This document shows positions 1 to 64,000 of a stretch of DNA of 64,000 nucleotides, one piece after another. The position numbers were made by a program, and so were the translations under genes. The notes under the pieces were generated by a model. It ran no database searches. It worked only from the letters and a program-made list of their open reading frames with translations, and was not told the origin of the DNA. The stretch is from Salinivirga cyanobacteriivorans (lineage in GTDB: Bacteria > Bacteroidota > Bacteroidia > Bacteroidales > Salinivirgaceae): positions 2,785,501-2,849,500 of the forward strand of contig NZ_CP013118.1 in NCBI RefSeq assembly GCF_001443605.1. Reading direction: 5' to 3'. Every line of letters begins with the position of its first letter. Within the stretch, counting starts at the first letter, position 1.

Positions 1-190
1 GGCTGGCATTCTACCAATCGCAGGCCGACTCCGAGTCGGTATGCGATTATTGTCACGGCAGCTTATTTGGTAAATTTTTCAAATAGCGTTAAACCCTTGA
101 GTCTGCTATTACCCATAATTTGTCGTCAGGACTGTACATTTTGATTATTCAAAGCGAAAGTAAAACAGCACAAGCTAAGTTCGCGGCTTT

Positions 191-208
191 TTTTCCTGTT
201 TTGTGCAT
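191..208 (+). repeat. Left arm of 18-bp perfect inverted repeat
   Basis: The arm TTTTCCTGTTTTGTGCAT is exactly complementary to 1132-1149. An 18-bp perfect match about 0.9 kb apart is not expected by chance. Confidence 0.8.
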
Positions 209-261
209 TGGGACACCCACATTTAATTTCTATAAAAGCTATTTTTCTATTTGGTCATAAA

Positions 262-295
262 CCTACTTTTTTTGCTACAGGTCAAAAAAAGTAGG
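262..295. repeat. Short hairpin, 13-bp perfect stem
   Basis: CCTACTTTTTTTG at 262-274 pairs with CAAAAAAAGTAGG at 283-295 around an 8-base loop. A similar T-rich stem is at 826-855. It could act as a transcription terminator in either direction or be part of a dispersed repeat; the sequence does not decide. Confidence 0.6.
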
Positions 296-307
296 CAAAA
301 AAACCCC

Positions 308-457
308 GCCGCTTACAGAAAAATGCTAAAAACCTGCTCATTATGACTAAAGTTTACGAACTCACACCGATTTTTTCTGAAAAATCGGTGCTCAAACAGC
401 GCAAACTTTGACGCCATAATGAACAGGTTTTCTTAACGCATTTTTCTTCATGCGGCT
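308..457. repeat. Long imperfect inverted repeat, about 150 bp
   Basis: The outer arms AACCTGCTCATTATG (331-345) and CATAATGAACAGGTT (415-429) match at 14 of 15 positions. The core CACCGATTTTT / GAAAAATCGGTG at about 364-390 forms a strong hairpin. Weaker pairing continues outward through GAAAAATGC (319-327) to GCCGC at 308 and GCGGC at about 453. The whole segment could fold as one long rod. It may be a repeat family or an untranslated RNA. Confidence 0.6.
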
Positions 458-825
458 ATAAAAGCAACTGTTATCCACTACATCAACGACAAGGCCCAAA
501 GCGGGCTGGCCCGATCAAATTACTCGTAAACTTCCCGTTTTTCACGGGACAGGCTGTGAGGGCTAAAGCCGTAGGCGGGCCAGCGCCAGGGTGAATGTTC
601 TACTCGAATTAATCCAAAAAATGATTGAAAATCATAATTATGGATTGTATGAGAGTAAATCCGGATATAGAAAATATTAGCAATTGCTGAAGGCAGTTGT
701 GCTATATTTTCATAATCGGGGTTCAATCAATATAAATGACATAAAAGAGGCTTGTCCAGCTTTTATTATGTCATTTAATTTATTGAACAGAGCGGGGTGA
801 AGCGTAATTTGATCTTGATTTTTTG

Positions 826-855
826 CCCCACTTTTTTATCAAGAAAAAAGTGGGG
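826..855. repeat. Short hairpin, 12-bp perfect stem
   Basis: CCCCACTTTTTT and AAAAAAGTGGGG pair around a 6-base loop. It is the same style of stem (G/C end, homopolymer interior) as 262-295, which suggests one dispersed hairpin class. Confidence 0.6.
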
Positions 856-1131
856 AGGTCAATTGCTTACCAGAAGTTGCTATAATCAAATAACTTGTTA
901 GTATACAGCTTATTGCGGTAATTGATAACTTTTAAGCAAATAACCCGAAGATTAATTTTCATCATTTTTCATAAGCTATTCATTAGTAGGATCTTAGGTG
1001 TTTGTGAAATAATTTTGAAATCGCTGCGCATTCGAAATCTATTAAAAAAATAAAGCGGGTCACCCAAAACAGAGATTTTTGTGAGTGTAAATTGCTACTA
1101 ATCAGCATATATTATCAGCGAAATACTATTC

Positions 1132-1149
1132 ATGCACAAAACAGGAAAA
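1132..1149 (-). repeat. Right arm of 18-bp perfect inverted repeat
   Basis: This is the exact reverse complement of 191-208. It sits about 80 bases beyond the nadE stop codon, so an element ending here would not disrupt that gene. Confidence 0.8.
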
Positions 1150-1226
1150 TATGTCGCTATATGTCGACTTTAAAATCATGATCTATACTATAAAAACCAT
1201 TTTTGAAGCCAGCGGTAAATAGGTAG

Positions 1227-2879
1227 CTAGTATTTAGCCACAATAGGATACCTGCGACCCATTCCGAATGCTTTTGATGAAACTCTCAGTATAGGCGGAA
1301 ACTGGTAACGTTTATATTCATTAATATTTACCAGATGCGTGACCTTGAGCACATCCTGTTTATTGAAACCCATTCCTATCAGATCGTCTACTGATTGTTT
1401 ACGTTCTATAAATTCAAATAGCATTCTGTCCAGAATATCATAGTCGGGCAGGCTGTCGCTATCCTGCTGATCAGGACGTAACTCTGCAGAAGGTGGTTTT
1501 TCAATTGATCCTGCCGGTATTACCGTTTCGTCGCGATTTATATATCGTGCAATTGCATATACATCGCTTTTATACACATCTCCTATCGGGGATAACCCAC
1601 CATTTGTATCCCCGTATAGAGTGGAATAGCCTACGGCAGCTTCACTTTTATTGGAAGTATTTAAGAGCATATTGCCATGTTTGTTGGAATATGCCATCAA
1701 CAACAGACCTCTAATCCGGGCCTGTATATTTTCTTCTGTAACATCGAAATTATTATTAGGAAAAGCAGGTGAAAGTGTGGAGTTTACAATATTGTAAATT
1801 TCTTTTATTGCTAGAGTATGGTGCGGCATTCCCAGGTTTAGAGCAAGTGTTTCGGCATCGCTTACCGAATGGTCCGATGAAAACTCTGAGGGCATTAAAA
1901 GCCCGTGCACATTTTTGGAGCCAAGTGCTTCGCAGGCTAATGCAGCTACAACTGCCGAGTCAATTCCTCCGCTTAGGCCCAATAAAGCTTTTTCGAAACC
2001 ACTTTTCTTAAAATAGTCCCGTATACCCAGCACTACAGCATTATGTATTTGCTGAATTCGGGTTTCAGATGGGTTTTGTATGTTTGCGCCCTGTTTCTCA
2101 ATTTTTTCCAGGGTTACGATATCAAAGTCTTCTTCGAAACGTTTCAGTTGTTTTATGATTTCTCCGTTGGTGTTGAGTACTTTTGAGGCGCCATCAAAAA
2201 TTATATCAGTGTTGGCGCCAACCTGATTGACGTATATAAGTGGTATCTGGTAGTCGTGGGCATTACGTTTTAAAATACCTTTTCTTTTTTGCTCCTGGTT
2301 GTAAGAAAATGGCGAAGCCGCAATGTTTACAACTAAGTCCGGGCTATTGCCGGCAAGTTTTTTCATAGGAGCCTTTTTGTATAATCTTGATTGGGCAAAG
2401 GGCTGGTCGACAGGTTGCTCATCCCAAAGGTCTTCACATATTGTAATTGCTATGGTATGGCCATTTATTTCAACAACTTCCGGAACTTCGTTTGGCTCAA
2501 AATAGCGGTATTCATCGAAAATATCATAGGTGGGCAAAAGGGTTTTGTGCACAATTTTTTTAATTTGCCCGTGCTCCAGCACATAAGCTGAATTGTAGAG
2601 TTTTTTTCCCTGTGGATCATCATTAATACTTGGAGCCCCAACTATTACAACAATATCTTCTACATGCATGAGGATATTGTTAATAGCCTTTTGTGATTTT
2701 TCAATAAAGCTTTTTTGCTCTAATAAATCCAGTGGAGGGTATCCGCAAATTGCTAATTCTGAAAAGATAATCATGTCGGCTTTTTGTGCTTTAGCCTTTA
2801 TTATCTGTTCATTAATTTTGTTTGTATTTGCTTCAATGTTACCTACGTGATAGTTATTTTGAGCTATCGCTATTTTCAT
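1227..2879 (-). CDS. nadE: Glutamine-dependent NAD+ synthetase
   Basis: It makes NAD+ from nicotinic acid adenine dinucleotide, ATP and glutamine in the cytoplasm. The 550-residue length is normal for the two-domain form. Residues 1-260 are a nitrilase-type glutaminase with the expected triad Glu41, Lys112 and Cys148 (in TICEDLWDE). From about 275 the ATP-dependent synthetase follows, with the pyrophosphate loop SGGIDS at 303-308. The start MKIAIAQNNY is standard for the family. In flavobacteria nadE lies beside gldB and gldC; here a GldB-like gene is 0.9 kb away on the opposite strand and no gldC is seen. The assignment is secure. Confidence 0.97.
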   Translation of the reverse strand: MKIAIAQNNYHVGNIEANTNKINEQIIKAKAQKADMIIFSELAICGYPPLDLLEQKSFIEKSQKAINNILMHVEDIVVIVGAPSINDDPQGKKLYNSAYVLEHGQIKKIVHKTLLPTYDIFDEYRYFEPNEVPEVVEINGHTIAITICEDLWDEQPVDQPFAQSRLYKKAPMKKLAGNSPDLVVNIAASPFSYNQEQKRKGILKRNAHDYQIPLIYVNQVGANTDIIFDGASKVLNTNGEIIKQLKRFEEDFDIVTLEKIEKQGANIQNPSETRIQQIHNAVVLGIRDYFKKSGFEKALLGLSGGIDSAVVAALACEALGSKNVHGLLMPSEFSSDHSVSDAETLALNLGMPHHTLAIKEIYNIVNSTLSPAFPNNNFDVTEENIQARIRGLLLMAYSNKHGNMLLNTSNKSEAAVGYSTLYGDTNGGLSPIGDVYKSDVYAIARYINRDETVIPAGSIEKPPSAELRPDQQDSDSLPDYDILDRMLFEFIERKQSVDDLIGMGFNKQDVLKVTHLVNINEYKRYQFPPILRVSSKAFGMGRRYPIVAKY

Positions 2880-2908
2880 CTTTCTCAGTTTACAATAGTT
2901 TGTTTAAT

Positions 2909-3577
2909 TTAAAATATCAGGCCTAGCTTCATACCAAAGGCATTATGGGTTATTCTGTCTTCCCTGTCACCATTATCGCTGGTGATGTCGAACATGCCGC
3001 TGCTGTAAAATAGTGTACCTTTAAGGGCCAGTTGCGCTCCTAATGAGTAGGAGAGGCCCCCTTCGAAATAGTAGGAAACGGCCAGAGGAATGGTTCCTTC
3101 TGTAAGTTCTTGTTTATCTACATCGTAATCGTCTGCAGTAACTTTACTACGGAGCTCCAGGGCCGGAATAAAACCGCCCTCGAAAAGTACCCTGAGGTAT
3201 CCAATTTCGTTTGACTGAAATTTTAAACCCAATGGTATTTCCAGGTACTGGAGATGGTATTTTACAGCACTTCCGCTATCGGCCATAAAATCATTATCAA
3301 CGGTATTAAATTCTATAGAGTCTTTGTAAATAAGGTTTAATGAAGTATGAGAGATCATCAGACCAGAGGTGATGGCATAATTGTCGCCAAAAAATTTATC
3401 GCCCCGCAATCCGTATTTTATACCAAAGGTAGTACCATTTGATTCAACTTTATTGGTATTGCTCGATGCCCACGAGATGTGGGGCGCTGCTTCAAAACCA
3501 AATGAAAATTTGTTTTGTGCATTGAGCGCTATTGTGCTAAATATGAATGCACTAATTAGTAGTATTGTTTTTTTCAT
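2909..3577 (-). CDS. Outer membrane beta-barrel protein (PorT-like family)
   Basis: This 222-residue protein has a clear signal peptide (MKKTILLISAFIF..., cleavage likely after LNAQ). Alternating hydrophobic strands and glycines follow, ending in an aromatic C-terminus (MKLGLIF) typical of Bacteroidota outer-membrane barrels with eight to ten strands. It probably sits in the outer membrane; no enzymatic motif is visible. It lies 29 bases upstream of nadE on the same strand, so the two may be co-transcribed. The PorT-like label rests on overall pattern only, and the function is unknown. Confidence 0.75.
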   Translation of the reverse strand: MKKTILLISAFIFSTIALNAQNKFSFGFEAAPHISWASSNTNKVESNGTTFGIKYGLRGDKFFGDNYAITSGLMISHTSLNLIYKDSIEFNTVDNDFMADSGSAVKYHLQYLEIPLGLKFQSNEIGYLRVLFEGGFIPALELRSKVTADDYDVDKQELTEGTIPLAVSYYFEGGLSYSLGAQLALKGTLFYSSGMFDITSDNGDREDRITHNAFGMKLGLIF

Positions 3578-3707
3578 AGTTATAAGGTTTTACGACCAGG
3601 CAAAATAAAATATATCTCTTGACTTTTCCATGGTTTTATCTAACAAACCATAATTAGTAATGTATGTTGTAAAATTTTATTATCATGCTGTTAACTAAGC
3701 AAACGAT

Positions 3708-3715
3708 TATTTTTG
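3708..3715 (+). promoter_or_regulatory. -7 element upstream of gldB
   Basis: TATTTTTG fits the Bacteroidota -7 consensus TAnnTTTG, 33 bases before the gldB start. No good TTG -33 element is at the usual spacing, so it is a weak call. Confidence 0.4.
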
Positions 3716-3747
3716 TTTTTTTGTGCAAATTAAATTAAGATTTTTTT

Positions 3748-4794
3748 ATGAATACAAGCAAACTGAATTTATTACAAAAATACAAGAAACTTGCATCCAC
3801 CTTACTATTTTTTGTCATTTTGGGTCTTGTTTTTAGTTCGTGCAGTGAAGATAAGTTCGATGTAGATGTCAGTAGTATTCAACCTGAGCAAAAGGTGGTG
3901 CGTTTCGACAGTATGTTGTTCGAAGCTCACCCCGATACAGTTGCATTGAATGCAGGGGAATTATTTGAACGTTATCCGGAGTTTGCGTCGCTCTATTTTT
4001 ATCAGATTATTAAAACCGGCGGGCCCACACAGCGTGAGTTTTACGATATTTTCACCCTCTTTTTATCTGATTACGATATTCGAATGGCTTATGAAAAAAG
4101 CCGGAATTTATATGAAGATTTCACACCATACAGAAAGAAAATATACAACGCTTTTCAGCATTATAAATATTATTTCCCTGAAAAAGAGGTCCCCGATGTT
4201 TATTTAATGATGACAGGGTTTAATCAGTCGGTTGTTACTGCTGAAGATATTCTAGGTATTGGAGTAGATAAATTTTTGGGTGAAGATGCGCGTTACTACG
4301 ATCAGTTGAAGATTTCCAAATATTTGCGCAAACGAATGACTCCGGAAGTTATGCCTTATGAAGCTGTCAAGGGATGGATCGTAACGGAATTTCCATTCAA
4401 TGATTCTGTGAATAACCTCGTTTCGAATATGATATACCACGGGAAAATACTCTACCTTATGGATGCATGCTTTCCTGAGGCGCCAGATTCGTTAAAAATA
4501 GCGTATACTGACAAAGATATGGTATGGTGCCGCAAATCAGAGGAAGATGTTTGGTTGTATATGATGGAGAAGAAAATTCTTTTTGATAATAACCGGATGC
4601 TGATTAAAAAATTTATTGAAGATGCTCCATTCACCGGACCTTTTACTAAAGAAAGTCCAGGCCGTGTAGGCCAATGGGTTGGTTGGCAAATTGTGCGGAG
4701 TTACATGAATAAAAACGAGCAGGTAACAATACCGCAACTTATGAAAAATAATGATTACCAGAAGATATTGCTCGAATCGGGCTATAATCCATAA
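3748..4794 (+). CDS. gldB: Gliding motility lipoprotein GldB-like
   Basis: In gliding Bacteroidota, GldB is an essential lipoprotein of the motility/T9SS machinery. This 348-residue protein has a membrane-insertion segment (residues 16-30) and a lipobox ending at Cys32 (VFSSC). The body has the GldB layout: an early VVRFDSMLF strand, a long central helical region, and a C-terminal GRVGQWVGWQIVRSYM segment. A TATTTTTG -7 element lies at 3708-3715. A 5-formyl-THF cyclo-ligase gene follows 5 bases after the stop, so the two are probably one transcript. It could also function as a general DUF2268-like lipoprotein in a non-gliding species. Confidence 0.85.
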   Translation: MNTSKLNLLQKYKKLASTLLFFVILGLVFSSCSEDKFDVDVSSIQPEQKVVRFDSMLFEAHPDTVALNAGELFERYPEFASLYFYQIIKTGGPTQREFYDIFTLFLSDYDIRMAYEKSRNLYEDFTPYRKKIYNAFQHYKYYFPEKEVPDVYLMMTGFNQSVVTAEDILGIGVDKFLGEDARYYDQLKISKYLRKRMTPEVMPYEAVKGWIVTEFPFNDSVNNLVSNMIYHGKILYLMDACFPEAPDSLKIAYTDKDMVWCRKSEEDVWLYMMEKKILFDNNRMLIKKFIEDAPFTGPFTKESPGRVGQWVGWQIVRSYMNKNEQVTIPQLMKNNDYQKILLESGYNP

Positions 4795-4799
4795 TTGAA

Positions 4800-5369
4800 A
4801 TGAATAACCTGTATCAAAGAAAAAAAGCGCTCAGAAAAAAGATTAAAACCCGTATAGCCTCACTATCAGAAGCAAGCCGTTTTCGTCAGTCAGAAGCTGT
4901 ATTTGGTAAACTTGAACAGATGCAGGAATTCCGGGAGGCGCGTTCAATCATGTTATTCTGGTCTTTTGGGCGGGAAATATTCACACATGATTTTGTCAAA
5001 AAATCATACCTGTCAAAGCAGGTATTGCTTCCGGTTATTGATGGAGCTGATTTGCTTATTAAGCCTTTTAATGGCATCGAAAACATGAAGCCAGAACCGC
5101 ATTTCGGGATACTTGAGCCGCAGGGTGAGCCTATTTCAAATGCACAACCTGATATTATTGTGTTACCGGGATTAGCTTTTGACGCTAATTGTAACAGATT
5201 GGGGAGGGGCAGGGCTTTTTACGATAAGTTGCTTAATTCCACGCATATAAATGCAGTACTTATGGGTGTGGGCTTTAATGAGCAAATTGTAGATGCTGTT
5301 CCTGTCGACAATCACGATTATCAACTCGATATGGTGATTATACCTGAAAAAACATACAAGAGACAATAG
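4800..5369 (+). CDS. 5-formyltetrahydrofolate cyclo-ligase
   Basis: It converts 5-formyl-THF to 5,10-methenyl-THF using ATP, recycling a storage folate in the cytoplasm. The 189-residue length is normal. The N-terminus is rich in basic residues (KKALRKKIKTRI) that contact the nucleotide. The family signature near residue 125 reads LPGLAFDANCNRLGRGRAFYDK; the usual GRGGGYYD is GRGRAFYD here, a mild variation. The start is 5 bases after the gldB-like stop, which implies co-transcription. It converges with rnhB, with stops 5 bases apart and no room for a separate terminator. Confidence 0.93.
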   Translation: MNNLYQRKKALRKKIKTRIASLSEASRFRQSEAVFGKLEQMQEFREARSIMLFWSFGREIFTHDFVKKSYLSKQVLLPVIDGADLLIKPFNGIENMKPEPHFGILEPQGEPISNAQPDIIVLPGLAFDANCNRLGRGRAFYDKLLNSTHINAVLMGVGFNEQIVDAVPVDNHDYQLDMVIIPEKTYKRQ

Positions 5370-5374
5370 ATGAT

Positions 5375-5998
5375 TTATTCCGGGAAAGGAATTTTCTGCT
5401 GCCTGTCGAAGAGATTATAGCTTCTGCGGTGAAAGGGCGTTATGCCATGCTCACGTATGGCTTCGCGGTGGTCTTTGGTCGGGTAACCTTTATTTTTATT
5501 CCAACGGTATTGCGGGAACTGCTCATGTATTTTTAGCATGTATTCGTCGCGATATGTTTTGGCCAACACCGATGCAGCAGCAATTGACAGGTATAAACCA
5601 TCGCCCTTAATTATGCATTCGTGCGGGATCGATTTATAGGGTGTAAACCTGTGTCCATCGATTAAAATGTGTTCCGGGGCTTTTTTTAATTGGTCGAGGG
5701 CTCTGTGCATCGCCAAAAATGAGGCATTCAGAATATTTATTTCGTCTATTTCCTGGTTATTTACCATGGCTACAGCCCAGCTAATCGCGTTTTCCTCAAT
5801 TATGGTTCGGGCAGCAAGACGCTGTTTTGCAGTCAGCTTTTTGGAGTCTGTAAGGTGTGAATTTTCAAAATCGGGTGGCAAAATCACCGCGGCTGCAAAA
5901 ACCGGCCCGGCAAGACAACCCCTGCCGGCTTCGTCGCATCCGGCCTCTAATGTGTCAGACTTATAGTATGCTTTGAGATTGTATACTTTATTTGACAT
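5375..5998 (-). CDS. rnhB: Ribonuclease HII
   Basis: It cleaves RNA in RNA-DNA hybrids and single ribonucleotides left in DNA. The 207-residue protein has the catalytic set Asp22-Glu23 (CDEAGRG), Asp114 (LIDGHRF) and Asp133 (IKGDG), followed by the conserved SIAAASVLAKTYRD helix. The length is normal. Its start overlaps the end of the upstream glycosyltransferase gene by 11 bases, suggesting translational coupling although the products are unrelated. Confidence 0.96.
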   Translation of the reverse strand: MSNKVYNLKAYYKSDTLEAGCDEAGRGCLAGPVFAAAVILPPDFENSHLTDSKKLTAKQRLAARTIIEENAISWAVAMVNNQEIDEINILNASFLAMHRALDQLKKAPEHILIDGHRFTPYKSIPHECIIKGDGLYLSIAAASVLAKTYRDEYMLKIHEQFPQYRWNKNKGYPTKDHREAIREHGITPFHRRSYNLFDRQQKIPFPE

Positions 5999-7121
5999 TC
6001 TGCATTACCTTTTGTATGCTTGTCCACAAGCGTTCGGCAGATTTATTCCATGTAAAAGTGTTCTTTTGCTTTTTTGTGGCCGCTAGTAATTGCTGATACA
6101 GAGTTTCGTCAGTTGCCAGGCGCTGCATACCCTTACCAATTTCATCAATGCTTTCGGGGTTCACGTAAATTGCTGCATCTCCTGCCACTTCTGGCACAGA
6201 GGTTACATTGGAGGCCAGTACAGGTACTTCACATTGTATGGATTCAACCACAGGTATTCCAAAACCTTCAAAAAAGGGTACAAAGGTTAGTGCCCTGGCT
6301 GAAGCTAAAATTTTATGAAGGTTTTCGGGACTTTGCCTTCCTAAAAAAACAATGTCGGTCTTAAATTGAAGCTTTTGATAAATTTGCTGTAGCTCATCAT
6401 CCCTGAAAAGGGGCTCCCCGATCAGCATCAATTTATAGTTTTCTTCATCTGTTTTTTTGAATTGATCGAAGCCCTGTATTAAATGTTTTATGTTTTTTCG
6501 TGCACTAAATGCTCCAATAAAAACAAAATATGGTGACCCGCCGCTGAATTCTGTCATCACCTGAATTTTTTGATCGTGGCTGAGTGGGGTATACATTTCG
6601 TTTGCACCATTATAAACCACATCTATTTTATTTTTATCAATTTGGTATGTGGCAGCAATATCTTGTTTTGAGTATTGCGATACTGTGGCAAGCCGGTTGG
6701 CTTTGCGTGCAAATTTTGGAAAAAAGTAATTGTAATATTTCCTGTAAAACCATGGCAAATCGCCTGGCCGGTGCGCAAAGTTTATATCGTGAATTACACC
6801 CAATTGGGTAATTTGTGAACGCAGCGATAGAAAGCCATCTGGGGATAAAAAGAGATCTGCTTTTAGGCGTTTTAAAAGTCTCGGTAGCCTGAATTCAAAC
6901 CAAATTACGTATAAAACAGGATGTCTTGTTGGTGGGGCAAGTACGACGGGTTTTACATTGTCTGCAAATATGAATGCTTTTTCGTAAGGGCGGTCAAAAA
7001 TAAAAATGAATTCATGTTCAGGATGAGCACGTGTAATTCTTTTCAGGTTTTCATATGTGAACCAACCAATTCCTTCAAGTTTATTTTTAAGTAATAGTCG
7101 AACATTAACCGCTATGCGCAT
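5988..7121 (-). CDS. Glycosyltransferase, GT4-type (group 1)
   Basis: It is probably a retaining sugar transferase for cell-surface polysaccharide or lipopolysaccharide. The N-terminal Rossmann half begins MRIAVNVRLL; the C-terminal nucleotide-sugar half carries FVFIGAFSARKN and the E-x7-E region FFEGFGIPVVESIQC, followed by NVTSVPEVAGDAAIYVNP. I chose the start at 7121 (377 residues): an upstream ATG at 7139 would add six residues, but a TATCTTTG -7 element covers 7137-7144, placing transcription downstream of it. Acceptor and sugar cannot be read from sequence. It overlaps rnhB by 11 bases. Confidence 0.88.
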   Translation of the reverse strand: MRIAVNVRLLLKNKLEGIGWFTYENLKRITRAHPEHEFIFIFDRPYEKAFIFADNVKPVVLAPPTRHPVLYVIWFEFRLPRLLKRLKADLFLSPDGFLSLRSQITQLGVIHDINFAHRPGDLPWFYRKYYNYFFPKFARKANRLATVSQYSKQDIAATYQIDKNKIDVVYNGANEMYTPLSHDQKIQVMTEFSGGSPYFVFIGAFSARKNIKHLIQGFDQFKKTDEENYKLMLIGEPLFRDDELQQIYQKLQFKTDIVFLGRQSPENLHKILASARALTFVPFFEGFGIPVVESIQCEVPVLASNVTSVPEVAGDAAIYVNPESIDEIGKGMQRLATDETLYQQLLAATKKQKNTFTWNKSAERLWTSIQKVMQNVK

Positions 7122-7136
7122 ATCTGATTTTTTAAT

Positions 7137-7144
7137 CAAAGATA
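7137..7144 (-). promoter_or_regulatory. -7 element of the glycosyltransferase gene
   Basis: On the minus strand this reads TATCTTTG, matching TAnnTTTG. No clear TTG is at the -33 position. It helps decide the start codon of the gene below. Confidence 0.4.
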
Positions 7145-7205
7145 GAATTAATCGAATATTTCAGGGGTATTCAGTGTGAATTTTCCTTACAGGGGTGAAA
7201 TTATA

Positions 7206-7235
7206 AAAGGATATTCCGCGACCGGAATATCCTTT
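7206..7235 (-). terminator. Terminator after lepA
   Basis: A 13-bp perfect stem (AAAGGATATTCCG and its complement) with a 4-base loop stands 22 bases beyond the lepA stop. The minus strand continues into TTTTATAATTT. Confidence 0.8.
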
Positions 7236-7256
7236 AAATTTTATGGAGATCATTTT

Positions 7257-9044
7257 TTAATCTAGTTTCAGTACAGCCAGGAATGCTTTTTGTGGAACTT
7301 CAACATTACCTACCTGGCGCATGCGTTTTTTTCCTTTTTTCTGTTTTTCGAGCAATTTGCGTTTACGAGTTATGTCTCCACCGTAACATTTAGCAGTTAC
7401 ATCTTTGCGAACAGCTTTAACAGTTTCTCGTGCTATAATTTTTGCGCCAATTGCTGCCTGAATGGCAACATCGAACTGCTGGCGTGGAATTAGTTCTTTT
7501 AATTTAATACACATTTTACGGCCCAGATCATACGCATTGTCGGCATGAATAAGGGTCGAAAGAGCATCTACACTTTCGCTATTAAGCAGTATGTCAAGTT
7601 TCACCAGTTTGGCCTGCCTGTACCCGCTGGTATGGTAATCGAAAGATGCATAACCTCTTGATGCACTTTTTAGTTTGTCATAAAAATCAAAAACTATTTC
7701 GGCCAGCGGCATCTGGAAAGTAATCTCAACCCGGTTTCCCGTAAGAAATATTTGGTTCTTTAATTCCCCGCGCTTGTCAATACAAAGTGACATAATCGGG
7801 CCAATGTAATCGGCATGGGTGATGATTTGTGCTGTGATAAATGGTTCCTCGATATAGTCTATAGCTGTTGCTTCAGGTAATCCTGATGGATTGTGCACCT
7901 CAAAAACCTCCTGGTCTTTTGTGTATACATTATACGAAACGTTGGGTACAGTGGTAATCACATCCATATCGAACTCCCGGTCGAGGCGCTCCTGAATAAT
8001 TTCCATATGCAGCAGTCCAAGGAAACCGCAACGGAACCCAAACCCAAGTGCGGCAGATGATTCTGGTTCAAAGGTGAGCGAGGCATCGTTAAGCTGTAGT
8101 TTTTCAATCGAAGCCCTCAAATCTTCGTAATCGTCGGCATCAACAGGATAAATTCCGGCAAAAACCATGGGTTTTACATCCTCGAAACCTGAAATGGCCT
8201 TATCGCATGGATTTTCAACGTGGGTGATGGTATCACCTACCTTGACCTCTTTTGATGTTTTTATACCGCTAATGATGTACCCCACATCTCCTGCACTCAG
8301 TTCTTTTGTAGGCTTCATGCCCATGCCAAGTATTCCGATTTCATCTGCATTATACTCATGCCCGGTATTTACAAATTTCACTTTATCGCCTTTATGCAGC
8401 GTGCCGTTCACGATTTTAAAGTAGGCAATAATTCCTCTGTAAGAATTGAATACGGAGTCAAATATTAAACATTGCAAAGGTGCTTTTTCATCACCAACCG
8501 GATGAGGCACTTTGTCTATTATGGCTTCTAAAATAAGCTCTATGTTTTGGCCCGTTTTGCCCGAGGCTTCTATGATGTCATCACGCTCGCAACCAACCAT
8601 ATCAACAATCTGGTCTTTTACTTCATCGATCATGGCATTGGGCAGGTCAATTTTATTCACTACCGGAATAATTTCTAAATCATGTTCAATGGCCATGTAG
8701 AGGTTCGATATGGTTTGAGCCTGAATGCCTTGTGTGGCATCTACAATGAGTAGTGCGCCCTCGCATGCAGCGATGGAACGTGAAACTTCGTAGCTGAAAT
8801 CTACGTGTCCGGGGGTGTCAATAAGGTTAAGTTTATAATCGACACCATCTTTTTCGTAACGCATTTGTATAGCATGACTCTTAATGGTAATGCCCCGTTC
8901 CCGCTCCAAATCCATGTCATCAAGCATTTGGTCCTGATAGTCGCGTTCATCAACTGTCCTGGTTAGTTGCAACATTCTATCTGCCAGGGTGCTTTTACCG
9001 TGGTCGATGTGCGCTATAATGCTAAAATTGCGAATCTTTTCCAT
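7257..9044 (-). CDS. lepA: Elongation factor 4 (LepA)
   Basis: This ribosome-associated GTPase back-translocates or remodels stalled ribosomes and helps initiation and assembly. The 595-residue form starting [10 protein letters not shown] matches the family length. G1 is AHIDHGKST (residues 11-19), G2 region RGITIKSH, G3 DTPGH, G4 NKIDL; the C-terminus has the LepA-specific basic segment with [15 protein letters not shown] start 16 codons upstream (9092) is open, but the promoter at 9090-9118 places the transcript start at or after it, so 9044 is preferred. Confidence 0.97.
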
Positions 9045-9089
9045 ATTATCGGCTGTTAAGTCGGCCTGTTTGAAATTTTGTAAATCGTA

Positions 9090-9118
9090 CAAAGATATTC
9101 CTATTTGTCAACATACAA
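9090..9118 (-). promoter_or_regulatory. Promoter of lepA
   Basis: On the minus strand a TTG (-33) is followed after 18 bases by TATCTTTG (-7), a full Bacteroidota promoter. It lies about 45 bases before the chosen lepA start and rules against the longer open frame. Confidence 0.7.
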
Positions 9119-9285
9119 AAAACTAACATTTTTCTCATAGAATTGTGCTAACCATTATAAAATATTGGACAGGATGAACCGTTTCTGAAATGGGCTGTTG
9201 TTTAGGTTGAAAAGTAACATGATGTTAATTTCTTAGATAGATAGAATAAAATTCCGTAAATTCGTTTTTTGAAAACACATCAGAA

Positions 9286-10113
9286 ATGGAACGTAAATCA
9301 ATATTAGTTACATGGGATTTTACAGAGGTGTCTGAATACGCCTTACAACATGCGATTCGCATAGCAAAAATCGTAGATAATGACATCACCCTGATTCATA
9401 TTGTAAAAAACGAAAAAGAATCTGCCGGAGCTACCAAAAAGTTAGATGAAGTAGCTTTTACTACCGACATTAAATATGGTGTAAAACCCTCGACTATTGT
9501 AAAAGAGGGCAGTATTTTTCATACCATAAGTGAAGTTGCTTCTGAAATAGAAGCCAATATGGTAATTATGGGAACTCATGGTATGCGTGGTATGCAAAAG
9601 CTTACAGGAAGTTGGGCGCTCAAAGTAATTGCAGGCTCTTTTGTACCTTTTGTAGTAGTGCAGTCGCCACCCAGTGAAAGTCCCTTTAACAAAATTGTAG
9701 TGCCCATTAATTTTAAAAATGAAAATAAGGAGCAAATCCCCTGGGTTATATATTTGGCCCGTTATTACAGAAGCAAAATTTTATTTTTTAAAGATAGCAT
9801 AAGCGATAATCATTTGAGCATGCGTACAAATCGTAATTTAATGTTTGCCAAAAAAATGCTCAATCAGTATAATATTAATTATGAGATACTGGAAAATCGC
9901 TCAAAAGAGAAGTTTGCCGATGCCACAATCACATTTGCCAAAGAGAATCAGGCAGACCTTATTGTTGTAATGACCACAAAAAATATTGGGTTTAAGGATT
10001 ATATGATGGGGGCTAATGAGCAGTATATTATTGCCAATAGTGCTAAGATTCCTGTAATGTGTATTAACCCGAGGGAAGATTTGCGCAAATATGGTGGTTT
10101 TGACAGAGTGTGA
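9286..10113 (+). CDS. Universal stress protein, tandem UspA domains
   Basis: A cytoplasmic 275-residue protein with two Usp folds. Domain 1 (residues 1-128) begins SILVTWDFTEVSEYALQHA and contains VIMGTHGMRGMQKLTGSWA, close to the nucleotide-binding G-x2-G-x9-G(S/T) motif. Domain 2 (from about 142, NKIVVPINFK) is more diverged, with MTTKNIGFKDYMMGANEQ in the equivalent place. Such proteins are induced by starvation and stress and bind ATP or related ligands. It stands alone between the divergent lepA and a DUF1848 gene 20 bases downstream. The exact role is unknown. Confidence 0.9.
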   Translation: MERKSILVTWDFTEVSEYALQHAIRIAKIVDNDITLIHIVKNEKESAGATKKLDEVAFTTDIKYGVKPSTIVKEGSIFHTISEVASEIEANMVIMGTHGMRGMQKLTGSWALKVIAGSFVPFVVVQSPPSESPFNKIVVPINFKNENKEQIPWVIYLARYYRSKILFFKDSISDNHLSMRTNRNLMFAKKMLNQYNINYEILENRSKEKFADATITFAKENQADLIVVMTTKNIGFKDYMMGANEQYIIANSAKIPVMCINPREDLRKYGGFDRV

Positions 10114-10133
10114 TATTTGAATAGCAAGTGATA

Positions 10134-11090
10134 ATGCTCAAACCGGGCAAAATTTCTTACCAACAGATCTCAATTGATGGCGAAGCCTATAAGGCTGCAG
10201 CGCCGAAAGTTATATCAGCCAGCAGGGCCACTGATATTCCCGCCTATTTTGGTACATGGTTTCAGGAAAAACATAAAAAAGGCTATGTGGAACGCATAAA
10301 CCCTTTTTCGGGCAAACCATATTACATAAGTCTGCAAAATGCAGCGGCTTATGTTTTTTGGACAAAAAATCCGGAGCCTTTTTTTTCAGTCTTGAAAAAT
10401 TTCAAAAAAGACTTTTACTTTCAATTTACCCTCAACAATTACGATTATACCGGTCTGGAGCCAAATGTGCCTTTGCTGGACAAGCGAATTGATACTTTTA
10501 AACAATTAGCCGACACCTATGGCAGTGATCGCATTTTATGGCGATTCGATCCCATTCTGCTTTTACCCCAAATGCCCGCTGAAGTGGTTATCAGCAGGAT
10601 AGATACTGTTGCAAAACGTCTTGTAGGTTACACCCGGAGAATGACCATAAGTTTTCTCACTTTAAAATCATACAGGGCAGCACGTAAAAGGCTGGCCAAT
10701 CGATACCCGGAAATTGCCAATGATCCCACTAAAGCTATTCCGACTGGAAATGATCGTGAAAAGATTTTGAATTATTTGCAGAACCTTCAAAAACAGTGGC
10801 AAATAGAGGATAGTGATTTTACAATAAAGGCCTGCGCTATGCCTGAAGATTTTACCCGTTACGGTATTGAGCCCGCCCGCTGTATTGATGATCACTTGCT
10901 TTCCGGTCTTTTCCCAAACAACAAAGAGCTGATGGAATTCCTTGGCAGCCCGGATTTGTATGGATCGAGAAAACCGTTGCCTGATGATAAAGGCCAGCGA
11001 AACCACTGCCATTGTATTCCTTCAAAGGATATTGGAGCCTACAACACATGCAGGCACGGTTGTTTGTATTGTTATGCCAATAAGTTCTAA
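10134..11090 (+). CDS. DUF1848 family protein with C-terminal cysteine cluster
   Basis: A 318-residue protein of unknown activity. The N-terminal half has the family signature VISASRATDIPAYF and a segment predicting a TIM-barrel-like fold (ILWRFDPILLLP). The C-terminus carries a cluster of cysteines and histidines: NHCHCIPSKDIGAYNTC and then CRHGCLYCYANKF. The last motif resembles the CxxxCxxC iron-sulphur loop of radical SAM enzymes, as CxHGCxYCYA, but lies at the very end rather than the start. I chose ATG 10134; a GTG two codons earlier (10128) is possible. The gene overlaps the convergent ispD by 4 bases. The function is not established. Confidence 0.75.
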   Translation: MLKPGKISYQQISIDGEAYKAAAPKVISASRATDIPAYFGTWFQEKHKKGYVERINPFSGKPYYISLQNAAAYVFWTKNPEPFFSVLKNFKKDFYFQFTLNNYDYTGLEPNVPLLDKRIDTFKQLADTYGSDRILWRFDPILLLPQMPAEVVISRIDTVAKRLVGYTRRMTISFLTLKSYRAARKRLANRYPEIANDPTKAIPTGNDREKILNYLQNLQKQWQIEDSDFTIKACAMPEDFTRYGIEPARCIDDHLLSGLFPNNKELMEFLGSPDLYGSRKPLPDDKGQRNHCHCIPSKDIGAYNTCRHGCLYCYANKF

Positions 11091-11779
11091 GTATGCTGCT
11101 CTTTGAGATAAAATGCCGCCAGGTTAAGGTCTTCCGGTTTGGTGATTTTAATGTTTTTTTCAGTTCCATCGGTTAAAAATACCGGATATCCCAGCTTTTC
11201 TAATACAGTGGCATCATCGGTAAATGCAGGATCGAACTCCTGTTCGTAGGCTTTGATAATCCAATTTTGCCTGAATACCTGCGGTGTTTGTACACGGTAA
11301 AGGTTTTCCCGGCTAATCGGTTTATTTTGCTGGTAGTTTCCTTTACGCAGTGAGTCAGTTACCGGCATTACAGGTACGCATGATCCATGCCTGCCGGCTG
11401 ATTCAAAACATTGCTGAATCAGCTTATGAGGTGTCAGTGGCCGAACGCCGTCATGTATACCTATCAGCTCACAATCAGCAATTTTCTCGAGCCCGTTTTT
11501 CACAGAATAGAACCTTTCGGTTCCTCCGGAACTTATATGGTGCGGTATATTGAAATCATACGCTGCGCATAACCTTTTCCATGTTTCATGGTGGTTTTCT
11601 GGCAACACCACAGCAATTTCAATCTTCTCGATGCTTTGTGAAAACTGGCGTATGGTATGCATTAGAACCGGATATTGATTTAGTGTAAGAAATTGCTTGG
11701 GAATTTCATTGCCAAAACGTTTTCCACTACCGCCGGCTACAATCACTACCCCATATTTCGATTCGATGGTTTTAAGCAT
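11087..11779 (-). CDS. ispD: 2-C-methyl-D-erythritol 4-phosphate cytidylyltransferase
   Basis: It attaches CMP to MEP in the non-mevalonate isoprenoid pathway, in the cytoplasm. The 230-residue length is normal. The N-terminal CTP loop VVIVAGGSGKRFGNEIPKQF is intact, as are IGIHDGVRPL and the later TDDATVLEKLGYPV and GTEKNIKITKPEDL segments. The gene is alone on its strand and its stop overlaps the stop of the DUF1848 gene by 4 bases. The assignment is firm. Confidence 0.95.
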   Translation of the reverse strand: MLKTIESKYGVVIVAGGSGKRFGNEIPKQFLTLNQYPVLMHTIRQFSQSIEKIEIAVVLPENHHETWKRLCAAYDFNIPHHISSGGTERFYSVKNGLEKIADCELIGIHDGVRPLTPHKLIQQCFESAGRHGSCVPVMPVTDSLRKGNYQQNKPISRENLYRVQTPQVFRQNWIIKAYEQEFDPAFTDDATVLEKLGYPVFLTDGTEKNIKITKPEDLNLAAFYLKEQHT

Positions 11780-11857
11780 ATTTCAAATAATTGTTAGTGC
11801 TACAAAACTAACTATTTTTAAAGTTGTTTTTCACATTGAACCAATCAATCATATTTT

Positions 11858-12538
11858 ATGATGGAATCTATTATACCATTTTTAAAAGAATTGCAACAAA
11901 ATAATAATCGTGAGTGGTTTAAATCTCACAAAACAAAATACGAGCAAACCCGTAAAGAATTTGAAGCTTTTATTGAAAAAGTTATTGCCGGAATCAGCAC
12001 ATTCGATACCCAGGTAGTTGGATTAACATCAAAAGCTTCGGTATTCAGAATATACCGTGATGTGCGGTTTTCAAAAGATAAAAGACCATATAAAACCCAT
12101 TATGGTGCATTTATGGCAGAAAATGGGCGGAAAAGCTCGAAGGCCGGCTATTATCTGCATATTGAACCCGGCAATTGTTTTTTAGGAGGTGGATTGTACC
12201 GTCCTAATTCAGAGCAATTAAGTAAAGTCCGTCAGCAGATTGATTATGATGCTGCGAGGTTGAGAGAAGTCGTGAGCGAACAACAATTTAAGAAGACTTT
12301 TGGCGGATTGACAGGTAGCCAGCTAAAAACGTCGCCACGTGATTATTCCGGGGATCATCCCGACATTGATCTTTTACGTTTCAAAGATTTCCTGGCCACC
12401 CATTTTTTTGATGACAAGATCATAAATATCGGTGATGCTGAATACGTGGTTAATCGGTTTAAGGTTATGAAGCCTTTGAATGATTACCTCAATGATGCAC
12501 TGCTTTTCGAGGATGAGGAGCCTCAGGTTAACTTTTAG
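11858..12538 (+). CDS. DUF2461 (TIGR02453) family protein
   Basis: A 226-residue cytoplasmic protein of a widespread family without a known function. The family features are clear: FLKELQQNNNREWFKSHK at the N-terminus, FRIYRDVRFSKDKRPYK around residue 67, and GYYLHIEPGNCFLGGGLY around residue 100. It stands alone, divergent from ispD, and converges on the alanine dehydrogenase gene with a 24-base gap. Confidence 0.88.
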   Translation: MMESIIPFLKELQQNNNREWFKSHKTKYEQTRKEFEAFIEKVIAGISTFDTQVVGLTSKASVFRIYRDVRFSKDKRPYKTHYGAFMAENGRKSSKAGYYLHIEPGNCFLGGGLYRPNSEQLSKVRQQIDYDAARLREVVSEQQFKKTFGGLTGSQLKTSPRDYSGDHPDIDLLRFKDFLATHFFDDKIINIGDAEYVVNRFKVMKPLNDYLNDALLFEDEEPQVNF

Positions 12539-12562
12539 AAAACAGCTTGTCAGTAACTTGCA

Positions 12563-13786
12563 TTAAAAGGCAGCCATTAACAGGTCAATGTCGCGGCTGT
12601 CAATTCCAAACCTTCTTCCAATGCGTTCTTTTGTAAGAATACCGTTATAAAGATAAACTCCGTTCCTTATACCTTTGTGTTCTCTGATGAGCTGTCTGAG
12701 TGAACCGCATTCGCCAACCTCAAGCAGCATTGGACCAAAGATATTGCTCAAAGCATACGATGCAGTACGCGCAACCCGTGAAGGTATATTAGGCACACAG
12801 TAATGCACCACATTATATTTTTTAAAGGTAGGTTGTTTGTGTGTGGAAACCTTTGAAGTTTCGAAACAGCCCCCGTGGTCAATGCCAATATCAATTATCA
12901 CGGAGTTGGGTTTCATGTTCATTACAGCCTCCTCACTCACTAAAAAAGGCACTTCTTCTTCCATGGGCAGTGCTCCAATCACAACATCTGCAGTTTTTAG
13001 TGCCTTTTTCACAACCCTGGGCTGTATTATGCTTGTAAACACTTGTTGTCCCAGATCGCGTTGTAACTGCCGCAGGCGGGCAATTGATTGGTCGTAAACT
13101 TTTACAGTGGCACCAAGCCCGAGCGCGGTACGTACTGCAAATTCTCCGGCAGTGGTCGCTCCCAGTACTACAATATCAGTAGGGCTTACGCCTGATATGC
13201 CGCCAAGCATTTCGCCTTTTCCATTGTTTACATTACTTAAGTATTCAGCTGCAATTAATATGGAAGTACTGCCCGATATTTCACTCATGCTTTCTGTAAT
13301 TGGGAAAACCAGGTCATTTCGGTTCTTTATGAACTCATAGGCCAGGGCCGTCACCTTTTTTTGTTGCAAAAGCCCAAAATATTCCTGATCCTGTGTGCTG
13401 ATTTGCAAAGAAGAAATGATTAATTGTTTCCCCTTCAGCATGCCAATTTCTTTCTTGCTAAGCGGAGCAACTTTAATAATTAAATCAGCCTGGAAAACCT
13501 CTTTGGCAGACTTAACAATTTCGCCACCAAGCTCACTGTACTCATGGTCTTTAAAATTGGCCGACAATCCGGCGTCTTTTTCTATAATTACTCTGTGGTT
13601 ATGTTTAAGCAGGAGCTCAACAGCATGTGGTGCAAGCGAGACGCGGTTTTCATTTGGCGAAGATTCTTTAGGCACGCCTATAATCAGATTTTTTCTTTTC
13701 TTCTTTTGCTCGAGCTTTTCCTCCTGTGGCATCAAAGCGTTTTTCTCGAATGATACTTTAGTGGAGAAATTTTTTGAATCTTCCAT
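12563..13786 (-). CDS. ald: Alanine dehydrogenase
   Basis: It oxidatively deaminates L-alanine to pyruvate with NAD+. The 407-residue protein belongs to the alanine dehydrogenase/transhydrogenase alpha family: IGVPKESSPNENRVSLAP near residue 38, and a Rossmann loop VVLGATTAGEFAVRTALGLG near 207. The loop reads G-A-T-T-A-G rather than the common G-x-G-x2-G, which is usual in the Bacteroidota branch as far as I recall. About 30 charged residues precede the catalytic domain, longer than in Bacillus enzymes. A transhydrogenase subunit is less likely because no beta subunit lies nearby. Confidence 0.82.
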   Translation of the reverse strand: MEDSKNFSTKVSFEKNALMPQEEKLEQKKKRKNLIIGVPKESSPNENRVSLAPHAVELLLKHNHRVIIEKDAGLSANFKDHEYSELGGEIVKSAKEVFQADLIIKVAPLSKKEIGMLKGKQLIISSLQISTQDQEYFGLLQQKKVTALAYEFIKNRNDLVFPITESMSEISGSTSILIAAEYLSNVNNGKGEMLGGISGVSPTDIVVLGATTAGEFAVRTALGLGATVKVYDQSIARLRQLQRDLGQQVFTSIIQPRVVKKALKTADVVIGALPMEEEVPFLVSEEAVMNMKPNSVIIDIGIDHGGCFETSKVSTHKQPTFKKYNVVHYCVPNIPSRVARTASYALSNIFGPMLLEVGECGSLRQLIREHKGIRNGVYLYNGILTKERIGRRFGIDSRDIDLLMAAF

Positions 13787-13904
13787 ATTTTGAGGTTATT
13801 TGAAAGTTAAAAGTAGTATTTTCGTATAGAATTTGAAAGTCATTACATAATAAAATGCTTTTAAAACATACCCTGATAAAAGAATTAAAAACTAAATAGT
13901 TCAG

Positions 13905-14444
13905 ATGATTAGAAAAACTGTTTTGTTCATTATACTATTTTTTTGTGTTTTGGTTTCCAATTCACAGGTAATAATTCCCAAGGAGCGTGGAAGCCACGAA
14001 GAACCGGTTTTTGCAAAACACTATTTTGGAATACGATTGGTTCCTACAGCTCAAAGTAAAGCTGTTACATATATCATTTATTCCTTTTTTTACGATTCAA
14101 CAAAAAATTACCAGGTTATAACCAAACATGAATTCATGAGTCAATTTTCAGGCGGGATCGATTCAAAAGCCAATCCTGAAGGGAAAAATTTATTTAATGA
14201 ATATAAAATCGACCCCAGGGTTTTTGAGCACCTTTGGAAGGTTAGATATCCGGAGTATCCGTTTGGCAAAGATAAAATCCCGGGCTGGGCAGGGGGAAAT
14301 TTCATACCCAGTAAAGCACAAATGAAGATGCTTAAGCCTTTTGGGGTTAATCATCCGGCCGATATGATTTATGGTGACAGTCTTATTTCGTTTTTAAGAT
14401 CAGTATCTGATGCCGGATGGGTAAATCGGTATAAAGCACAATAA
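13905..14444 (+). CDS. Exported protein of unknown function
   Basis: I do not recognise this 179-residue protein. It has a signal peptide (MIRKTVLFIILFFCVLVSNSQ, cleavage after NSQ), so it is exported to the periplasm or outer membrane. The mature part is rich in aromatic residues and lysine, without cysteines or repeats; a block VRYPEYPFGKDKIPGWAGG near residue 107 stands out. It precedes the rplM promoter by about 110 bases and is probably transcribed separately. Confidence 0.7.
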   Translation: MIRKTVLFIILFFCVLVSNSQVIIPKERGSHEEPVFAKHYFGIRLVPTAQSKAVTYIIYSFFYDSTKNYQVITKHEFMSQFSGGIDSKANPEGKNLFNEYKIDPRVFEHLWKVRYPEYPFGKDKIPGWAGGNFIPSKAQMKMLKPFGVNHPADMIYGDSLISFLRSVSDAGWVNRYKAQ

Positions 14445-14553
14445 CAAATTTGCACAGAAAACTTTTAATCCTTTCAAGATGCAGCCTGATTGCCATTTTC
14501 TTAATTTATAAGTTTGTAATCAGAAATTTATCCACAATTAATTGTTCATAAAA

Positions 14554-14584
14554 TTGCATCTTTTGATAAAGGATTGTATTTTTG
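14554..14584 (+). promoter_or_regulatory. Promoter of the rplM ribosomal operon
   Basis: TTG at 14554-14556 is followed after 20 bases by TATTTTTG at 14577-14584. This is a full match to the Bacteroidota -33/-7 pattern, 55 bases before the rplM start. Confidence 0.75.
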
Positions 14585-14638
14585 CGGCTCTAAAAATTGT
14601 TTTATAGAAATAATTGTGTAATCAAAACAGGAGGAAGA

Positions 14639-15097
14639 GTGGATACATTAAGTTACAAAACAGTATCAGCCAACCGCGAAACCGTTAATAAAGAGTGGGT
14701 TGTAATTGATGCTGAGAACCAATCGTTGGGAAGGCTTGCCTCTGCAGTAGCAAAAATGCTACGCGGAAAACACAAGCCAGAGTACACTCCACACGTAGAC
14801 TGCGGGGACAATATTGTTGTTTTAAATGCTGAGAAAGTAGCACTAACCGGCAACAAATGGTCACAGAAACGATATATCCGTTATACTGGTTATCCCGGTG
14901 GGCAGCGTGAATTAAATGCAAAGCAAATGATGGCCAAAAACCCGAAATCTTTGGTAGAGAATGCCGTGAAAGGTATGTTGCCAAAAAGTCGACTTGGCCG
15001 CAAGCTGATGAAAAATTTGTATGTGTACGCAGGCACTGAGCACAAACATGAAGCTCAAAAGCCTAAAGAAATTAATCTAAATTCAATTAAACTTTAA
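14639..15097 (+). CDS. rplM: 50S ribosomal protein L13
   Basis: L13 is an early-assembly protein of the large subunit. I place the start at the GTG 14639, giving 152 residues that begin (M)DTLSYKTVSANRETVNKEW, the form typical of Bacteroidota; an AGGAGG-like ribosome-binding site lies just upstream, unusual for this phylum. An upstream ATG (14597) would add 14 residues lying between promoter and binding site. Family motifs LGRLASAVAKMLRGK and ENAVKGMLPKSRLGR are present. First gene of rplM-rpsI-rpsB-tsf; rpsI starts 2 bases after the stop. Confidence 0.97.
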   Translation: MDTLSYKTVSANRETVNKEWVVIDAENQSLGRLASAVAKMLRGKHKPEYTPHVDCGDNIVVLNAEKVALTGNKWSQKRYIRYTGYPGGQRELNAKQMMAKNPKSLVENAVKGMLPKSRLGRKLMKNLYVYAGTEHKHEAQKPKEINLNSIKL

Positions 15098-15099
15098 GT

Positions 15100-15486
15100 A
15101 TGGAAGTTGTAAAAACAATTGGACGTAGAAAATCTGCAATTGCACGTGCATATTTGAGCGAAGGAACCGGTAAAATCACGATTAATAAGCGTGACTACAA
15201 AGATTTCTTTACTACACAAAATATGCAGTATTTGGTAGAACAACCACTACGTGAACTCGACAAAATGAGTACTTACGATATCAAAGTAACCATGAGTGGT
15301 GGTGGTGTTTTTGGGCAGGCAGAAGCATTACGTCTGGCTATCGCACGTGCTCTGGTAGAAATTAATCCAGAAGACAAAAAGCAATTGAAAGATCAAGGTT
15401 TTCTTGTGCGCGATCCTCGTGAAGTTGAGCGTAAGAAACCAGGTCAGAAAAAGGCACGCAAAAAATTCCAGTTCTCAAAACGTTAA
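15100..15486 (+). CDS. rpsI: 30S ribosomal protein S9
   Basis: S9 lies in the head of the small subunit and its C-terminal tail reaches the P-site tRNA. The 128-residue protein has TIGRRKSAIARAYL at the start, GGGVFGQAEALRLAIARAL in the middle and the basic tail KKARKKFQFSKR, whose final Lys-Arg is the tRNA-contacting end. It is 2 bases downstream of rplM. Confidence 0.98.
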   Translation: MEVVKTIGRRKSAIARAYLSEGTGKITINKRDYKDFFTTQNMQYLVEQPLRELDKMSTYDIKVTMSGGGVFGQAEALRLAIARALVEINPEDKKQLKDQGFLVRDPREVERKKPGQKKARKKFQFSKR

Positions 15487-15599
15487 TTTTTATCGATTTG
15501 ATAACTCAAGTTTAGCATCTAAATTAATAAGACCTCTTTGGATGAGTTACTTATTAATTGCCTGAAAGAAGAACGTAAACTTGTAATTAAAAAGAAATT

Positions 15600-16499
15600 A
15601 TGTCAAAAACACAATTTAACGACTTACTCGAAGCAGGTGCACATTTTGGACACCTCAAAAGAAAGTGGAATCCGAATATGGCGCCCTATATTTTTATGGA
15701 GCGTAATGGAATTCACATTATTGACTTGCATAAAACTGTAGTAAAACTTGACGAAGCGGCAAGTGCAATGAAACAAATTGCCAAATCAGGTCGCAAAATC
15801 TTGTTTGTAGCTACTAAAAAACAAGCTAAAGATATTGTAGCAGAAAAAGTACAGGCTACAGGAATGCCATTCGTTACAGAACGCTGGTCAGGAGGAATGT
15901 TAACTAACTTCCCCACCATTCGTCGTGCTGTAAAAAGAATGAATTCTTTGGCAAAAATGGAAAAAGACGGAACTTTCGATCATATTTCAAAGCGTGAGCG
16001 CTTGCAGATTAGCCGCCAGAGAGCTAAAATGGAAAAGACACTCGGATCGATTGCAGACCTTAACCGTCTTCCTGCAGCCATGTTTGTTGTGGATATTCAA
16101 AAAGAAAATATTGCCGTGGCCGAAGCCCGCAGATTGAACATCCCGGTATTTGCAATTGTAGATACCAACTCTAATCCTAACCTCGTTGATTACGCTATCC
16201 CGGCAAACGACGATGCAGCTAAATCCATTGCAGTAATTCTCGATACCGTAACAGGTTCTATTAAAGAAGGCCTTAATGAGCGAAAAGCTGAAAGAGAAAA
16301 AGAGGGACCTGCCAAAGAGAAAAAGCAAGCCAAAAAACAGGATACTAAAGCCAAAAAATCTAGTGCTCGAAAAGAACCTGCAAAAGCAGAACCCGAAGCT
16401 CAGGCAAAACCTCAGGAACCTAAAGCCGAAGTAAAAGAGAATACAGAAGCAACCAAGGAAACCAAGGATAAAAATACCGAGCAAGAGCAAAAATCATAA
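15600..16499 (+). CDS. rpsB: 30S ribosomal protein S2 with charged C-terminal tail
   Basis: S2 binds late at the small-subunit neck and anchors S1. The core (residues 1-230) is standard: LLEAGAHFGHLKRKWNPNM, ATKKQAKDIVAEK, RWSGGMLTNF and the IVDTNSNPNLVDYAIPANDD block. From about residue 229 a low-complexity tail of some 70 residues follows, almost only Lys, Glu, Ala, Pro, Thr and Gln, so the total of 299 exceeds the usual 240-260. The 113-base gap after rpsI may hold a leader, but I see no clear structure in it. tsf follows. Confidence 0.97.
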   Translation: MSKTQFNDLLEAGAHFGHLKRKWNPNMAPYIFMERNGIHIIDLHKTVVKLDEAASAMKQIAKSGRKILFVATKKQAKDIVAEKVQATGMPFVTERWSGGMLTNFPTIRRAVKRMNSLAKMEKDGTFDHISKRERLQISRQRAKMEKTLGSIADLNRLPAAMFVVDIQKENIAVAEARRLNIPVFAIVDTNSNPNLVDYAIPANDDAAKSIAVILDTVTGSIKEGLNERKAEREKEGPAKEKKQAKKQDTKAKKSSARKEPAKAEPEAQAKPQEPKAEVKENTEATKETKDKNTEQEQKS

Positions 16500-16524
16500 T
16501 AATTAACCTTAAAAATATTTGAAC

Positions 16525-17349
16525 ATGGCTATTAAAGCTGCAGATGTTGCAAAACTTCGTAAAATGACCGGCGCAGGTATGATGGACTGTAAAAAAGCCC
16601 TTGAAGAGGCTAACGGTGATTTCGATGGTGCTGTAAAAATTATACGTGAGCGTGGTCAGGAAGTGGCCAAAAAGCGTTCAGATCGCGAAGCATCAGAAGG
16701 TGTTGTATTGGCAAAAGTTTCTGATGACAAGAAAAAAGGTGCTATTGTTGTTTTGAACTGCGAAACAGACTTCGTAGCTAAAAATGATGACTTTGTGAAA
16801 TTTGCATCAGAGATTCTCGATAAAGCTATTGAAGAAGCACCTGCTGACCTTGAGGCACTTAAAGCCCAGAAAATTGGTGATACCACTATAGGTGAAAAAG
16901 TTACTGAGCAGGTTGGTATCATTGGTGAGAAAATCGAATTGTCATATTATGCTTTTGCCCAGGCCGAAGACCTTACTGCATACATTCACCCGGGTAATAA
17001 ACTGGCCTCACTTGTAGGTTTCGATAAATCTGTCGGAGAAGAGGTTGGTAAAGATGTAGCAATGCAAGTTGCCGCAATGGCCCCGGTTGCTATTGACAAA
17101 GACGGTGTTAAGCAAGAAGTTATCGACCAGGAATTGGAGATTTACAAAGAGAAATCCCGTCAGGAAGGTAAACCAGAAGAAATGCTTGACAAAATTGCAC
17201 AGGGTCGCCTGAATAAATTCTTCAAAGAAAATACACTCATTAACCAGGAATTTGTTAAAGAGGGTAAAAAATCTGTTGGAGATTATGTTAAAGAGCAAGC
17301 TGGTGATGCTAAAATTGTAGCTATGGAACGCTACACACTTAACGCATAA
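16525..17349 (+). CDS. tsf: Elongation factor Ts
   Basis: EF-Ts is the guanine-nucleotide exchange factor for EF-Tu. The 274-residue protein starts at ATG 16525 (MAIKAADVAKLRKMTGAGMMDCKKAL); a TTG two codons upstream is not needed. The second signature, VLNCETDFVAKNDDF, follows near residue 76. It is directly downstream of rpsB in the classical pair and is followed by a strong terminator at 17370. Confidence 0.98.
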   Translation: MAIKAADVAKLRKMTGAGMMDCKKALEEANGDFDGAVKIIRERGQEVAKKRSDREASEGVVLAKVSDDKKKGAIVVLNCETDFVAKNDDFVKFASEILDKAIEEAPADLEALKAQKIGDTTIGEKVTEQVGIIGEKIELSYYAFAQAEDLTAYIHPGNKLASLVGFDKSVGEEVGKDVAMQVAAMAPVAIDKDGVKQEVIDQELEIYKEKSRQEGKPEEMLDKIAQGRLNKFFKENTLINQEFVKEGKKSVGDYVKEQAGDAKIVAMERYTLNA

Positions 17350-17369
17350 GAAAAACCATACATTAACTA

Positions 17370-17416
17370 AAGGTTGTGTTCGAAAAAATGTACTTTTTTC
17401 AGCACAACCTTTTTTG
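17370..17416 (+). terminator. Terminator after tsf
   Basis: AAGGTTGTG (17370-17378) pairs with CACAACCTT (17403-17411), with an AT-rich inner stem and loop, and runs into a T tract. It closes the rplM-rpsI-rpsB-tsf transcript. Confidence 0.85.
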
Positions 17417-17491
17417 TATCTTCACGTTTGGAAACTTGCTTGTTTCATAGCATAGTTGTCTTTCGTTTGATTTATAAAGATTGAAAAAAAT

Positions 17492-18193
17492 ATGAAGAGG
17501 ATCTTATTGAAAATGAGTGGAGAATCACTCATGGGAAAACAAAAAACCGGTATTGATCCGGAAATGCTTAATGCTTTTGCCAAAGAAATTGCAGACGTTA
17601 GTCAGCAAAAAACCCAGGTCGCTATAGTAGTCGGGGGAGGAAATATTTTTCGTGGCCTTAAAGGAGCTGCGCAAGGATTTGATCGCGTAAAAGGCGACCA
17701 GATGGGCATGATGGCCACAGTTATTAATAGTTTGGCACTTCAGTCGGCACTTCAGTCAATGAATGTAAAGGCCAGGGTTTATACGGCAATAAGAATGGAG
17801 CCGGTTGGCAATCTCTATGATCGTGATGAAGCCATTGAGGCAATGGAAAACAATGAGGTGGTTATTGTAAGTGGAGGTACCGGAAACCCTTTTTTTACAA
17901 CTGATACGGCAGCTGCACTTCGTGCCGTTGAATTAAATGCCGATGCATTACTGAAAGCCACCCGGGTGGATGGTGTTTATACGGCCGATCCCGAAAAAGA
18001 TCCCAAAGCTACCCGTTTTGATGAAATTACCTTTGCCGAATGCCTGAAAAATGAATATAAAATTCTGGATTTAACCGCTTTTACAATGTGCAAAGAGAAT
18101 GATATGCCCATTATTGTTTTTAATTTTCATGAACAAGGTAGTCTTAATGCACTCATTTCTGGAAAAAAAGTTGGTACAATCGTCAGGAATTGA
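17492..18193 (+). CDS. pyrH: UMP kinase
   Basis: It phosphorylates UMP to UDP and belongs to the amino-acid-kinase fold, hexameric and allosteric. The 233-residue protein has LLKMSGESLMG at the N-terminus, VVGGGNIFRGLKG near residue 49, SGGTGNPFFTTDTAAALRA near 128 and KATRVDGVYTADPEKDP near 153. It lies between tsf and frr, the usual order, and is probably transcribed from its own promoter since a terminator precedes it. Confidence 0.97.
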   Translation: MKRILLKMSGESLMGKQKTGIDPEMLNAFAKEIADVSQQKTQVAIVVGGGNIFRGLKGAAQGFDRVKGDQMGMMATVINSLALQSALQSMNVKARVYTAIRMEPVGNLYDRDEAIEAMENNEVVIVSGGTGNPFFTTDTAAALRAVELNADALLKATRVDGVYTADPEKDPKATRFDEITFAECLKNEYKILDLTAFTMCKENDMPIIVFNFHEQGSLNALISGKKVGTIVRN

Positions 18194-18261
18194 ATATATT
18201 TAAGGTTTAATAAAAATTAATCAGGTCGACTGCTGAAATGTTTTACTAAAAATATACAACC

Positions 18262-18825
18262 ATGAATGAAGAAGTGCAAATGTTTATGGATGATGCCAAA
18301 GAGCGCATGGAAAATGCGGTGAAGCATCTTGATCAGGTGTTGGGTAAACTAAGAGCCGGAAAGGCTTCACCCCAATTGCTTGCCGATGTAAAGGTAGATT
18401 ATTATGGTGCGACTACCCCACTTAGCCAGGTATCAAACATCAACACCCCAGACGGGCAAACCATCCGCGTACAGCCCTGGGAGAAAAATATGATTGAGCC
18501 TATTGAGAAAGCTATTATGAATGCCAATTTGGGATTTAACCCTTCAAATAATGGCGAGGCAGTTATTATCAATGTCCCACCGCTCACAGAAGAGCGTCGT
18601 AAAGAGCTTGTTAAACAGGTAAAAAAAGAGAGTGAAGATGCTAAAGTGAGCATCAGAAATGCCCGTCGCGATGCCAATGATGAGTTTAAAAAACTGAAAA
18701 ACGAAGGTTTATCAGAAGATGAGGAAAAAAGAGCAGAGGAAAAGGTTCAGGATTTAACCAATCAGCACATCGAAAAGGTTGAAGAGCTTATTGATGCCAA
18801 AGAGGCTGAGATTATGAAAGTATAA
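18262..18825 (+). CDS. frr: Ribosome recycling factor
   Basis: It splits post-termination ribosomes together with EF-G. The 187-residue protein is mostly a three-helix bundle with the family segments LGKLRAGKASPQLL, YYGATTPLSQVSNI and EERRKELVKQVKKESEDAKVSIRNARRD. It follows pyrH by 68 bases. Its downstream hairpin is shared with the convergent radical SAM gene. Confidence 0.98.
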   Translation: MNEEVQMFMDDAKERMENAVKHLDQVLGKLRAGKASPQLLADVKVDYYGATTPLSQVSNINTPDGQTIRVQPWEKNMIEPIEKAIMNANLGFNPSNNGEAVIINVPPLTEERRKELVKQVKKESEDAKVSIRNARRDANDEFKKLKNEGLSEDEEKRAEEKVQDLTNQHIEKVEELIDAKEAEIMKV

Positions 18826-18845
18826 TTTTATTTGAGAGAAAATTG

Positions 18846-18879
18846 AACGGAAAATCTGTTTCAGGTTTTCCGTTTTTTA
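18846..18879. terminator. Bidirectional terminator between frr and radical SAM gene
   Basis: AACGGAAAA (18846-18854) pairs with TTTTCCGTT (18866-18874) and is followed by a T tract on the plus strand. It lies between converging genes, so it probably serves both. Confidence 0.75.
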
Positions 18880-19872
18880 TTTATACACACGCATTGCTTC
18901 GGGACAGTTTTCACATATTTCATGCATGGTTTGTGTTTCATAAATTTGCTGAAGAAACTTTTTTCGAGCAGGGCTTCTTACAATCTTATCAAAATTTTTG
19001 ATTCCGTGACCAAGGTCATGGCTTGCTTGCTTATCGTAGCAGCATGGGAGAAACCTTTCGTCAGCACTTATAACGATACCTGAAAAAGCCCTGAAACAAT
19101 GACCTTTTGCTTTTTTACGCAATTCTTTTCCACTGTAGCGACTGTATTTTTTGTCATCGGGCAGCCAGTTTTCGTGATCAATATAAATTTGCATTGTTTT
19201 AAAAAGCGTATTGTCAGCACCAGCCATCAAAGCCTTTTTTTTAATGGACCCAAGTTCATTTTGGTTGTAACGGTTTACAAGTGTTTGAACAACTATTTTG
19301 GGCCATACTGAATGCTTCTCCTGTCTTGCATCTCTAATTAATCTAATACCTTCCCATACCTTTTCTGCATTACCACCTGACCTGTATTTTTCGTATGTAG
19401 CCTGGTTTAGTCCGTCTACTGAGATAATGAGTTTTTGTATACCAGAGTCAACAATTTTTTCAGCCATTTTTTTGTTGATCATGGTTCCGTTTGTTGATAA
19501 AATGGTATAAAGCTTTTTTGAGGTTGAAAAAGATGCGATTTTAAAAAAGTCATGGTGAAGTAACGATTCACCCTGAAAATAAAAGTTTACAACAATGCCA
19601 TGTCGCGCAAACCGCGAGATCTGGTCCATTGCGAAACGCGTATCCATCATTTTTTTTTCACGGTTTATTTCACCTAATCCAACAGGACATTGGGGGCATT
19701 TCAGGTTGCAAATAGATGACAACTCAAGACTTATGGCATAGGGCGGAAGTAATTGCACCTTACCCGAAAATATCGCCCGGCGATGTGCCAAATACAGTTT
19801 CAACAGGTTTAATAACCTGCTAAAGTTTAAAAGGCCCGTTAATGATAAAAAACGAAATAATTTTTGCCACAT
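18877..19872 (-). CDS. Radical SAM protein with SPASM-like C-terminus
   Basis: A 331-residue iron-sulphur enzyme of unknown substrate. The 4Fe-4S/SAM site is CNLKCPQC (CxxxCxxC) near residue 56 inside LSSICNLKCPQCPVG. The C-terminus has further cysteines (GHCFRAFSG, LPCCYDK, HEICENCPEA), the pattern of a SPASM auxiliary-cluster domain. Members of this group modify peptides or mature enzymes, but some act on small molecules. Its ATG overlaps the TAA of the upstream OmpA-like lipoprotein by one base (TAATG), indicating translational coupling and perhaps a shared envelope role. Confidence 0.85.
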   Translation of the reverse strand: MWQKLFRFLSLTGLLNFSRLLNLLKLYLAHRRAIFSGKVQLLPPYAISLELSSICNLKCPQCPVGLGEINREKKMMDTRFAMDQISRFARHGIVVNFYFQGESLLHHDFFKIASFSTSKKLYTILSTNGTMINKKMAEKIVDSGIQKLIISVDGLNQATYEKYRSGGNAEKVWEGIRLIRDARQEKHSVWPKIVVQTLVNRYNQNELGSIKKKALMAGADNTLFKTMQIYIDHENWLPDDKKYSRYSGKELRKKAKGHCFRAFSGIVISADERFLPCCYDKQASHDLGHGIKNFDKIVRSPARKKFLQQIYETQTMHEICENCPEAMRVYK

Positions 19873-20954
19873 TAGTGTGTTTCAAGAATCTCAAACAGCT
19901 CATTGAGGTTTGGCGTGAGAATAATTTCTGTTCTGCGGTTTTTTCGTCTTGCTTCGCGGGTGTTGCGTTCATCAACCGGCATATGCTCTCCTCTTCCCGC
20001 AGCTATTAGTCTTTGCGGATCGATGTTGCCATTTTCCAATAAAATTTTAAGTATGCTGGTAGCTCTTTTAACACTTAAATCCCAGTTATCTTTAATCTGT
20101 CCGCTTCCATTATAGGGTACATCATCGGTATGTCCTTCAATCATGATGTTTACATCTTCATTGGACGCCAACACTCCGGCAAGCTTTTTAAGGGCTTCTT
20201 TTCCTTTTGGATCTACAGCCCACTGACCCGATTTAAAAAGTAATTTTTCTTCCAAAGAAACGTAAACCTTACCATTTTTCTGTGTCACGGTGAGGCCCTG
20301 GTTTCTGAATCCAAGTAAAGCATCGAGCACCTTGTTTTTAAGCGCCATTACAGCACTGTCTTTGGCCTGGAGAATGCGTTCCAGTTCATTTATGCGTTTA
20401 CTTTTAGATTGGAGTTTTTGCTCTTTCTCCTGAAGGCTCGAATCCAGCGCGGCAAGTATCGAGTTACGTTCGTCAAGTTGTGCCTGCAGCATATTGAGTT
20501 TTTCACGTTCTCTGCTTAAGCTGTCGCGTAATTCATATAAGCGATCTTGCCGTTGCTGCAAATCTTCTCTTGCAACCTGAAGTTCAGCCATGAGCTTACG
20601 TGTTTCTTCCTGGTTGCTTTTTATGAGCACATCCTGCTTTTTAGCCAGATCTTCATACATATTTTGGTATACCTTATACTGGTGTTTGTAATGCCTTGAG
20701 GTATCAATTTCGTTGGCAAGTTGTTGCCTTGTGCCTGATATTTGATTGCGAAGTAATTCCAGCTCAGCCTCCATTTCTGTATTTTCAACGGTCAGGTCTT
20801 CGTTCACCTCTTTTAGCGAATCCCGATCTACTACGGCTCTGTTGTGTTTATACTGAAGCTCTTTTAATTGTTTGGCCGGCACGCATGACTGTACGACGGC
20901 AAAAGCAATTAATGAAACAATGAAAAACTTTAATGGTATGGTTACTTTTTTCAT
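19872..20954 (-). CDS. OmpA-family lipoprotein with coiled coil
   Basis: It probably tethers the outer membrane to peptidoglycan. From the start at 20954 (360 residues) it has a lipoprotein signal ending at Cys24 (AVVQSC), about 190 residues of heptad-rich coiled coil (YEDLAKKQDVL to RINELERILQ), and a C-terminal OmpA/MotB domain with IMIEGHTDDVPYN and RLIAAGRGEHMPVDERNT. The NWDLSVKRA segment and the closing RRKNRRTEIIL are the peptidoglycan-binding signatures. An upstream ATG (20975) is less likely because it would precede the signal by seven residues. It overlaps the next gene by one base. Confidence 0.9.
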   Translation of the reverse strand: MKKVTIPLKFFIVSLIAFAVVQSCVPAKQLKELQYKHNRAVVDRDSLKEVNEDLTVENTEMEAELELLRNQISGTRQQLANEIDTSRHYKHQYKVYQNMYEDLAKKQDVLIKSNQEETRKLMAELQVAREDLQQRQDRLYELRDSLSREREKLNMLQAQLDERNSILAALDSSLQEKEQKLQSKSKRINELERILQAKDSAVMALKNKVLDALLGFRNQGLTVTQKNGKVYVSLEEKLLFKSGQWAVDPKGKEALKKLAGVLASNEDVNIMIEGHTDDVPYNGSGQIKDNWDLSVKRATSILKILLENGNIDPQRLIAAGRGEHMPVDERNTREARRKNRRTEIILTPNLNELFEILETH

Positions 20955-21083
20955 GGATAACGGTTTAATGTGCATTGGCGACCGAATGATTTTGTAATGA
21001 ATATTGAATTATCACAAAATTCAGGTAAAAATATGAAAAATTTAGTTTAATCCATAAGCCCATTAAGGAATCCTTTATTTGTC

Positions 21084-21113
21084 TTGCTTAGGCTGGAAAA
21101 TCCTTTAAATTTG
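21084..21113 (+). promoter_or_regulatory. Promoter of the DUF4271-hemD operon
   Basis: TTG at 21084-21086 and TAAATTTG at 21106-21113 are separated by 19 bases, an exact Bacteroidota promoter. The coding start is 36 bases downstream. Confidence 0.75.
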
Positions 21114-21148
21114 TATTTTTACCGCAGTTTTAATCAATCCGGATCGTA

Positions 21149-22333
21149 ATGTGGCCTACAGAGCAGGATAATTTAAATGTTAACTCAGGTTATCAGCAAC
21201 AGCAAAAACAGGATTTTACCGTTGCTGTTAAGGGTGAATTGCCAGTTTATAATGCACTCAAGGGTGCTTATGAACCAGCAGAGCCTATTGATGAGTCTTT
21301 TATAGATCAATTCAGGTTTGAGGCTCCGGCTACTTTGAAGATGCAAATAAACGAACACATTTATTTGCCGGATTATACCTACCATAAACTGGAGCTAAAA
21401 CCGGTTAGTATTTTTAATCCCGGCGCCGGATTCAGAGCTATTGAAGAAAACAAGCAAAAGGAGTGGAAAGCAGTTCAGAATAAAAAGATAAAAGAACAGG
21501 GTCCGCACACTTTTAATGCGCTGCATGGAGGACTAACTTACCGTGAGAAAGATCAAAATCTATTTAAAACACTCAGGCCCGTTCCGTTGGTGGAACTCTC
21601 TAAAGAACAAAAAAGTTATACCCGGGAAGTAAATGAGATTGTTCGTTTTAGTCCTGTATCAAAAGGACAATTTCAGGCAACAGATGCAATGGTTGGTATT
21701 ATTATAGGATTTGTTTTGTTTTTCTTATACCTGCGTGCTGTTTTTGGTCGTCACGTCCGAACTTTTACAAAGTCGGTATTTAATCGTGTCAGAGCTATGA
21801 ATACATTGGAAGAAGGGAATATGATAATTGGCAGGGTTTCATTTTTATTAAATATATTTTTCTTTTTCACATTGGGTTTACTATTTACCCATTGGCTCGA
21901 TCATATGGGATTTATCATATGGAACTATGGTCAACTCAAAACATTTACGCTACTCTCAGCTATCATAACAGCATTATACACCGGCAAATGGATATTTAGT
22001 TGGATTATAGGGCATTTTTTACAAATTCAGGAAGAAACACGAGCCTATTTTTTCCATATTTTTGTTTTTAATAAAACTTTTGCATTGGTCGTTTTTCCAT
22101 TTTTGTTAGTCTTGCCCTATATCGATGCGCAACTGGGAGTTCTGATCTTAAAAGGCAGTTTTATTTTGCTTGGGTTTTTCTATTTACTACGCATTATCAG
22201 ATTATTAACTTATTCCATTTCAAGAAATGTTTCACTTTTCTATTTGTTTTTGTATCTTTGTGCCCTTGAAATTATTCCGATTCTGGTAATTGTCAAATTG
22301 TCCAGTGAGTGGTTGAAATTACCGGTTTTTTGA
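21149..22333 (+). CDS. DUF4271 integral membrane protein
   Basis: A 394-residue protein of a Bacteroidota family without a known function. Residues 1-175 are soluble, with no signal peptide; about six transmembrane helices follow from residue 178 (GIIIGFVLFFLYLRAVFG) to the end. In this phylum the gene is regularly next to hemD and rnpA, as here: hemD begins 25 bases after its stop. The linkage suggests a housekeeping membrane role, but nothing in the sequence shows which. Confidence 0.85.
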   Translation: MWPTEQDNLNVNSGYQQQQKQDFTVAVKGELPVYNALKGAYEPAEPIDESFIDQFRFEAPATLKMQINEHIYLPDYTYHKLELKPVSIFNPGAGFRAIEENKQKEWKAVQNKKIKEQGPHTFNALHGGLTYREKDQNLFKTLRPVPLVELSKEQKSYTREVNEIVRFSPVSKGQFQATDAMVGIIIGFVLFFLYLRAVFGRHVRTFTKSVFNRVRAMNTLEEGNMIIGRVSFLLNIFFFFTLGLLFTHWLDHMGFIIWNYGQLKTFTLLSAIITALYTGKWIFSWIIGHFLQIQEETRAYFFHIFVFNKTFALVVFPFLLVLPYIDAQLGVLILKGSFILLGFFYLLRIIRLLTYSISRNVSLFYLFLYLCALEIIPILVIVKLSSEWLKLPVF

Positions 22334-22357
22334 GTATTCACAAAAACTGTTGGAAAA

Positions 22358-23113
22358 TTGAAAATTAAGAAAATCCTAGTATCGCAGCCCAAGCCTGAGA
22401 ATGACAAATCGCCATATTCAGATTTAGCTGAAAAACATAAGTTAACAATCGACTTCAGGCGATTTATTGAGGTGAAAGGAATTCCCGCCCAGGAATTCAG
22501 ACAAGAAAAAGTCAACATCCTTGATCACTCTGCAGTAATTTTTACCAGTAGAACTGCAATTGATCATTTTTTCCGTATTGCAGAGGAGATGCGTATTACT
22601 GTGCCCGATGACATGAAATATTTCTGTATATCAGAAGCAACAGCTTACTATCTGCAGAAATATATCGTATACAGAAAACGGAAAATATCTTATGGAAACG
22701 GAAAATTTGATGATTTACTCAAACTTATCGTCAAAAACAACAAAGAGAAGTTTTTGATCCCATTGTCAGACATTCATAAGGCAGAGATACCAAACAAACT
22801 TAAAAAGAATAAAATTAAGTTCTCTAAAGCTATTTTATATCGTACTGTAGCGGCTGATTTAAGCGACTTGTCTGATGTGAACTATGACATTTTAGTCTTC
22901 TTTAGCCCTTCAGGAATAGCATCTTTGTTTGAAAACTTTCCGGATTTTAAGCAAAACGACACAAAAATAGCTGCCTTCGGGCCTTCAACGTCCAAAGCGG
23001 TTACTGAAGCAGGTCTTGAACTCAATATTAAAGCACCGCAGCCCAAAGCCCCGTCAATGACTATGGCGCTTGATAATTTTATAAAAGATTATAATAAAAA
23101 CGGAAGTAAATAA
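22358..23113 (+). CDS. hemD: Uroporphyrinogen-III synthase
   Basis: It cyclises hydroxymethylbilane to uroporphyrinogen III for haem and other tetrapyrroles. The 251-residue protein is diverged, as usual for HemD, but shows the two-lobed pattern: KKILVSQPKPEN at the start, VIFTSRTAIDHFF near residue 61 and DILVFFSPSGIASLFENFP near 175, then IAAFGPSTSKAVTEAGL. The start is TTG; no in-frame ATG lies between the upstream stop and this point. It is part of the DUF4271-hemD-rnpA row. Confidence 0.85.
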   Translation: MKIKKILVSQPKPENDKSPYSDLAEKHKLTIDFRRFIEVKGIPAQEFRQEKVNILDHSAVIFTSRTAIDHFFRIAEEMRITVPDDMKYFCISEATAYYLQKYIVYRKRKISYGNGKFDDLLKLIVKNNKEKFLIPLSDIHKAEIPNKLKKNKIKFSKAILYRTVAADLSDLSDVNYDILVFFSPSGIASLFENFPDFKQNDTKIAAFGPSTSKAVTEAGLELNIKAPQPKAPSMTMALDNFIKDYNKNGSK

Positions 23114-23190
23114 ATTGACTTTATAATTAATAGCAGCCATATCTTTAGCAGATATGGCTTTTTTTATAATTTTGGATAAATAACCGCCGG

Positions 23191-23586
23191 ATGCCCCAAA
23201 ATAATTATAACCAGAAGTTTGAAAAAAGTGAACGTTTGAAACTACGCAGGCGAATTGATTTTTTATTTCGAACTGGAACTGCTTTGAACGAATTCCCGGT
23301 TCAGGTTGTTTATGTGGTAGATGATAATGCCCATGCCGCTGAAATTCAAGTGGCTTTTTCTGTTTCAAAAAAGTTGTTTAAAAATGCGGTCGATCGAAAT
23401 CGTATAAAGAGATTATTACGTGAAGCCTATCGAAAGCAAAGTTATGAGATGAAGGAACACGTGCATCAGAAAAACGCTGCCGTTTATATCATGATAATCT
23501 ATAAATCCAACAAAGAATTGGCTTACGAGGAAATAGCCAAAAAAATATTTTTACTTTTACAACGTTTGAAAAAAACTATTGAATAA
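23191..23586 (+). CDS. rnpA: Ribonuclease P protein component
   Basis: It is the protein subunit that helps the RNase P RNA trim tRNA 5' ends. The 131-residue protein starts with the basic SERLKLRRRIDFLF segment and has the RNR signature KLFKNAVDRNRIKRLLREAYR. In many relatives yidD follows; here there is no yidD, only the repeat-bearing gap at 23587-23891. Confidence 0.94.
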   Translation: MPQNNYNQKFEKSERLKLRRRIDFLFRTGTALNEFPVQVVYVVDDNAHAAEIQVAFSVSKKLFKNAVDRNRIKRLLREAYRKQSYEMKEHVHQKNAAVYIMIIYKSNKELAYEEIAKKIFLLLQRLKKTIE

Positions 23587-23891
23587 TTATTTTGAATGCA
23601 TTGTAAGTGCAGGAAATATAAACTAGATATTATGAACCGAGCCATGATCCGCCGGCTGGCGGAACACAAACCCGCATGATTATAATAAAACTGAAAAGCT
23701 TATTTGGCGGGAATTTGATTCATCATGGCGAGCTCCATCCCGATTGCATCGGGACAGGTAATGACAGTTAAAATTAAAATTATAAATAGATGAAACAAGC
23801 ATGATTAAAATAATTTATTAAACACACACGCAGGAATGATTATTTTACATCATGCGGTTCCATATGACCTTTGAAAATTAAAAATAAACAT
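23587..23891. other. Intergenic gap with short palindromes
   Basis: No gene is seen in about 300 bases. There are two small hairpins: TCCGCC-GGCT-GGCGGA at 23648-23663 and TCCCGATTGCATCGGGA at 23738-23754. The second recurs with one change at 35576-35592. The yidD gene often found between rnpA and an S41 protease is absent, and no remnant of its cysteine motif is readable. Confidence 0.6.
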
Positions 23892-25556
23892 ATGAAAAAG
23901 AAATTATACTGGATAATTCCGATTTTTTTGCTTATAGCTGTAGGCATTACTACTACAAGTTATAAAGATAACAGCTTTGAGATCGTTAAGAATATAGATA
24001 TTTACACCTCATTGTTCAGGGAGTTGAATACATACTATGTAGATGAAATTGATCCTGGTGAAGTTGTGAAAACAAGCATCGACGAAATGTTGAAGTCTCT
24101 CGATCCCTATACCAATTACATTCCTGAATCGGACATTGAAGATTACCGTTTTATGACCACCGGAAATTATGGCGGTATCGGAGCGCTTATTCGTAAAAAC
24201 GATGACCGGGTAATGGTAGCTGATCCTTACGAAGGCTTTCCTGCTCAGAAGGCTGGGCTCAGAGCTGGCGATGTGTTAATAAAAATAGATGATTTTGATA
24301 CAAAAGGAAAAAGCCTTCCGGATGTAAGCGAAAAGTTAAAAGGGCAGCCAGGAACAAAGATAAATGTTGTAATTAAACGGCCCGGACAGGAAGAAAAAAT
24401 TGAAAAAGAAATAACACGTAAGAAAATTCATGTACCTGCAGTACCATGGTACGGTATGCGTGATGACAAAATCGGATACATTAGACTTTCGAATTTTACA
24501 CATAAAGTCTCAGAAGATGTAAAAGATGCTGTTTTGGATCTTAAAAGTCAGGGAGCCGAAAGTTACATACTCGATTTAAGAGGAAACCCCGGTGGCCTGC
24601 TAATGGAGGCTGTTGAAATTGTGAATTTATTTGTACCAAAAGGTGAACTTATTGTTTCGACTAAAGGTAAGGTGGAGAAGTGGAATAAAGAATACTACGC
24701 ACAAAAAGAACCTGTTGTCCCTCAAATGCCTGTGGTGGCCATGGTCAATAGTGGTTCGGCTTCGGCCAGTGAAATTGTATCCGGAGCTTTGCAGGATTTA
24801 GACAGGGGTGTAGTTGTGGGCACGCGTACCTTTGGTAAAGGACTGGTTCAAACCACCCGGCCACTAAGCTACAATGCACGCCTCAAAATTACCACAGCTA
24901 AATACTATATTCCCAGTGGCCGCTGTATTCAGGCGCTTGACTATTCCAACAGAAAAGAGGATGGAAGTGTAGGTAAAGTACCTGATTCCTTAATCACAAG
25001 TTATAGTACCAAAAATGGCAGAACAGTTTACGATGGTGGTGGTATAATGCCTGATATCGAACTCGAACAGCCAAACCTTAGTAAAATTACCGTCAGTCTT
25101 GTGAGAAAACAACTTATTTTTGATTTTGCTACAGCGTTTGTAAATAAAAACGATTCGATTGATGACCCCGCTACCTATAAAATTTCGGACGAAACTTTTG
25201 AAGATTTTCAGGTATTCCTCAAAGACAAAACTTATGATTATAAATTAAGAAGTGAACAGGAACTAGAAAACCTAAAGCAAACCCTTAAAAGGGAGAAATA
25301 TCTTAAAATTGTAGAAAACGAAATTGAGGCCTTAAGTAAAAAACTTGAACACGACAAGGAGCAGGATCTTATTACATTTCAGGACGAAATCAGGGAGATG
25401 ATTAGTGAGGAGATTAGCAGTCGCTATTATTATCAGAAAGGAAGAATTCAAACCGCGCTACAATATGATATGTATTTAGATACTGCCATGAATATATTGA
25501 AGCATAAAGAACGTTACGACACAATTCTGACGGTCAAAGAGGTCGAAAATGAGTAA
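23892..25556 (+). CDS. S41 family C-terminal processing peptidase
   Basis: A periplasmic serine protease of the CtpA/Tsp type. From ATG 23892 (554 residues) it has an N-terminal membrane anchor or signal (WIIPIFLLIAVGITTT), a short helical region, a PDZ domain near 80-165 (GGIGALIRKNDDRVM, AGLRAGDVLIKIDD) and the S41 core. The catalytic serine lies in NSGSASASEIVSGAL and the lysine in TFGKGLVQT. A C-terminal helical domain of about 130 residues follows. An ATG seven codons upstream is possible but adds only basic residues. A terminator follows at 25577. Confidence 0.94.
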   Translation: MKKKLYWIIPIFLLIAVGITTTSYKDNSFEIVKNIDIYTSLFRELNTYYVDEIDPGEVVKTSIDEMLKSLDPYTNYIPESDIEDYRFMTTGNYGGIGALIRKNDDRVMVADPYEGFPAQKAGLRAGDVLIKIDDFDTKGKSLPDVSEKLKGQPGTKINVVIKRPGQEEKIEKEITRKKIHVPAVPWYGMRDDKIGYIRLSNFTHKVSEDVKDAVLDLKSQGAESYILDLRGNPGGLLMEAVEIVNLFVPKGELIVSTKGKVEKWNKEYYAQKEPVVPQMPVVAMVNSGSASASEIVSGALQDLDRGVVVGTRTFGKGLVQTTRPLSYNARLKITTAKYYIPSGRCIQALDYSNRKEDGSVGKVPDSLITSYSTKNGRTVYDGGGIMPDIELEQPNLSKITVSLVRKQLIFDFATAFVNKNDSIDDPATYKISDETFEDFQVFLKDKTYDYKLRSEQELENLKQTLKREKYLKIVENEIEALSKKLEHDKEQDLITFQDEIREMISEEISSRYYYQKGRIQTALQYDMYLDTAMNILKHKERYDTILTVKEVENE

Positions 25557-25576
25557 AAATATATTGGTATGATAGA

Positions 25577-25608
25577 AGCTGTCTGCTACTGCAGGCAGCT
25601 TTTTTTTG
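25577..25608 (+). terminator. Terminator after the S41 protease gene
   Basis: AGCTGTCTGC pairs with GCAGGCAGCT (one G-U pair) around a 4-base loop and is followed by eight T. Confidence 0.9.
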
Positions 25609-25992
25609 CTTTATCCGAGATTTGTCATTAGGAATTTGAAAAATTTCTAATGGCAATAGGCGTAAGCCTGTCTATAGGAAGTCTTACTTTTCGGTGAAAC
25701 TTAATGACTATTCCGGGTTTATCAGTTTCTGCTTCTTTAAGTATAGTTGTAAATGTTCCTTAACAAAAGGTTCCGAAAGCTTGTGCGAATACAATAAAAA
25801 TTGTTGATAAAATTAAAATATCGCATATTTTTAATACCGTCAAGATTAATTTTTACAATTGTAATGCATTAATTTATAGTGTTTATCAATAAATATTGTA
25901 TATTTACCAAAGGATTGGCGAAGAACCTTGACTTATAAACAAATTGCCGTACATTCGCAAAAGACAGTATTGCTAACTAAAGAATTTCGTTT
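25609..25992. other. AT-rich intergenic region
   Basis: I see no gene, RNA or clear repeat in these 384 bases. They presumably hold the promoter of the following gene, but no exact TAnnTTTG element at a useful distance stands out. Confidence 0.5.
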
Positions 25993-26721
25993 ATGCCATA
26001 CCGACGCTTACCAAATACCGACTCGGCCCGGATCAGGGCCATGAGAAATGCTCAGGATATGGGCTCAAGGCAAACTCCAGGGGAGTTAGCATTCTCCCAA
26101 AGCACGCTTATGCAAATACGCACCTTTTTACCTGTTTTTGAACAAGCTGTGAATAATCAAAGAAACTATCAAAAATCGCAAATTGAACGCAATAAGAAAT
26201 TTCAGGATGTGATAAAAAAAACCCGCTTGTACCTTTCTCACTTTATACAGGTAATGAATATGGCTGTGGCCAGGGGAGAGATGAAGCCCGAAATAAGGGA
26301 GGCTTTTGGTTTAAAAAAGAATGACAAGCGCGTACCTGATCTAAATACCGAAAAAGATCTTATTTTGTGGGGTAAACGCATTATTGAAGGTGAAGAGGCT
26401 CGTCTGGCTTCAGGCGCAAGTCCCATTACCAACCCAACAATTGCCAGGGTAAAAGTACATTTTCAGGACTTTATGCGCGTATGGCAGGATCAGCAACATT
26501 ATCACGACATATTTCAAAAAGCACATGAGAAAGTGGCCAATTTACGCAAAGATGCAGACCAGCTAATTGTCAACCTTTGGAACCAGATAGAAGCAAATTT
26601 TGAAGACCTAAAGCCCGACGAAGCACGTGAAAAGGCCTCAAAATATGGTATTAAATACGTTTATCGTAAAAACGAAAAACTACGTCCTTTTCTTAACGTG
26701 AACTATGGTGATGTTTCCTGA
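25993..26721 (+). CDS. Conserved-looking cytoplasmic protein of unknown function
   Basis: I do not recognise this 242-residue protein. It has no signal peptide or membrane segment. It is strongly helical and charged, with a long central region rich in Gln, Lys and Arg (IERNKKFQDVIKKTRLYLSHF) and a C-terminal helix-rich part with a closing LNVNYGDVS. Codon use and composition look like the neighbours, so it is likely a real gene. Its last 29 bases overlap the end of the convergent CPBP protease gene, an unusual arrangement. Confidence 0.7.
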   Translation: MPYRRLPNTDSARIRAMRNAQDMGSRQTPGELAFSQSTLMQIRTFLPVFEQAVNNQRNYQKSQIERNKKFQDVIKKTRLYLSHFIQVMNMAVARGEMKPEIREAFGLKKNDKRVPDLNTEKDLILWGKRIIEGEEARLASGASPITNPTIARVKVHFQDFMRVWQDQQHYHDIFQKAHEKVANLRKDADQLIVNLWNQIEANFEDLKPDEAREKASKYGIKYVYRKNEKLRPFLNVNYGDVS

Positions 26722-27640
26722 AGTGTTGGTGCAAACCATACATCAATGCTACTAACAAAATCACACTCACAATTGCCAATGGCCACATAAATGTTGGTGT
26801 GCCAATATTATCCACAGACTCATCTATTTGCTCCGGTGAAAGCCAGAACCAGGCCAGCACACTCAGGCCATTATTGAAGAAATGTAGTGCAATGGGCACC
26901 CACAGGTTTTTGCTCCAAAGGTATACCAGCCCCAACATTACCCCTAAAGCTACGCGGGGTAAAAAGGTGAAAAATTGGTAATGCAGTGCTGCGAAAACTA
27001 TTGCTGCTATAATGACCGATAATATGGGTTTACGTGTAATACGATTAAACTCTTTTTGCAGCACACCTCTAAACAATACTTCTTCTGAAATTGCCGGCAG
27101 CACACCAATTACCAGGAGGTTTATGAATAAGGTACCGATAGATTCGGTGTTGAGTAATGCCTCCATAAATTCCATTGCGCGCGCTTCAGTGCTTCTGAAG
27201 TTTTGTTCCAGTGCATTTAGCCATTCCGGCAAATTCAAAGCCTCATTAATAGCAGCTAATGCATTGATCATAGGTAGCGCAACAATAACCATCAGCAGCG
27301 TTCCGAAAATTGCTTCTGTTGAAATTGATTTTTTAATGTCCAGACCACGCATAACCGGTTTGTCATACAATAAAGCCCAGAGGATTCCCGGAAACAGGAA
27401 CATTCCGATAGTTTGCATTGCCTGGAAAAATCTTACAACCGGCAGCATACTGCTATTGCTAATTTGGGCAAGCATTTCCGGCTGACTGAAGAAATTATAG
27501 TCCCATACAACAATTGAAACACCAGCTGCAAGGCCCACGAAAATAAGATTGCCTGCCACCATCATAAATAACAGCATCAAAAGGCGAACGATAAATTGGG
27601 TTGCGGTTGGTCTTTTATGGTAATCCATAGAATTTAGCAC
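26693..27640 (-). CDS. CPBP family intramembrane metalloprotease
   Basis: A 315-residue polytopic membrane protein with about eight hydrophobic segments. The family motifs are present: EEVLFRG near residue 192 (the EExxxR motif), an FAALHYQFF segment with the second histidine, and ALHFFNNG with the third motif HxxxN. Homologues include CAAX-processing proteases and bacteriocin-immunity proteins; the substrate here is unknown. The start could be ATG 27640 or 27628. It overlaps the convergent upstream gene by 29 bases. Confidence 0.88.
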   Translation of the reverse strand: MLNSMDYHKRPTATQFIVRLLMLLFMMVAGNLIFVGLAAGVSIVVWDYNFFSQPEMLAQISNSSMLPVVRFFQAMQTIGMFLFPGILWALLYDKPVMRGLDIKKSISTEAIFGTLLMVIVALPMINALAAINEALNLPEWLNALEQNFRSTEARAMEFMEALLNTESIGTLFINLLVIGVLPAISEEVLFRGVLQKEFNRITRKPILSVIIAAIVFAALHYQFFTFLPRVALGVMLGLVYLWSKNLWVPIALHFFNNGLSVLAWFWLSPEQIDESVDNIGTPTFMWPLAIVSVILLVALMYGLHQHFRKHHHSSR

Positions 27641-27682
27641 TGTTTTTGTATTTTTGTAAGCTACAAAAATAGAATTTTTATT

Positions 27683-28720
27683 GTGATTAAAATTGGGAAT
27701 ACAGAATTACGTGATTACCCTGTGGTGTTTGCACCCATGGAGGATGTGAGTGATCCGCCTTTTCGCTATATGTGCAAGCAATTCGGAGCCGATTTAATGT
27801 ATACCGAGTTTATTGCCGCGGAGGGTTTGGTGCGCGATGCCAAAAAAAGCCTCAAAAAATTAGATATATTCGACTATGAGCGCCCAATTGCTATTCAAAT
27901 TTTCGGACATAATATAGATTCGATGGTTGGGGCTGCGAAGATGGTGGCAGAAGTGAAACCCGACATTATAGATTTGAATTTTGGTTGTCCCGTAAAAAAA
28001 GTAGCTGGAAAAGGGGCTGGTGCAGGTATGCTGCGTGAGCCCGAAAAAATGGTTGAAATGACAGCAGCCATAGTAAAGGCCGTAGATATTCCAGTGACAG
28101 TAAAAACCCGTCTTGGGTGGGATGAGGACTCCAAAATTATAACCGAGCTTGCTGAACCGCTTCAGGATGCAGGTATTGCCGCCCTGACCATTCATGGCCG
28201 CACGCGTGCCCAGTTTTATCGTGGCGAGGCCGACTGGACCTTAATCAGGGAAGTGAAACAAAACCCCAGAATAAATATTCCCATTATTGGCAACGGAGAC
28301 ATTAAAGACCCCGTCGGAGCGAAACGTATGTTTGATGAATATGGGGTAGATGCCATCATGATTGGCCGTGCTGTAATTGGCAGGCCCTGGATATTTAAAG
28401 AGGTGCGTCACTACCTCGATAAGGGCGAGTTTATGCCACCTTTAACAATCGATGATCGGGTTGATATGGCACAAATGCATCTGCAAAAATCTATTGAATG
28501 GAAAGGTGATGTGTATGGAGTGCTGGAAATGCGCCAGCATTTAAGCAATTATTTTAAAGGGCTGCCAAACTTTAAGCCACGCCGGTTAAAACTCTTAACT
28601 ACGCCTGAACCCGATGGTGTGCGAGCGCAACTTGAAGATATCCGGAAAGTCTATAAAAATTATGCCCTCGACAATAACCACCTAATTGAAAATCATTGCA
28701 GTAAACTTGAAAAGCTGTAA
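27683..28720 (+). CDS. dusB: tRNA-dihydrouridine synthase (DusB-like)
   Basis: It reduces uridines in tRNA D-loops with FMN and NADPH. The 345-residue protein starts at a GTG and has FAPMEDVSDPPFRYM at the N-terminus, the catalytic cysteine in DLNFGCPVKKVAGKGAG, and FMN-phosphate-binding segments TIHGRTRAQFYRG and GNGDIKDPVGAKRM followed by MIGRAVIGRPWIF. The length is normal. It is divergent from the CPBP gene with a 42-base gap, so both promoters must overlap. Confidence 0.95.
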   Translation: MIKIGNTELRDYPVVFAPMEDVSDPPFRYMCKQFGADLMYTEFIAAEGLVRDAKKSLKKLDIFDYERPIAIQIFGHNIDSMVGAAKMVAEVKPDIIDLNFGCPVKKVAGKGAGAGMLREPEKMVEMTAAIVKAVDIPVTVKTRLGWDEDSKIITELAEPLQDAGIAALTIHGRTRAQFYRGEADWTLIREVKQNPRINIPIIGNGDIKDPVGAKRMFDEYGVDAIMIGRAVIGRPWIFKEVRHYLDKGEFMPPLTIDDRVDMAQMHLQKSIEWKGDVYGVLEMRQHLSNYFKGLPNFKPRRLKLLTTPEPDGVRAQLEDIRKVYKNYALDNNHLIENHCSKLEKL

Positions 28721-28753
28721 TTTTTAATGCTGTCCCATGCGGGAGTTCCCAAT

Positions 28754-29515
28754 CTATATAAATGCTGCGTTGTTGTTAATGTGCTGAGCAATATCTTTAA
28801 TGAATGCTGTGGCATCCTGGTTCTTCATCAGGTCTTTGTTGATTAATACTGTTACAGGCACAATATCACGCATTTTTATATCGTAATTAATTAGCCTTGG
28901 TTTTTGAAACATGGAACTGATGCCCATAGAAATTTGCTTATGGGCATTTTTTAGGTCTGTATTTGTATATTTACCCGTGGTACTAATGTAACTAAAAGCA
29001 CCATTTCCTATTTTCTGATAAGCCATGCGAGGGTTTCTGATAAATAGCCGCCACAATATTTTTTTAAGTGTGTGGGGTAAGTACAACAGATATTTTGCTG
29101 TTTTATGGCTTTTATTTTGCTTCAGAAAATTCCTTTCCTGTGTCATTTGTCCCTTGGCATAGCCAATTTCTTTTGAGATATCTTCAATGCTTTTTGTTGA
29201 GGCGTTGTTTACTTTAACCGGAACGGTGTATAACTGGTTATCAAATTCTTTTTCCAGCCACATAGCATAATTAAAGTCGGTAAGCTTTTGCTCCGGATTG
29301 TGGTCTTCCAACGCTGCAGACATTAATTTAACAATCCATGCAGTTATTGCGATGTTTTCTCCGTTTTTGCGTTTCTGCTGAAGTTTATGTCGCACATCAG
29401 TCAGGTCCATTTCGAAAAATGCTGCAACTGTTTTGGTGTCGGAATTAACCAAATAGCTATCTGCCATGGTAATGGTATTTCCAGGGATAAATACGGGAGG
29501 CTGTGAATTAGTCAT
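28754..29515 (-). CDS. E2-type acyltransferase-fold protein lacking the catalytic His
   Basis: This 253-residue protein has the fold of the catalytic domain of 2-oxoacid dehydrogenase E2 / chloramphenicol acetyltransferase, without lipoyl or subunit-binding domains. The pattern ITAWIVKLMSAALEDHNPE followed by a strand YTVPVKVNNASTKS is that of E2 cores. At the place of the E2 active site, DHRxxDG, the sequence reads NKDLMKN, so the catalytic histidine and Asp-Gly are lost. It may be a non-catalytic or differently acting relative. It stands alone and converges on dusB with a 33-base gap. Confidence 0.7.
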   Translation of the reverse strand: MTNSQPPVFIPGNTITMADSYLVNSDTKTVAAFFEMDLTDVRHKLQQKRKNGENIAITAWIVKLMSAALEDHNPEQKLTDFNYAMWLEKEFDNQLYTVPVKVNNASTKSIEDISKEIGYAKGQMTQERNFLKQNKSHKTAKYLLYLPHTLKKILWRLFIRNPRMAYQKIGNGAFSYISTTGKYTNTDLKNAHKQISMGISSMFQKPRLINYDIKMRDIVPVTVLINKDLMKNQDATAFIKDIAQHINNNAAFI

Positions 29516-30151
29516 ACGTAAAAAAGTTCCTTTAAAAAGTGGAGTTTATCAATAAAAATATGTTGTTCGTCATACTTTACGGTAGTTTTAGAGAAAGGTT
29601 ACTATTATTTAAAAAAACCACAAAAATTTTATTTGTAATGTTAAGAGGCGCGGTGTAGTCTGTTATTAAGGCATAATTTGTCTGCATTTTCTTTTTTTAC
29701 ATGATGATAACTTTATTTTAATTATCAGAAAATGAGAATAATAAAACACAACCAGGTAACTGATGAATCGTAAATTACGATGAATTGAAGTTAATCCTTT
29801 TGTTGTTTAATCTAAAAAAAGCGGGTTCATTGTTTTCCGAATACTTTATATTATAATAGATAAGACCGGCAAAATACTTCATATAATCCAGGAAGCCTGC
29901 AACGATCTGTCAGAGCAAAACCTCCTGTTTGAAAAAAAGAACAATAAAATGATTAATTGATAATTGCGAGGGTTCTTTTGTGTAATTAACTATAAACATA
30001 TAATGCGACAACATAAAAATGCCATCGGATTATCGGTCAACGCATTCGTAGAATCGTTAATCCAGGAATAATGAACTTTCCGGGTTATGTGAAAATCTCA
30101 GAAAATCGAATTATATTTATCATTAAAACCAATTATTTATATTTGATATTC
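29516..30151. other. AT-rich intergenic region
   Basis: No gene is called in about 635 bases. A short open stretch at about 29815-29960 lacks a start and ends after some 50 codons; a 22-codon mini-frame at 30003-30071 starts with ATG but has no recognisable content. The region presumably carries promoters for the two flanking divergent genes and may hold remnants of an earlier insertion. Confidence 0.5.
30138..30145 (+). promoter_or_regulatory. -7 element before the GAF-nucleotidyltransferase gene
   Basis: TATATTTG matches TAnnTTTG and ends 6 bases before the chosen ATG, which would make the mRNA almost leaderless. No TTG is at the -33 spacing. Confidence 0.35.
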
Positions 30152-30982
30152 ATGGATTTACAATCAATAAAACCACTACAGGAAAGAGCAAAAGAGTTAC
30201 AATGCCTATATGAAGTAGAAAACATATTAAAACGAAATAAGACGAACTACGCTGAAGCATTTAACGAAATTGTTCGAGTCATCCCACATGGGTGGCAATT
30301 TCCTGAATCTTGTCATGCAGTTATTTGTTATGAGGATAAAAAATATTTTTTTAAAGAATCTGAAGAAACAGATACAAATCAATCTGCAGAGTTAATCGTT
30401 GATAACAGTCTTAAAGGAAGAATTATCGTTTTCTATAAAAATTTATCAAACAGAAATGATGCGTTTTTACCCGAAGAAAAGAAACTTTTAAATACTATAG
30501 CAAATCAAATTAGCCAATTTATTTTTTACGATAAATTAGAGAAAACCATAGATTTATTGTCAGAAGAAGTTGAAAGTAAAGGTAAGCGAAACTTACTTGA
30601 TAATAACAAAGATGAATTTTGGAGGTGGCGCTTTAAAATGGCACAAAAAATAGTCGACACTACTGATTTTGAATATTACGGAATTCGTGCTATTTATCTT
30701 ATAGGTAGCACAAAAGAAGCCACTGCCGGTCCTGCAAGTGATATTGATCTTTTGGTTCATTTCACGGGGGATGAATTGCAAAAAAAACTATTAAAAGCAT
30801 GGATAAAAGGATGGAGTTTTGCTTTAAATGAGCATAATTATGAGAAAACAGGATATGAGGATGAAAATGGTCTTATTGATTTGCATTTAATTACAGACGA
30901 TGATATTAAGAATAAAACAAGCTTTGCTGTATTGATTGGAAACATCCATAATCCTGCCCGCTTACTTAAGAAAAATGAATAG
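30152..30982 (+). CDS. GAF-like sensor fused to a nucleotidyltransferase domain
   Basis: A 276-residue cytoplasmic protein. Residues 1-130 resemble the GAF-like domain that opens some sensor kinases and PEP-synthase-like proteins (ERAKELQCLYEVENIL, then IPHGWQFPES). The C-terminal half is a polymerase-beta-type nucleotidyltransferase: Gly185-Ser186, Asp197-Ile-Asp199 (SDIDLLVHF) and a third acidic residue Asp243 (GLIDLHLI), all in place for metal-dependent nucleotide transfer. I chose ATG 30152; one 27 codons upstream adds a hydrophobic, unlike tail. The phosphoesterase gene starts 3 bases after the stop, so the pair is coupled. Target and signal are unknown. Confidence 0.7.
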   Translation: MDLQSIKPLQERAKELQCLYEVENILKRNKTNYAEAFNEIVRVIPHGWQFPESCHAVICYEDKKYFFKESEETDTNQSAELIVDNSLKGRIIVFYKNLSNRNDAFLPEEKKLLNTIANQISQFIFYDKLEKTIDLLSEEVESKGKRNLLDNNKDEFWRWRFKMAQKIVDTTDFEYYGIRAIYLIGSTKEATAGPASDIDLLVHFTGDELQKKLLKAWIKGWSFALNEHNYEKTGYEDENGLIDLHLITDDDIKNKTSFAVLIGNIHNPARLLKKNE

Positions 30983-30985
30983 TTT

Positions 30986-31834
30986 ATGAAATGTTTTTTT
31001 GTTTCGGATTTGCATGGAAAAATAGATAGATATGAAAAATTGATAGAACGTATCAAGATAGAGCGACCAGCATTATTATTTGTTGGAGGAGATATTTTAC
31101 CAAATTTTAATTCTTTAATAGAGAATGAGTATGATGATTTTATTCTCGATTATTTAATTCCAAAATTTAAAGAGCTTAAAATAGAACTTAAAAAGTATTA
31201 TCCTAAAATATATATAATTTTTGGCAATGATGACCCGAAAGAAGAAGAAGAAAAACTTTTGAAGGGCGAAAAGTTTGGTATTTGGGAATATCTTCATAAC
31301 AAAAAGACTGTTTTTAATGGATATGCTTTTTACGGTTATGCAAATGTTCCACCAACGCCCTTTTTATTAAAAGACTGGGAAAGATACGATGTATCACGAT
31401 ATGTCGATCCGGGGTGTGTGGGTCCTACAGAAGGAGCAAGATCAGTAAACGAAACGGAAGACATAAAATTTGCAACTATTGCCAAAGATCTGGCTTTACT
31501 GGTAGGTGAAGACAAGCTGGATAAGGCCGTGTTTTTATTTCACTCACCTCCCTATAAATCAAACCTTGATAGAGCTGCATTAGATGATGTGTTTATTGAT
31601 CATGTGCCAGCGGATGTACATGTGGGCAGTATCGCCATTCAACGATTTATTAAAGAGAAACAACCATTGCTAACCCTGCATGGGCATATTCACGAATCTT
31701 CGCGAATAACAGGTAGCTGGAAAGATAAAATAGATAAAACATTGATGTTCTCAGCAGCTATAGAACCACCAGAATTAGCAATTGTTGTATTTGATCTCGA
31801 AGAACTTGATTTAGCTTCCAGGCTAATAACTTAA
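30986..31834 (+). CDS. Calcineurin-like metallophosphoesterase
   Basis: A 282-residue cytoplasmic hydrolase with the full two-metal set: SDLHGK (Asp8, His10), VGGDILPN, FGNDDPKEE, FLFHSPPY and LHGHIHES. The GNDD reads Asp where many relatives have His, as in the Icc-related branch (COG2129-like). The gene starts 3 bases after the nucleotidyltransferase gene and is surely on the same transcript. By context it may undo, or act on the product of, the reaction of its partner; that is inference. Both genes look more AT-rich than the housekeeping genes around them. Confidence 0.85.
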   Translation: MKCFFVSDLHGKIDRYEKLIERIKIERPALLFVGGDILPNFNSLIENEYDDFILDYLIPKFKELKIELKKYYPKIYIIFGNDDPKEEEEKLLKGEKFGIWEYLHNKKTVFNGYAFYGYANVPPTPFLLKDWERYDVSRYVDPGCVGPTEGARSVNETEDIKFATIAKDLALLVGEDKLDKAVFLFHSPPYKSNLDRAALDDVFIDHVPADVHVGSIAIQRFIKEKQPLLTLHGHIHESSRITGSWKDKIDKTLMFSAAIEPPELAIVVFDLEELDLASRLIT

Positions 31835-31928
31835 CTAAGGGTAATAAAAGCGAATTATTAATTGATGCAAAGATTTCTTTTAATCATATGATGTTGCTTG
31901 ATTCTGGTTATTTGGTAAAAAAATTGGA

Positions 31929-31960
31929 AAGGGGGCACCTTTTAAAGGATACCCCCTAAC
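31929..31960. terminator. Possible terminator between phosphoesterase and gdhA
   Basis: A GGGGGCACC / GGATACCCCC imperfect stem with an AT loop lies between two converging genes. The pairing has mismatches and no clean T tract follows, so confidence is low. Confidence 0.35.
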
Positions 31961-31995
31961 ATCGAAAAGCTAACTAAAACGGGAATCTGTTATAA

Positions 31996-33336
31996 CTAAT
32001 TAACTCCTTGATCAACCATGGAGTTCGCAATTTTTAAAAATCCGGCAATATTCGCACCTTTTACATAGTCAACGAAACCACCAGATGTTTTTCCATATTT
32101 AACACAAGATTCATGAATACTACGCATTATTGAGTGCAGTTTTTCATCGACCTCTTCTGCAGACCAATTATATTTCATTGAGTTTTGTGACATTTCTAAT
32201 CCGGATGTTGCCACACCTCCTGCATTTGCAGCTTTTCCCGGACCAAATAAAATTTTCGCATCAAGAAAGGTTTTTATGGCTTCAGGTGTGCAGCCCATAT
32301 TAGACCCCTCAGAAACAGCAATTACACCATTACTAATTAATGTTTCAGCATCTTTTTGATTAAGTTCGTTTTGAATGGCACAAGGAAGGGCAATGTCTAC
32401 TTTTTGTTCCCATGGCTTTTTACCCGGATGGAATGTTGCTTTTCCGTACTTTCTAGCGTAAGGCTCAACAACATCATTATTCGAAGAACGTAACTCTAAC
32501 ATGAAATTAAACTTTTCCTGTGTGTTAATTCCTTCAGGGTCATGCACGTATCCGTCGGGTCCGGAAATGGCCACTACTTTAGCGCCTAATTCTGATGCTT
32601 TTCTCACTGCACCCCATGCAACGTTTCCAAATCCGGAAACAGCCACTGTTTTGCCTTTAAAAGATTCACCTTTGGTGGACAGCATTTCTTTTGCAAAATA
32701 TACATTACCAAATCCAGTTGCTTCCGGACGAACTAAGCTGCCGCCCCAATTTATACCCTTTCCTGTAAAAACCCCGGTATTTTCTCTTGCAAGTTTTCTG
32801 TAATGGCCATATAAATACCCAATCTCACGAGCTCCTACACCAATATCTCCCGCTGGCACATCTGTTTCAGGGCCAATAAATCGCCAAAGCTCCATCATAA
32901 AACTCTGACAAAATCGCATCACTTCATTATCAGATTTTCCTTTAGGGTTAAAATCTGAACCACCTTTGCCTCCACCCATTGGCAGTGTTGTTAGTGAATT
33001 TTTAAATATTTGTTCAAATCCCAAAAATTTTAATCCGCTAAGTGTTACACTTGGGTGAAAACGCAACCCACCTTTGTATGGGCCAATAACATTATTAAAC
33101 TGCACCCGGTAACCAATATTTACGTTTACTTTTCCATCATCGCTTAACCAGGGTACTTTAAACGTTAAAATGCGGTCTGGTTCTACAATTCTTTCGATTA
33201 TTCCGGCAGCTTCAAATTGTGGATTATCATTATAAACATCCTCAATGGACTCTAAGACTTCTCTCACAGCTTGAAGATATTCAGATTCTCCGGGATGTTT
33301 TTTCTCAAGGTTCTGCATTAATTTATCTACATTCAT
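31996..33336 (-). CDS. gdhA: NADP-type glutamate dehydrogenase
   Basis: It interconverts 2-oxoglutarate plus ammonia and glutamate, the main ammonia-assimilating route in many Bacteroidota. The 446-residue hexameric type I enzyme has GPYKGGLRFHPSVTL, the catalytic lysine segment PMGGGKGGSDFNPKG, DVPAGDIGVGAREIGYLYG and the Rossmann loop VSGFGNVAWGAV. The length is normal. NADP preference is the usual assignment for this length class. It precedes two Gre/Rnk-like genes in the reading direction of its strand. Confidence 0.96.
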   Translation of the reverse strand: MNVDKLMQNLEKKHPGESEYLQAVREVLESIEDVYNDNPQFEAAGIIERIVEPDRILTFKVPWLSDDGKVNVNIGYRVQFNNVIGPYKGGLRFHPSVTLSGLKFLGFEQIFKNSLTTLPMGGGKGGSDFNPKGKSDNEVMRFCQSFMMELWRFIGPETDVPAGDIGVGAREIGYLYGHYRKLARENTGVFTGKGINWGGSLVRPEATGFGNVYFAKEMLSTKGESFKGKTVAVSGFGNVAWGAVRKASELGAKVVAISGPDGYVHDPEGINTQEKFNFMLELRSSNNDVVEPYARKYGKATFHPGKKPWEQKVDIALPCAIQNELNQKDAETLISNGVIAVSEGSNMGCTPEAIKTFLDAKILFGPGKAANAGGVATSGLEMSQNSMKYNWSAEEVDEKLHSIMRSIHESCVKYGKTSGGFVDYVKGANIAGFLKIANSMVDQGVN

Positions 33337-33402
33337 AATATTACATTTTTGGTGTTAATTTAAATAACTGTATTTTGATGCGTTTTGGCAATTTTAAAAA
33401 GC

Positions 33403-33813
33403 CTATACTAAGTAATCTCCATTGGATTCGGGCTGATATTCTATTTCCTGAATAATCATTTGAATATTTCCACTTGGAGCATTAAATGAAACTTCTTTTC
33501 CTGCTTCATTTCCCAGTAGAGCTATTCCTAATGGGGACAGAATGGAAACAGAACCATTTTTAAAATTGGCTTCTTTCGGATAGACAATTTTAATTGTAGT
33601 TTCTTTTTTAGATTTTTTATTCAGGAGCTTAACTTTTGAGTTCATCGTGATAACATTAGGCGGAATTTTCTTAGAGTCTAATTTCTCTGCCCTCCTAATT
33701 TCAAAAGCTAAATTATCAAGGTTATTTACATCAGCTTCATACTTTTCTCTTGCATGAAGTATCGCCTTTTTTAAGCGAGCGTAGTCTAACTCTGTTATTT
33801 TTATATTTTTCAT
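33403..33813 (-). CDS. GreA/GreB-like (Rnk-type) protein
   Basis: A 136-residue protein with a short helical N-terminus (residues 1-50) instead of the long Gre coiled coil, and a C-terminal FKBP-like Gre domain (VKLLNKKSKKETTIKIVYP, then VSILSPLGIALLGNEAGKEVSF). This is the Rnk arrangement, a protein that binds RNA polymerase without transcript cleavage. It may therefore modulate transcription rather than rescue stalled complexes. It lies 66 bases upstream of gdhA and near a second paralogue. Confidence 0.82.
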   Translation of the reverse strand: MKNIKITELDYARLKKAILHAREKYEADVNNLDNLAFEIRRAEKLDSKKIPPNVITMNSKVKLLNKKSKKETTIKIVYPKEANFKNGSVSILSPLGIALLGNEAGKEVSFNAPSGNIQMIIQEIEYQPESNGDYLV

Positions 33814-33907
33814 ATCATAAAAATTAAGTAAAACAAATGAACTTCTGAAAATCTATAATTTGAGTTTTATTACTGTGCTGATTATAAGCGAATAACGATC
33901 AAATTTT

Positions 33908-34324
33908 TTAAAATGCTGCTGGAAAAACTTTCTCAATAAATAGTCTCTGGTTGGTGTTATCGATGCTTATGAAATCTTTTTCTCTTGCTCCTAGGCAGGC
34001 TAGTCCAATAGGGCTATAGACAGAAACATCATTTTTGTATTGAATATCATCAGGAAGAGCAATTCGGATAATATCTTTATGCATACTTTCTGAAGACAGG
34101 ATAAACTCTGAATTAATTGAAACAGTTTTATGAGGTATGCTTTGTGCCTCATATTTTATGCTTTTCGCTAGCAGTAAATACAACGAATGTAATCTGGCAG
34201 GGTGAACATGTGATTTTTGGAGATCAAAACTGATTTGATTCATTAATTTGTTAAAGTCGTGGCTAGTAATAGATTTTTGCTTCCAATATGCGCGTTCGAC
34301 ACGGTTCTTAGTTTGATTTTTCAT
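33908..34324 (-). CDS. Second Gre/Rnk-like protein, diverged
   Basis: A 138-residue paralogue of the gene at 33403. The C-terminal Gre domain is recognisable (IRIALPDDIQYKNDVSVYSPIGLACLG), while the N-terminal half (RVERAYWKQKSITSHDFNK) differs. The 94-base gap to the next gene suggests either one transcript or two. Similar pairs of small Gre-like proteins are known in Bacteroidota, but what separates their roles is not. Confidence 0.75.
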   Translation of the reverse strand: MKNQTKNRVERAYWKQKSITSHDFNKLMNQISFDLQKSHVHPARLHSLYLLLAKSIKYEAQSIPHKTVSINSEFILSSESMHKDIIRIALPDDIQYKNDVSVYSPIGLACLGAREKDFISIDNTNQRLFIEKVFPAAF

Positions 34325-34650
34325 AGTTGTACGTTTTAATATTAAATCGCAAACGAACCATTAAGCATCGTAATCGATACAAATATATGACCAAAGAATG
34401 GTCTTTTCAAGTAATTTTATAGTAATTAATAATTTCAGTCATGTATTATATGGCAGTTGATGTGTTTTTTTAATGTATGTAGAATGTTGTAATGTAGTAA
34501 ATTAAAAACGTAGTGGTTTCTTTACTTCCGTTTTATGCTTTGTTGTAAACATCTCAGGGTTATGCATGGAACTGAAATTTTGTATTTCATTTAATTATAT
34601 CGAATGCGATGTTCTTTAATTTTTTATATTTGTGTGATAATGCAAACTAT
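34325..34650. other. Divergent intergenic region with MarR gene promoter
   Basis: About 325 AT-rich bases separate the second Gre-like gene (minus) from the MarR gene (plus). A TATATTTG -7 element lies at 34625-34632. I see no palindrome that would be an obvious MarR operator. Confidence 0.5.
34625..34632 (+). promoter_or_regulatory. -7 element of the MarR-family gene
   Basis: TATATTTG matches the -7 consensus 19 bases before the chosen ATG. It lies inside the longer open frame that begins at 34609, which argues against that upstream start. Confidence 0.45.
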
Positions 34651-35352
34651 ATGAAAGGGAAATACGAAATAATTAAGCAAATAATTGATTTGTGGGAGAA
34701 GTTTGAAGATGAGTCGGTTGGGGAAAATAGTCTCTTGAATTTTTCAAAATGGATGACAAACCAAATACATGAAGAATTAATTGAGGATGTGGAGCTGGAG
34801 CCAAAGGATGAAAAGAACGCAATTACAGAACAATCTCAATATATTGAAACTTTAGATACGAGGACCCGTTTTGAAGAGTATATCATTCGAATTGCCCGTT
34901 TTGAAGAATTTTATATCAAGAAATATCTTACTGACCTTCCGATAAACTCTCGTTTGGAATATACCTTTTTATATACAATAGATAGATATGGTGAATCCAG
35001 GAAAACAGGACTAATTAATACTCACTTAGTTGAATATACAACCGGAATGGATACAATTAGTCGGCTAATGAAAAATGGTTTATTATATGATATACAAGAT
35101 CCAAAAGATAAGCGAGCTAAGCTACTTAAATTGACAAAAAAGGGTCAGGAAGTCTTAGAGGCTGCAAATAAGAAAGTAACTGAAAGTAGAAATATGTTTC
35201 TGGCGTGCGTCAACCCTAATAAATGGAAAAAAATACTTCCTGTATTAAGAGAGATTGAGGAGTTTCATACAGATATTTACATCAATCATTATGATAAGCC
35301 GTATCCTGAACTGTCAAATTTAATGGACTCTTTAAAGCATATCTATACGTAA
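34651..35352 (+). CDS. MarR-family winged-helix regulator
   Basis: A 233-residue DNA-binding protein, longer than the usual 140-160 because of an N-terminal acidic extension of about 95 residues. The winged helix follows: LEYTFLYTIDRYG, the recognition region TTGMDTISRLMKNGLLY, and the wing DPKDKRAKLLKLTKKGQEVL. A C-terminal dimerisation helix ends the protein. Start chosen at 34651 because a -7 element overlaps the upstream alternative. The regulated genes and ligand are unknown; the flanking Gre-like genes are candidates only by position. Confidence 0.82.
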   Translation: MKGKYEIIKQIIDLWEKFEDESVGENSLLNFSKWMTNQIHEELIEDVELEPKDEKNAITEQSQYIETLDTRTRFEEYIIRIARFEEFYIKKYLTDLPINSRLEYTFLYTIDRYGESRKTGLINTHLVEYTTGMDTISRLMKNGLLYDIQDPKDKRAKLLKLTKKGQEVLEAANKKVTESRNMFLACVNPNKWKKILPVLREIEEFHTDIYINHYDKPYPELSNLMDSLKHIYT

Positions 35353-35560
35353 ATATAGGAGCTAAAATTGTTCGTTACATTATAAATGTGAACTCCACCT
35401 TACCATTAAACCAAATGGTAAGTAACTCCAAAATAAATTGTTAATAAAAACATTTTAGCAGCCAATTCCTTCCAATTATCCTCCCAAAATTATTGTTCAT
35501 TTGTTTGTATAATTAAAAAGGCCTTACAAAACGAATCTTGTAAGGCTATGATTTTCAACA
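35353..35560. other. Intergenic region downstream of the MarR gene
   Basis: It contains a 9-bp perfect hairpin at 35399-35422 (CTTACCATT / AATGGTAAG, 6-base loop) not followed by T, and the outermost terminator of the tRNA array at 35521-35546. No gene is seen. Confidence 0.5.
35521..35546 (-). terminator. Terminator 3 of the tRNA array
   Basis: GCCTTACAA and TTGTAAGGC form a 9-bp stem; the minus strand continues CTTTTTAATT. It follows the outermost tRNA 3'-end remnant. Confidence 0.7.
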
Positions 35561-35574
35561 GGGCCCACCCGGGC
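35561..35574 (-). pseudogene. tRNA 3'-end remnant, outer copy
   Basis: Fourteen bases (GGGCCCACCCGGGC on plus) match the acceptor and T-stem end of the intact tRNA at 35821-35894. The rest of the gene is gone; a palindrome TCCCGATTTCATCGGGA at 35576-35592 abuts it. Confidence 0.65.
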
Positions 35575-35575
35575 T

Positions 35576-35592
35576 TCCCGATTTCATCGGGA
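35576..35592. repeat. Short palindrome TCCCGAT-N3-ATCGGGA
   Basis: A 7-bp perfect stem with a 3-base loop, identical to that at 23738-23754 except for one loop base. It interrupts a decayed tRNA copy here and stands in the rnpA downstream gap there, so it looks like a dispersed small hairpin. Confidence 0.6.
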
Positions 35593-35626
35593 TAAACTTC
35601 TCGCCCGAGTTTTGCAAATAAAAAAA

Positions 35627-35651
35627 AGGAGACACTTTTCAGTATCTCCTT
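35627..35651 (-). terminator. Terminator 2 of the tRNA array
   Basis: AAGGAGA pairs with TCTCCTT with a few further pairs; on the minus strand it runs into a long T tract. It follows the middle tRNA remnant. Confidence 0.7.
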
Positions 35652-35658
35652 CCAATTG

Positions 35659-35779
35659 TGGGCCCACCCGGGCTCGAATCCCGTAAACCTAAAAACCTAT
35701 GGTTTTTATATAGGTTTACGCGGATGCACGTAAAACGAAGAAATCGCAGATTTCTGGTTTTACGGCACCAGGGACCACC
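35659..35779 (-). pseudogene. Decayed tRNA copy with an 89-bp palindromic insertion
   Basis: 35659-35678 equals the 3' end and T-arm of the intact tRNA, and 35768-35779 (CCAGGGACCACC) equals the next stretch of it. Between them, at 35679-35767, lies an insertion made of two hairpins: CGTAAACC at 35682-35689 with GGTTTACG at 35713-35720, and CGTAAAAC at 35729-35736 with GTTTTACG at 35757-35764. The 5' half of the tRNA is missing. The copy cannot fold as a tRNA. Confidence 0.75.
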
Positions 35780-35789
35780 GGGCATAAAA

Positions 35790-35819
35790 AAAGGCCGTCA
35801 AAATTAATTGACGACCTTT
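35790..35819 (-). terminator. Terminator 1, directly after the intact tRNA
   Basis: The stem AAAGGCCGTCAA pairs with TTGACGACCTTT (one wobble pair) and the minus strand continues with T7. It begins 2 bases beyond the mature tRNA end. Confidence 0.8.
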
Positions 35820-35820
35820 G

Positions 35821-35894
35821 TGGGCCCACCCGGGCTCGAACCAGGGACCACCTGATTATGAGTCAGGTGCTCTAACCAACTGAGCTATAGGCCC
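35821..35894 (-). tRNA. tRNA with CAT anticodon (Met elongator or Ile2)
   Basis: A complete 74-base cloverleaf on the minus strand: acceptor GGGCCTA, D-arm with AGCTCAGTTGGTTAGAGC, anticodon stem CCTGA/TCAGG with loop CTCATAA, T-arm GGTTCGAGCC, discriminator A. The anticodon is CAT. The 3' CCA is not encoded. Sequence alone cannot separate elongator methionine from the lysidine-modified isoleucine tRNA; it is not an initiator, because the first pair is a G-C match. Confidence 0.93.
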
Positions 35895-36089
35895 AATAAT
35901 ATTTTAAAGAACTTCTTTTGTTTTTCTGAGATCTTTTGGCTTTTAATTTAGCCGCAGACCAGAATTTAGACAGGATTTTGCTCCCGTAAATCGGATTGCA
36001 ATATTACATAAATATTACGAGATGTGCAATTTTTTTTCATGACTGATTCAATGTTTTTATTAGCTTTACCAGCCAATTAATTTACGCAC

Positions 36090-36719
36090 ATGGATATAAG
36101 ATCTTATAAAAACATAATTTTCGATTTGGGTGGTGTAATAATCGACATTGATCCCGAAAAAGCTGTTGAAGCTTTTGCTAAACATGTTTATAAAACCCAT
36201 TCGCCTAATGGGCAGCAGCTTTACAATAAAATTGTAAATGGTACGCTTCTGATGGATTATGAAAAGGGCGAAATAAATGATGCACAGTTCAGAAGTGCAT
36301 TAAACGAGCGGCTGGATATTACGCTTTCTGATGAGGCCTTTGATCGTGCCTTTAATGCCCTGCTGCTTGATTATACACAGGAGCGCCTGCGTTTGCTAGA
36401 ATCTCTTAAAAAGACCCATAACATATTTTTATTAAGCAATACCTGTCATATACATTTTGTGCATTATAATCAATTGCTGAAAGATAAGTATGGGTATTCA
36501 GACCTGTCTGCTTTGTTTGACAGAATGTTTCTATCATTTGAAATGGGCATGCGCAAACCCGATATTCGTATTTTTAATCAGGTAATAAAAGAGACAGGTA
36601 TTAACCCGGCAGAATCGGTTTTTATTGATGATAGTTTGCAGAACGTAGAGGCCGCACGCTCAGCAGGATTGGGAGGGTTACATAAACCTCAGGAGGTTGA
36701 TCTCACCACGGTTTTTTAA
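36090..36719 (+). CDS. HAD-superfamily hydrolase (YihX-like)
   Basis: A 209-residue cytoplasmic phosphatase-type protein. Motif I is IIFDLGGVIIDID with the nucleophile Asp, motif II LLSNTCHIHF, motif III lysine in GMRKPDIRIF and motif IV VFIDDSLQNVEAA. Motif I carries Gly-Gly in place of the second Asp, as in the alpha-glucose-1-phosphatase YihX subgroup. The substrate is unknown. It converges with the next gene 12 bases on. Confidence 0.9.
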   Translation: MDIRSYKNIIFDLGGVIIDIDPEKAVEAFAKHVYKTHSPNGQQLYNKIVNGTLLMDYEKGEINDAQFRSALNERLDITLSDEAFDRAFNALLLDYTQERLRLLESLKKTHNIFLLSNTCHIHFVHYNQLLKDKYGYSDLSALFDRMFLSFEMGMRKPDIRIFNQVIKETGINPAESVFIDDSLQNVEAARSAGLGGLHKPQEVDLTTVF

Positions 36720-36731
36720 GAAATAACGTTA

Positions 36732-37526
36732 TTATTTGATTTTGATTACCTCGGTCTGCGCGTCGTAGTTGAGGAAATATTCACCTTTTGGGAGGTCTTT
36801 AACATCTATGGTTTTACCATAGCCTTTTCTTTTCAGCACCCCGTACATATCATAGATTTCAAACAGGGTTTGGGCTGAAAATGTAATTTTGTCATCCGGG
36901 CGTCTGGGCTCGTAGGTTACAGGCTCTTTTTGCGATCGAAAGGGGGTGGGTCTGGAAATGTTGTCTTTACCGGTAAAATCGCGCTGACGCACCCGGTATT
37001 TGTTCAATCCGGAATGTGCAATAACCTTAAAACTATATTTATTTTGTCCGGGTTTGCCTTTACCTTCAACCTTACCAAGGCGCACCCATTTGTTCCATCT
37101 GAACTGTTCTACATAAAATGGCAGCGCACCCTGTTCATTTGTGGTTGTCCATTCCAGTTCCTGGGTATTGCGATCCACGCGCATTGAACGAATGTCGAAT
37201 GTGCTACGGGGTTTTAAAACTTCGGGATTAAGTACCTTGGGTGTGCAATTCTCTTTATGTTCAATATTTACAACAACTTTGTCGCCGATATTAAACTCAA
37301 ATACTTCCAAATCAATTTCAAAAGCGCTGCTGTTGATTTCATCGGTGGTAACCTGATCGTTTACGGTTACTTTTGATACACAGAAACCTACACCACTTCC
37401 GGTAAAGGGGTTCATAACATAAAGGTTTTTACCCTGATAGACTCCTGTAAGTACAATATTTCCGCTATAGCCGAATGGGGCTATGAGCATAAAAATAATT
37501 ACAAAACGAAATATTTTTTTGCACAT
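36732..37526 (-). CDS. Exported protein with T9SS-like C-terminal domain
   Basis: A 264-residue secreted protein without a known function. It has a signal peptide (IFRFVIIFMLIAPFGYSGN), a beta-rich body with a fibronectin-like stretch (LEWTTTNEQGALPFYVEQF ... NKYRVRQRDFTG), and a C-terminus LFEIYDMYGVLKRKGYG ... LPKGEYFLNYD close to type A sorting domains of T9SS cargo. The terminal signature is diverged, so secretion by T9SS is likely but not certain. Confidence 0.7.
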   Translation of the reverse strand: MCKKIFRFVIIFMLIAPFGYSGNIVLTGVYQGKNLYVMNPFTGSGVGFCVSKVTVNDQVTTDEINSSAFEIDLEVFEFNIGDKVVVNIEHKENCTPKVLNPEVLKPRSTFDIRSMRVDRNTQELEWTTTNEQGALPFYVEQFRWNKWVRLGKVEGKGKPGQNKYSFKVIAHSGLNKYRVRQRDFTGKDNISRPTPFRSQKEPVTYEPRRPDDKITFSAQTLFEIYDMYGVLKRKGYGKTIDVKDLPKGEYFLNYDAQTEVIKIK

Positions 37527-37701
37527 ATATGCAGTAACATTGCTTTAGAAAACAAAACTAATGTTTTTTTCAATAAATTAAAATATTAGTGGGGTTGAAA
37601 GCACATTTTTCTTTTTCGAGCATCTTTTTTTCAAATTTAATATTTTTAGGCTTTTATATTTTGCTATTTTTACCCTTCCACAAATAAAAAATTATTTATT
37701 T

Positions 37702-39045
37702 ATGAAAGGATTTAAAGCTTACGACATAAGAGGCGTTTATAACAAAGATTTTGATCGGGTAAATGCATATAAAATTGGTTTTTACCTGCCGCAATTACTG
37801 AAAACCGATAAAGTTCTTGTTGGAAGAGATGCCCGGATTTCATCACCTGAAATTCATAACTATTTGATGAAAGGGATTATTGATGCCGGGGCCGATGCAT
37901 ACGATGCTGGTTTAGCAACAACTCCAATGATTTATTTCGGCACTGCACATGCCAATTTCGATGCATCTGTAATGATAACCGCATCACATAATCCGGCCAA
38001 ATATAACGGAATGAAGATTTCAAGAACCAATGCATTACCGGTGGGTTATGATTCGGGATTGTCGGAGCTGGAACAATTGGTGAAGGAAAAAGTGCATATT
38101 ACCAGGGAACGTGGTTCGATAAAAAATATTGATTTGAAGACGCCTTACCTTGAGTTTTTGAAATCTTATGTACCCGATTGGGATGGTTTAAATATGGTTA
38201 TTGATTGCTCAAATGGTATGGCCGGGCTATTTGCCAGAGATATTTTTGGTGATCAACCTCATTATATTTATGAAGAAATTGATGGTGCCTTCCCAAATCA
38301 TGAACCGAATCCGTTAATTCAGGAAAATGTGGCCGATCTGAAAAAGGAGGTTAAAGCCAAAAATGCTGATGCGGGTGTAATTTTTGACGGCGATGGCGAT
38401 CGTGTGATGTTTGTAGATGAAAAGGGTGAATTTATTTCACCTGATTTACTGATTGCATTGCTGGGGCATTACTTTTTAGAAGAAAAGGGTCAAAAAGGAC
38501 CAGTGTTGCAAGATATCAGAACATCGCAGGCAGTAAAAAATTATATCGAAAAATTAGGTGGTGAAATGCATATGTGGCGTGTAGGCCGCGCTTATGCTGC
38601 ACTGAAGCTTAGGGAGATTGATGGTGTTTTTGGTGGTGAATTGGCAGGTCACTACTATTTCCGCGATTTCTTCTATTCCGATAGCGGAATGTTAGCCGCA
38701 ATTCTCATTATGCGTATATTGAAGCAGAAAAAGGCTGAAGGATATACATTCTCGCAATTAATAGATAAAATAAAGGCTTTTGAGAACTCAGGAGAGATTA
38801 ATTTTAAGATTGAACAGAAAAAAGAAGCAATGGATGAGGTGAAAGACTTTTTTGTTAATCAATCGGAGCCATCAGCATTTTACGATTTTGACGGCTACCG
38901 TGTCGAATATCCTGATTGGTGGTTTAATATAAGGCCTTCGAATACGGAGCCATACTTGCGCCTGCTTTTAGAGGCAAACAGCAAGGAGCTCTTAGAGGAG
39001 AAAACGCAAAAAATTAAGGAACTGCTTAAACCTTATGAGAAGTAA
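37702..39045 (+). CDS. Phosphomannomutase/phosphoglucomutase
   Basis: It interconverts hexose 1- and 6-phosphates for nucleotide-sugar synthesis. The 447-residue protein has the phosphoserine loop TASHNPAKYNGMKI near residue 94, the Mg-binding loop DGDGDRVMFVDEKGE near 229, the sugar loop GGELAGHYYFRDF near 314, and the phosphate-binding RPSNTEPYLRLLLEA at the C-terminus. The length is normal. Phosphomannomutase is the commoner activity of this branch, but dual specificity is possible. Confidence 0.93.
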   Translation: MKGFKAYDIRGVYNKDFDRVNAYKIGFYLPQLLKTDKVLVGRDARISSPEIHNYLMKGIIDAGADAYDAGLATTPMIYFGTAHANFDASVMITASHNPAKYNGMKISRTNALPVGYDSGLSELEQLVKEKVHITRERGSIKNIDLKTPYLEFLKSYVPDWDGLNMVIDCSNGMAGLFARDIFGDQPHYIYEEIDGAFPNHEPNPLIQENVADLKKEVKAKNADAGVIFDGDGDRVMFVDEKGEFISPDLLIALLGHYFLEEKGQKGPVLQDIRTSQAVKNYIEKLGGEMHMWRVGRAYAALKLREIDGVFGGELAGHYYFRDFFYSDSGMLAAILIMRILKQKKAEGYTFSQLIDKIKAFENSGEINFKIEQKKEAMDEVKDFFVNQSEPSAFYDFDGYRVEYPDWWFNIRPSNTEPYLRLLLEANSKELLEEKTQKIKELLKPYEK

Positions 39046-39063
39046 TTTCAATAACAAGAAAAA

Positions 39064-39100
39064 AATAAAGCCCGGCATTTTATGGATACCGGGCTTTATT
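39064..39100. terminator. Bidirectional terminator between phosphomannomutase and serS
   Basis: AATAAAGCCCGG and CCGGGCTTTATT form a 12-bp perfect stem with a 13-base loop between converging genes; A and T tracts flank it on both sides. Confidence 0.85.
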
Positions 39101-39116
39101 GTATTTATAAGTTTGC

Positions 39117-40391
39117 TTATTTAATTATATCGAAACCTGTGTAAGGTTGTAAGACCTCAGGTATTTTAATCCCTTCGGGAGTTTGGTTGTTTTCAAGTAA
39201 TGCAGCCAAAATACGAGGCAGGGCAAGGGCACTTCCATTAAGTGTGTGTGCCGGCTGTGACTTTTTCTCTCCTTCTTCGCGGAAACGTAATTTCATGCGG
39301 TTAGCCTGGTATGATTCAAAGTTTGATACCGAACTTACCTCAAGCCATTTTTCCTGGGCTGCTGAATATACTTCAAAATCGTAAGTCAGTGCAGAAGTAA
39401 AGCTTAAATCTCCGCCGCATAGCCGCATAATTCGATACTGCATACCAAGTTTATTGACCAACCCTTCTACGTAAGCTACCATTTCGTCTAGCATAGCGTA
39501 GCTTCGTTCGGGATGTTCCACACACACAATTTCGACTTTGTCGAATTGGTGTAAACGGTTTAGTCCGCGTACATCTTTTCCATAGCTACCGGCTTCACGG
39601 CGGAAGCAGGGTGTGTAAGCTGTATATTTGATGGGAAAGTCTTCAGCTTTAACGATTTCGTCGCGGAAAATATTGGTAACCGGCACCTCAGCTGTTGGAA
39701 TTAAATATAGATTGTCTTCGGTTACATGGTACATTTGACCTTCTTTATCGGGTAGTTGGCCGGTTCCAAAGCCTGAGTCTTCGTTTACCATAAATGGAGG
39801 TAGCACTTCATTAAATCCTGCTTTTTGAGCTTCGTCGAGAAAGAAGTTAATTAGAGCACGTTGCAGGCGCGATCCTTTGCCTTTATAAACGGGAAAACCG
39901 GCGCCTGTAATTTTATTACCCATTTTAAAATCGATGATGTCGTATCGTTCAGCGAGATCCCAGTGGGGTAGTGGTTTACCTTCGAGTTTTATGGTTTGGC
40001 CGCCTGCTTTAATTTGTTCATTGTCGTCTTCGCTTTTTCCGGCCGGAACAGAAACATGCGGTACATTGGGGACCTCGGTGAGCAATTTACTCAAATGATC
40101 CTGTACTTCATTGAGTTTGGCCTCCATTGTTTTAATATCTTCTTTCAGATCGGCAGTTTTGCGTTTCGCTACCTCGGCATCATCACGTTTTCCTTCTTTA
40201 AAGAATTGCCCTATTTCTTTGGAAATGGTATTCATTTGGGCTTTACTGTTATCGAGGTTTTTTTGCGTATCTTTCCTGTATTGGTCTATAGAAATAATTT
40301 CGTTGATTATTTCTTTACCATCGAAATTTTTAATTTTTAGCGCTTCGATCACGCGTTCCTTGTTTTCATTAATGAACTGCACTGAAAGCAT
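39117..40391 (-). CDS. serS: Seryl-tRNA synthetase
   Basis: It charges tRNA-Ser. The 424-residue form from ATG 40391 (MLSVQFINENKERV) matches the family; an upstream ATG would add ten unrelated residues. The N-terminal coiled-coil arm spans about residues 30-100 and the class II core shows FRREAGSYGKDVRGLNRLHQF (motif 2) and the C-terminal LNGSALALPRILAALLEN (motif 3). It lies downstream of rpmA. Confidence 0.97.
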   Translation of the reverse strand: MLSVQFINENKERVIEALKIKNFDGKEIINEIISIDQYRKDTQKNLDNSKAQMNTISKEIGQFFKEGKRDDAEVAKRKTADLKEDIKTMEAKLNEVQDHLSKLLTEVPNVPHVSVPAGKSEDDNEQIKAGGQTIKLEGKPLPHWDLAERYDIIDFKMGNKITGAGFPVYKGKGSRLQRALINFFLDEAQKAGFNEVLPPFMVNEDSGFGTGQLPDKEGQMYHVTEDNLYLIPTAEVPVTNIFRDEIVKAEDFPIKYTAYTPCFRREAGSYGKDVRGLNRLHQFDKVEIVCVEHPERSYAMLDEMVAYVEGLVNKLGMQYRIMRLCGGDLSFTSALTYDFEVYSAAQEKWLEVSSVSNFESYQANRMKLRFREEGEKKSQPAHTLNGSALALPRILAALLENNQTPEGIKIPEVLQPYTGFDIIK

Positions 40392-40420
40392 AGATATTAG
40401 ATTATGGGTTATACAAAACA

Positions 40421-40468
40421 AAAATCTCCCGCAAATTTACCGTTTATTGGTAATTTACAGGAGATTTT
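40421..40468 (-). terminator. Hairpin after rpmA
   Basis: AAAATCTCC and GGAGATTTT form the outer stem, and AAATTTACC / GGTAATTT the inner, in the gap between rpmA and serS. The minus strand then reads TGTTTTGT, a weak T tract. Confidence 0.6.
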
Positions 40469-40486
40469 AGTAAAAATCTTTAGAAC

Positions 40487-40744
40487 TTATTCAGCAGGAA
40501 TAACTGAAACGTATGATCTGTCGTTCCGTTTCTTTCTAAATTCAACTTTACCATCAACCAATGCAAATAATGTGTGGTCTTTTCCCATACCCACATTATT
40601 GCCGGGGTTGTGTTTCGTTCCGCGCTGGCGTACTAAAATGTTACCAGCTTTGGCGTGCTGTCCGCCGTAAATTTTTACCCCTAACCGCTTACTTTCGCTC
40701 TCGCGGCCGTTCCGGGTACTACCCATTCCTTTTTTGTGTGCCAT
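40487..40744 (-). CDS. rpmA: 50S ribosomal protein L27
   Basis: L27 lies at the peptidyl-transferase centre. The 85-residue protein begins [19 protein letters not shown] and has [21 protein letters not shown]. The N-terminus needs no cleavage, unlike that of Firmicutes L27. It is 12 bases after rplU in the standard pair. Confidence 0.98.
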
Positions 40745-40756
40745 GGAGAAAAGTTT

Positions 40757-41068
40757 TTATTGGTTAATACCTTCAATTTGAACTTTCGTAAAGAGCTGAC
40801 GGTGTCCGTTCAACTTTTGATAACCTTTACGTCGTTTCTTTTTAAATACTTTTACCTTGTCGCCTTTCATATGCTCAAGGATTTTGCCAGAAACTTTTGT
40901 GCCTTCTACTACAGGTGTTCCGACTTTAACCTGGCCGTCTTCGTCAACTAATAGTACTTTGTCGAATTCAACCTTGTCACCTTCGTTACCGTCTAGACGG
41001 TGCACAAAGATGTTTTGGTCTTTTTCAACCTTGAACTGTTGACCGGCAATCTCTACAATCGCGTACAT
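40757..41068 (-). CDS. rplU: 50S ribosomal protein L21
   Basis: L21 binds 23S rRNA. The 103-residue protein starts [19 protein letters not shown] and ends with the basic [19 protein letters not shown] segment. One more ATG lies directly upstream (41071), but the family starts at MYA. A strong promoter lies 40 bases upstream. Confidence 0.97.
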
Positions 41069-41109
41069 CATGCTTCGGGTTTGTAGTTAATAATTGTAAT
41101 TCAGGGCTG

Positions 41110-41139
41110 CAAAGATAGAGATAATTCTCAGCTTTCCAA
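41110..41139 (-). promoter_or_regulatory. Promoter of rplU-rpmA
   Basis: On the minus strand TTG is followed after 19 bases by TATCTTTG, an exact Bacteroidota promoter. Confidence 0.75.
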
Positions 41140-41213
41140 AGTTTTATTCAACCCGAATTGTAACTTTTTTATGTTTTTTGCATTCGTTGCAGCCATAGCC
41201 ACATTGCTGTTTA

Positions 41214-42764
41214 CTATCGCTTCACTGAATCTGGTTTATATTCAATGAGCCCTTCGGGTTGCATTATCCAGGTTTTTCCCATCATATCGTAATCGGAAAT
41301 GTGCTTTACGTTTTCGATATCGTAAACCACAGGATAAATTTCCCGGTCGAAATATATTTTTTTACCTTCTGGTAAATATAGTGTTATGTCCAAATCATCG
41401 ACTCTCCCTACATTTTTAAGTTCTGTTTCGTACCATGGATCTAGATATAAGATGCTGTCTTTTAGCGTGTAATTGTATTTTATTGCTGATGCTACTTCCT
41501 GAGCATCATACCGACTTCTGCCCCGGGCTGTTTTTGTAATTTCTATCTCAATGTTATCATTTCTGCTTTTCCTTACATCGAAATCTGGCCTGTTGTATAA
41601 ATAACTTGTGCCGGTTAGCTTGTTTTCAGAAATGTATACTGAACCAAATGACTCCTGCAGGTCGCGATCGAATTTATTGAGGTTTATGTATATGGTTTCA
41701 CTTTTTATTTCATCAAGCACATGTGTTTCTTCCACATCAGATGGGTAGGTATACCTTGCTCCCAGAGAAATACCTATTGTAATCACTGCAGCCAGAGAAA
41801 TCAGCCATATGCCCAGTGCTGACAGACCAATAACTTTATTGTTGGTCTTGAAATTAAATACTAGCTTGACTCCCAGGAATAAAATTACCAGTATTGGAAT
41901 TAGTGCTAATAAAATGGATGAAAGCAGGAAAATGATAAGTGTGAGTTCATTTTCGAAAAAAGCTTCAAGTACCGGGAAAAATATACCCTGTACTTCGCCG
42001 TGGAAATAAATTGTGGGGGAATGGAATATTACAAGATTTACGATAGCTACAATGCTTACAACAGCACCAGTTACCATGCCTATGCCGATAATTATTACAA
42101 TGGCTTTGAGTATAAAAGAGACGATTTCACCAGCTGCCGATGCACCACGATTTACACCGTCACGCGCTTTTTTGTAAGCCCCGGAATTCTTAACATCTTC
42201 ATAGTTCTCTTTTATAGTGCGTTTTATGTTGTTGGCCGTAACGGGTTCTCCTTTCATTTCAAGCTTTTGTGCTGTAGTTTCTGCTTTTGGAATAAAAGCC
42301 CACAAAACGATGTATACTAAGAAGCCCACACCATAAAAAATTGTAACAATTACGGTTAGTACGCGCATTAGTACAGGATCAATGCCAAAATAATGGGCCA
42401 TACCTGAACATACTCCACCCAGCACCGTATTGTCTGGATCTCTGAATAGCCTGCGTTGCCGATTTTCTGTTACGGGGTCTTCTGAAAATTCTTCTTCTGT
42501 ATCGGCGTCGATATCTTCAGGCGCACCCATTATTTTAATAATTTGTGCGATATCTTCTTCATTTACGACCTGCTTTTTGTCGGTGATTTTTTCCTGAAGA
42601 ATTTCTGCAATGCGTAGTTCAATATCGTTTATAATTTCTTTTCCTTCGGCATTATCTCCAAAACGCTTTTTTAGCTCTGCGAAATAGTTTTTCAGCCGAA
42701 CAAAGGCATCCTGATCAATGTGAAAAATGATGCCGCTGATGTTTATGGTAGTTGTTTCTTTCAT
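41214..42764 (-). CDS. PspC-domain membrane protein
   Basis: A 516-residue inner-membrane protein. An N-terminal soluble domain (residues 1-100) is followed by a PspC domain at about 103-165 (LFRDPDNTVLGGVCSGMAHYF ... VLWAFIPKA), several more membrane segments to about 350, and a C-terminal beta-rich domain of some 160 residues ending KPDSVKR. PspC proteins sense envelope stress. It is cotranscribed with the PadR regulator upstream (19-base gap), a pairing common in Bacteroidota. Confidence 0.85.
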   Translation of the reverse strand: MKETTTINISGIIFHIDQDAFVRLKNYFAELKKRFGDNAEGKEIINDIELRIAEILQEKITDKKQVVNEEDIAQIIKIMGAPEDIDADTEEEFSEDPVTENRQRRLFRDPDNTVLGGVCSGMAHYFGIDPVLMRVLTVIVTIFYGVGFLVYIVLWAFIPKAETTAQKLEMKGEPVTANNIKRTIKENYEDVKNSGAYKKARDGVNRGASAAGEIVSFILKAIVIIIGIGMVTGAVVSIVAIVNLVIFHSPTIYFHGEVQGIFFPVLEAFFENELTLIIFLLSSILLALIPILVILFLGVKLVFNFKTNNKVIGLSALGIWLISLAAVITIGISLGARYTYPSDVEETHVLDEIKSETIYINLNKFDRDLQESFGSVYISENKLTGTSYLYNRPDFDVRKSRNDNIEIEITKTARGRSRYDAQEVASAIKYNYTLKDSILYLDPWYETELKNVGRVDDLDITLYLPEGKKIYFDREIYPVVYDIENVKHISDYDMMGKTWIMQPEGLIEYKPDSVKR

Positions 42765-42783
42765 TTTTCAAGGTTTTTTAGGG

Positions 42784-43119
42784 TTATTGTTTTTCGGGGT
42801 TTTTAATTTTTTCTACTGCTCCTATTAGATTATTCCAGGAGTGGTCCAGTTCATGCAAAAAACCGGCACCTTCGTCTGTGAGCGCATAATACTTTCTTGG
42901 GGGGCCTTGTGTAGATTCCTCCCATCGGTATTTGAGTAACCCTGCATTTTTTAACCTGGTAAGCAGTGGGTAGAGTGTTCCTTCAACGACAATGAGCTCG
43001 GCCTCCTTGAGCCGGTTTATGATGTCGCTGGCATAGGCATCCTGATTTTCGAGTATGCTGAGGATGCAATACTCCAGAATCCCTTTCCGCATTTGTGCTT
43101 TAGCATTTTCTATTTTCAT
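42784..43119 (-). CDS. PadR-family transcriptional regulator
   Basis: A 111-residue winged-helix repressor: MRKGILEYCILSILENQDAYASDI, VEGTLYPLLTRLKNAGLL (recognition helix) and the wing STQGPPRKYYALTDEG. The short C-terminal dimerisation helix marks subfamily 2. It is upstream of the PspC gene and 130 bases from an ABC transporter on the same strand whose promoter carries a palindrome; that is the natural candidate target. Confidence 0.92.
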   Translation of the reverse strand: MKIENAKAQMRKGILEYCILSILENQDAYASDIINRLKEAELIVVEGTLYPLLTRLKNAGLLKYRWEESTQGPPRKYYALTDEGAGFLHELDHSWNNLIGAVEKIKNPEKQ

Positions 43120-43249
43120 AGGTTAAAGGTTTAAGTGCCCCGGGAGATGCGACGTACCATAATTGGTTTGGTGTGGGTTTTATGGTTAGTAAAGTGTCAT
43201 GGTTTTCCAATTATTCGCATCAACATTGGGGCGGGTCATGGTTTAAGGG

Positions 43250-44035
43250 TTATTTTATATTTCGGTACGAAAAATATAGTATGCCAATACTCATGAAAAG
43301 AATGAAGTAACCTATCGATATCCATTCATGCATGGTGAAAATTTCACTTGAGGCTCCCTGCATTATATTTGGTGATACCTTAGCAGGCAGTGCCCACGGC
43401 CAATAATCAACGTATTTCCATCCCAATTGCATAATGGTTCCTGCAATAGTGGCAGCAAAGCCAAATCCTATGGGTTTTATAAAATTCCGGAATCGGATGC
43501 TCAACAAATACTGAATGGCTACTATGCCCAGGCTTGCTAAAAATGATTTGGTTATTTGTTTGATCATCATTACCCACGGAATGGGTTTGGACAGAAACAT
43601 TGTTTCAGGTATCAATGCACCAAGTAGCAGACCGAAAATAGCTATGGCAAATATGAAAATAATATGTGTAAGGGCAACGTAATATAATATTACCAATATT
43701 TTCGATACGTAAAATGATGCCCGGCTGTAGGGAAGTGTAAGCATTTTTTTAAAAGCATTTGCTTTATGCTCAATTTGTACAACTAAGGAGGTAACTAAAA
43801 CAACATACAGCGGCAATAAAAAAGATGCTACACTTTGCCAGTTGTATTTTAAAAAGAGGTACCAGGGCATATTGCTCATCCGGTTCGAAACAATTTCCGG
43901 GTGGCTTCTAACCACAAGAAACATGATTGCAGGAATAAGAATGCCTCCAAACACAGACAGCCAAAAAGCCCATGTTTTTTTTGTTTTCATATATTCAGCA
44001 GATATTACTCCGCTTAGTGATTTTAAATTTATCAT
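43250..44035 (-). CDS. ABC-2 type transporter permease
   Basis: A 261-residue membrane protein with six hydrophobic segments and no signal peptide, the size of ABC-2 permeases of the drug or lantibiotic exporter class (AEYMKTKKTWAFWLSVFGG at the start). It is 9 bases downstream of the ATPase gene and forms the transporter with it. The substrate is unknown. Confidence 0.85.
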   Translation of the reverse strand: MINLKSLSGVISAEYMKTKKTWAFWLSVFGGILIPAIMFLVVRSHPEIVSNRMSNMPWYLFLKYNWQSVASFLLPLYVVLVTSLVVQIEHKANAFKKMLTLPYSRASFYVSKILVILYYVALTHIIFIFAIAIFGLLLGALIPETMFLSKPIPWVMMIKQITKSFLASLGIVAIQYLLSIRFRNFIKPIGFGFAATIAGTIMQLGWKYVDYWPWALPAKVSPNIMQGASSEIFTMHEWISIGYFILFMSIGILYFSYRNIK

Positions 44036-44044
44036 AATTCAGGT

Positions 44045-44953
44045 CTATTTTTCGGTGACTTGCATGAATAATTCTTCGAGGTTGTTTTTTACTTCATAAG
44101 CCTGTGATAACGGAATATTCGCTTTAATGAGGGTTTGTATAATTTCTTGTTGATTTGCTTTTGAATCAGGTTGAAACTCAGCAATTGTTTTTTCTACAAC
44201 TTTTCCCTTCCATTTATTTTTTAGGGTATCGATAGCCTTTTCGGCATCTGTTGTTTCTATTCTGAATATTTTGGTGGTTTTTGTCATAGTAGCCAATTCA
44301 TCAATCGTACCCTCAAATATGCCCTTCCCATGATGTATAATACCTACATGCGTGCACATTTTTTCAATTTCGCCAAGCAAATGGCTCGATATAAAAATTG
44401 TTTTCCCCTGTTCACGGTTTAACTCTACTATCAGCTCTCGAATTTCGTACATTCCCTGTGGATCGAGTCCGTTGGTAGGTTCATCCAGAATAAACAGTTC
44501 AGGGTCGGGCAGGAGTGCTCCGGCAATTCCCAAACGTTGCTTCATCCCCATTGAATAATTGCCGGCTTTGCGGTTACGATCCTCGAAAAGGTTGACCCAT
44601 CTCAGTACCTCATCTATTCTTGATTTTTTGTATCCTCCGGCTTTGCAAAGCAGCTCAAGGTTTTGTTTTCCTGTAAGGTGTTTGTAAATAGTGGGTTCTT
44701 CAATCATAAAAGCACTGTTTTTGAGCGCTGCCTTTCTTGATTTTTTTAAATTTTTCCCAAATAATTCAATGGTGCCCTGCGCCTGAAATAACAGGCCGGA
44801 AAGCATTCTGATGGTCGTTGATTTACCAGCTCCGTTGGGTCCAAGGAAACCATAAATACTTCCTTCGGGTACCTTAAGGCTTAACTCGTCCACTGCTTTT
44901 TTCTTCCCTTTAAAGTTAAAGGTCAGGTCGTGGGTTTCAATTACGGTTTGCAT
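44045..44953 (-). CDS. ABC transporter ATP-binding protein
   Basis: A 302-residue ATPase with Walker A GPNGAGKST, signature YSMGMKQRLG, Walker B FILDEPTNGLDP and a switch histidine in ISSHLLGEIEKM. A C-terminal domain of about 80 residues follows, as in exporters for drugs or antimicrobial peptides. First gene of the ATPase-permease pair; PadR and PspC genes follow on the same strand, and a palindrome overlaps its -33 box. Confidence 0.93.
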   Translation of the reverse strand: MQTVIETHDLTFNFKGKKKAVDELSLKVPEGSIYGFLGPNGAGKSTTIRMLSGLLFQAQGTIELFGKNLKKSRKAALKNSAFMIEEPTIYKHLTGKQNLELLCKAGGYKKSRIDEVLRWVNLFEDRNRKAGNYSMGMKQRLGIAGALLPDPELFILDEPTNGLDPQGMYEIRELIVELNREQGKTIFISSHLLGEIEKMCTHVGIIHHGKGIFEGTIDELATMTKTTKIFRIETTDAEKAIDTLKNKWKGKVVEKTIAEFQPDSKANQQEIIQTLIKANIPLSQAYEVKNNLEELFMQVTEK

Positions 44954-44976
44954 AAACGAAATTTAAGAATTCGGAA

Positions 44977-45006
44977 CAAATATAGATTATTTATACTACT
45001 ATGCAA
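44977..45006 (-). promoter_or_regulatory. Promoter of the ABC transporter operon
   Basis: On the minus strand TTG (45004-45006 on plus, complement) is followed after exactly 19 bases by TATATTTG (44977-44984). The -33 box is the spacer of the palindrome at 44995-45017. Confidence 0.75.
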
Positions 45007-45017
45007 AACATAGTAGT
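44995..45017. promoter_or_regulatory. Palindrome overlapping the -33 box: candidate PadR operator
   Basis: ACTACTATG and CATAGTAGT form a 9-bp perfect inverted repeat with a 5-base spacer that is the -33 element itself. A repressor bound here would block RNA polymerase. PadR proteins are known to bind ATG/CAT-type palindromes, and a PadR gene lies in the same cluster. Confidence 0.55.
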
Positions 45018-45242
45018 GTTTTTTTTAAGGTACCATATAGAAATATTAATAAGTTTGATGGTTTTTTGCTTTACAAAAAGTGTGGTTTAAAACGCCGTAT
45101 GAGAAGTTAAGTCAGATATTAGGTCTTTGCACAAGTATAAAAAGACTCTATCTTTTAAAACGGGGGAGTACAAATATCACAATAAATGTCTTTTCATTTA
45201 TATGATGCAAGTTTTGAAAAAATCGTAAAAAAAATGGTGGTG

Positions 45243-46580
45243 TTAATTTAGTTGCTTTACGAGTTGCCTGATATCGGTGAGGTTGGAGCCGGATTTATTG
45301 GTGGACCGGGTAAAAACTTTTTTATAGCCAAGTCTGCGGGCTTCAGATATGCGCTGTTCCATTCGGCTTACAGGCCTAATTTCACCCGCAAGGCCAATTT
45401 CGCCGGAAAAGCATGTTTGTGGAGATATTTCAAGGTCGAGGTAGGATGAAATTATGGCTGCTGCCATAGCTAAATCAATGGCAGTATCAGCAATTTTGAG
45501 GCCTCCGGCAATATTCACAAATACGTCGCGTGTGCTGAGTTTCAGACCGGCTCTTTTTTCCAGAACCGCAAGGAGCATATTAAGGCGCTTTGGGTTATAG
45601 CCGTTTGCAGTACGTTGCGGTGTTCCATAAGTGGCAGGGCTTACAAGGGCCTGTACTTCGACCATCAGCGGCCTAATGCCCTCGTTTACAACGGCTACGG
45701 CTGTGCCTGTTAGTTGTTCGGCGTAATGTTGCACAAGTATTTCTGATGGGTTGCTTACTTCTCTCAGTCCATTTTGCTGCATTTCGAATACACCAATTTC
45801 AGCGGTACTGCCAAAGCGGTTTTTTGTTGTTCTTAATAAACGTAGCTGTCCGGTATGTTCACCTTCAAACTGAAGAACGGTGTCTACCATGTGCTCGAGC
45901 ACTTTAGGACCTGCTATGTTGCCTGATTTGGTAATGTGCCCGACCAAAAAAAGAGGTACATTAAGGTACTTGGCCATGTTGATTAGTTGGTAGGCTGTTT
46001 CGCGTATTTGGCTTATTGTACCGGGTATAGATTCCAGGTTGTGGCTTTGAAGGGTTTGTATGGAGTCGACAATAATAAGGGCGGGTTTTTCTTTTTTTAG
46101 TTGTTCGTTAAGGTTTTCAACTATAAGTTCTGTGCTTATGAAGCAGTTGTCTGATATTTCTCCCAGGCGGTCGGCTCTGTCTTTAATTTGTGCGGTGCTC
46201 TCTTCGCCGGCCACATATACAATTTTTTTATCTGAATTTTGGAGGGTAAGTTGCAAAAGCAGGGTAGATTTCCCGATACCGGGTTCTCCACCGATAAGCA
46301 CTACCGATCCTGGCATCATGCCACCTCCGAGTACGCGGTCCAGTTCGCCAATTTTTGAAGGAATTCGGGAGTAGCTATCAGGTTGTACCTTTTTAAGTTG
46401 ATGAAGTTTGGTTTGATTGTCGTCAAAATTAACGGCAGCCTGCCTTTTATCTGCTTTGGAAGTTTGCATAACCGTCTCTTCCATGCTGTTCCAGGCACCG
46501 CATTGTGGGCATTTGCCCAGCCATTTGGGTGATGATGCTCCGCAAGCCTGACAAATGTATTGTGTTTTGGTTTTGGCCAA
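45243..46580 (-). CDS. radA: DNA repair protein RadA
   Basis: RadA (Sms) is a RecA-related ATPase that drives branch migration in recombination. The 445-residue protein has the zinc finger CQACGASSPKWLGKCPQCGAW, Walker A GGEPGIGKST, the RadA motif KNRFGS and a C-terminal Lon-like domain. The length is normal. A short lipoprotein gene lies 7 bases upstream. Confidence 0.96.
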   Translation of the reverse strand: MAKTKTQYICQACGASSPKWLGKCPQCGAWNSMEETVMQTSKADKRQAAVNFDDNQTKLHQLKKVQPDSYSRIPSKIGELDRVLGGGMMPGSVVLIGGEPGIGKSTLLLQLTLQNSDKKIVYVAGEESTAQIKDRADRLGEISDNCFISTELIVENLNEQLKKEKPALIIVDSIQTLQSHNLESIPGTISQIRETAYQLINMAKYLNVPLFLVGHITKSGNIAGPKVLEHMVDTVLQFEGEHTGQLRLLRTTKNRFGSTAEIGVFEMQQNGLREVSNPSEILVQHYAEQLTGTAVAVVNEGIRPLMVEVQALVSPATYGTPQRTANGYNPKRLNMLLAVLEKRAGLKLSTRDVFVNIAGGLKIADTAIDLAMAAAIISSYLDLEISPQTCFSGEIGLAGEIRPVSRMEQRISEARRLGYKKVFTRSTNKSGSNLTDIRQLVKQLN

Positions 46581-46587
46581 GGTGGGA

Positions 46588-46995
46588 TTATAGTTTCACA
46601 AATTCATAACGAACAAATGGGTTCCCATCAGAATCAGCGGACTCTCGGGTCATCTTGAATATTGTGCGGTCAAGTTCATCTACCCACCATTCTCCATTGA
46701 CGGGGTGGCCTCCCATATCCTGTTTCAGTTCAAGTGTCAGCCTGAATTCCATACTTTTGCGATCGAGATTATATTCTCCTTCGTTTACAGCCATGGGTTC
46801 GCCATCAGTGCTGTCTATCGCATAGGTTTCAATAGTGAAATTATTATCATCTTTGAACGTCCAGATATAGAATCGCGATGGTTCGACCACTCTGGGGACT
46901 TCTTCCCATTTTCCAATTAGGAAAGAGGTTTTGCGATCGACACAACTCGAAAAGAATATTAGTGTGATAATAAGAACCGGCCAAAACTTTCTCAT
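46588..46995 (-). CDS. Small lipoprotein of unknown function
   Basis: A 135-residue protein with a lipoprotein signal ending at Cys18 (IFFSSC) and a beta-rich body typical of a small lipocalin-like fold (IGKWEEVPRVVEPSRFYIWTF). It is likely anchored in the outer membrane or periplasm. It lies 7 bases upstream of radA and in the conserved radA-rfaE2 neighbourhood. No motif identifies a ligand. Confidence 0.8.
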   Translation of the reverse strand: MRKFWPVLIITLIFFSSCVDRKTSFLIGKWEEVPRVVEPSRFYIWTFKDDNNFTIETYAIDSTDGEPMAVNEGEYNLDRKSMEFRLTLELKQDMGGHPVNGEWWVDELDRTIFKMTRESADSDGNPFVRYEFVKL

Positions 46996-47070
46996 GATTA
47001 AATGATTTTAAATCAGGCTAAAATTATAATATTTTAAAAGACCAGACAATTTTTTTTGGTCAATTCAGCT

Positions 47071-47565
47071 TTAATTTTGACTAATTGCTTTGTCAATGAT
47101 AGCGCTTGTGCTGTATCCGGGCGTTAGTTCTATAGTTAATACATCGCCTCCCCGGTTTTTAACAATATCGTAACCCACTACATCTTCAGCTTTGTAATCA
47201 TTTCCTTTGACCAAAAAATCGGGCTGTACAGCTTTAATAAGTTCGTAAGGAGTAGGTTCGTCGAATAAAATAACAGCATCGATAAACTTTAATGCTGCTA
47301 TTATGGTAAGTCTCGCTTGCTCATCCTGCAGTGGCCTGCTGCTGCCTTTTATTTCTCTAACTGAGCGGTCGGTATTGAGTCCAATTATTAGTTTGTCGCC
47401 TAAATCAGATGCTTTGGCAAGGTACTCGATGTGCCCTTTATGAATAATATCGAAGCAACCGTTGGAGAAAACAATTTTTTGATTTTTAAAGCGCCAAATA
47501 TTGAGTTGACTTTGAATGCTTTCCCTGGTATAGATTTTTTTATTTATGATTTCCAGCTGGTTCAT
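47071..47565 (-). CDS. rfaE2: D-glycero-beta-D-manno-heptose 1-phosphate adenylyltransferase
   Basis: It makes ADP-heptose from heptose 1-phosphate for lipopolysaccharide core. The 164-residue protein is the stand-alone C-terminal half of bifunctional HldE: FSNGCFDIIHKGHIEYL (HxGH), KGSSRPLQDEQAR and KGNDYKAEDVVGYDIVKNRGG. The rfaE1 kinase half is not in this window. Its start overlaps the upstream flippase-like gene by 26 bases, so translation may be coupled. Confidence 0.93.
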   Translation of the reverse strand: MNQLEIINKKIYTRESIQSQLNIWRFKNQKIVFSNGCFDIIHKGHIEYLAKASDLGDKLIIGLNTDRSVREIKGSSRPLQDEQARLTIIAALKFIDAVILFDEPTPYELIKAVQPDFLVKGNDYKAEDVVGYDIVKNRGGDVLTIELTPGYSTSAIIDKAISQN

Positions 47566-48565
47566 GGATTCTTTTTTTATAGCGGTTATAAAAAGGTAAA
47601 CTTATGTAGGATATCAATCCCATTCCTATCAACATTAAAGTTTGGGCACTCCATACTACCAATGCAAATAGTTTTGCATCGTCGCCTCCAACCCCATAAA
47701 TAACCAGCCCGGCGATGACCATAAAGTGATAAGCCCCAATTCCCCCTTGCACCGGAGCGACCATGCCATAACTGCCGAGCACAAAAATAGTGAGAGCGAC
47801 AACAGGGCCATAACCGTCCATGAACGGGAAACTGAAAAAGCAAACATACAACATGCCGTAATAGGCAATCCAAATGGTGAAAGTAAAAAGAATAAAGAGC
47901 AACTTGTTTTTTACATCTTTTATACTGAGCAGTCCATCTTTGAGTGTGTTAACTTTCTCGTTTATTTTGCTGATTATTTTGATGTGTTCAAATTTTTGCC
48001 TGAAAAGGAAATAAATTACAACAGCTCCAAGTCCAAGGAAGACAACGATGCCAATTAGCCAGCCGGATTCCAGAATGCCTTGTATGTTTTCTGATACAGC
48101 CGGGTTTTCGAGCACGAATTTCTGAAAAACATCAAACTGCAATAGTATGGCCAGGCCAGTAATTCCTACAAGCATAATTAAGTCAATAATGCGCTCTGTA
48201 ATGATGGTACCAAAGGCTGTACTGAGGGGGATTTTTTCGTACTGTTTTATAATGGCTCCTCTTGTAACTTCTCCCATCCTGGGAAATGCCAGATTGGCGA
48301 AATACCCTATCATTACTGCAAAAAAAGAATTGTAGTGCGATGGTTTGTATCCCAGAGAATCTGCAAGCAATACCCACCTGGCAGACCGTGCAAGGTGACT
48401 TATAATTCCGAGGAAGATACTTACATAGACCCATAAAAAATTAACTTCATGTAAGGCTTCGAGTATCTCTTTCCAATCCTGATCCTGGTATACTTTCCAA
48501 AAAATAAAAATTCCCAGACTAATAAAGACCAGGAATTTTAATGCATTTGTAATATATTTTTTCAA
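47540..48565 (-). CDS. Lysylphosphatidylglycerol synthase TM-region (UPF0104) protein
   Basis: A 341-residue integral membrane protein with about eight helices, without the soluble catalytic domain of MprF. Family features include LARSARWVLLADSLGYKPS near residue 60 and FPRMGEVTRGAIIKQYEKIP near 90. Such proteins are thought to act as lipid flippases. It follows panD by 6 bases and overlaps rfaE2 by 26, fitting an envelope-lipid operon. Confidence 0.85.
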   Translation of the reverse strand: MKKYITNALKFLVFISLGIFIFWKVYQDQDWKEILEALHEVNFLWVYVSIFLGIISHLARSARWVLLADSLGYKPSHYNSFFAVMIGYFANLAFPRMGEVTRGAIIKQYEKIPLSTAFGTIITERIIDLIMLVGITGLAILLQFDVFQKFVLENPAVSENIQGILESGWLIGIVVFLGLGAVVIYFLFRQKFEHIKIISKINEKVNTLKDGLLSIKDVKNKLLFILFTFTIWIAYYGMLYVCFFSFPFMDGYGPVVALTIFVLGSYGMVAPVQGGIGAYHFMVIAGLVIYGVGGDDAKLFALVVWSAQTLMLIGMGLISYISLPFYNRYKKRIHEPAGNHK

Positions 48566-48571
48566 AACTAA

Positions 48572-48925
48572 TTATTTTACAACTGTGTTTGTTTCTACAT
48601 CAGGAAAAATGAATGTTGGATCAAATGTTTTGGCTTCTTCAAAATCCATTTGCGCATATGATATTACAATTACAATATCGCCCACCTGCACCTTGCGGGC
48701 AGCAGGGCCATTCAAACAGATTGTTCCTGATCCGCGTTCACCTTTAATCACATATGTATCGAGTCGTTCACCATTGTTTATGTTAACAACCTGGACTTTT
48801 TCGTTTTCGATAATATTGGCTGCATCCATCAAATCTTCATCAATGGTGATACTCCCTACATACTGTAAGTTTGCTTCTGTTACTGTTACTTTGTGTAACT
48901 TGGATTTTACAACCTCAATAAACAT
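48572..48925 (-). CDS. panD: Aspartate 1-decarboxylase
   Basis: It decarboxylates aspartate to beta-alanine for pantothenate. The 117-residue proenzyme starts at ATG 48925 and self-cleaves between Gly24 and Ser25 (YVGSITID), making the pyruvoyl group. A longer frame to 48979 is open, but a promoter at 48949-48979 overlaps it. It follows panC on the same strand. Confidence 0.95.
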
Positions 48926-48948
48926 ATTAAAACGGGTTTTAATTGGTA

Positions 48949-48979
48949 CAAAGTTAAAACGAATATTTGATATTGTCAA
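48949..48979 (-). promoter_or_regulatory. Internal promoter of panD
   Basis: On the minus strand TTG (48977-48979) is followed after 20 bases by TAACTTTG (48949-48956). It lies inside the 3' end of panC, so panD can be transcribed apart from panC. Confidence 0.6.
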
Positions 48980-49799
48980 TCAATCTTACTTTTCCGCAAT
49001 AGACGGCAATACATCCTATTTTATCACAATTTTCCTGCCAGTTGTTTGCCGGCTGCAGGGTTTCCTGATCTACAATCTGGAAATATTCCATTTCCAAATG
49101 CGCTATTTTATTAAGAGAATCGGTCACCCACTCTTCTAATTGTTTTACGGAAAGGTGTTGGCTTTTGTTTTTCGATGCAGCCAATATTTGATTTATGAAA
49201 GCAGCACTTTTTCTTTGTTCGCTATTTAATCGCTGGTTTCTGGAACTCATGGCCAGACCATCGTTTTCTCTGATTATGGGTGCCCCCATTATTTTTACAG
49301 GGTAGTTGTGGTCTTTTACCATTTTGCGAATGATAGCGAGCTGTTGAAAATCTTTTTCTCCAAATACAGCTATGTCAGGCTCAACAATATCGAAAAGGCG
49401 GCTTACTACCTGGGCCACACCATTAAAATGGCCGGGTCTGTGTTTCCCTTCCATCACTTTTTCCAACGCCCCAAAGTCAAATTTTCGGTTGTCTTTTTCC
49501 GGGTATATTTCCTCTTCAGAAGGTGCAAATACTATATCTGTACCTACTTCTTTGAGCATTTCCATGTCTTTCGACATGTTCTGGGGGTACTTTTCATAGT
49601 CACCCGGATCATTGAACTGGGTGGGGTTTACAAAAACACTTACAACTATTATGTCAGCGTGCTTTTTTGCAATATTTATTAAGGATAAATGCCCTTCATG
49701 AAGCGCACCCATTGTGGGAACAAAACCAATTTTTTTATTATCGGTTTTATGCGACCGCACCTCGGCTTTAAGTTTATCTATTTTGTTATGCTTTTGCAT
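48954..49799 (-). CDS. panC: Pantothenate synthetase
   Basis: It condenses pantoate and beta-alanine with ATP. The 281-residue enzyme from ATG 49799 has [16 protein letters not shown] (HxGH-type), [24 protein letters not shown] and the KMSKS-like MSSRNQRL. An ATG eight codons upstream is possible. panD follows 28 bases later. A TAATTTTG -7 element lies at 49832-49839 upstream. Confidence 0.96.
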
Positions 49800-49823
49800 A
49801 AATGGTATTTTAAAAGTTTTCAA

Positions 49824-50279
49824 ATGAACGACAAAATTAGATTATTTTTATCAACCTCATTCAAAGGGCTATAAAAAAAGATAATTTAGTTTTTATTTAC
49901 TTTTACCTCCATCAGAAGGATGAAGTTTCAATAACCTTAAATAATTCTCAATAGTGGAGAAATAGCCTGCCATATCCCTTTGACCTTACATAAATTGTTT
50001 AGCTGCATTGAGGTTTATGGCAGATTTACTGTATTTCTGTAGTTTAATTATTACTAGCCAATGGATTTTACTCATTTAGGAACTTTTTTATAAAAAAAAT
50101 GGTTTCTGATTGACTTATATCGATTAACAATGGGTTGGTCAAAAAACAAAAAGATTTAAGACAAATTTGGCAATATGTTCAAAGCCATGGCGTTGAATGA
50201 GTGTGTTAAAGATTACGTTTGTGTTGAAATATTTATTAATTTTGCACAACTTAAACGACACTAATACCTGATTCAAAAG
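49824..50279. other. Divergent intergenic region panC / glycogen-synthase-like gene
   Basis: About 455 AT-rich bases hold both promoters. TAATTTTG elements lie at 49832-49839 (minus) and 50237-50244 (plus). No riboswitch-like structure or gene is visible. Confidence 0.5.
50237..50244 (+). promoter_or_regulatory. -7 element of the glycogen-synthase-like gene
   Basis: TAATTTTG fits the consensus 35 bases before the start. A TTTG lies 15 bases upstream, closer than the normal 19-20, so the -33 box is doubtful. Confidence 0.4.
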
Positions 50280-51092
50280 ATGGAAAAAGCAAAGGTTTTG
50301 TACATTGCACAGGAAATCACCCCTTATTTACCTGAGAACCATATGTCTAAGTTGGCTCGTTACCTACCTCAGGGTATTCAGGAAAAAGGGAAGGAAATTA
50401 GAACATTTATGCCTCGTTATGGCAAAATTAATGAAAGGCGTAATCAACTTCACGAGGTGATTCGTCTATCGGGGATGAATTTAATAATTAACGATACCGA
50501 TCACCCGCTTATCATTAAAGTTGCCTCAATTCAGGCTGCACGCATGCAGGTTTATTTTATTGATAACGAGGAGTATTTTCAGCGTAAGGCTGTGTTAAAA
50601 GATAAAGATGGCAAATATTTTGAAGACAACGATGAGCGTGCAATATTTTTTGCCCGTGGTGTTTTGGAAACTGTAAAAAAATTGCGTTGGTCACCTGATA
50701 TTATTCATTGCCATGGTTGGATTACAAGTCTAATACCACTTTACATTAAGAAACTCTATAAAGATAACCCATTGTTTAATGATGCAAAAATTGTTTATTC
50801 GCTGTACGATGACGATTTTGCACCTGCGCTTGATGCTCAATTTCATAAAAAACTGGCAGACGAAGGTTTTGATAAATCTGATATTGAGCACATAGCATCA
50901 AACCCAGATTTTGCAAATCTCATGAAATTAGCTGTTGACAAATCAGATGGAGTTATTAAAGGAGCCGGGGAGATAAATAAAGATGTTGAAGCATATGCCA
51001 AAGGTGAAAAGAAAGATTTTCTGGATTACCAGGATGAAGACACCTATGTGGATGCTTATAATGATTTTTACGATAAAATGTTGAATACATAA
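50280..51092 (+). CDS. Glycogen/starch synthase N-terminal-domain protein, probably degenerate
   Basis: A 270-residue protein similar to the N-terminal Rossmann half of GT5 glycogen synthases (VLYIAQEITPYLP ... FMPRYGKINERRNQ ... DIIHCHGWITSLIPLY). The C-terminal nucleotide-binding half is missing, and the ADP-glucose-binding K-x-G-G loop of the family is replaced by LPENHMSKLA. It is therefore unlikely to make glycogen by itself. The same short form sits next to panC in related Bacteroidota, so it is a real gene. The DUF4270 gene follows 14 bases after the stop. Confidence 0.8.
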   Translation: MEKAKVLYIAQEITPYLPENHMSKLARYLPQGIQEKGKEIRTFMPRYGKINERRNQLHEVIRLSGMNLIINDTDHPLIIKVASIQAARMQVYFIDNEEYFQRKAVLKDKDGKYFEDNDERAIFFARGVLETVKKLRWSPDIIHCHGWITSLIPLYIKKLYKDNPLFNDAKIVYSLYDDDFAPALDAQFHKKLADEGFDKSDIEHIASNPDFANLMKLAVDKSDGVIKGAGEINKDVEAYAKGEKKDFLDYQDEDTYVDAYNDFYDKMLNT

Positions 51093-51106
51093 AGGATTTA
51101 TTTTAT

Positions 51107-52450
51107 ATGAAGTTTTTTTTGCGGGGATTGTTTCTGTTATCTGTAGTTTTCTTGTTTTTTACATGTAAAGAGGATGACAGTTTTTTAGGTGAGAATTTTT
51201 TAGATAGTAAGCTAAGTATTTATTACGATACTGTTACCAACTTTACTACCAAATCAGTTCCATACGATATTAATGACACGGTGTACTCCGGAGTAACCCT
51301 GGCGATGATCGGTGATTACTATGATGAGGTTTTTGGTGATACCAAAGCCATGACCGTTTTTAGTGTGGCACCGCAGTTTAACGTTATTGACTCAGCTTCA
51401 AACCGGAATGCCGATAGTTTAATGTTACAATTGGAATTTAGAGGGAGCTATTATGGTTTTGATACCACTGAACATACTTTCAAGTTATATGCGGTAGAGC
51501 AACCGCTGACACAAATTGACACCAATTCGCTTTCCAATGTGAATCTAAGTGATTATTACGATTCAAACAATCCCATAGCAACGACAACTTACGCAGTTAA
51601 ACCGGATAGCACTGCAGAATTTTTGCGGTTTCAATTGCCTGCTTCAATGGCTGACGACCTGGTTCAAAATTTGGATACTTTGATTTCAGACGACTCCCTT
51701 TTTATCCAAAATTTTAAGGGCTTCATAATCACAGCTGAGCGACAGGGTGGAACAGGGGCACTTATTCATTACAATCTGAACGCGGAGGAGACACACATGC
51801 GATTGCATTATAGCGACGAAAATAATGACAACCAGGTTATTTATTTTTATCCGACCTCATCTGAGGGAGTTGTTAAGCGGTTTAATTTTTTCGAACATGA
51901 TTATTCTACAGGATCCATCAGTAGTCAGATGATTTCTACAGATCCCCCACAATTTATTCAAGGTGATTCGCTTGCTTATATTCAGGCAGGCCGGGGTATC
52001 AATATGGAAATAGACATCGATTTAGCAGGCTCTGAGATTTTTGCAGAGAGCATGAATAACGATGATCTGGTTATTAACAGGGTGAGACTTGAGCTGAACC
52101 CAATAAAGAGAGAATATGAAGTGATTGATACGTTAATGTATGCACCACCATCAAGTATAGCTTTATTTGAGGAAGTGAACGGAGAAAAGGAACATATAGT
52201 GGATTATTTTTTACCAGAGCAGGGCGCATCGGCTCCGGAATACTATAATGATGAAAAGAATTCATATGGTTTTGTGTTTAGCGGAATGGTACATGAAAAA
52301 GTCACTGAGGGGAGTTCTTCATTTACACTTTTTTTGCAACCTTCTCAAACAAGTATTAGTGCCAACAGAGCAGTCTTTTATGGCTCAGGCGCGGTAGATT
52401 CACTTAGACCCAAAGTGATAATAACTTATTCGAAACGAACAAACGAATAG
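51107..52450 (+). CDS. DUF4270 lipoprotein
   Basis: A 447-residue Bacteroidota-specific protein. The signal ends at a lipobox near residue 20 (FLFFTCKEDD), followed by SFLGENFLDSKLSIYYDT and a beta-rich body rich in Asp, Ser and Tyr. It is probably surface-exposed or periplasmic; its role is not known. It lies between the glycogen-synthase-like gene and glmS, which starts 4 bases after it, so the three form one operon. Confidence 0.85.
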   Translation: MKFFLRGLFLLSVVFLFFTCKEDDSFLGENFLDSKLSIYYDTVTNFTTKSVPYDINDTVYSGVTLAMIGDYYDEVFGDTKAMTVFSVAPQFNVIDSASNRNADSLMLQLEFRGSYYGFDTTEHTFKLYAVEQPLTQIDTNSLSNVNLSDYYDSNNPIATTTYAVKPDSTAEFLRFQLPASMADDLVQNLDTLISDDSLFIQNFKGFIITAERQGGTGALIHYNLNAEETHMRLHYSDENNDNQVIYFYPTSSEGVVKRFNFFEHDYSTGSISSQMISTDPPQFIQGDSLAYIQAGRGINMEIDIDLAGSEIFAESMNNDDLVINRVRLELNPIKREYEVIDTLMYAPPSSIALFEEVNGEKEHIVDYFLPEQGASAPEYYNDEKNSYGFVFSGMVHEKVTEGSSSFTLFLQPSQTSISANRAVFYGSGAVDSLRPKVIITYSKRTNE

Positions 52451-52454
52451 ATTT

Positions 52455-54290
52455 ATGTGTGGAATTGTTGGATATATAGGAAACAAAGAAGCATACCCGA
52501 TCTTGATTAACGGGCTCAAACGACTGGAGTACCGTGGCTACGATTCGGCAGGTGTAGCTTTGTTGAATGGAAACATAAATGTATATAAAAGAAAAGGTAA
52601 AGTTTCAGATCTTGAAGACTATACCAAATCACAAAATACAGATGGTACTATAGGAATTGGGCACACCCGGTGGGCTACCCATGGTGAACCAAACGATATC
52701 AATGCCCATCCGCATCGGTCCATGGACGGAAAATTTGTATTGATACACAATGGTATCATTGAAAATTACGGTAAGCTTAAAAAGTCATTGGAAGAGGCTG
52801 GGTACGAGTTTACATCAGATACTGATACCGAAGTGCTGGCCAATTTGATTGCCTATATTTATAAAGAGGGTGACATGAGCGTTGAAATGGCCGTACGTCT
52901 TGCCCTTAAAAAAGTAATTGGTGCCTACGGTCTGGTTGTATTCAGTACAGAAGAACCGGACAAGCTTATAGCAGCCCGAAAAGGCAGCCCATTGGTAATT
53001 GGTGTTGGCAAAGGTGAATACTTTTTGGCATCTGATGCTACACCAATAGTGGAACATACCAATAGTGTAATATACCTGAATGATGACGATTTGGCCATCA
53101 TTAAGAAAGATCAAATGGTTTTGAAGACCATTTTTGACGAAAAACAAGAACCCGTTGTTGAGGAATTAGACCTTGATATTGGCGAGATTGATAAAAATGG
53201 GTTCCCGCATTTCATGTTAAAAGAAATTTTCGAACAGCCCCGCTCTATTTTAGATACTTTTAGAGGAAGGGTTGCTAAAGACAACTCTGAAATTGTGTTG
53301 GGAGGCCTGTATCGGGTAATCGACGATTTGGTACAAGCCAAACGTATATTGATTGTCGCATGCGGAACCTCATGGCATGCTGGTCAGGTAGGTGAGTATA
53401 TGATTGAAGATTTGGCTCGTATACCTGTTGAGGTGGAATATGGATCAGAATTTAGGTACCGGAATCCTGTAATTACTAAAGATGATTTTGTAATAGCAAT
53501 AAGTCAGAGTGGTGAGACAGCCGATACCCTGGCTGCTATACGCATGGCAAAAGAAGCCGGCGCAAGGGTGTTAGGTATATGCAATGTGGTAGGATCCAGT
53601 ATCCCCCGGGAGACTGATGCAGGGGTTTATACCCATGCAGGACCCGAAATAGGGGTGGCCTCCACAAAAGCATTTACAGCACAGGTAACTGTGTTGGCTA
53701 TGATAGCTATGGTGCTGGGAAATAAACGTGGTGAGCTTTCTACCGATGATTATAATGAACTCATTCATGACCTTACAGAAGTTCCGGCAAAAATTGAAAA
53801 AATACTTCAGCAAAATGAGGAAATAAAAGCTATTGCAGAGATTTATAAGGAAGCGACAAATGCCATTTATCTCGGACGTGGTTATTTATTCCCCGTTGCA
53901 CTGGAAGGAGCACTGAAACTTAAAGAAATTTCATATATTCATGCCGAGGGCTATCCGGCAGCAGAAATGAAACACGGACCAATTGCTCTCATCGATGAAA
54001 ATATGCCTGTAATTGTAATTGCAACAAAAGATAAGAGTTACGATAAAATTGTGAGCAACATTCAGGAAGTTAAAGCCAGAAACGGCAAAGTAATAGCCGT
54101 TGTAACAGAAGGAGATGATACAATACGCAATATGGCAGATCATGTGATGGAGGTTCCTGAAAGCACTGAGATGCTTTCTGCGCTTACAACAGTTGTTCCT
54201 TTGCAACTATTATCTTATCACATTGCCGTGATGAGGGGTTGTAATGTAGACCAACCCAGAAACCTGGCAAAATCGGTAACTGTAGAATAA
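52455..54290 (+). CDS. glmS: Glutamine-fructose-6-phosphate aminotransferase
   Basis: It makes glucosamine 6-phosphate, the first step to UDP-GlcNAc. The 611-residue enzyme has the glutaminase N-terminus with catalytic Cys2 (MCGIVGYIG), the GHTRWATHGEP loop, and two SIS domains (CGTSWHAGQVGEYM; SQSGETADTLAAI) ending in PRNLAKSVTVE. The IS insertion downstream duplicated the last bases of this gene without changing it. Confidence 0.98.
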   Translation: MCGIVGYIGNKEAYPILINGLKRLEYRGYDSAGVALLNGNINVYKRKGKVSDLEDYTKSQNTDGTIGIGHTRWATHGEPNDINAHPHRSMDGKFVLIHNGIIENYGKLKKSLEEAGYEFTSDTDTEVLANLIAYIYKEGDMSVEMAVRLALKKVIGAYGLVVFSTEEPDKLIAARKGSPLVIGVGKGEYFLASDATPIVEHTNSVIYLNDDDLAIIKKDQMVLKTIFDEKQEPVVEELDLDIGEIDKNGFPHFMLKEIFEQPRSILDTFRGRVAKDNSEIVLGGLYRVIDDLVQAKRILIVACGTSWHAGQVGEYMIEDLARIPVEVEYGSEFRYRNPVITKDDFVIAISQSGETADTLAAIRMAKEAGARVLGICNVVGSSIPRETDAGVYTHAGPEIGVASTKAFTAQVTVLAMIAMVLGNKRGELSTDDYNELIHDLTEVPAKIEKILQQNEEIKAIAEIYKEATNAIYLGRGYLFPVALEGALKLKEISYIHAEGYPAAEMKHGPIALIDENMPVIVIATKDKSYDKIVSNIQEVKARNGKVIAVVTEGDDTIRNMADHVMEVPESTEMLSALTTVVPLQLLSYHIAVMRGCNVDQPRNLAKSVTVE

Positions 54291-54371
54291 AATAAGTTGG
54301 TATAAACTAAAAAATCCCGCAGCTTTGTCGCTGCGGAATTTTTTTTGCATTTTGTGGATTGTCTATTCTTT
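54284..54371 (+). repeat. Left 88-bp target duplication of the IS
   Basis: This copy starts within the last two codons of glmS and includes the terminator hairpin. It is identical to 55994-56081, directly outside the two IS ends. Boundaries could shift by one base. Confidence 0.85.
54311..54346. terminator. glmS terminator, original side
   Basis: CCGCAGC and GCTGCGG form a 7-bp stem with a 6-base loop between A and T tracts, which suits both directions. Confidence 0.85.
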
Positions 54372-55993
54372 CCTGTTTTCCGGATTATTTTCACCTAAAA
54401 AAATAAGCTATTAGTTATCAGCACATTATCATAATGATTCTTTTAAAAGTGGGTGTCCCGTGCTATATTTGTTGAATGTTTGTTCGGAAGAAGAAAAATA
54501 AAAGTGGTAGTGTAAGCATTCAAATCATTAAGAAAATTGATAGGAGTAATAAAGTTATCAAGACTATAGGCTCCTCATCAGAACCAGATGAAATTGAACG
54601 ACTTTATTACAAAGCCTTATATGAACTGCCTCGTTTATATGGCCCTACGTTATTTGATCCACTAAAAGAATCCAGAATATGCGATCTAACAAATGATGAT
54701 ATTCATGTAGTTGGACCTGAGCTTATTTTCAGCAAAATTTTCAATTATATAGGATTTAATCAAATAAAGGATGAGTTGTTTAAAGCCTTGTGTATTTCCA
54801 GGATAACACATCCAGGCAGTAAACTTAATTTATCTCTATATCTACAGGAAAACCATAAATCAGATATTTCTGTAGATAGGATTTATTATTTCATGGATCG
54901 TTTAAACTCGAGGTATAAAAAGCAAGTTGAAGAGATCAGTTTTCAATACACAAAAAAAGTATTGGGGGGCAAAATAGGAATTGTCTTTTATGATATGACT
55001 ACGATTTATTTTGAAAGTAGTCAACCAGACGAACTAAAACAAACAGGTTTCTCAAAGGATGGGAAACACCAGCACCCACAAATATTTTTAGGGCTGCTAG
55101 TCGGCAAGGAAGGGTATCCAATTGGATACGATATTTTTGAAGGTAGTATCTATGAAGGCCATACTTTGATCCCTATATTAGAAAAATTTGAGCGGCGGTT
55201 TAGTTTAAATAAACCCATTGTAGTAGCTGATGCCGGGTTATTATCAGCAAAAAATATTGAGTCACTGAAAATCAATCGATATACATTCATTTTAGGAGCA
55301 AGAATCAAAAATGAAAATAATATCATAAAAAAACAGATCAGGGAACTGAACCTGCAAGATGGACAAATTGCAAAAATAGAAAAGCCAGATAACACTGTCT
55401 TATTTATAAGTTTTTCTGATAAAAGGGCAAAGAAAGACCTTTCAAATAGAGAACGTGGATTAAAAAGATTAGAGAAAAGCCTAAATGCAGGTCGATTGAC
55501 AAAAAGCAATATTAACAACCGTGGTTACAACAAGTATCTAAAAATGCAAGGAGAACTCAAGATAAATATTGATTATGAAAAGTTTAGAAATGATTCTACA
55601 TGGGATGGTTTAAAGGGATATCTCACAAACACAAAACTATCAGGGAAAGAAGTAATTGAAAACTATAATAACCTATGGAAAATTGAAAAAGCATTTAGGA
55701 TATCTAAGACTGACCTTAAAATCAGACCAATTTATCATCGATTAAAAGAAAGAATTGAAGCTCATATTTGTGTTTCATTTGTTTCATACTTACTGTACAA
55801 AGAATTAGAAAAAACACTTAAAGAGAATGACACTGGCATATCTATAAATAAAGCAATTAAAGCTATAAATAAGATGTATGAAATTCAAGTCGGTAATAAA
55901 AGAATTCTACTTAGGAACAATGAAACTCAACAAAACATTATTGACCTAATAAACTCGAAATTTTAAAAATGGGTGTCCTATCCGGAAAACAGG
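54372..55993 (+). mobile_element. IS1634-type insertion sequence, intact
   Basis: A 1622-bp element with 14-bp perfect terminal inverted repeats (CCTGTTTTCCGGAT at 54372-54385 and its complement at 55980-55993). It carries one intact transposase and is flanked by an 88-bp direct repeat. Long, variable target duplications are a known mark of the IS1634 group. The identical duplications suggest a recent insertion. Confidence 0.88.
54476..55966 (+). CDS. IS1634-type DDE transposase
   Basis: The 496-residue transposase of the IS. The DDE residues are visible in YDMTTIYFE, VVADAGLLS and the RIEAHICVSFVSYLLYKEL region near the C-terminus. The N-terminal part (FVRKKKNKSGSVSIQI) matches the family's typical start. 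Nothing interrupts the frame, so the element may be active. Composition is more AT-rich than the neighbours. Confidence 0.93.
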   Translation: MFVRKKKNKSGSVSIQIIKKIDRSNKVIKTIGSSSEPDEIERLYYKALYELPRLYGPTLFDPLKESRICDLTNDDIHVVGPELIFSKIFNYIGFNQIKDELFKALCISRITHPGSKLNLSLYLQENHKSDISVDRIYYFMDRLNSRYKKQVEEISFQYTKKVLGGKIGIVFYDMTTIYFESSQPDELKQTGFSKDGKHQHPQIFLGLLVGKEGYPIGYDIFEGSIYEGHTLIPILEKFERRFSLNKPIVVADAGLLSAKNIESLKINRYTFILGARIKNENNIIKKQIRELNLQDGQIAKIEKPDNTVLFISFSDKRAKKDLSNRERGLKRLEKSLNAGRLTKSNINNRGYNKYLKMQGELKINIDYEKFRNDSTWDGLKGYLTNTKLSGKEVIENYNNLWKIEKAFRISKTDLKIRPIYHRLKERIEAHICVSFVSYLLYKELEKTLKENDTGISINKAIKAINKMYEIQVGNKRILLRNNETQQNIIDLINSKF

Positions 55994-56081
55994 AGAATAA
56001 AATAAGTTGGTATAAACTAAAAAATCCCGCAGCTTTGTCGCTGCGGAATTTTTTTTGCATTTTGTGGATTGTCTATTCTTT
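55994..56081 (+). repeat. Right 88-bp target duplication of the IS
   Basis: Identical to 54284-54371. It ends within the last three codons of the convergent DUF4296 gene, so the target spanned the whole short gap between glmS and that gene. Confidence 0.85.
56021..56056. terminator. Duplicated copy of the glmS terminator
   Basis: The same hairpin as 54311-54346, carried along in the target duplication. It now serves the DUF4296 gene, while the first copy serves glmS. Confidence 0.8.
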
Positions 56082-56450
56082 TTTGTCTTTTTTCGCTCGT
56101 TTTTCGAGCTCTATATCTTTTTTCCTTTTCTGTAGTTCTAGAATAACATCGTCGTATAGTTTTTCAAATCCCTCGAAGTCTTTTGAATAATAATTATACA
56201 AGCTGTCGAACTGCCCACGGGTAATCTTGTGGGCTTCCAGAATTTCTTTATAGTACCCTTTTACCTGGGCGTTATTTATTTTACCTCTGTTAACGGCCCG
56301 GTTGAGGGTTGCATCTGCCAAATGAATTTCTACAAGCAGATCGACCATCTGCTCTTCATTTAATACAGGTTTATAATTTTCTTTTGCATTATCACATCCA
56401 ACAAAAAATAGTAGACTAAGCGCGATGAATCCAATCAGTATTTTTTGCAT
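56073..56450 (-). CDS. DUF4296 lipoprotein
   Basis: A 125-residue Bacteroidota-only lipoprotein: signal ending at Cys19 (FFVGC), then the family segment MVDLLVEIHLADATLNRA and a highly charged C-terminal coiled coil. The function is unknown. It follows the PorP/SprF gene by 1 base, hence co-transcribed with the T9SS adhesin operon. The IS target duplication includes its stop codon but leaves it intact. Confidence 0.88.
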   Translation of the reverse strand: MQKILIGFIALSLLFFVGCDNAKENYKPVLNEEQMVDLLVEIHLADATLNRAVNRGKINNAQVKGYYKEILEAHKITRGQFDSLYNYYSKDFEGFEKLYDDVILELQKRKKDIELEKRAKKDKKE

Positions 56451-56451
56451 T

Positions 56452-57396
56452 TTATCTTATTTTTCTTCTGGTAGCAGATTGTTTAATTTTGTTGAACTTC
56501 ACCCCAATCATAATTTCATAGGTGCCGCTGGTATAGTTCCTTAGCTCGGAGGTTGTGATGTCATATGACAAACCCAGGTATAACATATCCTGATAGTTGT
56601 AACCTGCCAATAGCGAAACAGCATCGCCACTTCGGTAGTTGACACCAAACCAAACCATTTTTTGATAAATAGACCTAACGTTGATATCGACCTGCACAGG
56701 CGAACCTTTCACTAGTTTGATCATGGAGCCCGCCTCTATATCGAAATCGCGGTTAATATTGTATTTGTAACCACCCATAAGTACAAGGTGATTGTTTAGC
56801 CGCGACATAACGCTTTTATAATCAATTGAGTCTGATTCAATGGTTTCGATTTTGTTGCTAAACAGCTGCATCACTGAAACCCCTCCATAGTATTGTGATG
56901 TATAGAGGTACAACCCGAGTGATCCATCGGGTAGAAACTTGGTATAATTTGACCCGTTTTGTGTAATAACAGGATCAGATTGAGGCAGATCGGTAGCCGA
57001 CAGGTCTATTTTGTATTGAGTTAGGCCGACAAAAGCCCCCATAGAAAGTCTTATATCGCCGCTTACCTTAATGTTATAGGCATAGGAACCATAAATTCCC
57101 AGTTTGCTGGTGGGGCCAATCACATCACTGAAGATGTAACCACCGTAGCCCATTGGCATTGTTTTATGTGGGCCATAAGCACTTAACATATATGTTTTTG
57201 GGGCATCACTAATTCCTGCCCATTGGTGTCGGTAATTAGTTTTTACCTGGTAATAATCGTAAATACCACCAATGGCGGGGTTATACAGATAATCGTTAAA
57301 TACGTACTGGGTCAGGTTAGGTATCTGCTGTCCTGAGGCTAATCCTGTTCCCAGTAGCATAACACTTACAATAAGTATGAGTCTGATTCGATTCAT
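56452..57396 (-). CDS. PorP/SprF family T9SS membrane protein
   Basis: An outer-membrane barrel protein that helps T9SS-secreted adhesins reach or stay on the surface. The 314-residue protein starts at ATG 57396 with a signal peptide (IRLILIVSVMLLGTGLASG), then PNLTQYVFNDYLYNPAIGG, the family hallmark, and YRHQWAGISDAPKTY. It is 61 bases after the giant adhesin gene on the same strand, the usual SprB/SprF arrangement. An upstream start at 57447 is unlikely since it would precede the signal. Confidence 0.92.
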   Translation of the reverse strand: MNRIRLILIVSVMLLGTGLASGQQIPNLTQYVFNDYLYNPAIGGIYDYYQVKTNYRHQWAGISDAPKTYMLSAYGPHKTMPMGYGGYIFSDVIGPTSKLGIYGSYAYNIKVSGDIRLSMGAFVGLTQYKIDLSATDLPQSDPVITQNGSNYTKFLPDGSLGLYLYTSQYYGGVSVMQLFSNKIETIESDSIDYKSVMSRLNNHLVLMGGYKYNINRDFDIEAGSMIKLVKGSPVQVDINVRSIYQKMVWFGVNYRSGDAVSLLAGYNYQDMLYLGLSYDITTSELRNYTSGTYEIMIGVKFNKIKQSATRRKIR

Positions 57397-57457
57397 CGCG
57401 CTGTTTTTATAGGTTATATGCACGGCAGGTTTTGGCCTGCCATGCATAATAATTTTT

Positions 57458-60400
57458 TTATCTGATTACAGTTACCGGACCGTTGGCTTTTTTCGACCTT
57501 GATCCATCTGAGTATTGAATTACATAGTAGTAAGTACCAATGGTTACATCTTTACCATTCATGTTGGTACCATCCCAACCACCATCACCACCGCTTTCTT
57601 TCGGCATCATTTCGAGTGGGTCATTGGATTCAAATACCAGTTGTCCCCAGCGGTTAAATATTTTCAGGTTAAAGTCCATATTGACATCAATACCCTGAAT
57701 TCCCCAGTAGTCATTGTGTCCATCACGGTTAGGTGAGAATGCACTTGGTGGGTTAAATTCACCCATAACGCGTACTTTCACTGTATCGCTGGTTTCACAA
57801 TAAAGGCCTTCTATTGGGTAAGGGGCAGGTGTGCTGGCAGTAACACGGTAAATTGTACTGTCCATTAATCCTGTTACATCAACTTCAAGGTCATTTGTCC
57901 AGTCAGCAGATTCTGGTAATGTAGGTTCTTCAGGTACTTCCTGAGTTACTTCCCAGTATTCTGACCAGCTGTAATATGTTGAATCTGTTATTTCGTTCAC
58001 CTCAAGAGTTGTTCCGCCACCTTCAAAGAGGTTGGAGTTTGAACCGTCTGCCACTTGCGCCTGTACATCTGCGTAATTTGGTACTCGAACCAGTACGCTA
58101 TCTTCCATGTAGCATCTGCCTGCTTCAATGCGAGCTACGTAGTAATTGTCGCCGGTTTGGTTTACGGTTGCAGTATCAAAAGCAGTTTCGCTTCCTGTTG
58201 TCATACCGTAACCTTCAAGGCCGACTCCACGAGCCCAGTATATTGAATCGGGACTGATTACCTCGTAAGGCTCTGACTTGTATGCGTATGGTGCAGTGTA
58301 TAGTGAGAGTTCGTCGTATTTACATGCATTTAGTGCAGTAAGTGTTGCAAAACCACCATAAATAGATGTATCGGTCAGATTAACATTAATATCTGAGAAT
58401 ACAAAGGCAGTATCACTTTGCAATTGTATGGGTTCTTCTTCCACACAACCACTACCGGTGATAACTCTTACGTTGTATACACCAGGTCTTGCATTAAGTA
58501 CAAGCGAGTCTCTGCTGATAACGCTGTCGAACATATTTTCGTCAGCTCCCCAGTCAACCAATGTGGCTGAATCAACGGTCCATTCATAACTTAATGATGA
58601 GAATGGAACGCCTGGTGCGCCTTCAGTTACCTCAATTCTGGCAATACCACTGGAGTCTGTCGGACAGCCAGGCATATCATTCAGAGCTGAAATCAGAATT
58701 TCTGAAGTTTCAGATTGTATAATTGCCGGCTTATCCTCTATACATGATGCTTCGTCAATTACCCTTATGGTATATGGTCCGGTGCCAAGGTTCTCAAATA
58801 CTGAGTCAGGCTCATAATCCGGACTTCCACCTGTCGGGAATACTGCATACTGGAACTCTCCGTTACCCTGTAGTGGTGTAATGGTAATGCTTCCGGTAGT
58901 ATCGTAGCTACAAACAGGTTTAGTTGACGTATATTCAAACTCAACCGATACTGGCGCAGTAAGTGTAAAGTTATCTGTTCTCACACACAGGTCATCATCT
59001 ATAACCGTTGCAAAATAGGTTCCTTCTTCAAGATTGGCGGCAACATCATTATTCAGAGTTGCATCGTGTGACCATGTATAGTCATAAGGTGTGGTTCCAT
59101 TTTCTGAGTTTAGCGTAATGCTACCATTATCGAGGTTTTCTGCCAAACAATTAGGATCAATGGCTATTGGATCAATCGCAAAATCAGAGTTGTCAGGAAT
59201 GTATACTGAATCTTCTGCAACGCAGCCATTGTCGTCTACAAGTGTGAAGTAATAATAACCCACGTGCAGATCTTCAATTGTACTGCCTGTTACGGTTGTG
59301 TCATCGGGCCACGCCCATGCAAGGCCTTCAGGATCCAGTTCCGGATATCCATCATAAGCCCAGTCGAAGGTAAATGGTTCAGTACCGCCACTTTCGACGC
59401 TTATGGTAATTGATCCATCGGCTCCGGAACAGCTGGCTTCAATAATATCATTGTTGTATACGTATGGTTGTGGTTCATTAACAATCAGTGAATCTTCGTA
59501 ACTACTAAATACATCATTAATAGTGAGATAGTATGTGCCTGCGCTCAAGCCACTGATATCAGTTCCCGTAGAGTCGTTGCTCCAGGTTATTGAATATGGT
59601 GGCACACCACCGGCAGGTACAATGCTTATTGCACCATCGCTGTATCCGTAGCATGAAACATCAGTAATTACAGTGTCTTCAATATAAATTGAGGTTTCAA
59701 TAATTTCTGCACTATCTGAAATTGTACAACCCTGATCATCAGTTACGGTATAGTAATACCAGCCCTGATCAAGGAATGTCAGAAGTGAATCGTTATCTGA
59801 TATTGGTCCGTCTTCATCAGCCCAATCATAAGTGTATGGTCTTACTCCTCCGGTTGCTTCAAGTCTGATTCTACCATTACCATCATCACCTGTAATATAG
59901 TCGGGCTGTAATTCGTATATTCTTACATCGAACACGAATTCGTCGCTCATTTCAAATTCTTTGATTACGCTACATGTACTTGTCTCATCGGTTAGAATTA
60001 CAGAGTTTGTGCCAACATTTAATGCTATAGCAGTCTCTGTAGTTTCACCGGAGCTCCATTCATATGTGTATGGACCAGTACCATTTACAATGTCTGTTAC
60101 TCTGGCAGAACCATTTCCTGCACATGTAACTTCTTGCAGTATTTCTATTGTAAAGTCAAGGTTGGTATCCGACTCAACAATTACAGAATCAACTACAGTA
60201 CATCCCAGTGCATCGGTTACCTCTACAATGTAGTAACCAAATGCCAGGCTTGAGGCAGAGTCTGTGGCAGCTCCCACAATTGGGAAGGCCGGGTCATCAG
60301 CTTTGTACCAGTTATAGTTGTAAGGTCCTACACCTCCGGTTACATCTACGGCTGCCCATCCTGTTGAGTCTTCGGGGCAATTGGTTTGTCCCATATTGAA

Positions 60401-63400
60401 GGCCATAAAGATGGAATCAGGCATGGATGTAATATCAATAGATGTAACCAATTCACATAGGTTGTCATCGGTTACTGTCAGGTGATATGTGTCACCTGCT
60501 ATTGCACTTGTAAGCGTACTATCAAGAGATTGTAAAGTACCTTCGTTGTCTTCCCAACGATAGGCCAGTTCTCCTGTACCTCCGGAAACATCAGCATAAA
60601 GGTCTGCAAGTGAATCGCCGGCACACTGAATTGGGTCAGTATATACAAAGTCATCAACCACAATTGGATCTGGTTCCTGCAGACTATCTGTTAAGATGAA
60701 GCTACAGTTGTTATCGTCGACAACAGTAACGCTGAATGTACCTGTACAGAGGCTGTCAGCTGTAAGTTCCGTATCTCCGTTGCTCCATGTAATGGTGAAT
60801 GGAGCTGTACCACCATCAATATTAATTTGGGCAGAGCCATCGCATACACCTCCGCATGAAGGATCAACGGCATCGACCAGGGTTACATTAATGTCGGAGT
60901 TATCCGGCATAGTAATTACTTCCACGGTATCGCAGAGATTACCATCAACGATTGTCATGGTGTAGTCTCCAACTCCAAGGTTCGTAATAGAGGTTCCTAC
61001 AGAGTCGACAGTCCAGTCAGGGTGGCTCCAGGAAACAGTGTAATTGCCATCACCACCTGTTATATTGTTAACTGTAATTGTACCATTATCGACACCACAG
61101 TCAGCCGGTGTTATATCAACATTGTAGGTAATCGGTGCCGGTTCAAGTATGGTAATTGTGGTATCTTCCATACAGGCATTATTATCTGTAACCATTGCAG
61201 TATAATCTCCGGCTCCAAGGTTGTTGAGTGTATAAAGGTCAAGTTCAGATGTATGTGCCCATTCGAGTGTCAATGGGGCTGCTCCGTTATTTACAGAGAT
61301 TGTTGTGGAACCTGTTGTATCGCCATGGCATAATACATCCTGGTGGTCTGTCTCGATGATCTGTATTGGGGCCGGTGCTGATAAGAATACACTATCAACA
61401 GCAGCGCAGTTAGGATCGGAAACAGTTACATAGTTCCATCCTGCAACCAGATTTGTTGCTATGCTGTCGTTACCATCAGAGGACGACCAGTTGTAAGTGT
61501 ATGGGGGTTGTCCGCCTGTAGGTGTAACTGTAATTCCACCAGTGGAGTCTCCAATATTTTGTGGGTTACAGGTTATTTGTACAGTGTCGCTGAATGCCAA
61601 TTGCAGGTCATACAGTGTTTTAATTTCGAGTGAATCTACATGCTCACAGCTGTTCAGGTCGGTTATTGTAATATAATACCATCCTGCTGTCATACCGCTG
61701 TTTGAAGCGCCTGTGTTTCCATCAGACCAATTGTAAGTGTATGGTGCATTACCACCAGATGCCACAACGGTAGCGCTACCGGTTGGGTTACCCGCACACA
61801 ATACATGCGTGGTATCGGTAACTTCCATTTGTATATCAACATCATAAACGGAGTCGGTGTACACAACAGAACATCCTGAAGCATCTGTAACGGTTACGCT
61901 GTAACCATCGGCACACAGCTCGGTAGCTTGTGGGCCGGTTTGTCCGTCGCTCCATTGGTATGTAAAGCCTCCGTTACCACCGGTAGCCTCAATTTCGAGC
62001 ATCCCGTTACAGTAATTTGATGGATAGGCCTGTTCGTTGAAGCGAATACCCCATTTGAAGATAAATCCGTTGTCTCCATCATAACTGTCGGTAACACGCA
62101 ATGTCCAGTCACCGTTCAGGTCTGTACCGGCCAATCCGTTAATTGAATTTATGGGTATATAGGTACCTTCTGGTATATGGGTTTTGTCCACGTAATCATT
62201 TCCAGCATTATCAGTGTAGGTATACAGGTAATTTGCTGATATGGCATCAACCCATGTTTCTGTTGCATCATCATCGAATGAGTAGATGTAGCCCTCACCT
62301 GCAATACGTGCACCATCGTCGTCATCTACTGGTTCTCCAAGGAAGCGGCCTCCACCCTGGTCATCAATCAGTACAACACTATTGCCATCAGGAGCAACCA
62401 ATTCAATGGTTAAGTCCTGCATGTAGGAGTGCTCCATGTCGATGTAGATGGCATCGATATCGTCCGGATCCATGGTTTGTCCGGGATCAAATTCTACGTA
62501 TGTGAGCGTAGAGGTATATGTTGCTGGTTGAATTGGGAATGGTGGTACTTCCGGGTCGGGTAGTGGAAGTGTATCTCCTTCAATAACCGGTAAGCTACCG
62601 CATGAAAGGAGAGAGTCTACGAGTGTAACTACAATTGGAGATGGTTCGGTGATTGTAGCAGGAACAGTTTCGCTTGTACATCCGTTCCCATCTCTTACAA
62701 CAAGGTTGTAATTGCCGGCTGTCAGCCCGCTGAATACATTTCCGGGTTGCCAGTTTGTTCCGTCATCGCTACTATATTCGTACCCGGCACCAGAGCCACC
62801 GGCTACATTGATAATCTCGATTTCGCCATCGCTTCCGCCATTACATGTTACATTGGTAAGTGTGGTGTCAAAAGTAATTGGGGCGGGCTCGTTTACAGTT
62901 TCAGTTGAAATAACTGAGGTACAACCATTACCGTCACGTACCTGAATATCATAATCTCCTGCAATGAGTCCACTAAATGTATGTGGATTAGGTGTAATAC
63001 CTGTCCATGTAACACCTCCATCGCTAGAGAATTCATAGCTACCATCTCCACCGGCAGCGGTCACTTCAATGGCCCCGTCGGAACCGTCAAAACATGTAAC
63101 ATCAGTAATGTTTACGCTATGAGTAACAGCAGTTGGTTCACCAACAGTTTCGGTAGAAGCAGCTGAAGTACAACCATTTCCATCACGCACCTGGATATCA
63201 TAATCACCAGCAGCAAGTCCGGTAAATGTATGTGGATTAGCTGTGATCCCGGTCCATGTGGCACCACCGTCATTAGTAAATTCATAACTACCATCTCCAC
63301 CGGCGGCGGTCACTTCAATGCTACCGTTGGTGTCTCCATTACAAGTTACATCATTAATTACAACAGTATGTGTAACCGGAGCAGGGTCTCCAACAGTTTC

Positions 63401-64000
63401 AGTTGTAAGCGTAGAAGTACAGCCAGAAGCATCGCGTACCTGAATGTCGTAATCACCAGCAGTAAGACCGTTAAAAGTATGTGGATTTGCCGTGATTCCT
63501 GTCCATGTGGCACCACCGTCGTTTGTAAATTCATAGCTACCATCCCCACCGGCAGCGGTCACTTCAATAGCACCGTCTGCTGCACCATTACATGTTGCAT
63601 CGGTAATGCTTACAGTATGTGTAACAGGTGCAGGTTCTCCAACGGTTTCAGTTGTTTGTACAGAAGTACATCCTGTGGCATCACGCACCTGGATATCATA
63701 ATCTCCAGCAGTAAGGCCAGCAAAGGTATGTGGATTTGCCGTGATTCCTGTCCACGTGTTACCACCGTCGTTTGTGAATTCATAACTGCCATCACCGCCT
63801 GCAGCCGTAACTACAATGCTACCATCAGCATCACCGTTACAGGTTACATCATTGATTACAACGCTATGGGTTACTTCAGTAGGTTCATCAACAGTTTCAG
63901 TTGAAATAACCGAGGTACAACCATTACCGTCGCGTACCTGAATATCGTAATTTCCAGCAGCAAGGCCACCAAAAGTATGTGGATTAGGTGTAATACCTGT
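57458..64000 (-). CDS. Giant SprB-repeat adhesin, T9SS type B cargo (5' end beyond window)
   Basis: At least 2180 residues are in the window and the frame stays open at its edge. It is a surface adhesin built of about 20 SprB-type repeats of 70-85 residues (pattern VTCNGxxDG ... GGxxPYTYxWSDG ... GLxAGxYxxxVxDxNGC). The repeats at the right edge are nearly identical at 249 bp each. A proprotein-convertase P-domain-like segment interrupts them at about 62030-62530. The C-terminus is a type B T9SS sorting domain (FSPNRDGHNDYWGI, FNRWGQLVFES, GTYYYVI). PorP/SprF follows. Confidence 0.93.
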   Translation of the reverse strand, partial: TGITPNPHTFGGLAAGNYDIQVRDGNGCTSVISTETVDEPTEVTHSVVINDVTCNGDADGSIVVTAAGGDGSYEFTNDGGNTWTGITANPHTFAGLTAGDYDIQVRDATGCTSVQTTETVGEPAPVTHTVSITDATCNGAADGAIEVTAAGGDGSYEFTNDGGATWTGITANPHTFNGLTAGDYDIQVRDASGCTSTLTTETVGDPAPVTHTVVINDVTCNGDTNGSIEVTAAGGDGSYEFTNDGGATWTGITANPHTFTGLAAGDYDIQVRDGNGCTSAASTETVGEPTAVTHSVNITDVTCFDGSDGAIEVTAAGGDGSYEFSSDGGVTWTGITPNPHTFSGLIAGDYDIQVRDGNGCTSVISTETVNEPAPITFDTTLTNVTCNGGSDGEIEIINVAGGSGAGYEYSSDDGTNWQPGNVFSGLTAGNYNLVVRDGNGCTSETVPATITEPSPIVVTLVDSLLSCGSLPVIEGDTLPLPDPEVPPFPIQPATYTSTLTYVEFDPGQTMDPDDIDAIYIDMEHSYMQDLTIELVAPDGNSVVLIDDQGGGRFLGEPVDDDDGARIAGEGYIYSFDDDATETWVDAISANYLYTYTDNAGNDYVDKTHIPEGTYIPINSINGLAGTDLNGDWTLRVTDSYDGDNGFIFKWGIRFNEQAYPSNYCNGMLEIEATGGNGGFTYQWSDGQTGPQATELCADGYSVTVTDASGCSVVYTDSVYDVDIQMEVTDTTHVLCAGNPTGSATVVASGGNAPYTYNWSDGNTGASNSGMTAGWYYITITDLNSCEHVDSLEIKTLYDLQLAFSDTVQITCNPQNIGDSTGGITVTPTGGQPPYTYNWSSSDGNDSIATNLVAGWNYVTVSDPNCAAVDSVFLSAPAPIQIIETDHQDVLCHGDTTGSTTISVNNGAAPLTLEWAHTSELDLYTLNNLGAGDYTAMVTDNNACMEDTTITILEPAPITYNVDITPADCGVDNGTITVNNITGGDGNYTVSWSHPDWTVDSVGTSITNLGVGDYTMTIVDGNLCDTVEVITMPDNSDINVTLVDAVDPSCGGVCDGSAQINIDGGTAPFTITWSNGDTELTADSLCTGTFSVTVVDDNNCSFILTDSLQEPDPIVVDDFVYTDPIQCAGDSLADLYADVSGGTGELAYRWEDNEGTLQSLDSTLTSAIAGDTYHLTVTDDNLCELVTSIDITSMPDSIFMAFNMGQTNCPEDSTGWAAVDVTGGVGPYNYNWYKADDPAFPIVGAATDSASSLAFGYYIVEVTDALGCTVVDSVIVESDTNLDFTIEILQEVTCAGNGSARVTDIVNGTGPYTYEWSSGETTETAIALNVGTNSVILTDETSTCSVIKEFEMSDEFVFDVRIYELQPDYITGDDGNGRIRLEATGGVRPYTYDWADEDGPISDNDSLLTFLDQGWYYYTVTDDQGCTISDSAEIIETSIYIEDTVITDVSCYGYSDGAISIVPAGGVPPYSITWSNDSTGTDISGLSAGTYYLTINDVFSSYEDSLIVNEPQPYVYNNDIIEASCSGADGSITISVESGGTEPFTFDWAYDGYPELDPEGLAWAWPDDTTVTGSTIEDLHVGYYYFTLVDDNGCVAEDSVYIPDNSDFAIDPIAIDPNCLAENLDNGSITLNSENGTTPYDYTWSHDATLNNDVAANLEEGTYFATVIDDDLCVRTDNFTLTAPVSVEFEYTSTKPVCSYDTTGSITITPLQGNGEFQYAVFPTGGSPDYEPDSVFENLGTGPYTIRVIDEASCIEDKPAIIQSETSEILISALNDMPGCPTDSSGIARIEVTEGAPGVPFSSLSYEWTVDSATLVDWGADENMFDSVISRDSLVLNARPGVYNVRVITGSGCVEEEPIQLQSDTAFVFSDINVNLTDTSIYGGFATLTALNACKYDELSLYTAPYAYKSEPYEVISPDSIYWARGVGLEGYGMTTGSETAFDTATVNQTGDNYYVARIEAGRCYMEDSVLVRVPNYADVQAQVADGSNSNLFEGGGTTLEVNEITDSTYYSWSEYWEVTQEVPEEPTLPESADWTNDLEVDVTGLMDSTIYRVTASTPAPYPIEGLYCETSDTVKVRVMGEFNPPSAFSPNRDGHNDYWGIQGIDVNMDFNLKIFNRWGQLVFESNDPLEMMPKESGGDGGWDGTNMNGKDVTIGTYYYVIQYSDGSRSKKANGPVTVIR
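57461..57775 (-). other. T9SS type B C-terminal sorting domain (part of the giant adhesin)
   Basis: The last about 100 residues carry the gliding-motility-associated C-terminal domain: PPSAFSPNRDGHNDYW, IFNRWGQLVFES, GWDGTNMNGKDV and TYYYVIQYSDG. It directs export across the outer membrane. Confidence 0.9.
62030..62530 (-). other. P-domain-like insert within the giant adhesin
   Basis: The segment reads as a jelly-roll P/Homo B domain (DLTIELVAPDGNSVVLIDD, GRFLGEP, GTDLNGDWTLRVTDSYDGD, FKWGIRF) placed between SprB repeats. Such domains are common in T9SS cargo and convertases. Confidence 0.8.
62941..64000 (-). repeat. Tandem 249-bp repeats (83 codons) in the adhesin gene
   Basis: The landmark CCTG(A/G)AT recurs at 62941, 63190, 63439, 63688 and 63937, exactly 249 bases apart each time. 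The copies are visibly very similar at DNA level and keep the frame. Confidence 0.9.

Follow-up and report, generated by a model that had tools for sequence, protein, structure and literature searches.

A split and displaced tRNA(CAT) locus in Salinivirga cyanobacteriivorans as a likely gene-less member of a tRNA-gene-targeted element family with a dedicated GIY-YIG nuclease

Results

One intact tRNA gene and two broken 3' ends

The window analysed here is a stretch of 64,000 nucleotides from the S. cyanobacteriivorans genome, which consists of one contig of 4.81 Mb and has Salinivirgaceae MAGs as its nearest named relatives. ARAGORN and Rfam call a single tRNA in the window, with anticodon CAT, and exact string matching, by which the positions of all parts were fixed, places two remnants of its 3' half and three differing terminators beside it (Table 1), an arrangement that the preliminary description had given and that proved exact to the base. 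We presume that this tRNA is tRNA-Ile2 (CAU, lysidine-modified) rather than tRNA-Met, because the two other CAT tRNAs of the genome look like the initiator and elongator Met species. The first remnant is split in its T-loop by an 89-bp insert that folds as two adjacent hairpins, and the outer remnant abuts the palindrome TCCCGATGAAATCGGGA, so that on both points, and in reading the locus as palindrome insertion into a tRNA, the preliminary description was borne out. A second copy of this palindrome lies at 23738-23754 as had been stated, giving two occurrences in the window against 0.12 expected by chance; the second copy, of the class TCCCGATnnnATCGGGA, has no tRNA adjoining it. Broken copies of tRNA-Val, tRNA-Asn, and tRNA-Pro(TGG) also have a palindrome of this class where the anticodon stem would be. 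There is no nuclease ORF at the window locus, and plasmid records queried with the tRNA region returned ordinary tRNA matches only. An intron in the tRNA gene was considered and rejected, as the Rfam scan of the window gives tRNA only, with no match to a group I or II intron covariance model.

Table 1. Parts of the tRNA(CAT) locus, in window coordinates
Feature	Position	Strand	Evidence
Intact tRNA, anticodon CAT, probably tRNA-Ile2	35820..35894	-	ARAGORN and Rfam RF00005, 70 bits
Terminator A (termA); read as having arrived with the first (older) inserted unit	35786..35818	-	Exact string matching; common to BM715 (L012) and GH44 (L013)
Remnant 1, 5' part, equal to tRNA nt 42-53 (GGTGGTCCCTGG)	35768..35779	-	Direct repeat of 35841-35852
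Double-hairpin insert of 89 bp in the T-loop of remnant 1, between G53 and T54	35679..35767	-	Fold z = -6.6; covariation with 17 homologous inserts; covariance-model match 75.5 bits
Remnant 1, 3' part, equal to tRNA nt 54-75 plus trailer	35652..35678	-	23-nt identity to 35818-35840
Terminator B (termB), not in L012; read as having arrived with the second (younger) inserted unit	35620..35653	-	Exact string matching; alignment
Palindrome TCCCGATGAAATCGGGA in place of the start of the remnant 2 T-loop	35576..35592	-	Exact string matching; palindromes of this class also occur in broken copies of tRNA-Val, -Pro(TGG), and -Asn
Remnant 2, native 3' end of the original tRNA gene	35559..35575	-	Exact string matching; homologous to the L012 3' end, which the same terminator follows
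Terminator C (termC), native terminator of the tRNA gene	35515..35546	-	35511-35575 is 83% identical to L012:1075-1139, directly 3' of the L012 remnant

The order of terminators in a congener identifies added units

The congener BM715 has the intact tRNA, terminator A, and the T-loop-split remnant in common with the window, and in the alignment its remnant 1 runs directly into a homologue of terminator C, with terminator B absent. Terminator C is therefore the native one, and the other 3' ends with their terminators are later insertions; the middle block of the window, made up of a 3' end, terminator B, and the palindrome, is, on this alignment, an added unit. The differing terminators had been taken to suggest that three former genes stood here, which the BM715 order contradicts; no such genes are needed, because a tRNA end and a terminator come with every added unit. 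The same order bears on the main reading of the preliminary description, in which a tRNA gene was duplicated in tandem, the copies decayed passively, and palindromes were inserted by chance into dead copies; the descent of terminators and flanks from full-length genes was not found, and for this and the further reasons given below we regard that reading as unlikely. In GH44, the other congener compared, the first remnant is reduced to a stub, and BM715 additionally has an upstream 5' half whose D-loop is split by another two-hairpin insert. The window locus is best seen as an old, gene-less, partly decayed product of at least two T-loop insertions, of which the terminator B unit is the younger.

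Other tRNA genes also differ among the three congeners. An ORF-bearing unit at tRNA-Phe in BM715 is empty in the other two, and two upstream units at tRNA-Ala are found in BM715 alone, while the arrays at tRNA-Asn and initiator tRNA-Met occur in the host genome and have empty counterparts in BM715. Others recur in one congener each: the upstream units of Ile and Gly, and the T-loop units of Asp and of the window locus. Filled and empty alleles occurring together with units in common indicate that the elements are both inherited and turning over.

Partial tRNA copies recur across the host genome

Thirteen of the 44 tRNA genes in the host genome lie within 700 bp of a partial self-copy, compared with 1 of 330 non-cognate (mismatched) pairs and with none of the 38 tRNAs of a control genome that lacks GIY-YIG candidates. 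The decaying array of the window does not stand alone: a dozen further tRNA genes show this layout, as do related species. The upstream pieces mostly stop at nt 15-20, in the D-loop. Downstream pieces are either broken at the T-loop, after about nt 53, or have TCCCGAT..ATCGGGA in place of the anticodon stem. Such breaks at fixed loop positions in unrelated tRNAs argue against duplication and passive decay, to which two other features would be congenial: the Val copies upstream of the intact gene retain most of the tRNA together with its leader, and near 908700 of the host contig the Pro(cgg) units form a near-perfect tandem repeat. The 172-bp unit of that repeat (L102) consists of the tRNA-Pro(cgg) 3' part, a terminator, and a T-loop insert of a second type (GGTTGTGAACCGACGA..), its copies being almost identical.

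Integrases classically use tRNA loops and 3' ends as their sites, and genomic islands restore the tRNA with a 3' part that they carry. The remnants could accordingly be attachment-site scars left by departed tyrosine-recombinase islands, which likewise insert into the loops or 3' ends of tRNA genes, restore the tRNA, and displace a partial copy; integration and excision had also been offered in the preliminary description as a second explanation. In its usual, integrase-based form we consider this explanation very unlikely. A PF00589 search found no tyrosine recombinase at any remnant-bearing tRNA, all 25 matches lying elsewhere in the genome, and the enzyme that does occur at such tRNAs is a GIY-YIG nuclease. 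The units, at 0.1-0.5 kb (100-500 bp), are too small for an integrase, and they include upstream units with a 5' half and a break in the D-loop, which are unusual for integrases. A relative also has the split remnant of the window, and the opposite pattern, in which relatives are free of remnants and an integrase stands beside remnants, was not seen. Most of the 25 recombinase matches fall within a 200-kb region of the host contig (109000-303000), where proteins of about 310 and 288 aa form pairs that recur.

The T-loop and D-loop inserts share a covarying double hairpin

All 20 inserts examined, from three species, fold as two adjacent end-to-end hairpins, the fold being scored with RNA parameters. 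In an alignment of 18 inserts 23 of the 31 pairs show compensatory changes and 96.9% of cells pair; none of 500 shuffles reaches the observed covariation, and sliding the partner destroys the signal. That every insert has this one defined, covarying architecture is a further argument against chance palindromes in decaying duplicates. A covariance-model search for the insert finds the double hairpin in the host genome with E below 1e-10 at tRNA loci only, in D- and T-loops, with one weak match (E 0.002) away from them. None was found in the units of other families, and the double hairpin therefore belongs to the version of the element in the Salinivirga-like genus.

Two inverted, bulged hairpins recall the pairs of REP/BIME sequences, and with four Y1 transposase matches in the genome it can be asked whether palindromes of this type were spread by Y1 (RAYT) transposases with a preference for tRNA loops. 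Hairpins set in the loops of structured RNA genes are likewise known from rRNA intervening sequences. The present double hairpin differs from both in being confined to tRNA loops rather than dispersed, and in having no linked Y1 transposase, as none lies near any of the four matches. Spread by RAYT transposases would also leave unexplained the duplicated tRNA halves with their terminators and the nuclease lineages that are each tied to one tRNA, and we give it slightly less credence still than the integrase scars. Palindromes alone had been entertained as a full explanation, which was abandoned once the nuclease ORFs appeared.

A GIY-YIG nuclease accompanies intact and broken tRNA copies

In the Leu(TAA), initiator-Met, and Val(TAC) arrays of the host genome the unit holds a short GIY-YIG ORF adjoining the terminator, with Pfam GIY-YIG E values of 1e-17 (Val), 7e-15 (initiator-Met), and, more weakly, 0.004 (Leu), where the nuclease copies are broken by a stop. 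An order-wide search with the Val protein recovered the same layout at Val, Asn, Met, Thr, Pro, Phe, and Arg genes and at the tRNA type of the window; in one genome (G047, L164) the window's tRNA type is followed by the ORF and then by a remnant whose T-loop is replaced by the palindrome TTCCGATGGCCATCGGAA. The upstream (D-loop) units of the Salinivirga-like genus are without a nuclease gene, and Arg and Pro upstream units elsewhere have one. No Met-type nuclease was found in plasmid records. The catalytic Y, Y-G, R, and E residues are kept in 39-40 of 40 related proteins.

In order to avoid the bias of the Val query, 110 nuclease loci of about 3 kb each were drawn from a phylum-wide Pfam search. 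A tRNA is present at 30 of them, where about 3 would be expected by chance (an estimate from about 35 tRNA clusters per genome), and 27 hold an intact tRNA together with a cognate remnant; the ORF lies on the tRNA strand in every tRNA-linked case. The preliminary description was right to suggest mobile elements, and the enzyme at such loci, here and across the phylum, is a nuclease; a lineage- and strand-matched ORF beside intact and broken copies is not accounted for by duplication and decay. The other 80 nucleases have no tRNA nearby, and the nuclease family therefore has other contexts. An Rfam scan of 40 further nuclease loci found no other recurrent target and one RNase P RNA neighbour, a single case (L283, 950-1672, on G114:C16) in which the GIY-YIG ORF lies about 20 bp upstream of the RNase P RNA gene on the same strand.

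Three further GIY-YIG loci of the host genome were recorded. Near 1581000 of the contig (L150, 576-1700) a tmRNA gene is followed by an ORF for a four-helix-bundle (S23-like) protein and a GIY-YIG ORF amid short repeats, and elements of this kind may target tmRNA as well. At L140 and L141 (both 1440-1760) GIY-YIG ORFs lie between inverted repeats CACCCTGT..ACAGGGTG away from tRNA genes, that of L141 apparently within a Y1 transposase-like ORF.

On a tree of 40 tRNA-linked nucleases tRNA identity changes 22 times, against a mean of 31.4 when identities are shuffled (0 of 200 shuffles as low). The Leu (98/82), Met (100/99), and Lys (100/98) nucleases form single clades, the support values being rough since the bootstrap had not fully settled, and those of Leu and Met each contain nucleases from different host families. 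If each nuclease recognises the gene of its own tRNA, grouping by tRNA would be expected, and these clades lend indirect support, from phylogeny, to the idea that the nucleases would cut the element-free site. The same specificity, together with the covarying structure of the insert, could also be taken to mean that the GIY-YIG protein acts on the tRNA itself, as a toxin or regulator, with the remnants serving as decoys or guides. To this we assign the least credence of the readings considered here: characterised GIY-YIG enzymes are mainly DNA nucleases, transcription of the downstream remnants, situated as they are beyond terminators, is probably low, and filled and empty alleles fit insertion into DNA.

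Discussion

We think it likely that the window locus belongs, as a partly decayed member without genes, to a family of small elements in Bacteroidota that target tRNA genes by means of a dedicated, homing-type GIY-YIG nuclease. In the mechanism that we propose as the simplest account, which is homing, a nuclease of about 80-120 aa would cut one tRNA gene in a loop, after nt 53 (T-loop) or after nt 15 or 19 (D-loop) in the Salinivirga-like genus, and often in the anticodon arm in other families. The break would be repaired from an element-bearing copy, with the element supplying a substitute tRNA half, namely a 3' half with its own terminator in downstream units and a 5' half in upstream units. 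The tRNA would be restored at once and the original half displaced as a remnant, the cut site of which would be occupied by a palindrome or double hairpin. The restored tRNA would retain the site, and further units could be added beside it to build tandem arrays; nuclease genes would subsequently be lost, with gene-less units persisting and decaying. The hairpins might prevent mispairing between a broken 5' half and the intact tRNA, the D-loop units being situated directly before the latter. The architecture, its recurrence, the filled and empty alleles, the presence and orientation of the nuclease, and the nuclease lineages specific to a tRNA are observed, and from them we infer the cutting, the copying by repair, and a role for the hairpins.

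The window locus itself has no ORF, and it is in the wider family that a homing-type endonuclease with an intact catalytic site is found, as judged from the Pfam GIY-YIG matches and the conserved residues. A replacement part carried by the element and a native part left as a remnant are seen at the 27 surveyed loci, in the filled and empty Phe alleles, and in the comparison of L012 with the window. One feature counts against homing of the usual kind: the break-point sequence is interrupted in the remnant and unchanged in the restored tRNA, and since the latter is uninterrupted, the customary immunity of a homing site would be either absent or dependent on other sequence. The carried halves match each local tRNA, and local copying or vertical descent is therefore needed, rather than free jumping between tRNAs. 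Also weighing against the proposal are the D-loop units of the genus, which have no nuclease gene, the 80 surveyed nucleases with no tRNA nearby, and the failure to find the double hairpin in the other families.

The closest comparators are the mORF elements of fungal mitochondria (Allomyces atp6; Glomus atp6, atp9, cox2, and nad3), in which an endonuclease gene is inserted, a replacement 3' end is carried, and the native end is left downstream, the endonuclease of the Glomus atp9 mORF being of the GIY-YIG type (PMC3630166). The tRNA elements have in common with these the endonuclease, the carried 3' end, and the native remnant downstream, but mORFs hit mitochondrial protein genes, whereas the present elements hit bacterial chromosomal tRNA genes and are set apart by their terminators, 5'-half units, palindromes, tandem arrays, and nucleases devoted to a single tRNA. 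A second comparator is the GIY-YIG enzyme SegB of phages T4 and T6, a free-standing homing endonuclease that stands beside tRNA genes and drives their spread (PMC13096335, PMC2988022); in T6 it cuts within tRNA genes and drives tandem amplification of a tRNA region (PMC13096335). Its reported motif, RAWTSGAAC, resembles a T-loop by our own observation. SegB differs in its place within phage tRNA clusters and in its association with many tRNA types, and it is not reported to carry replacement tRNA halves. No published account of bacterial GIY-YIG/tRNA elements was found in the open literature, subscription journals lying mostly outside the coverage of the search.

Somewhat more tentatively, we favour the view that these loci make up a phylum-wide class in which each GIY-YIG lineage is specialised on one tRNA, homes into its loops, and carries the half tRNA that keeps the host alive, to which the Salinivirga-like genus would add a conserved double hairpin with a function of its own, whether in site protection, in insulation of the broken half, or in recognition. 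Such an element would be a much smaller parasite than the integrases, with a nuclease of about 80-120 residues, that appears to use the same tRNA-gene niche. If correct, this would account for many small GIY-YIG genes and many tRNA fragments of the Bacteroidota, and it would provide a large natural collection of nucleases sorted by apparent tRNA target. It would also make testable in bacteria an old idea, that a selfish gene can survive within an essential gene by carrying the spare part.
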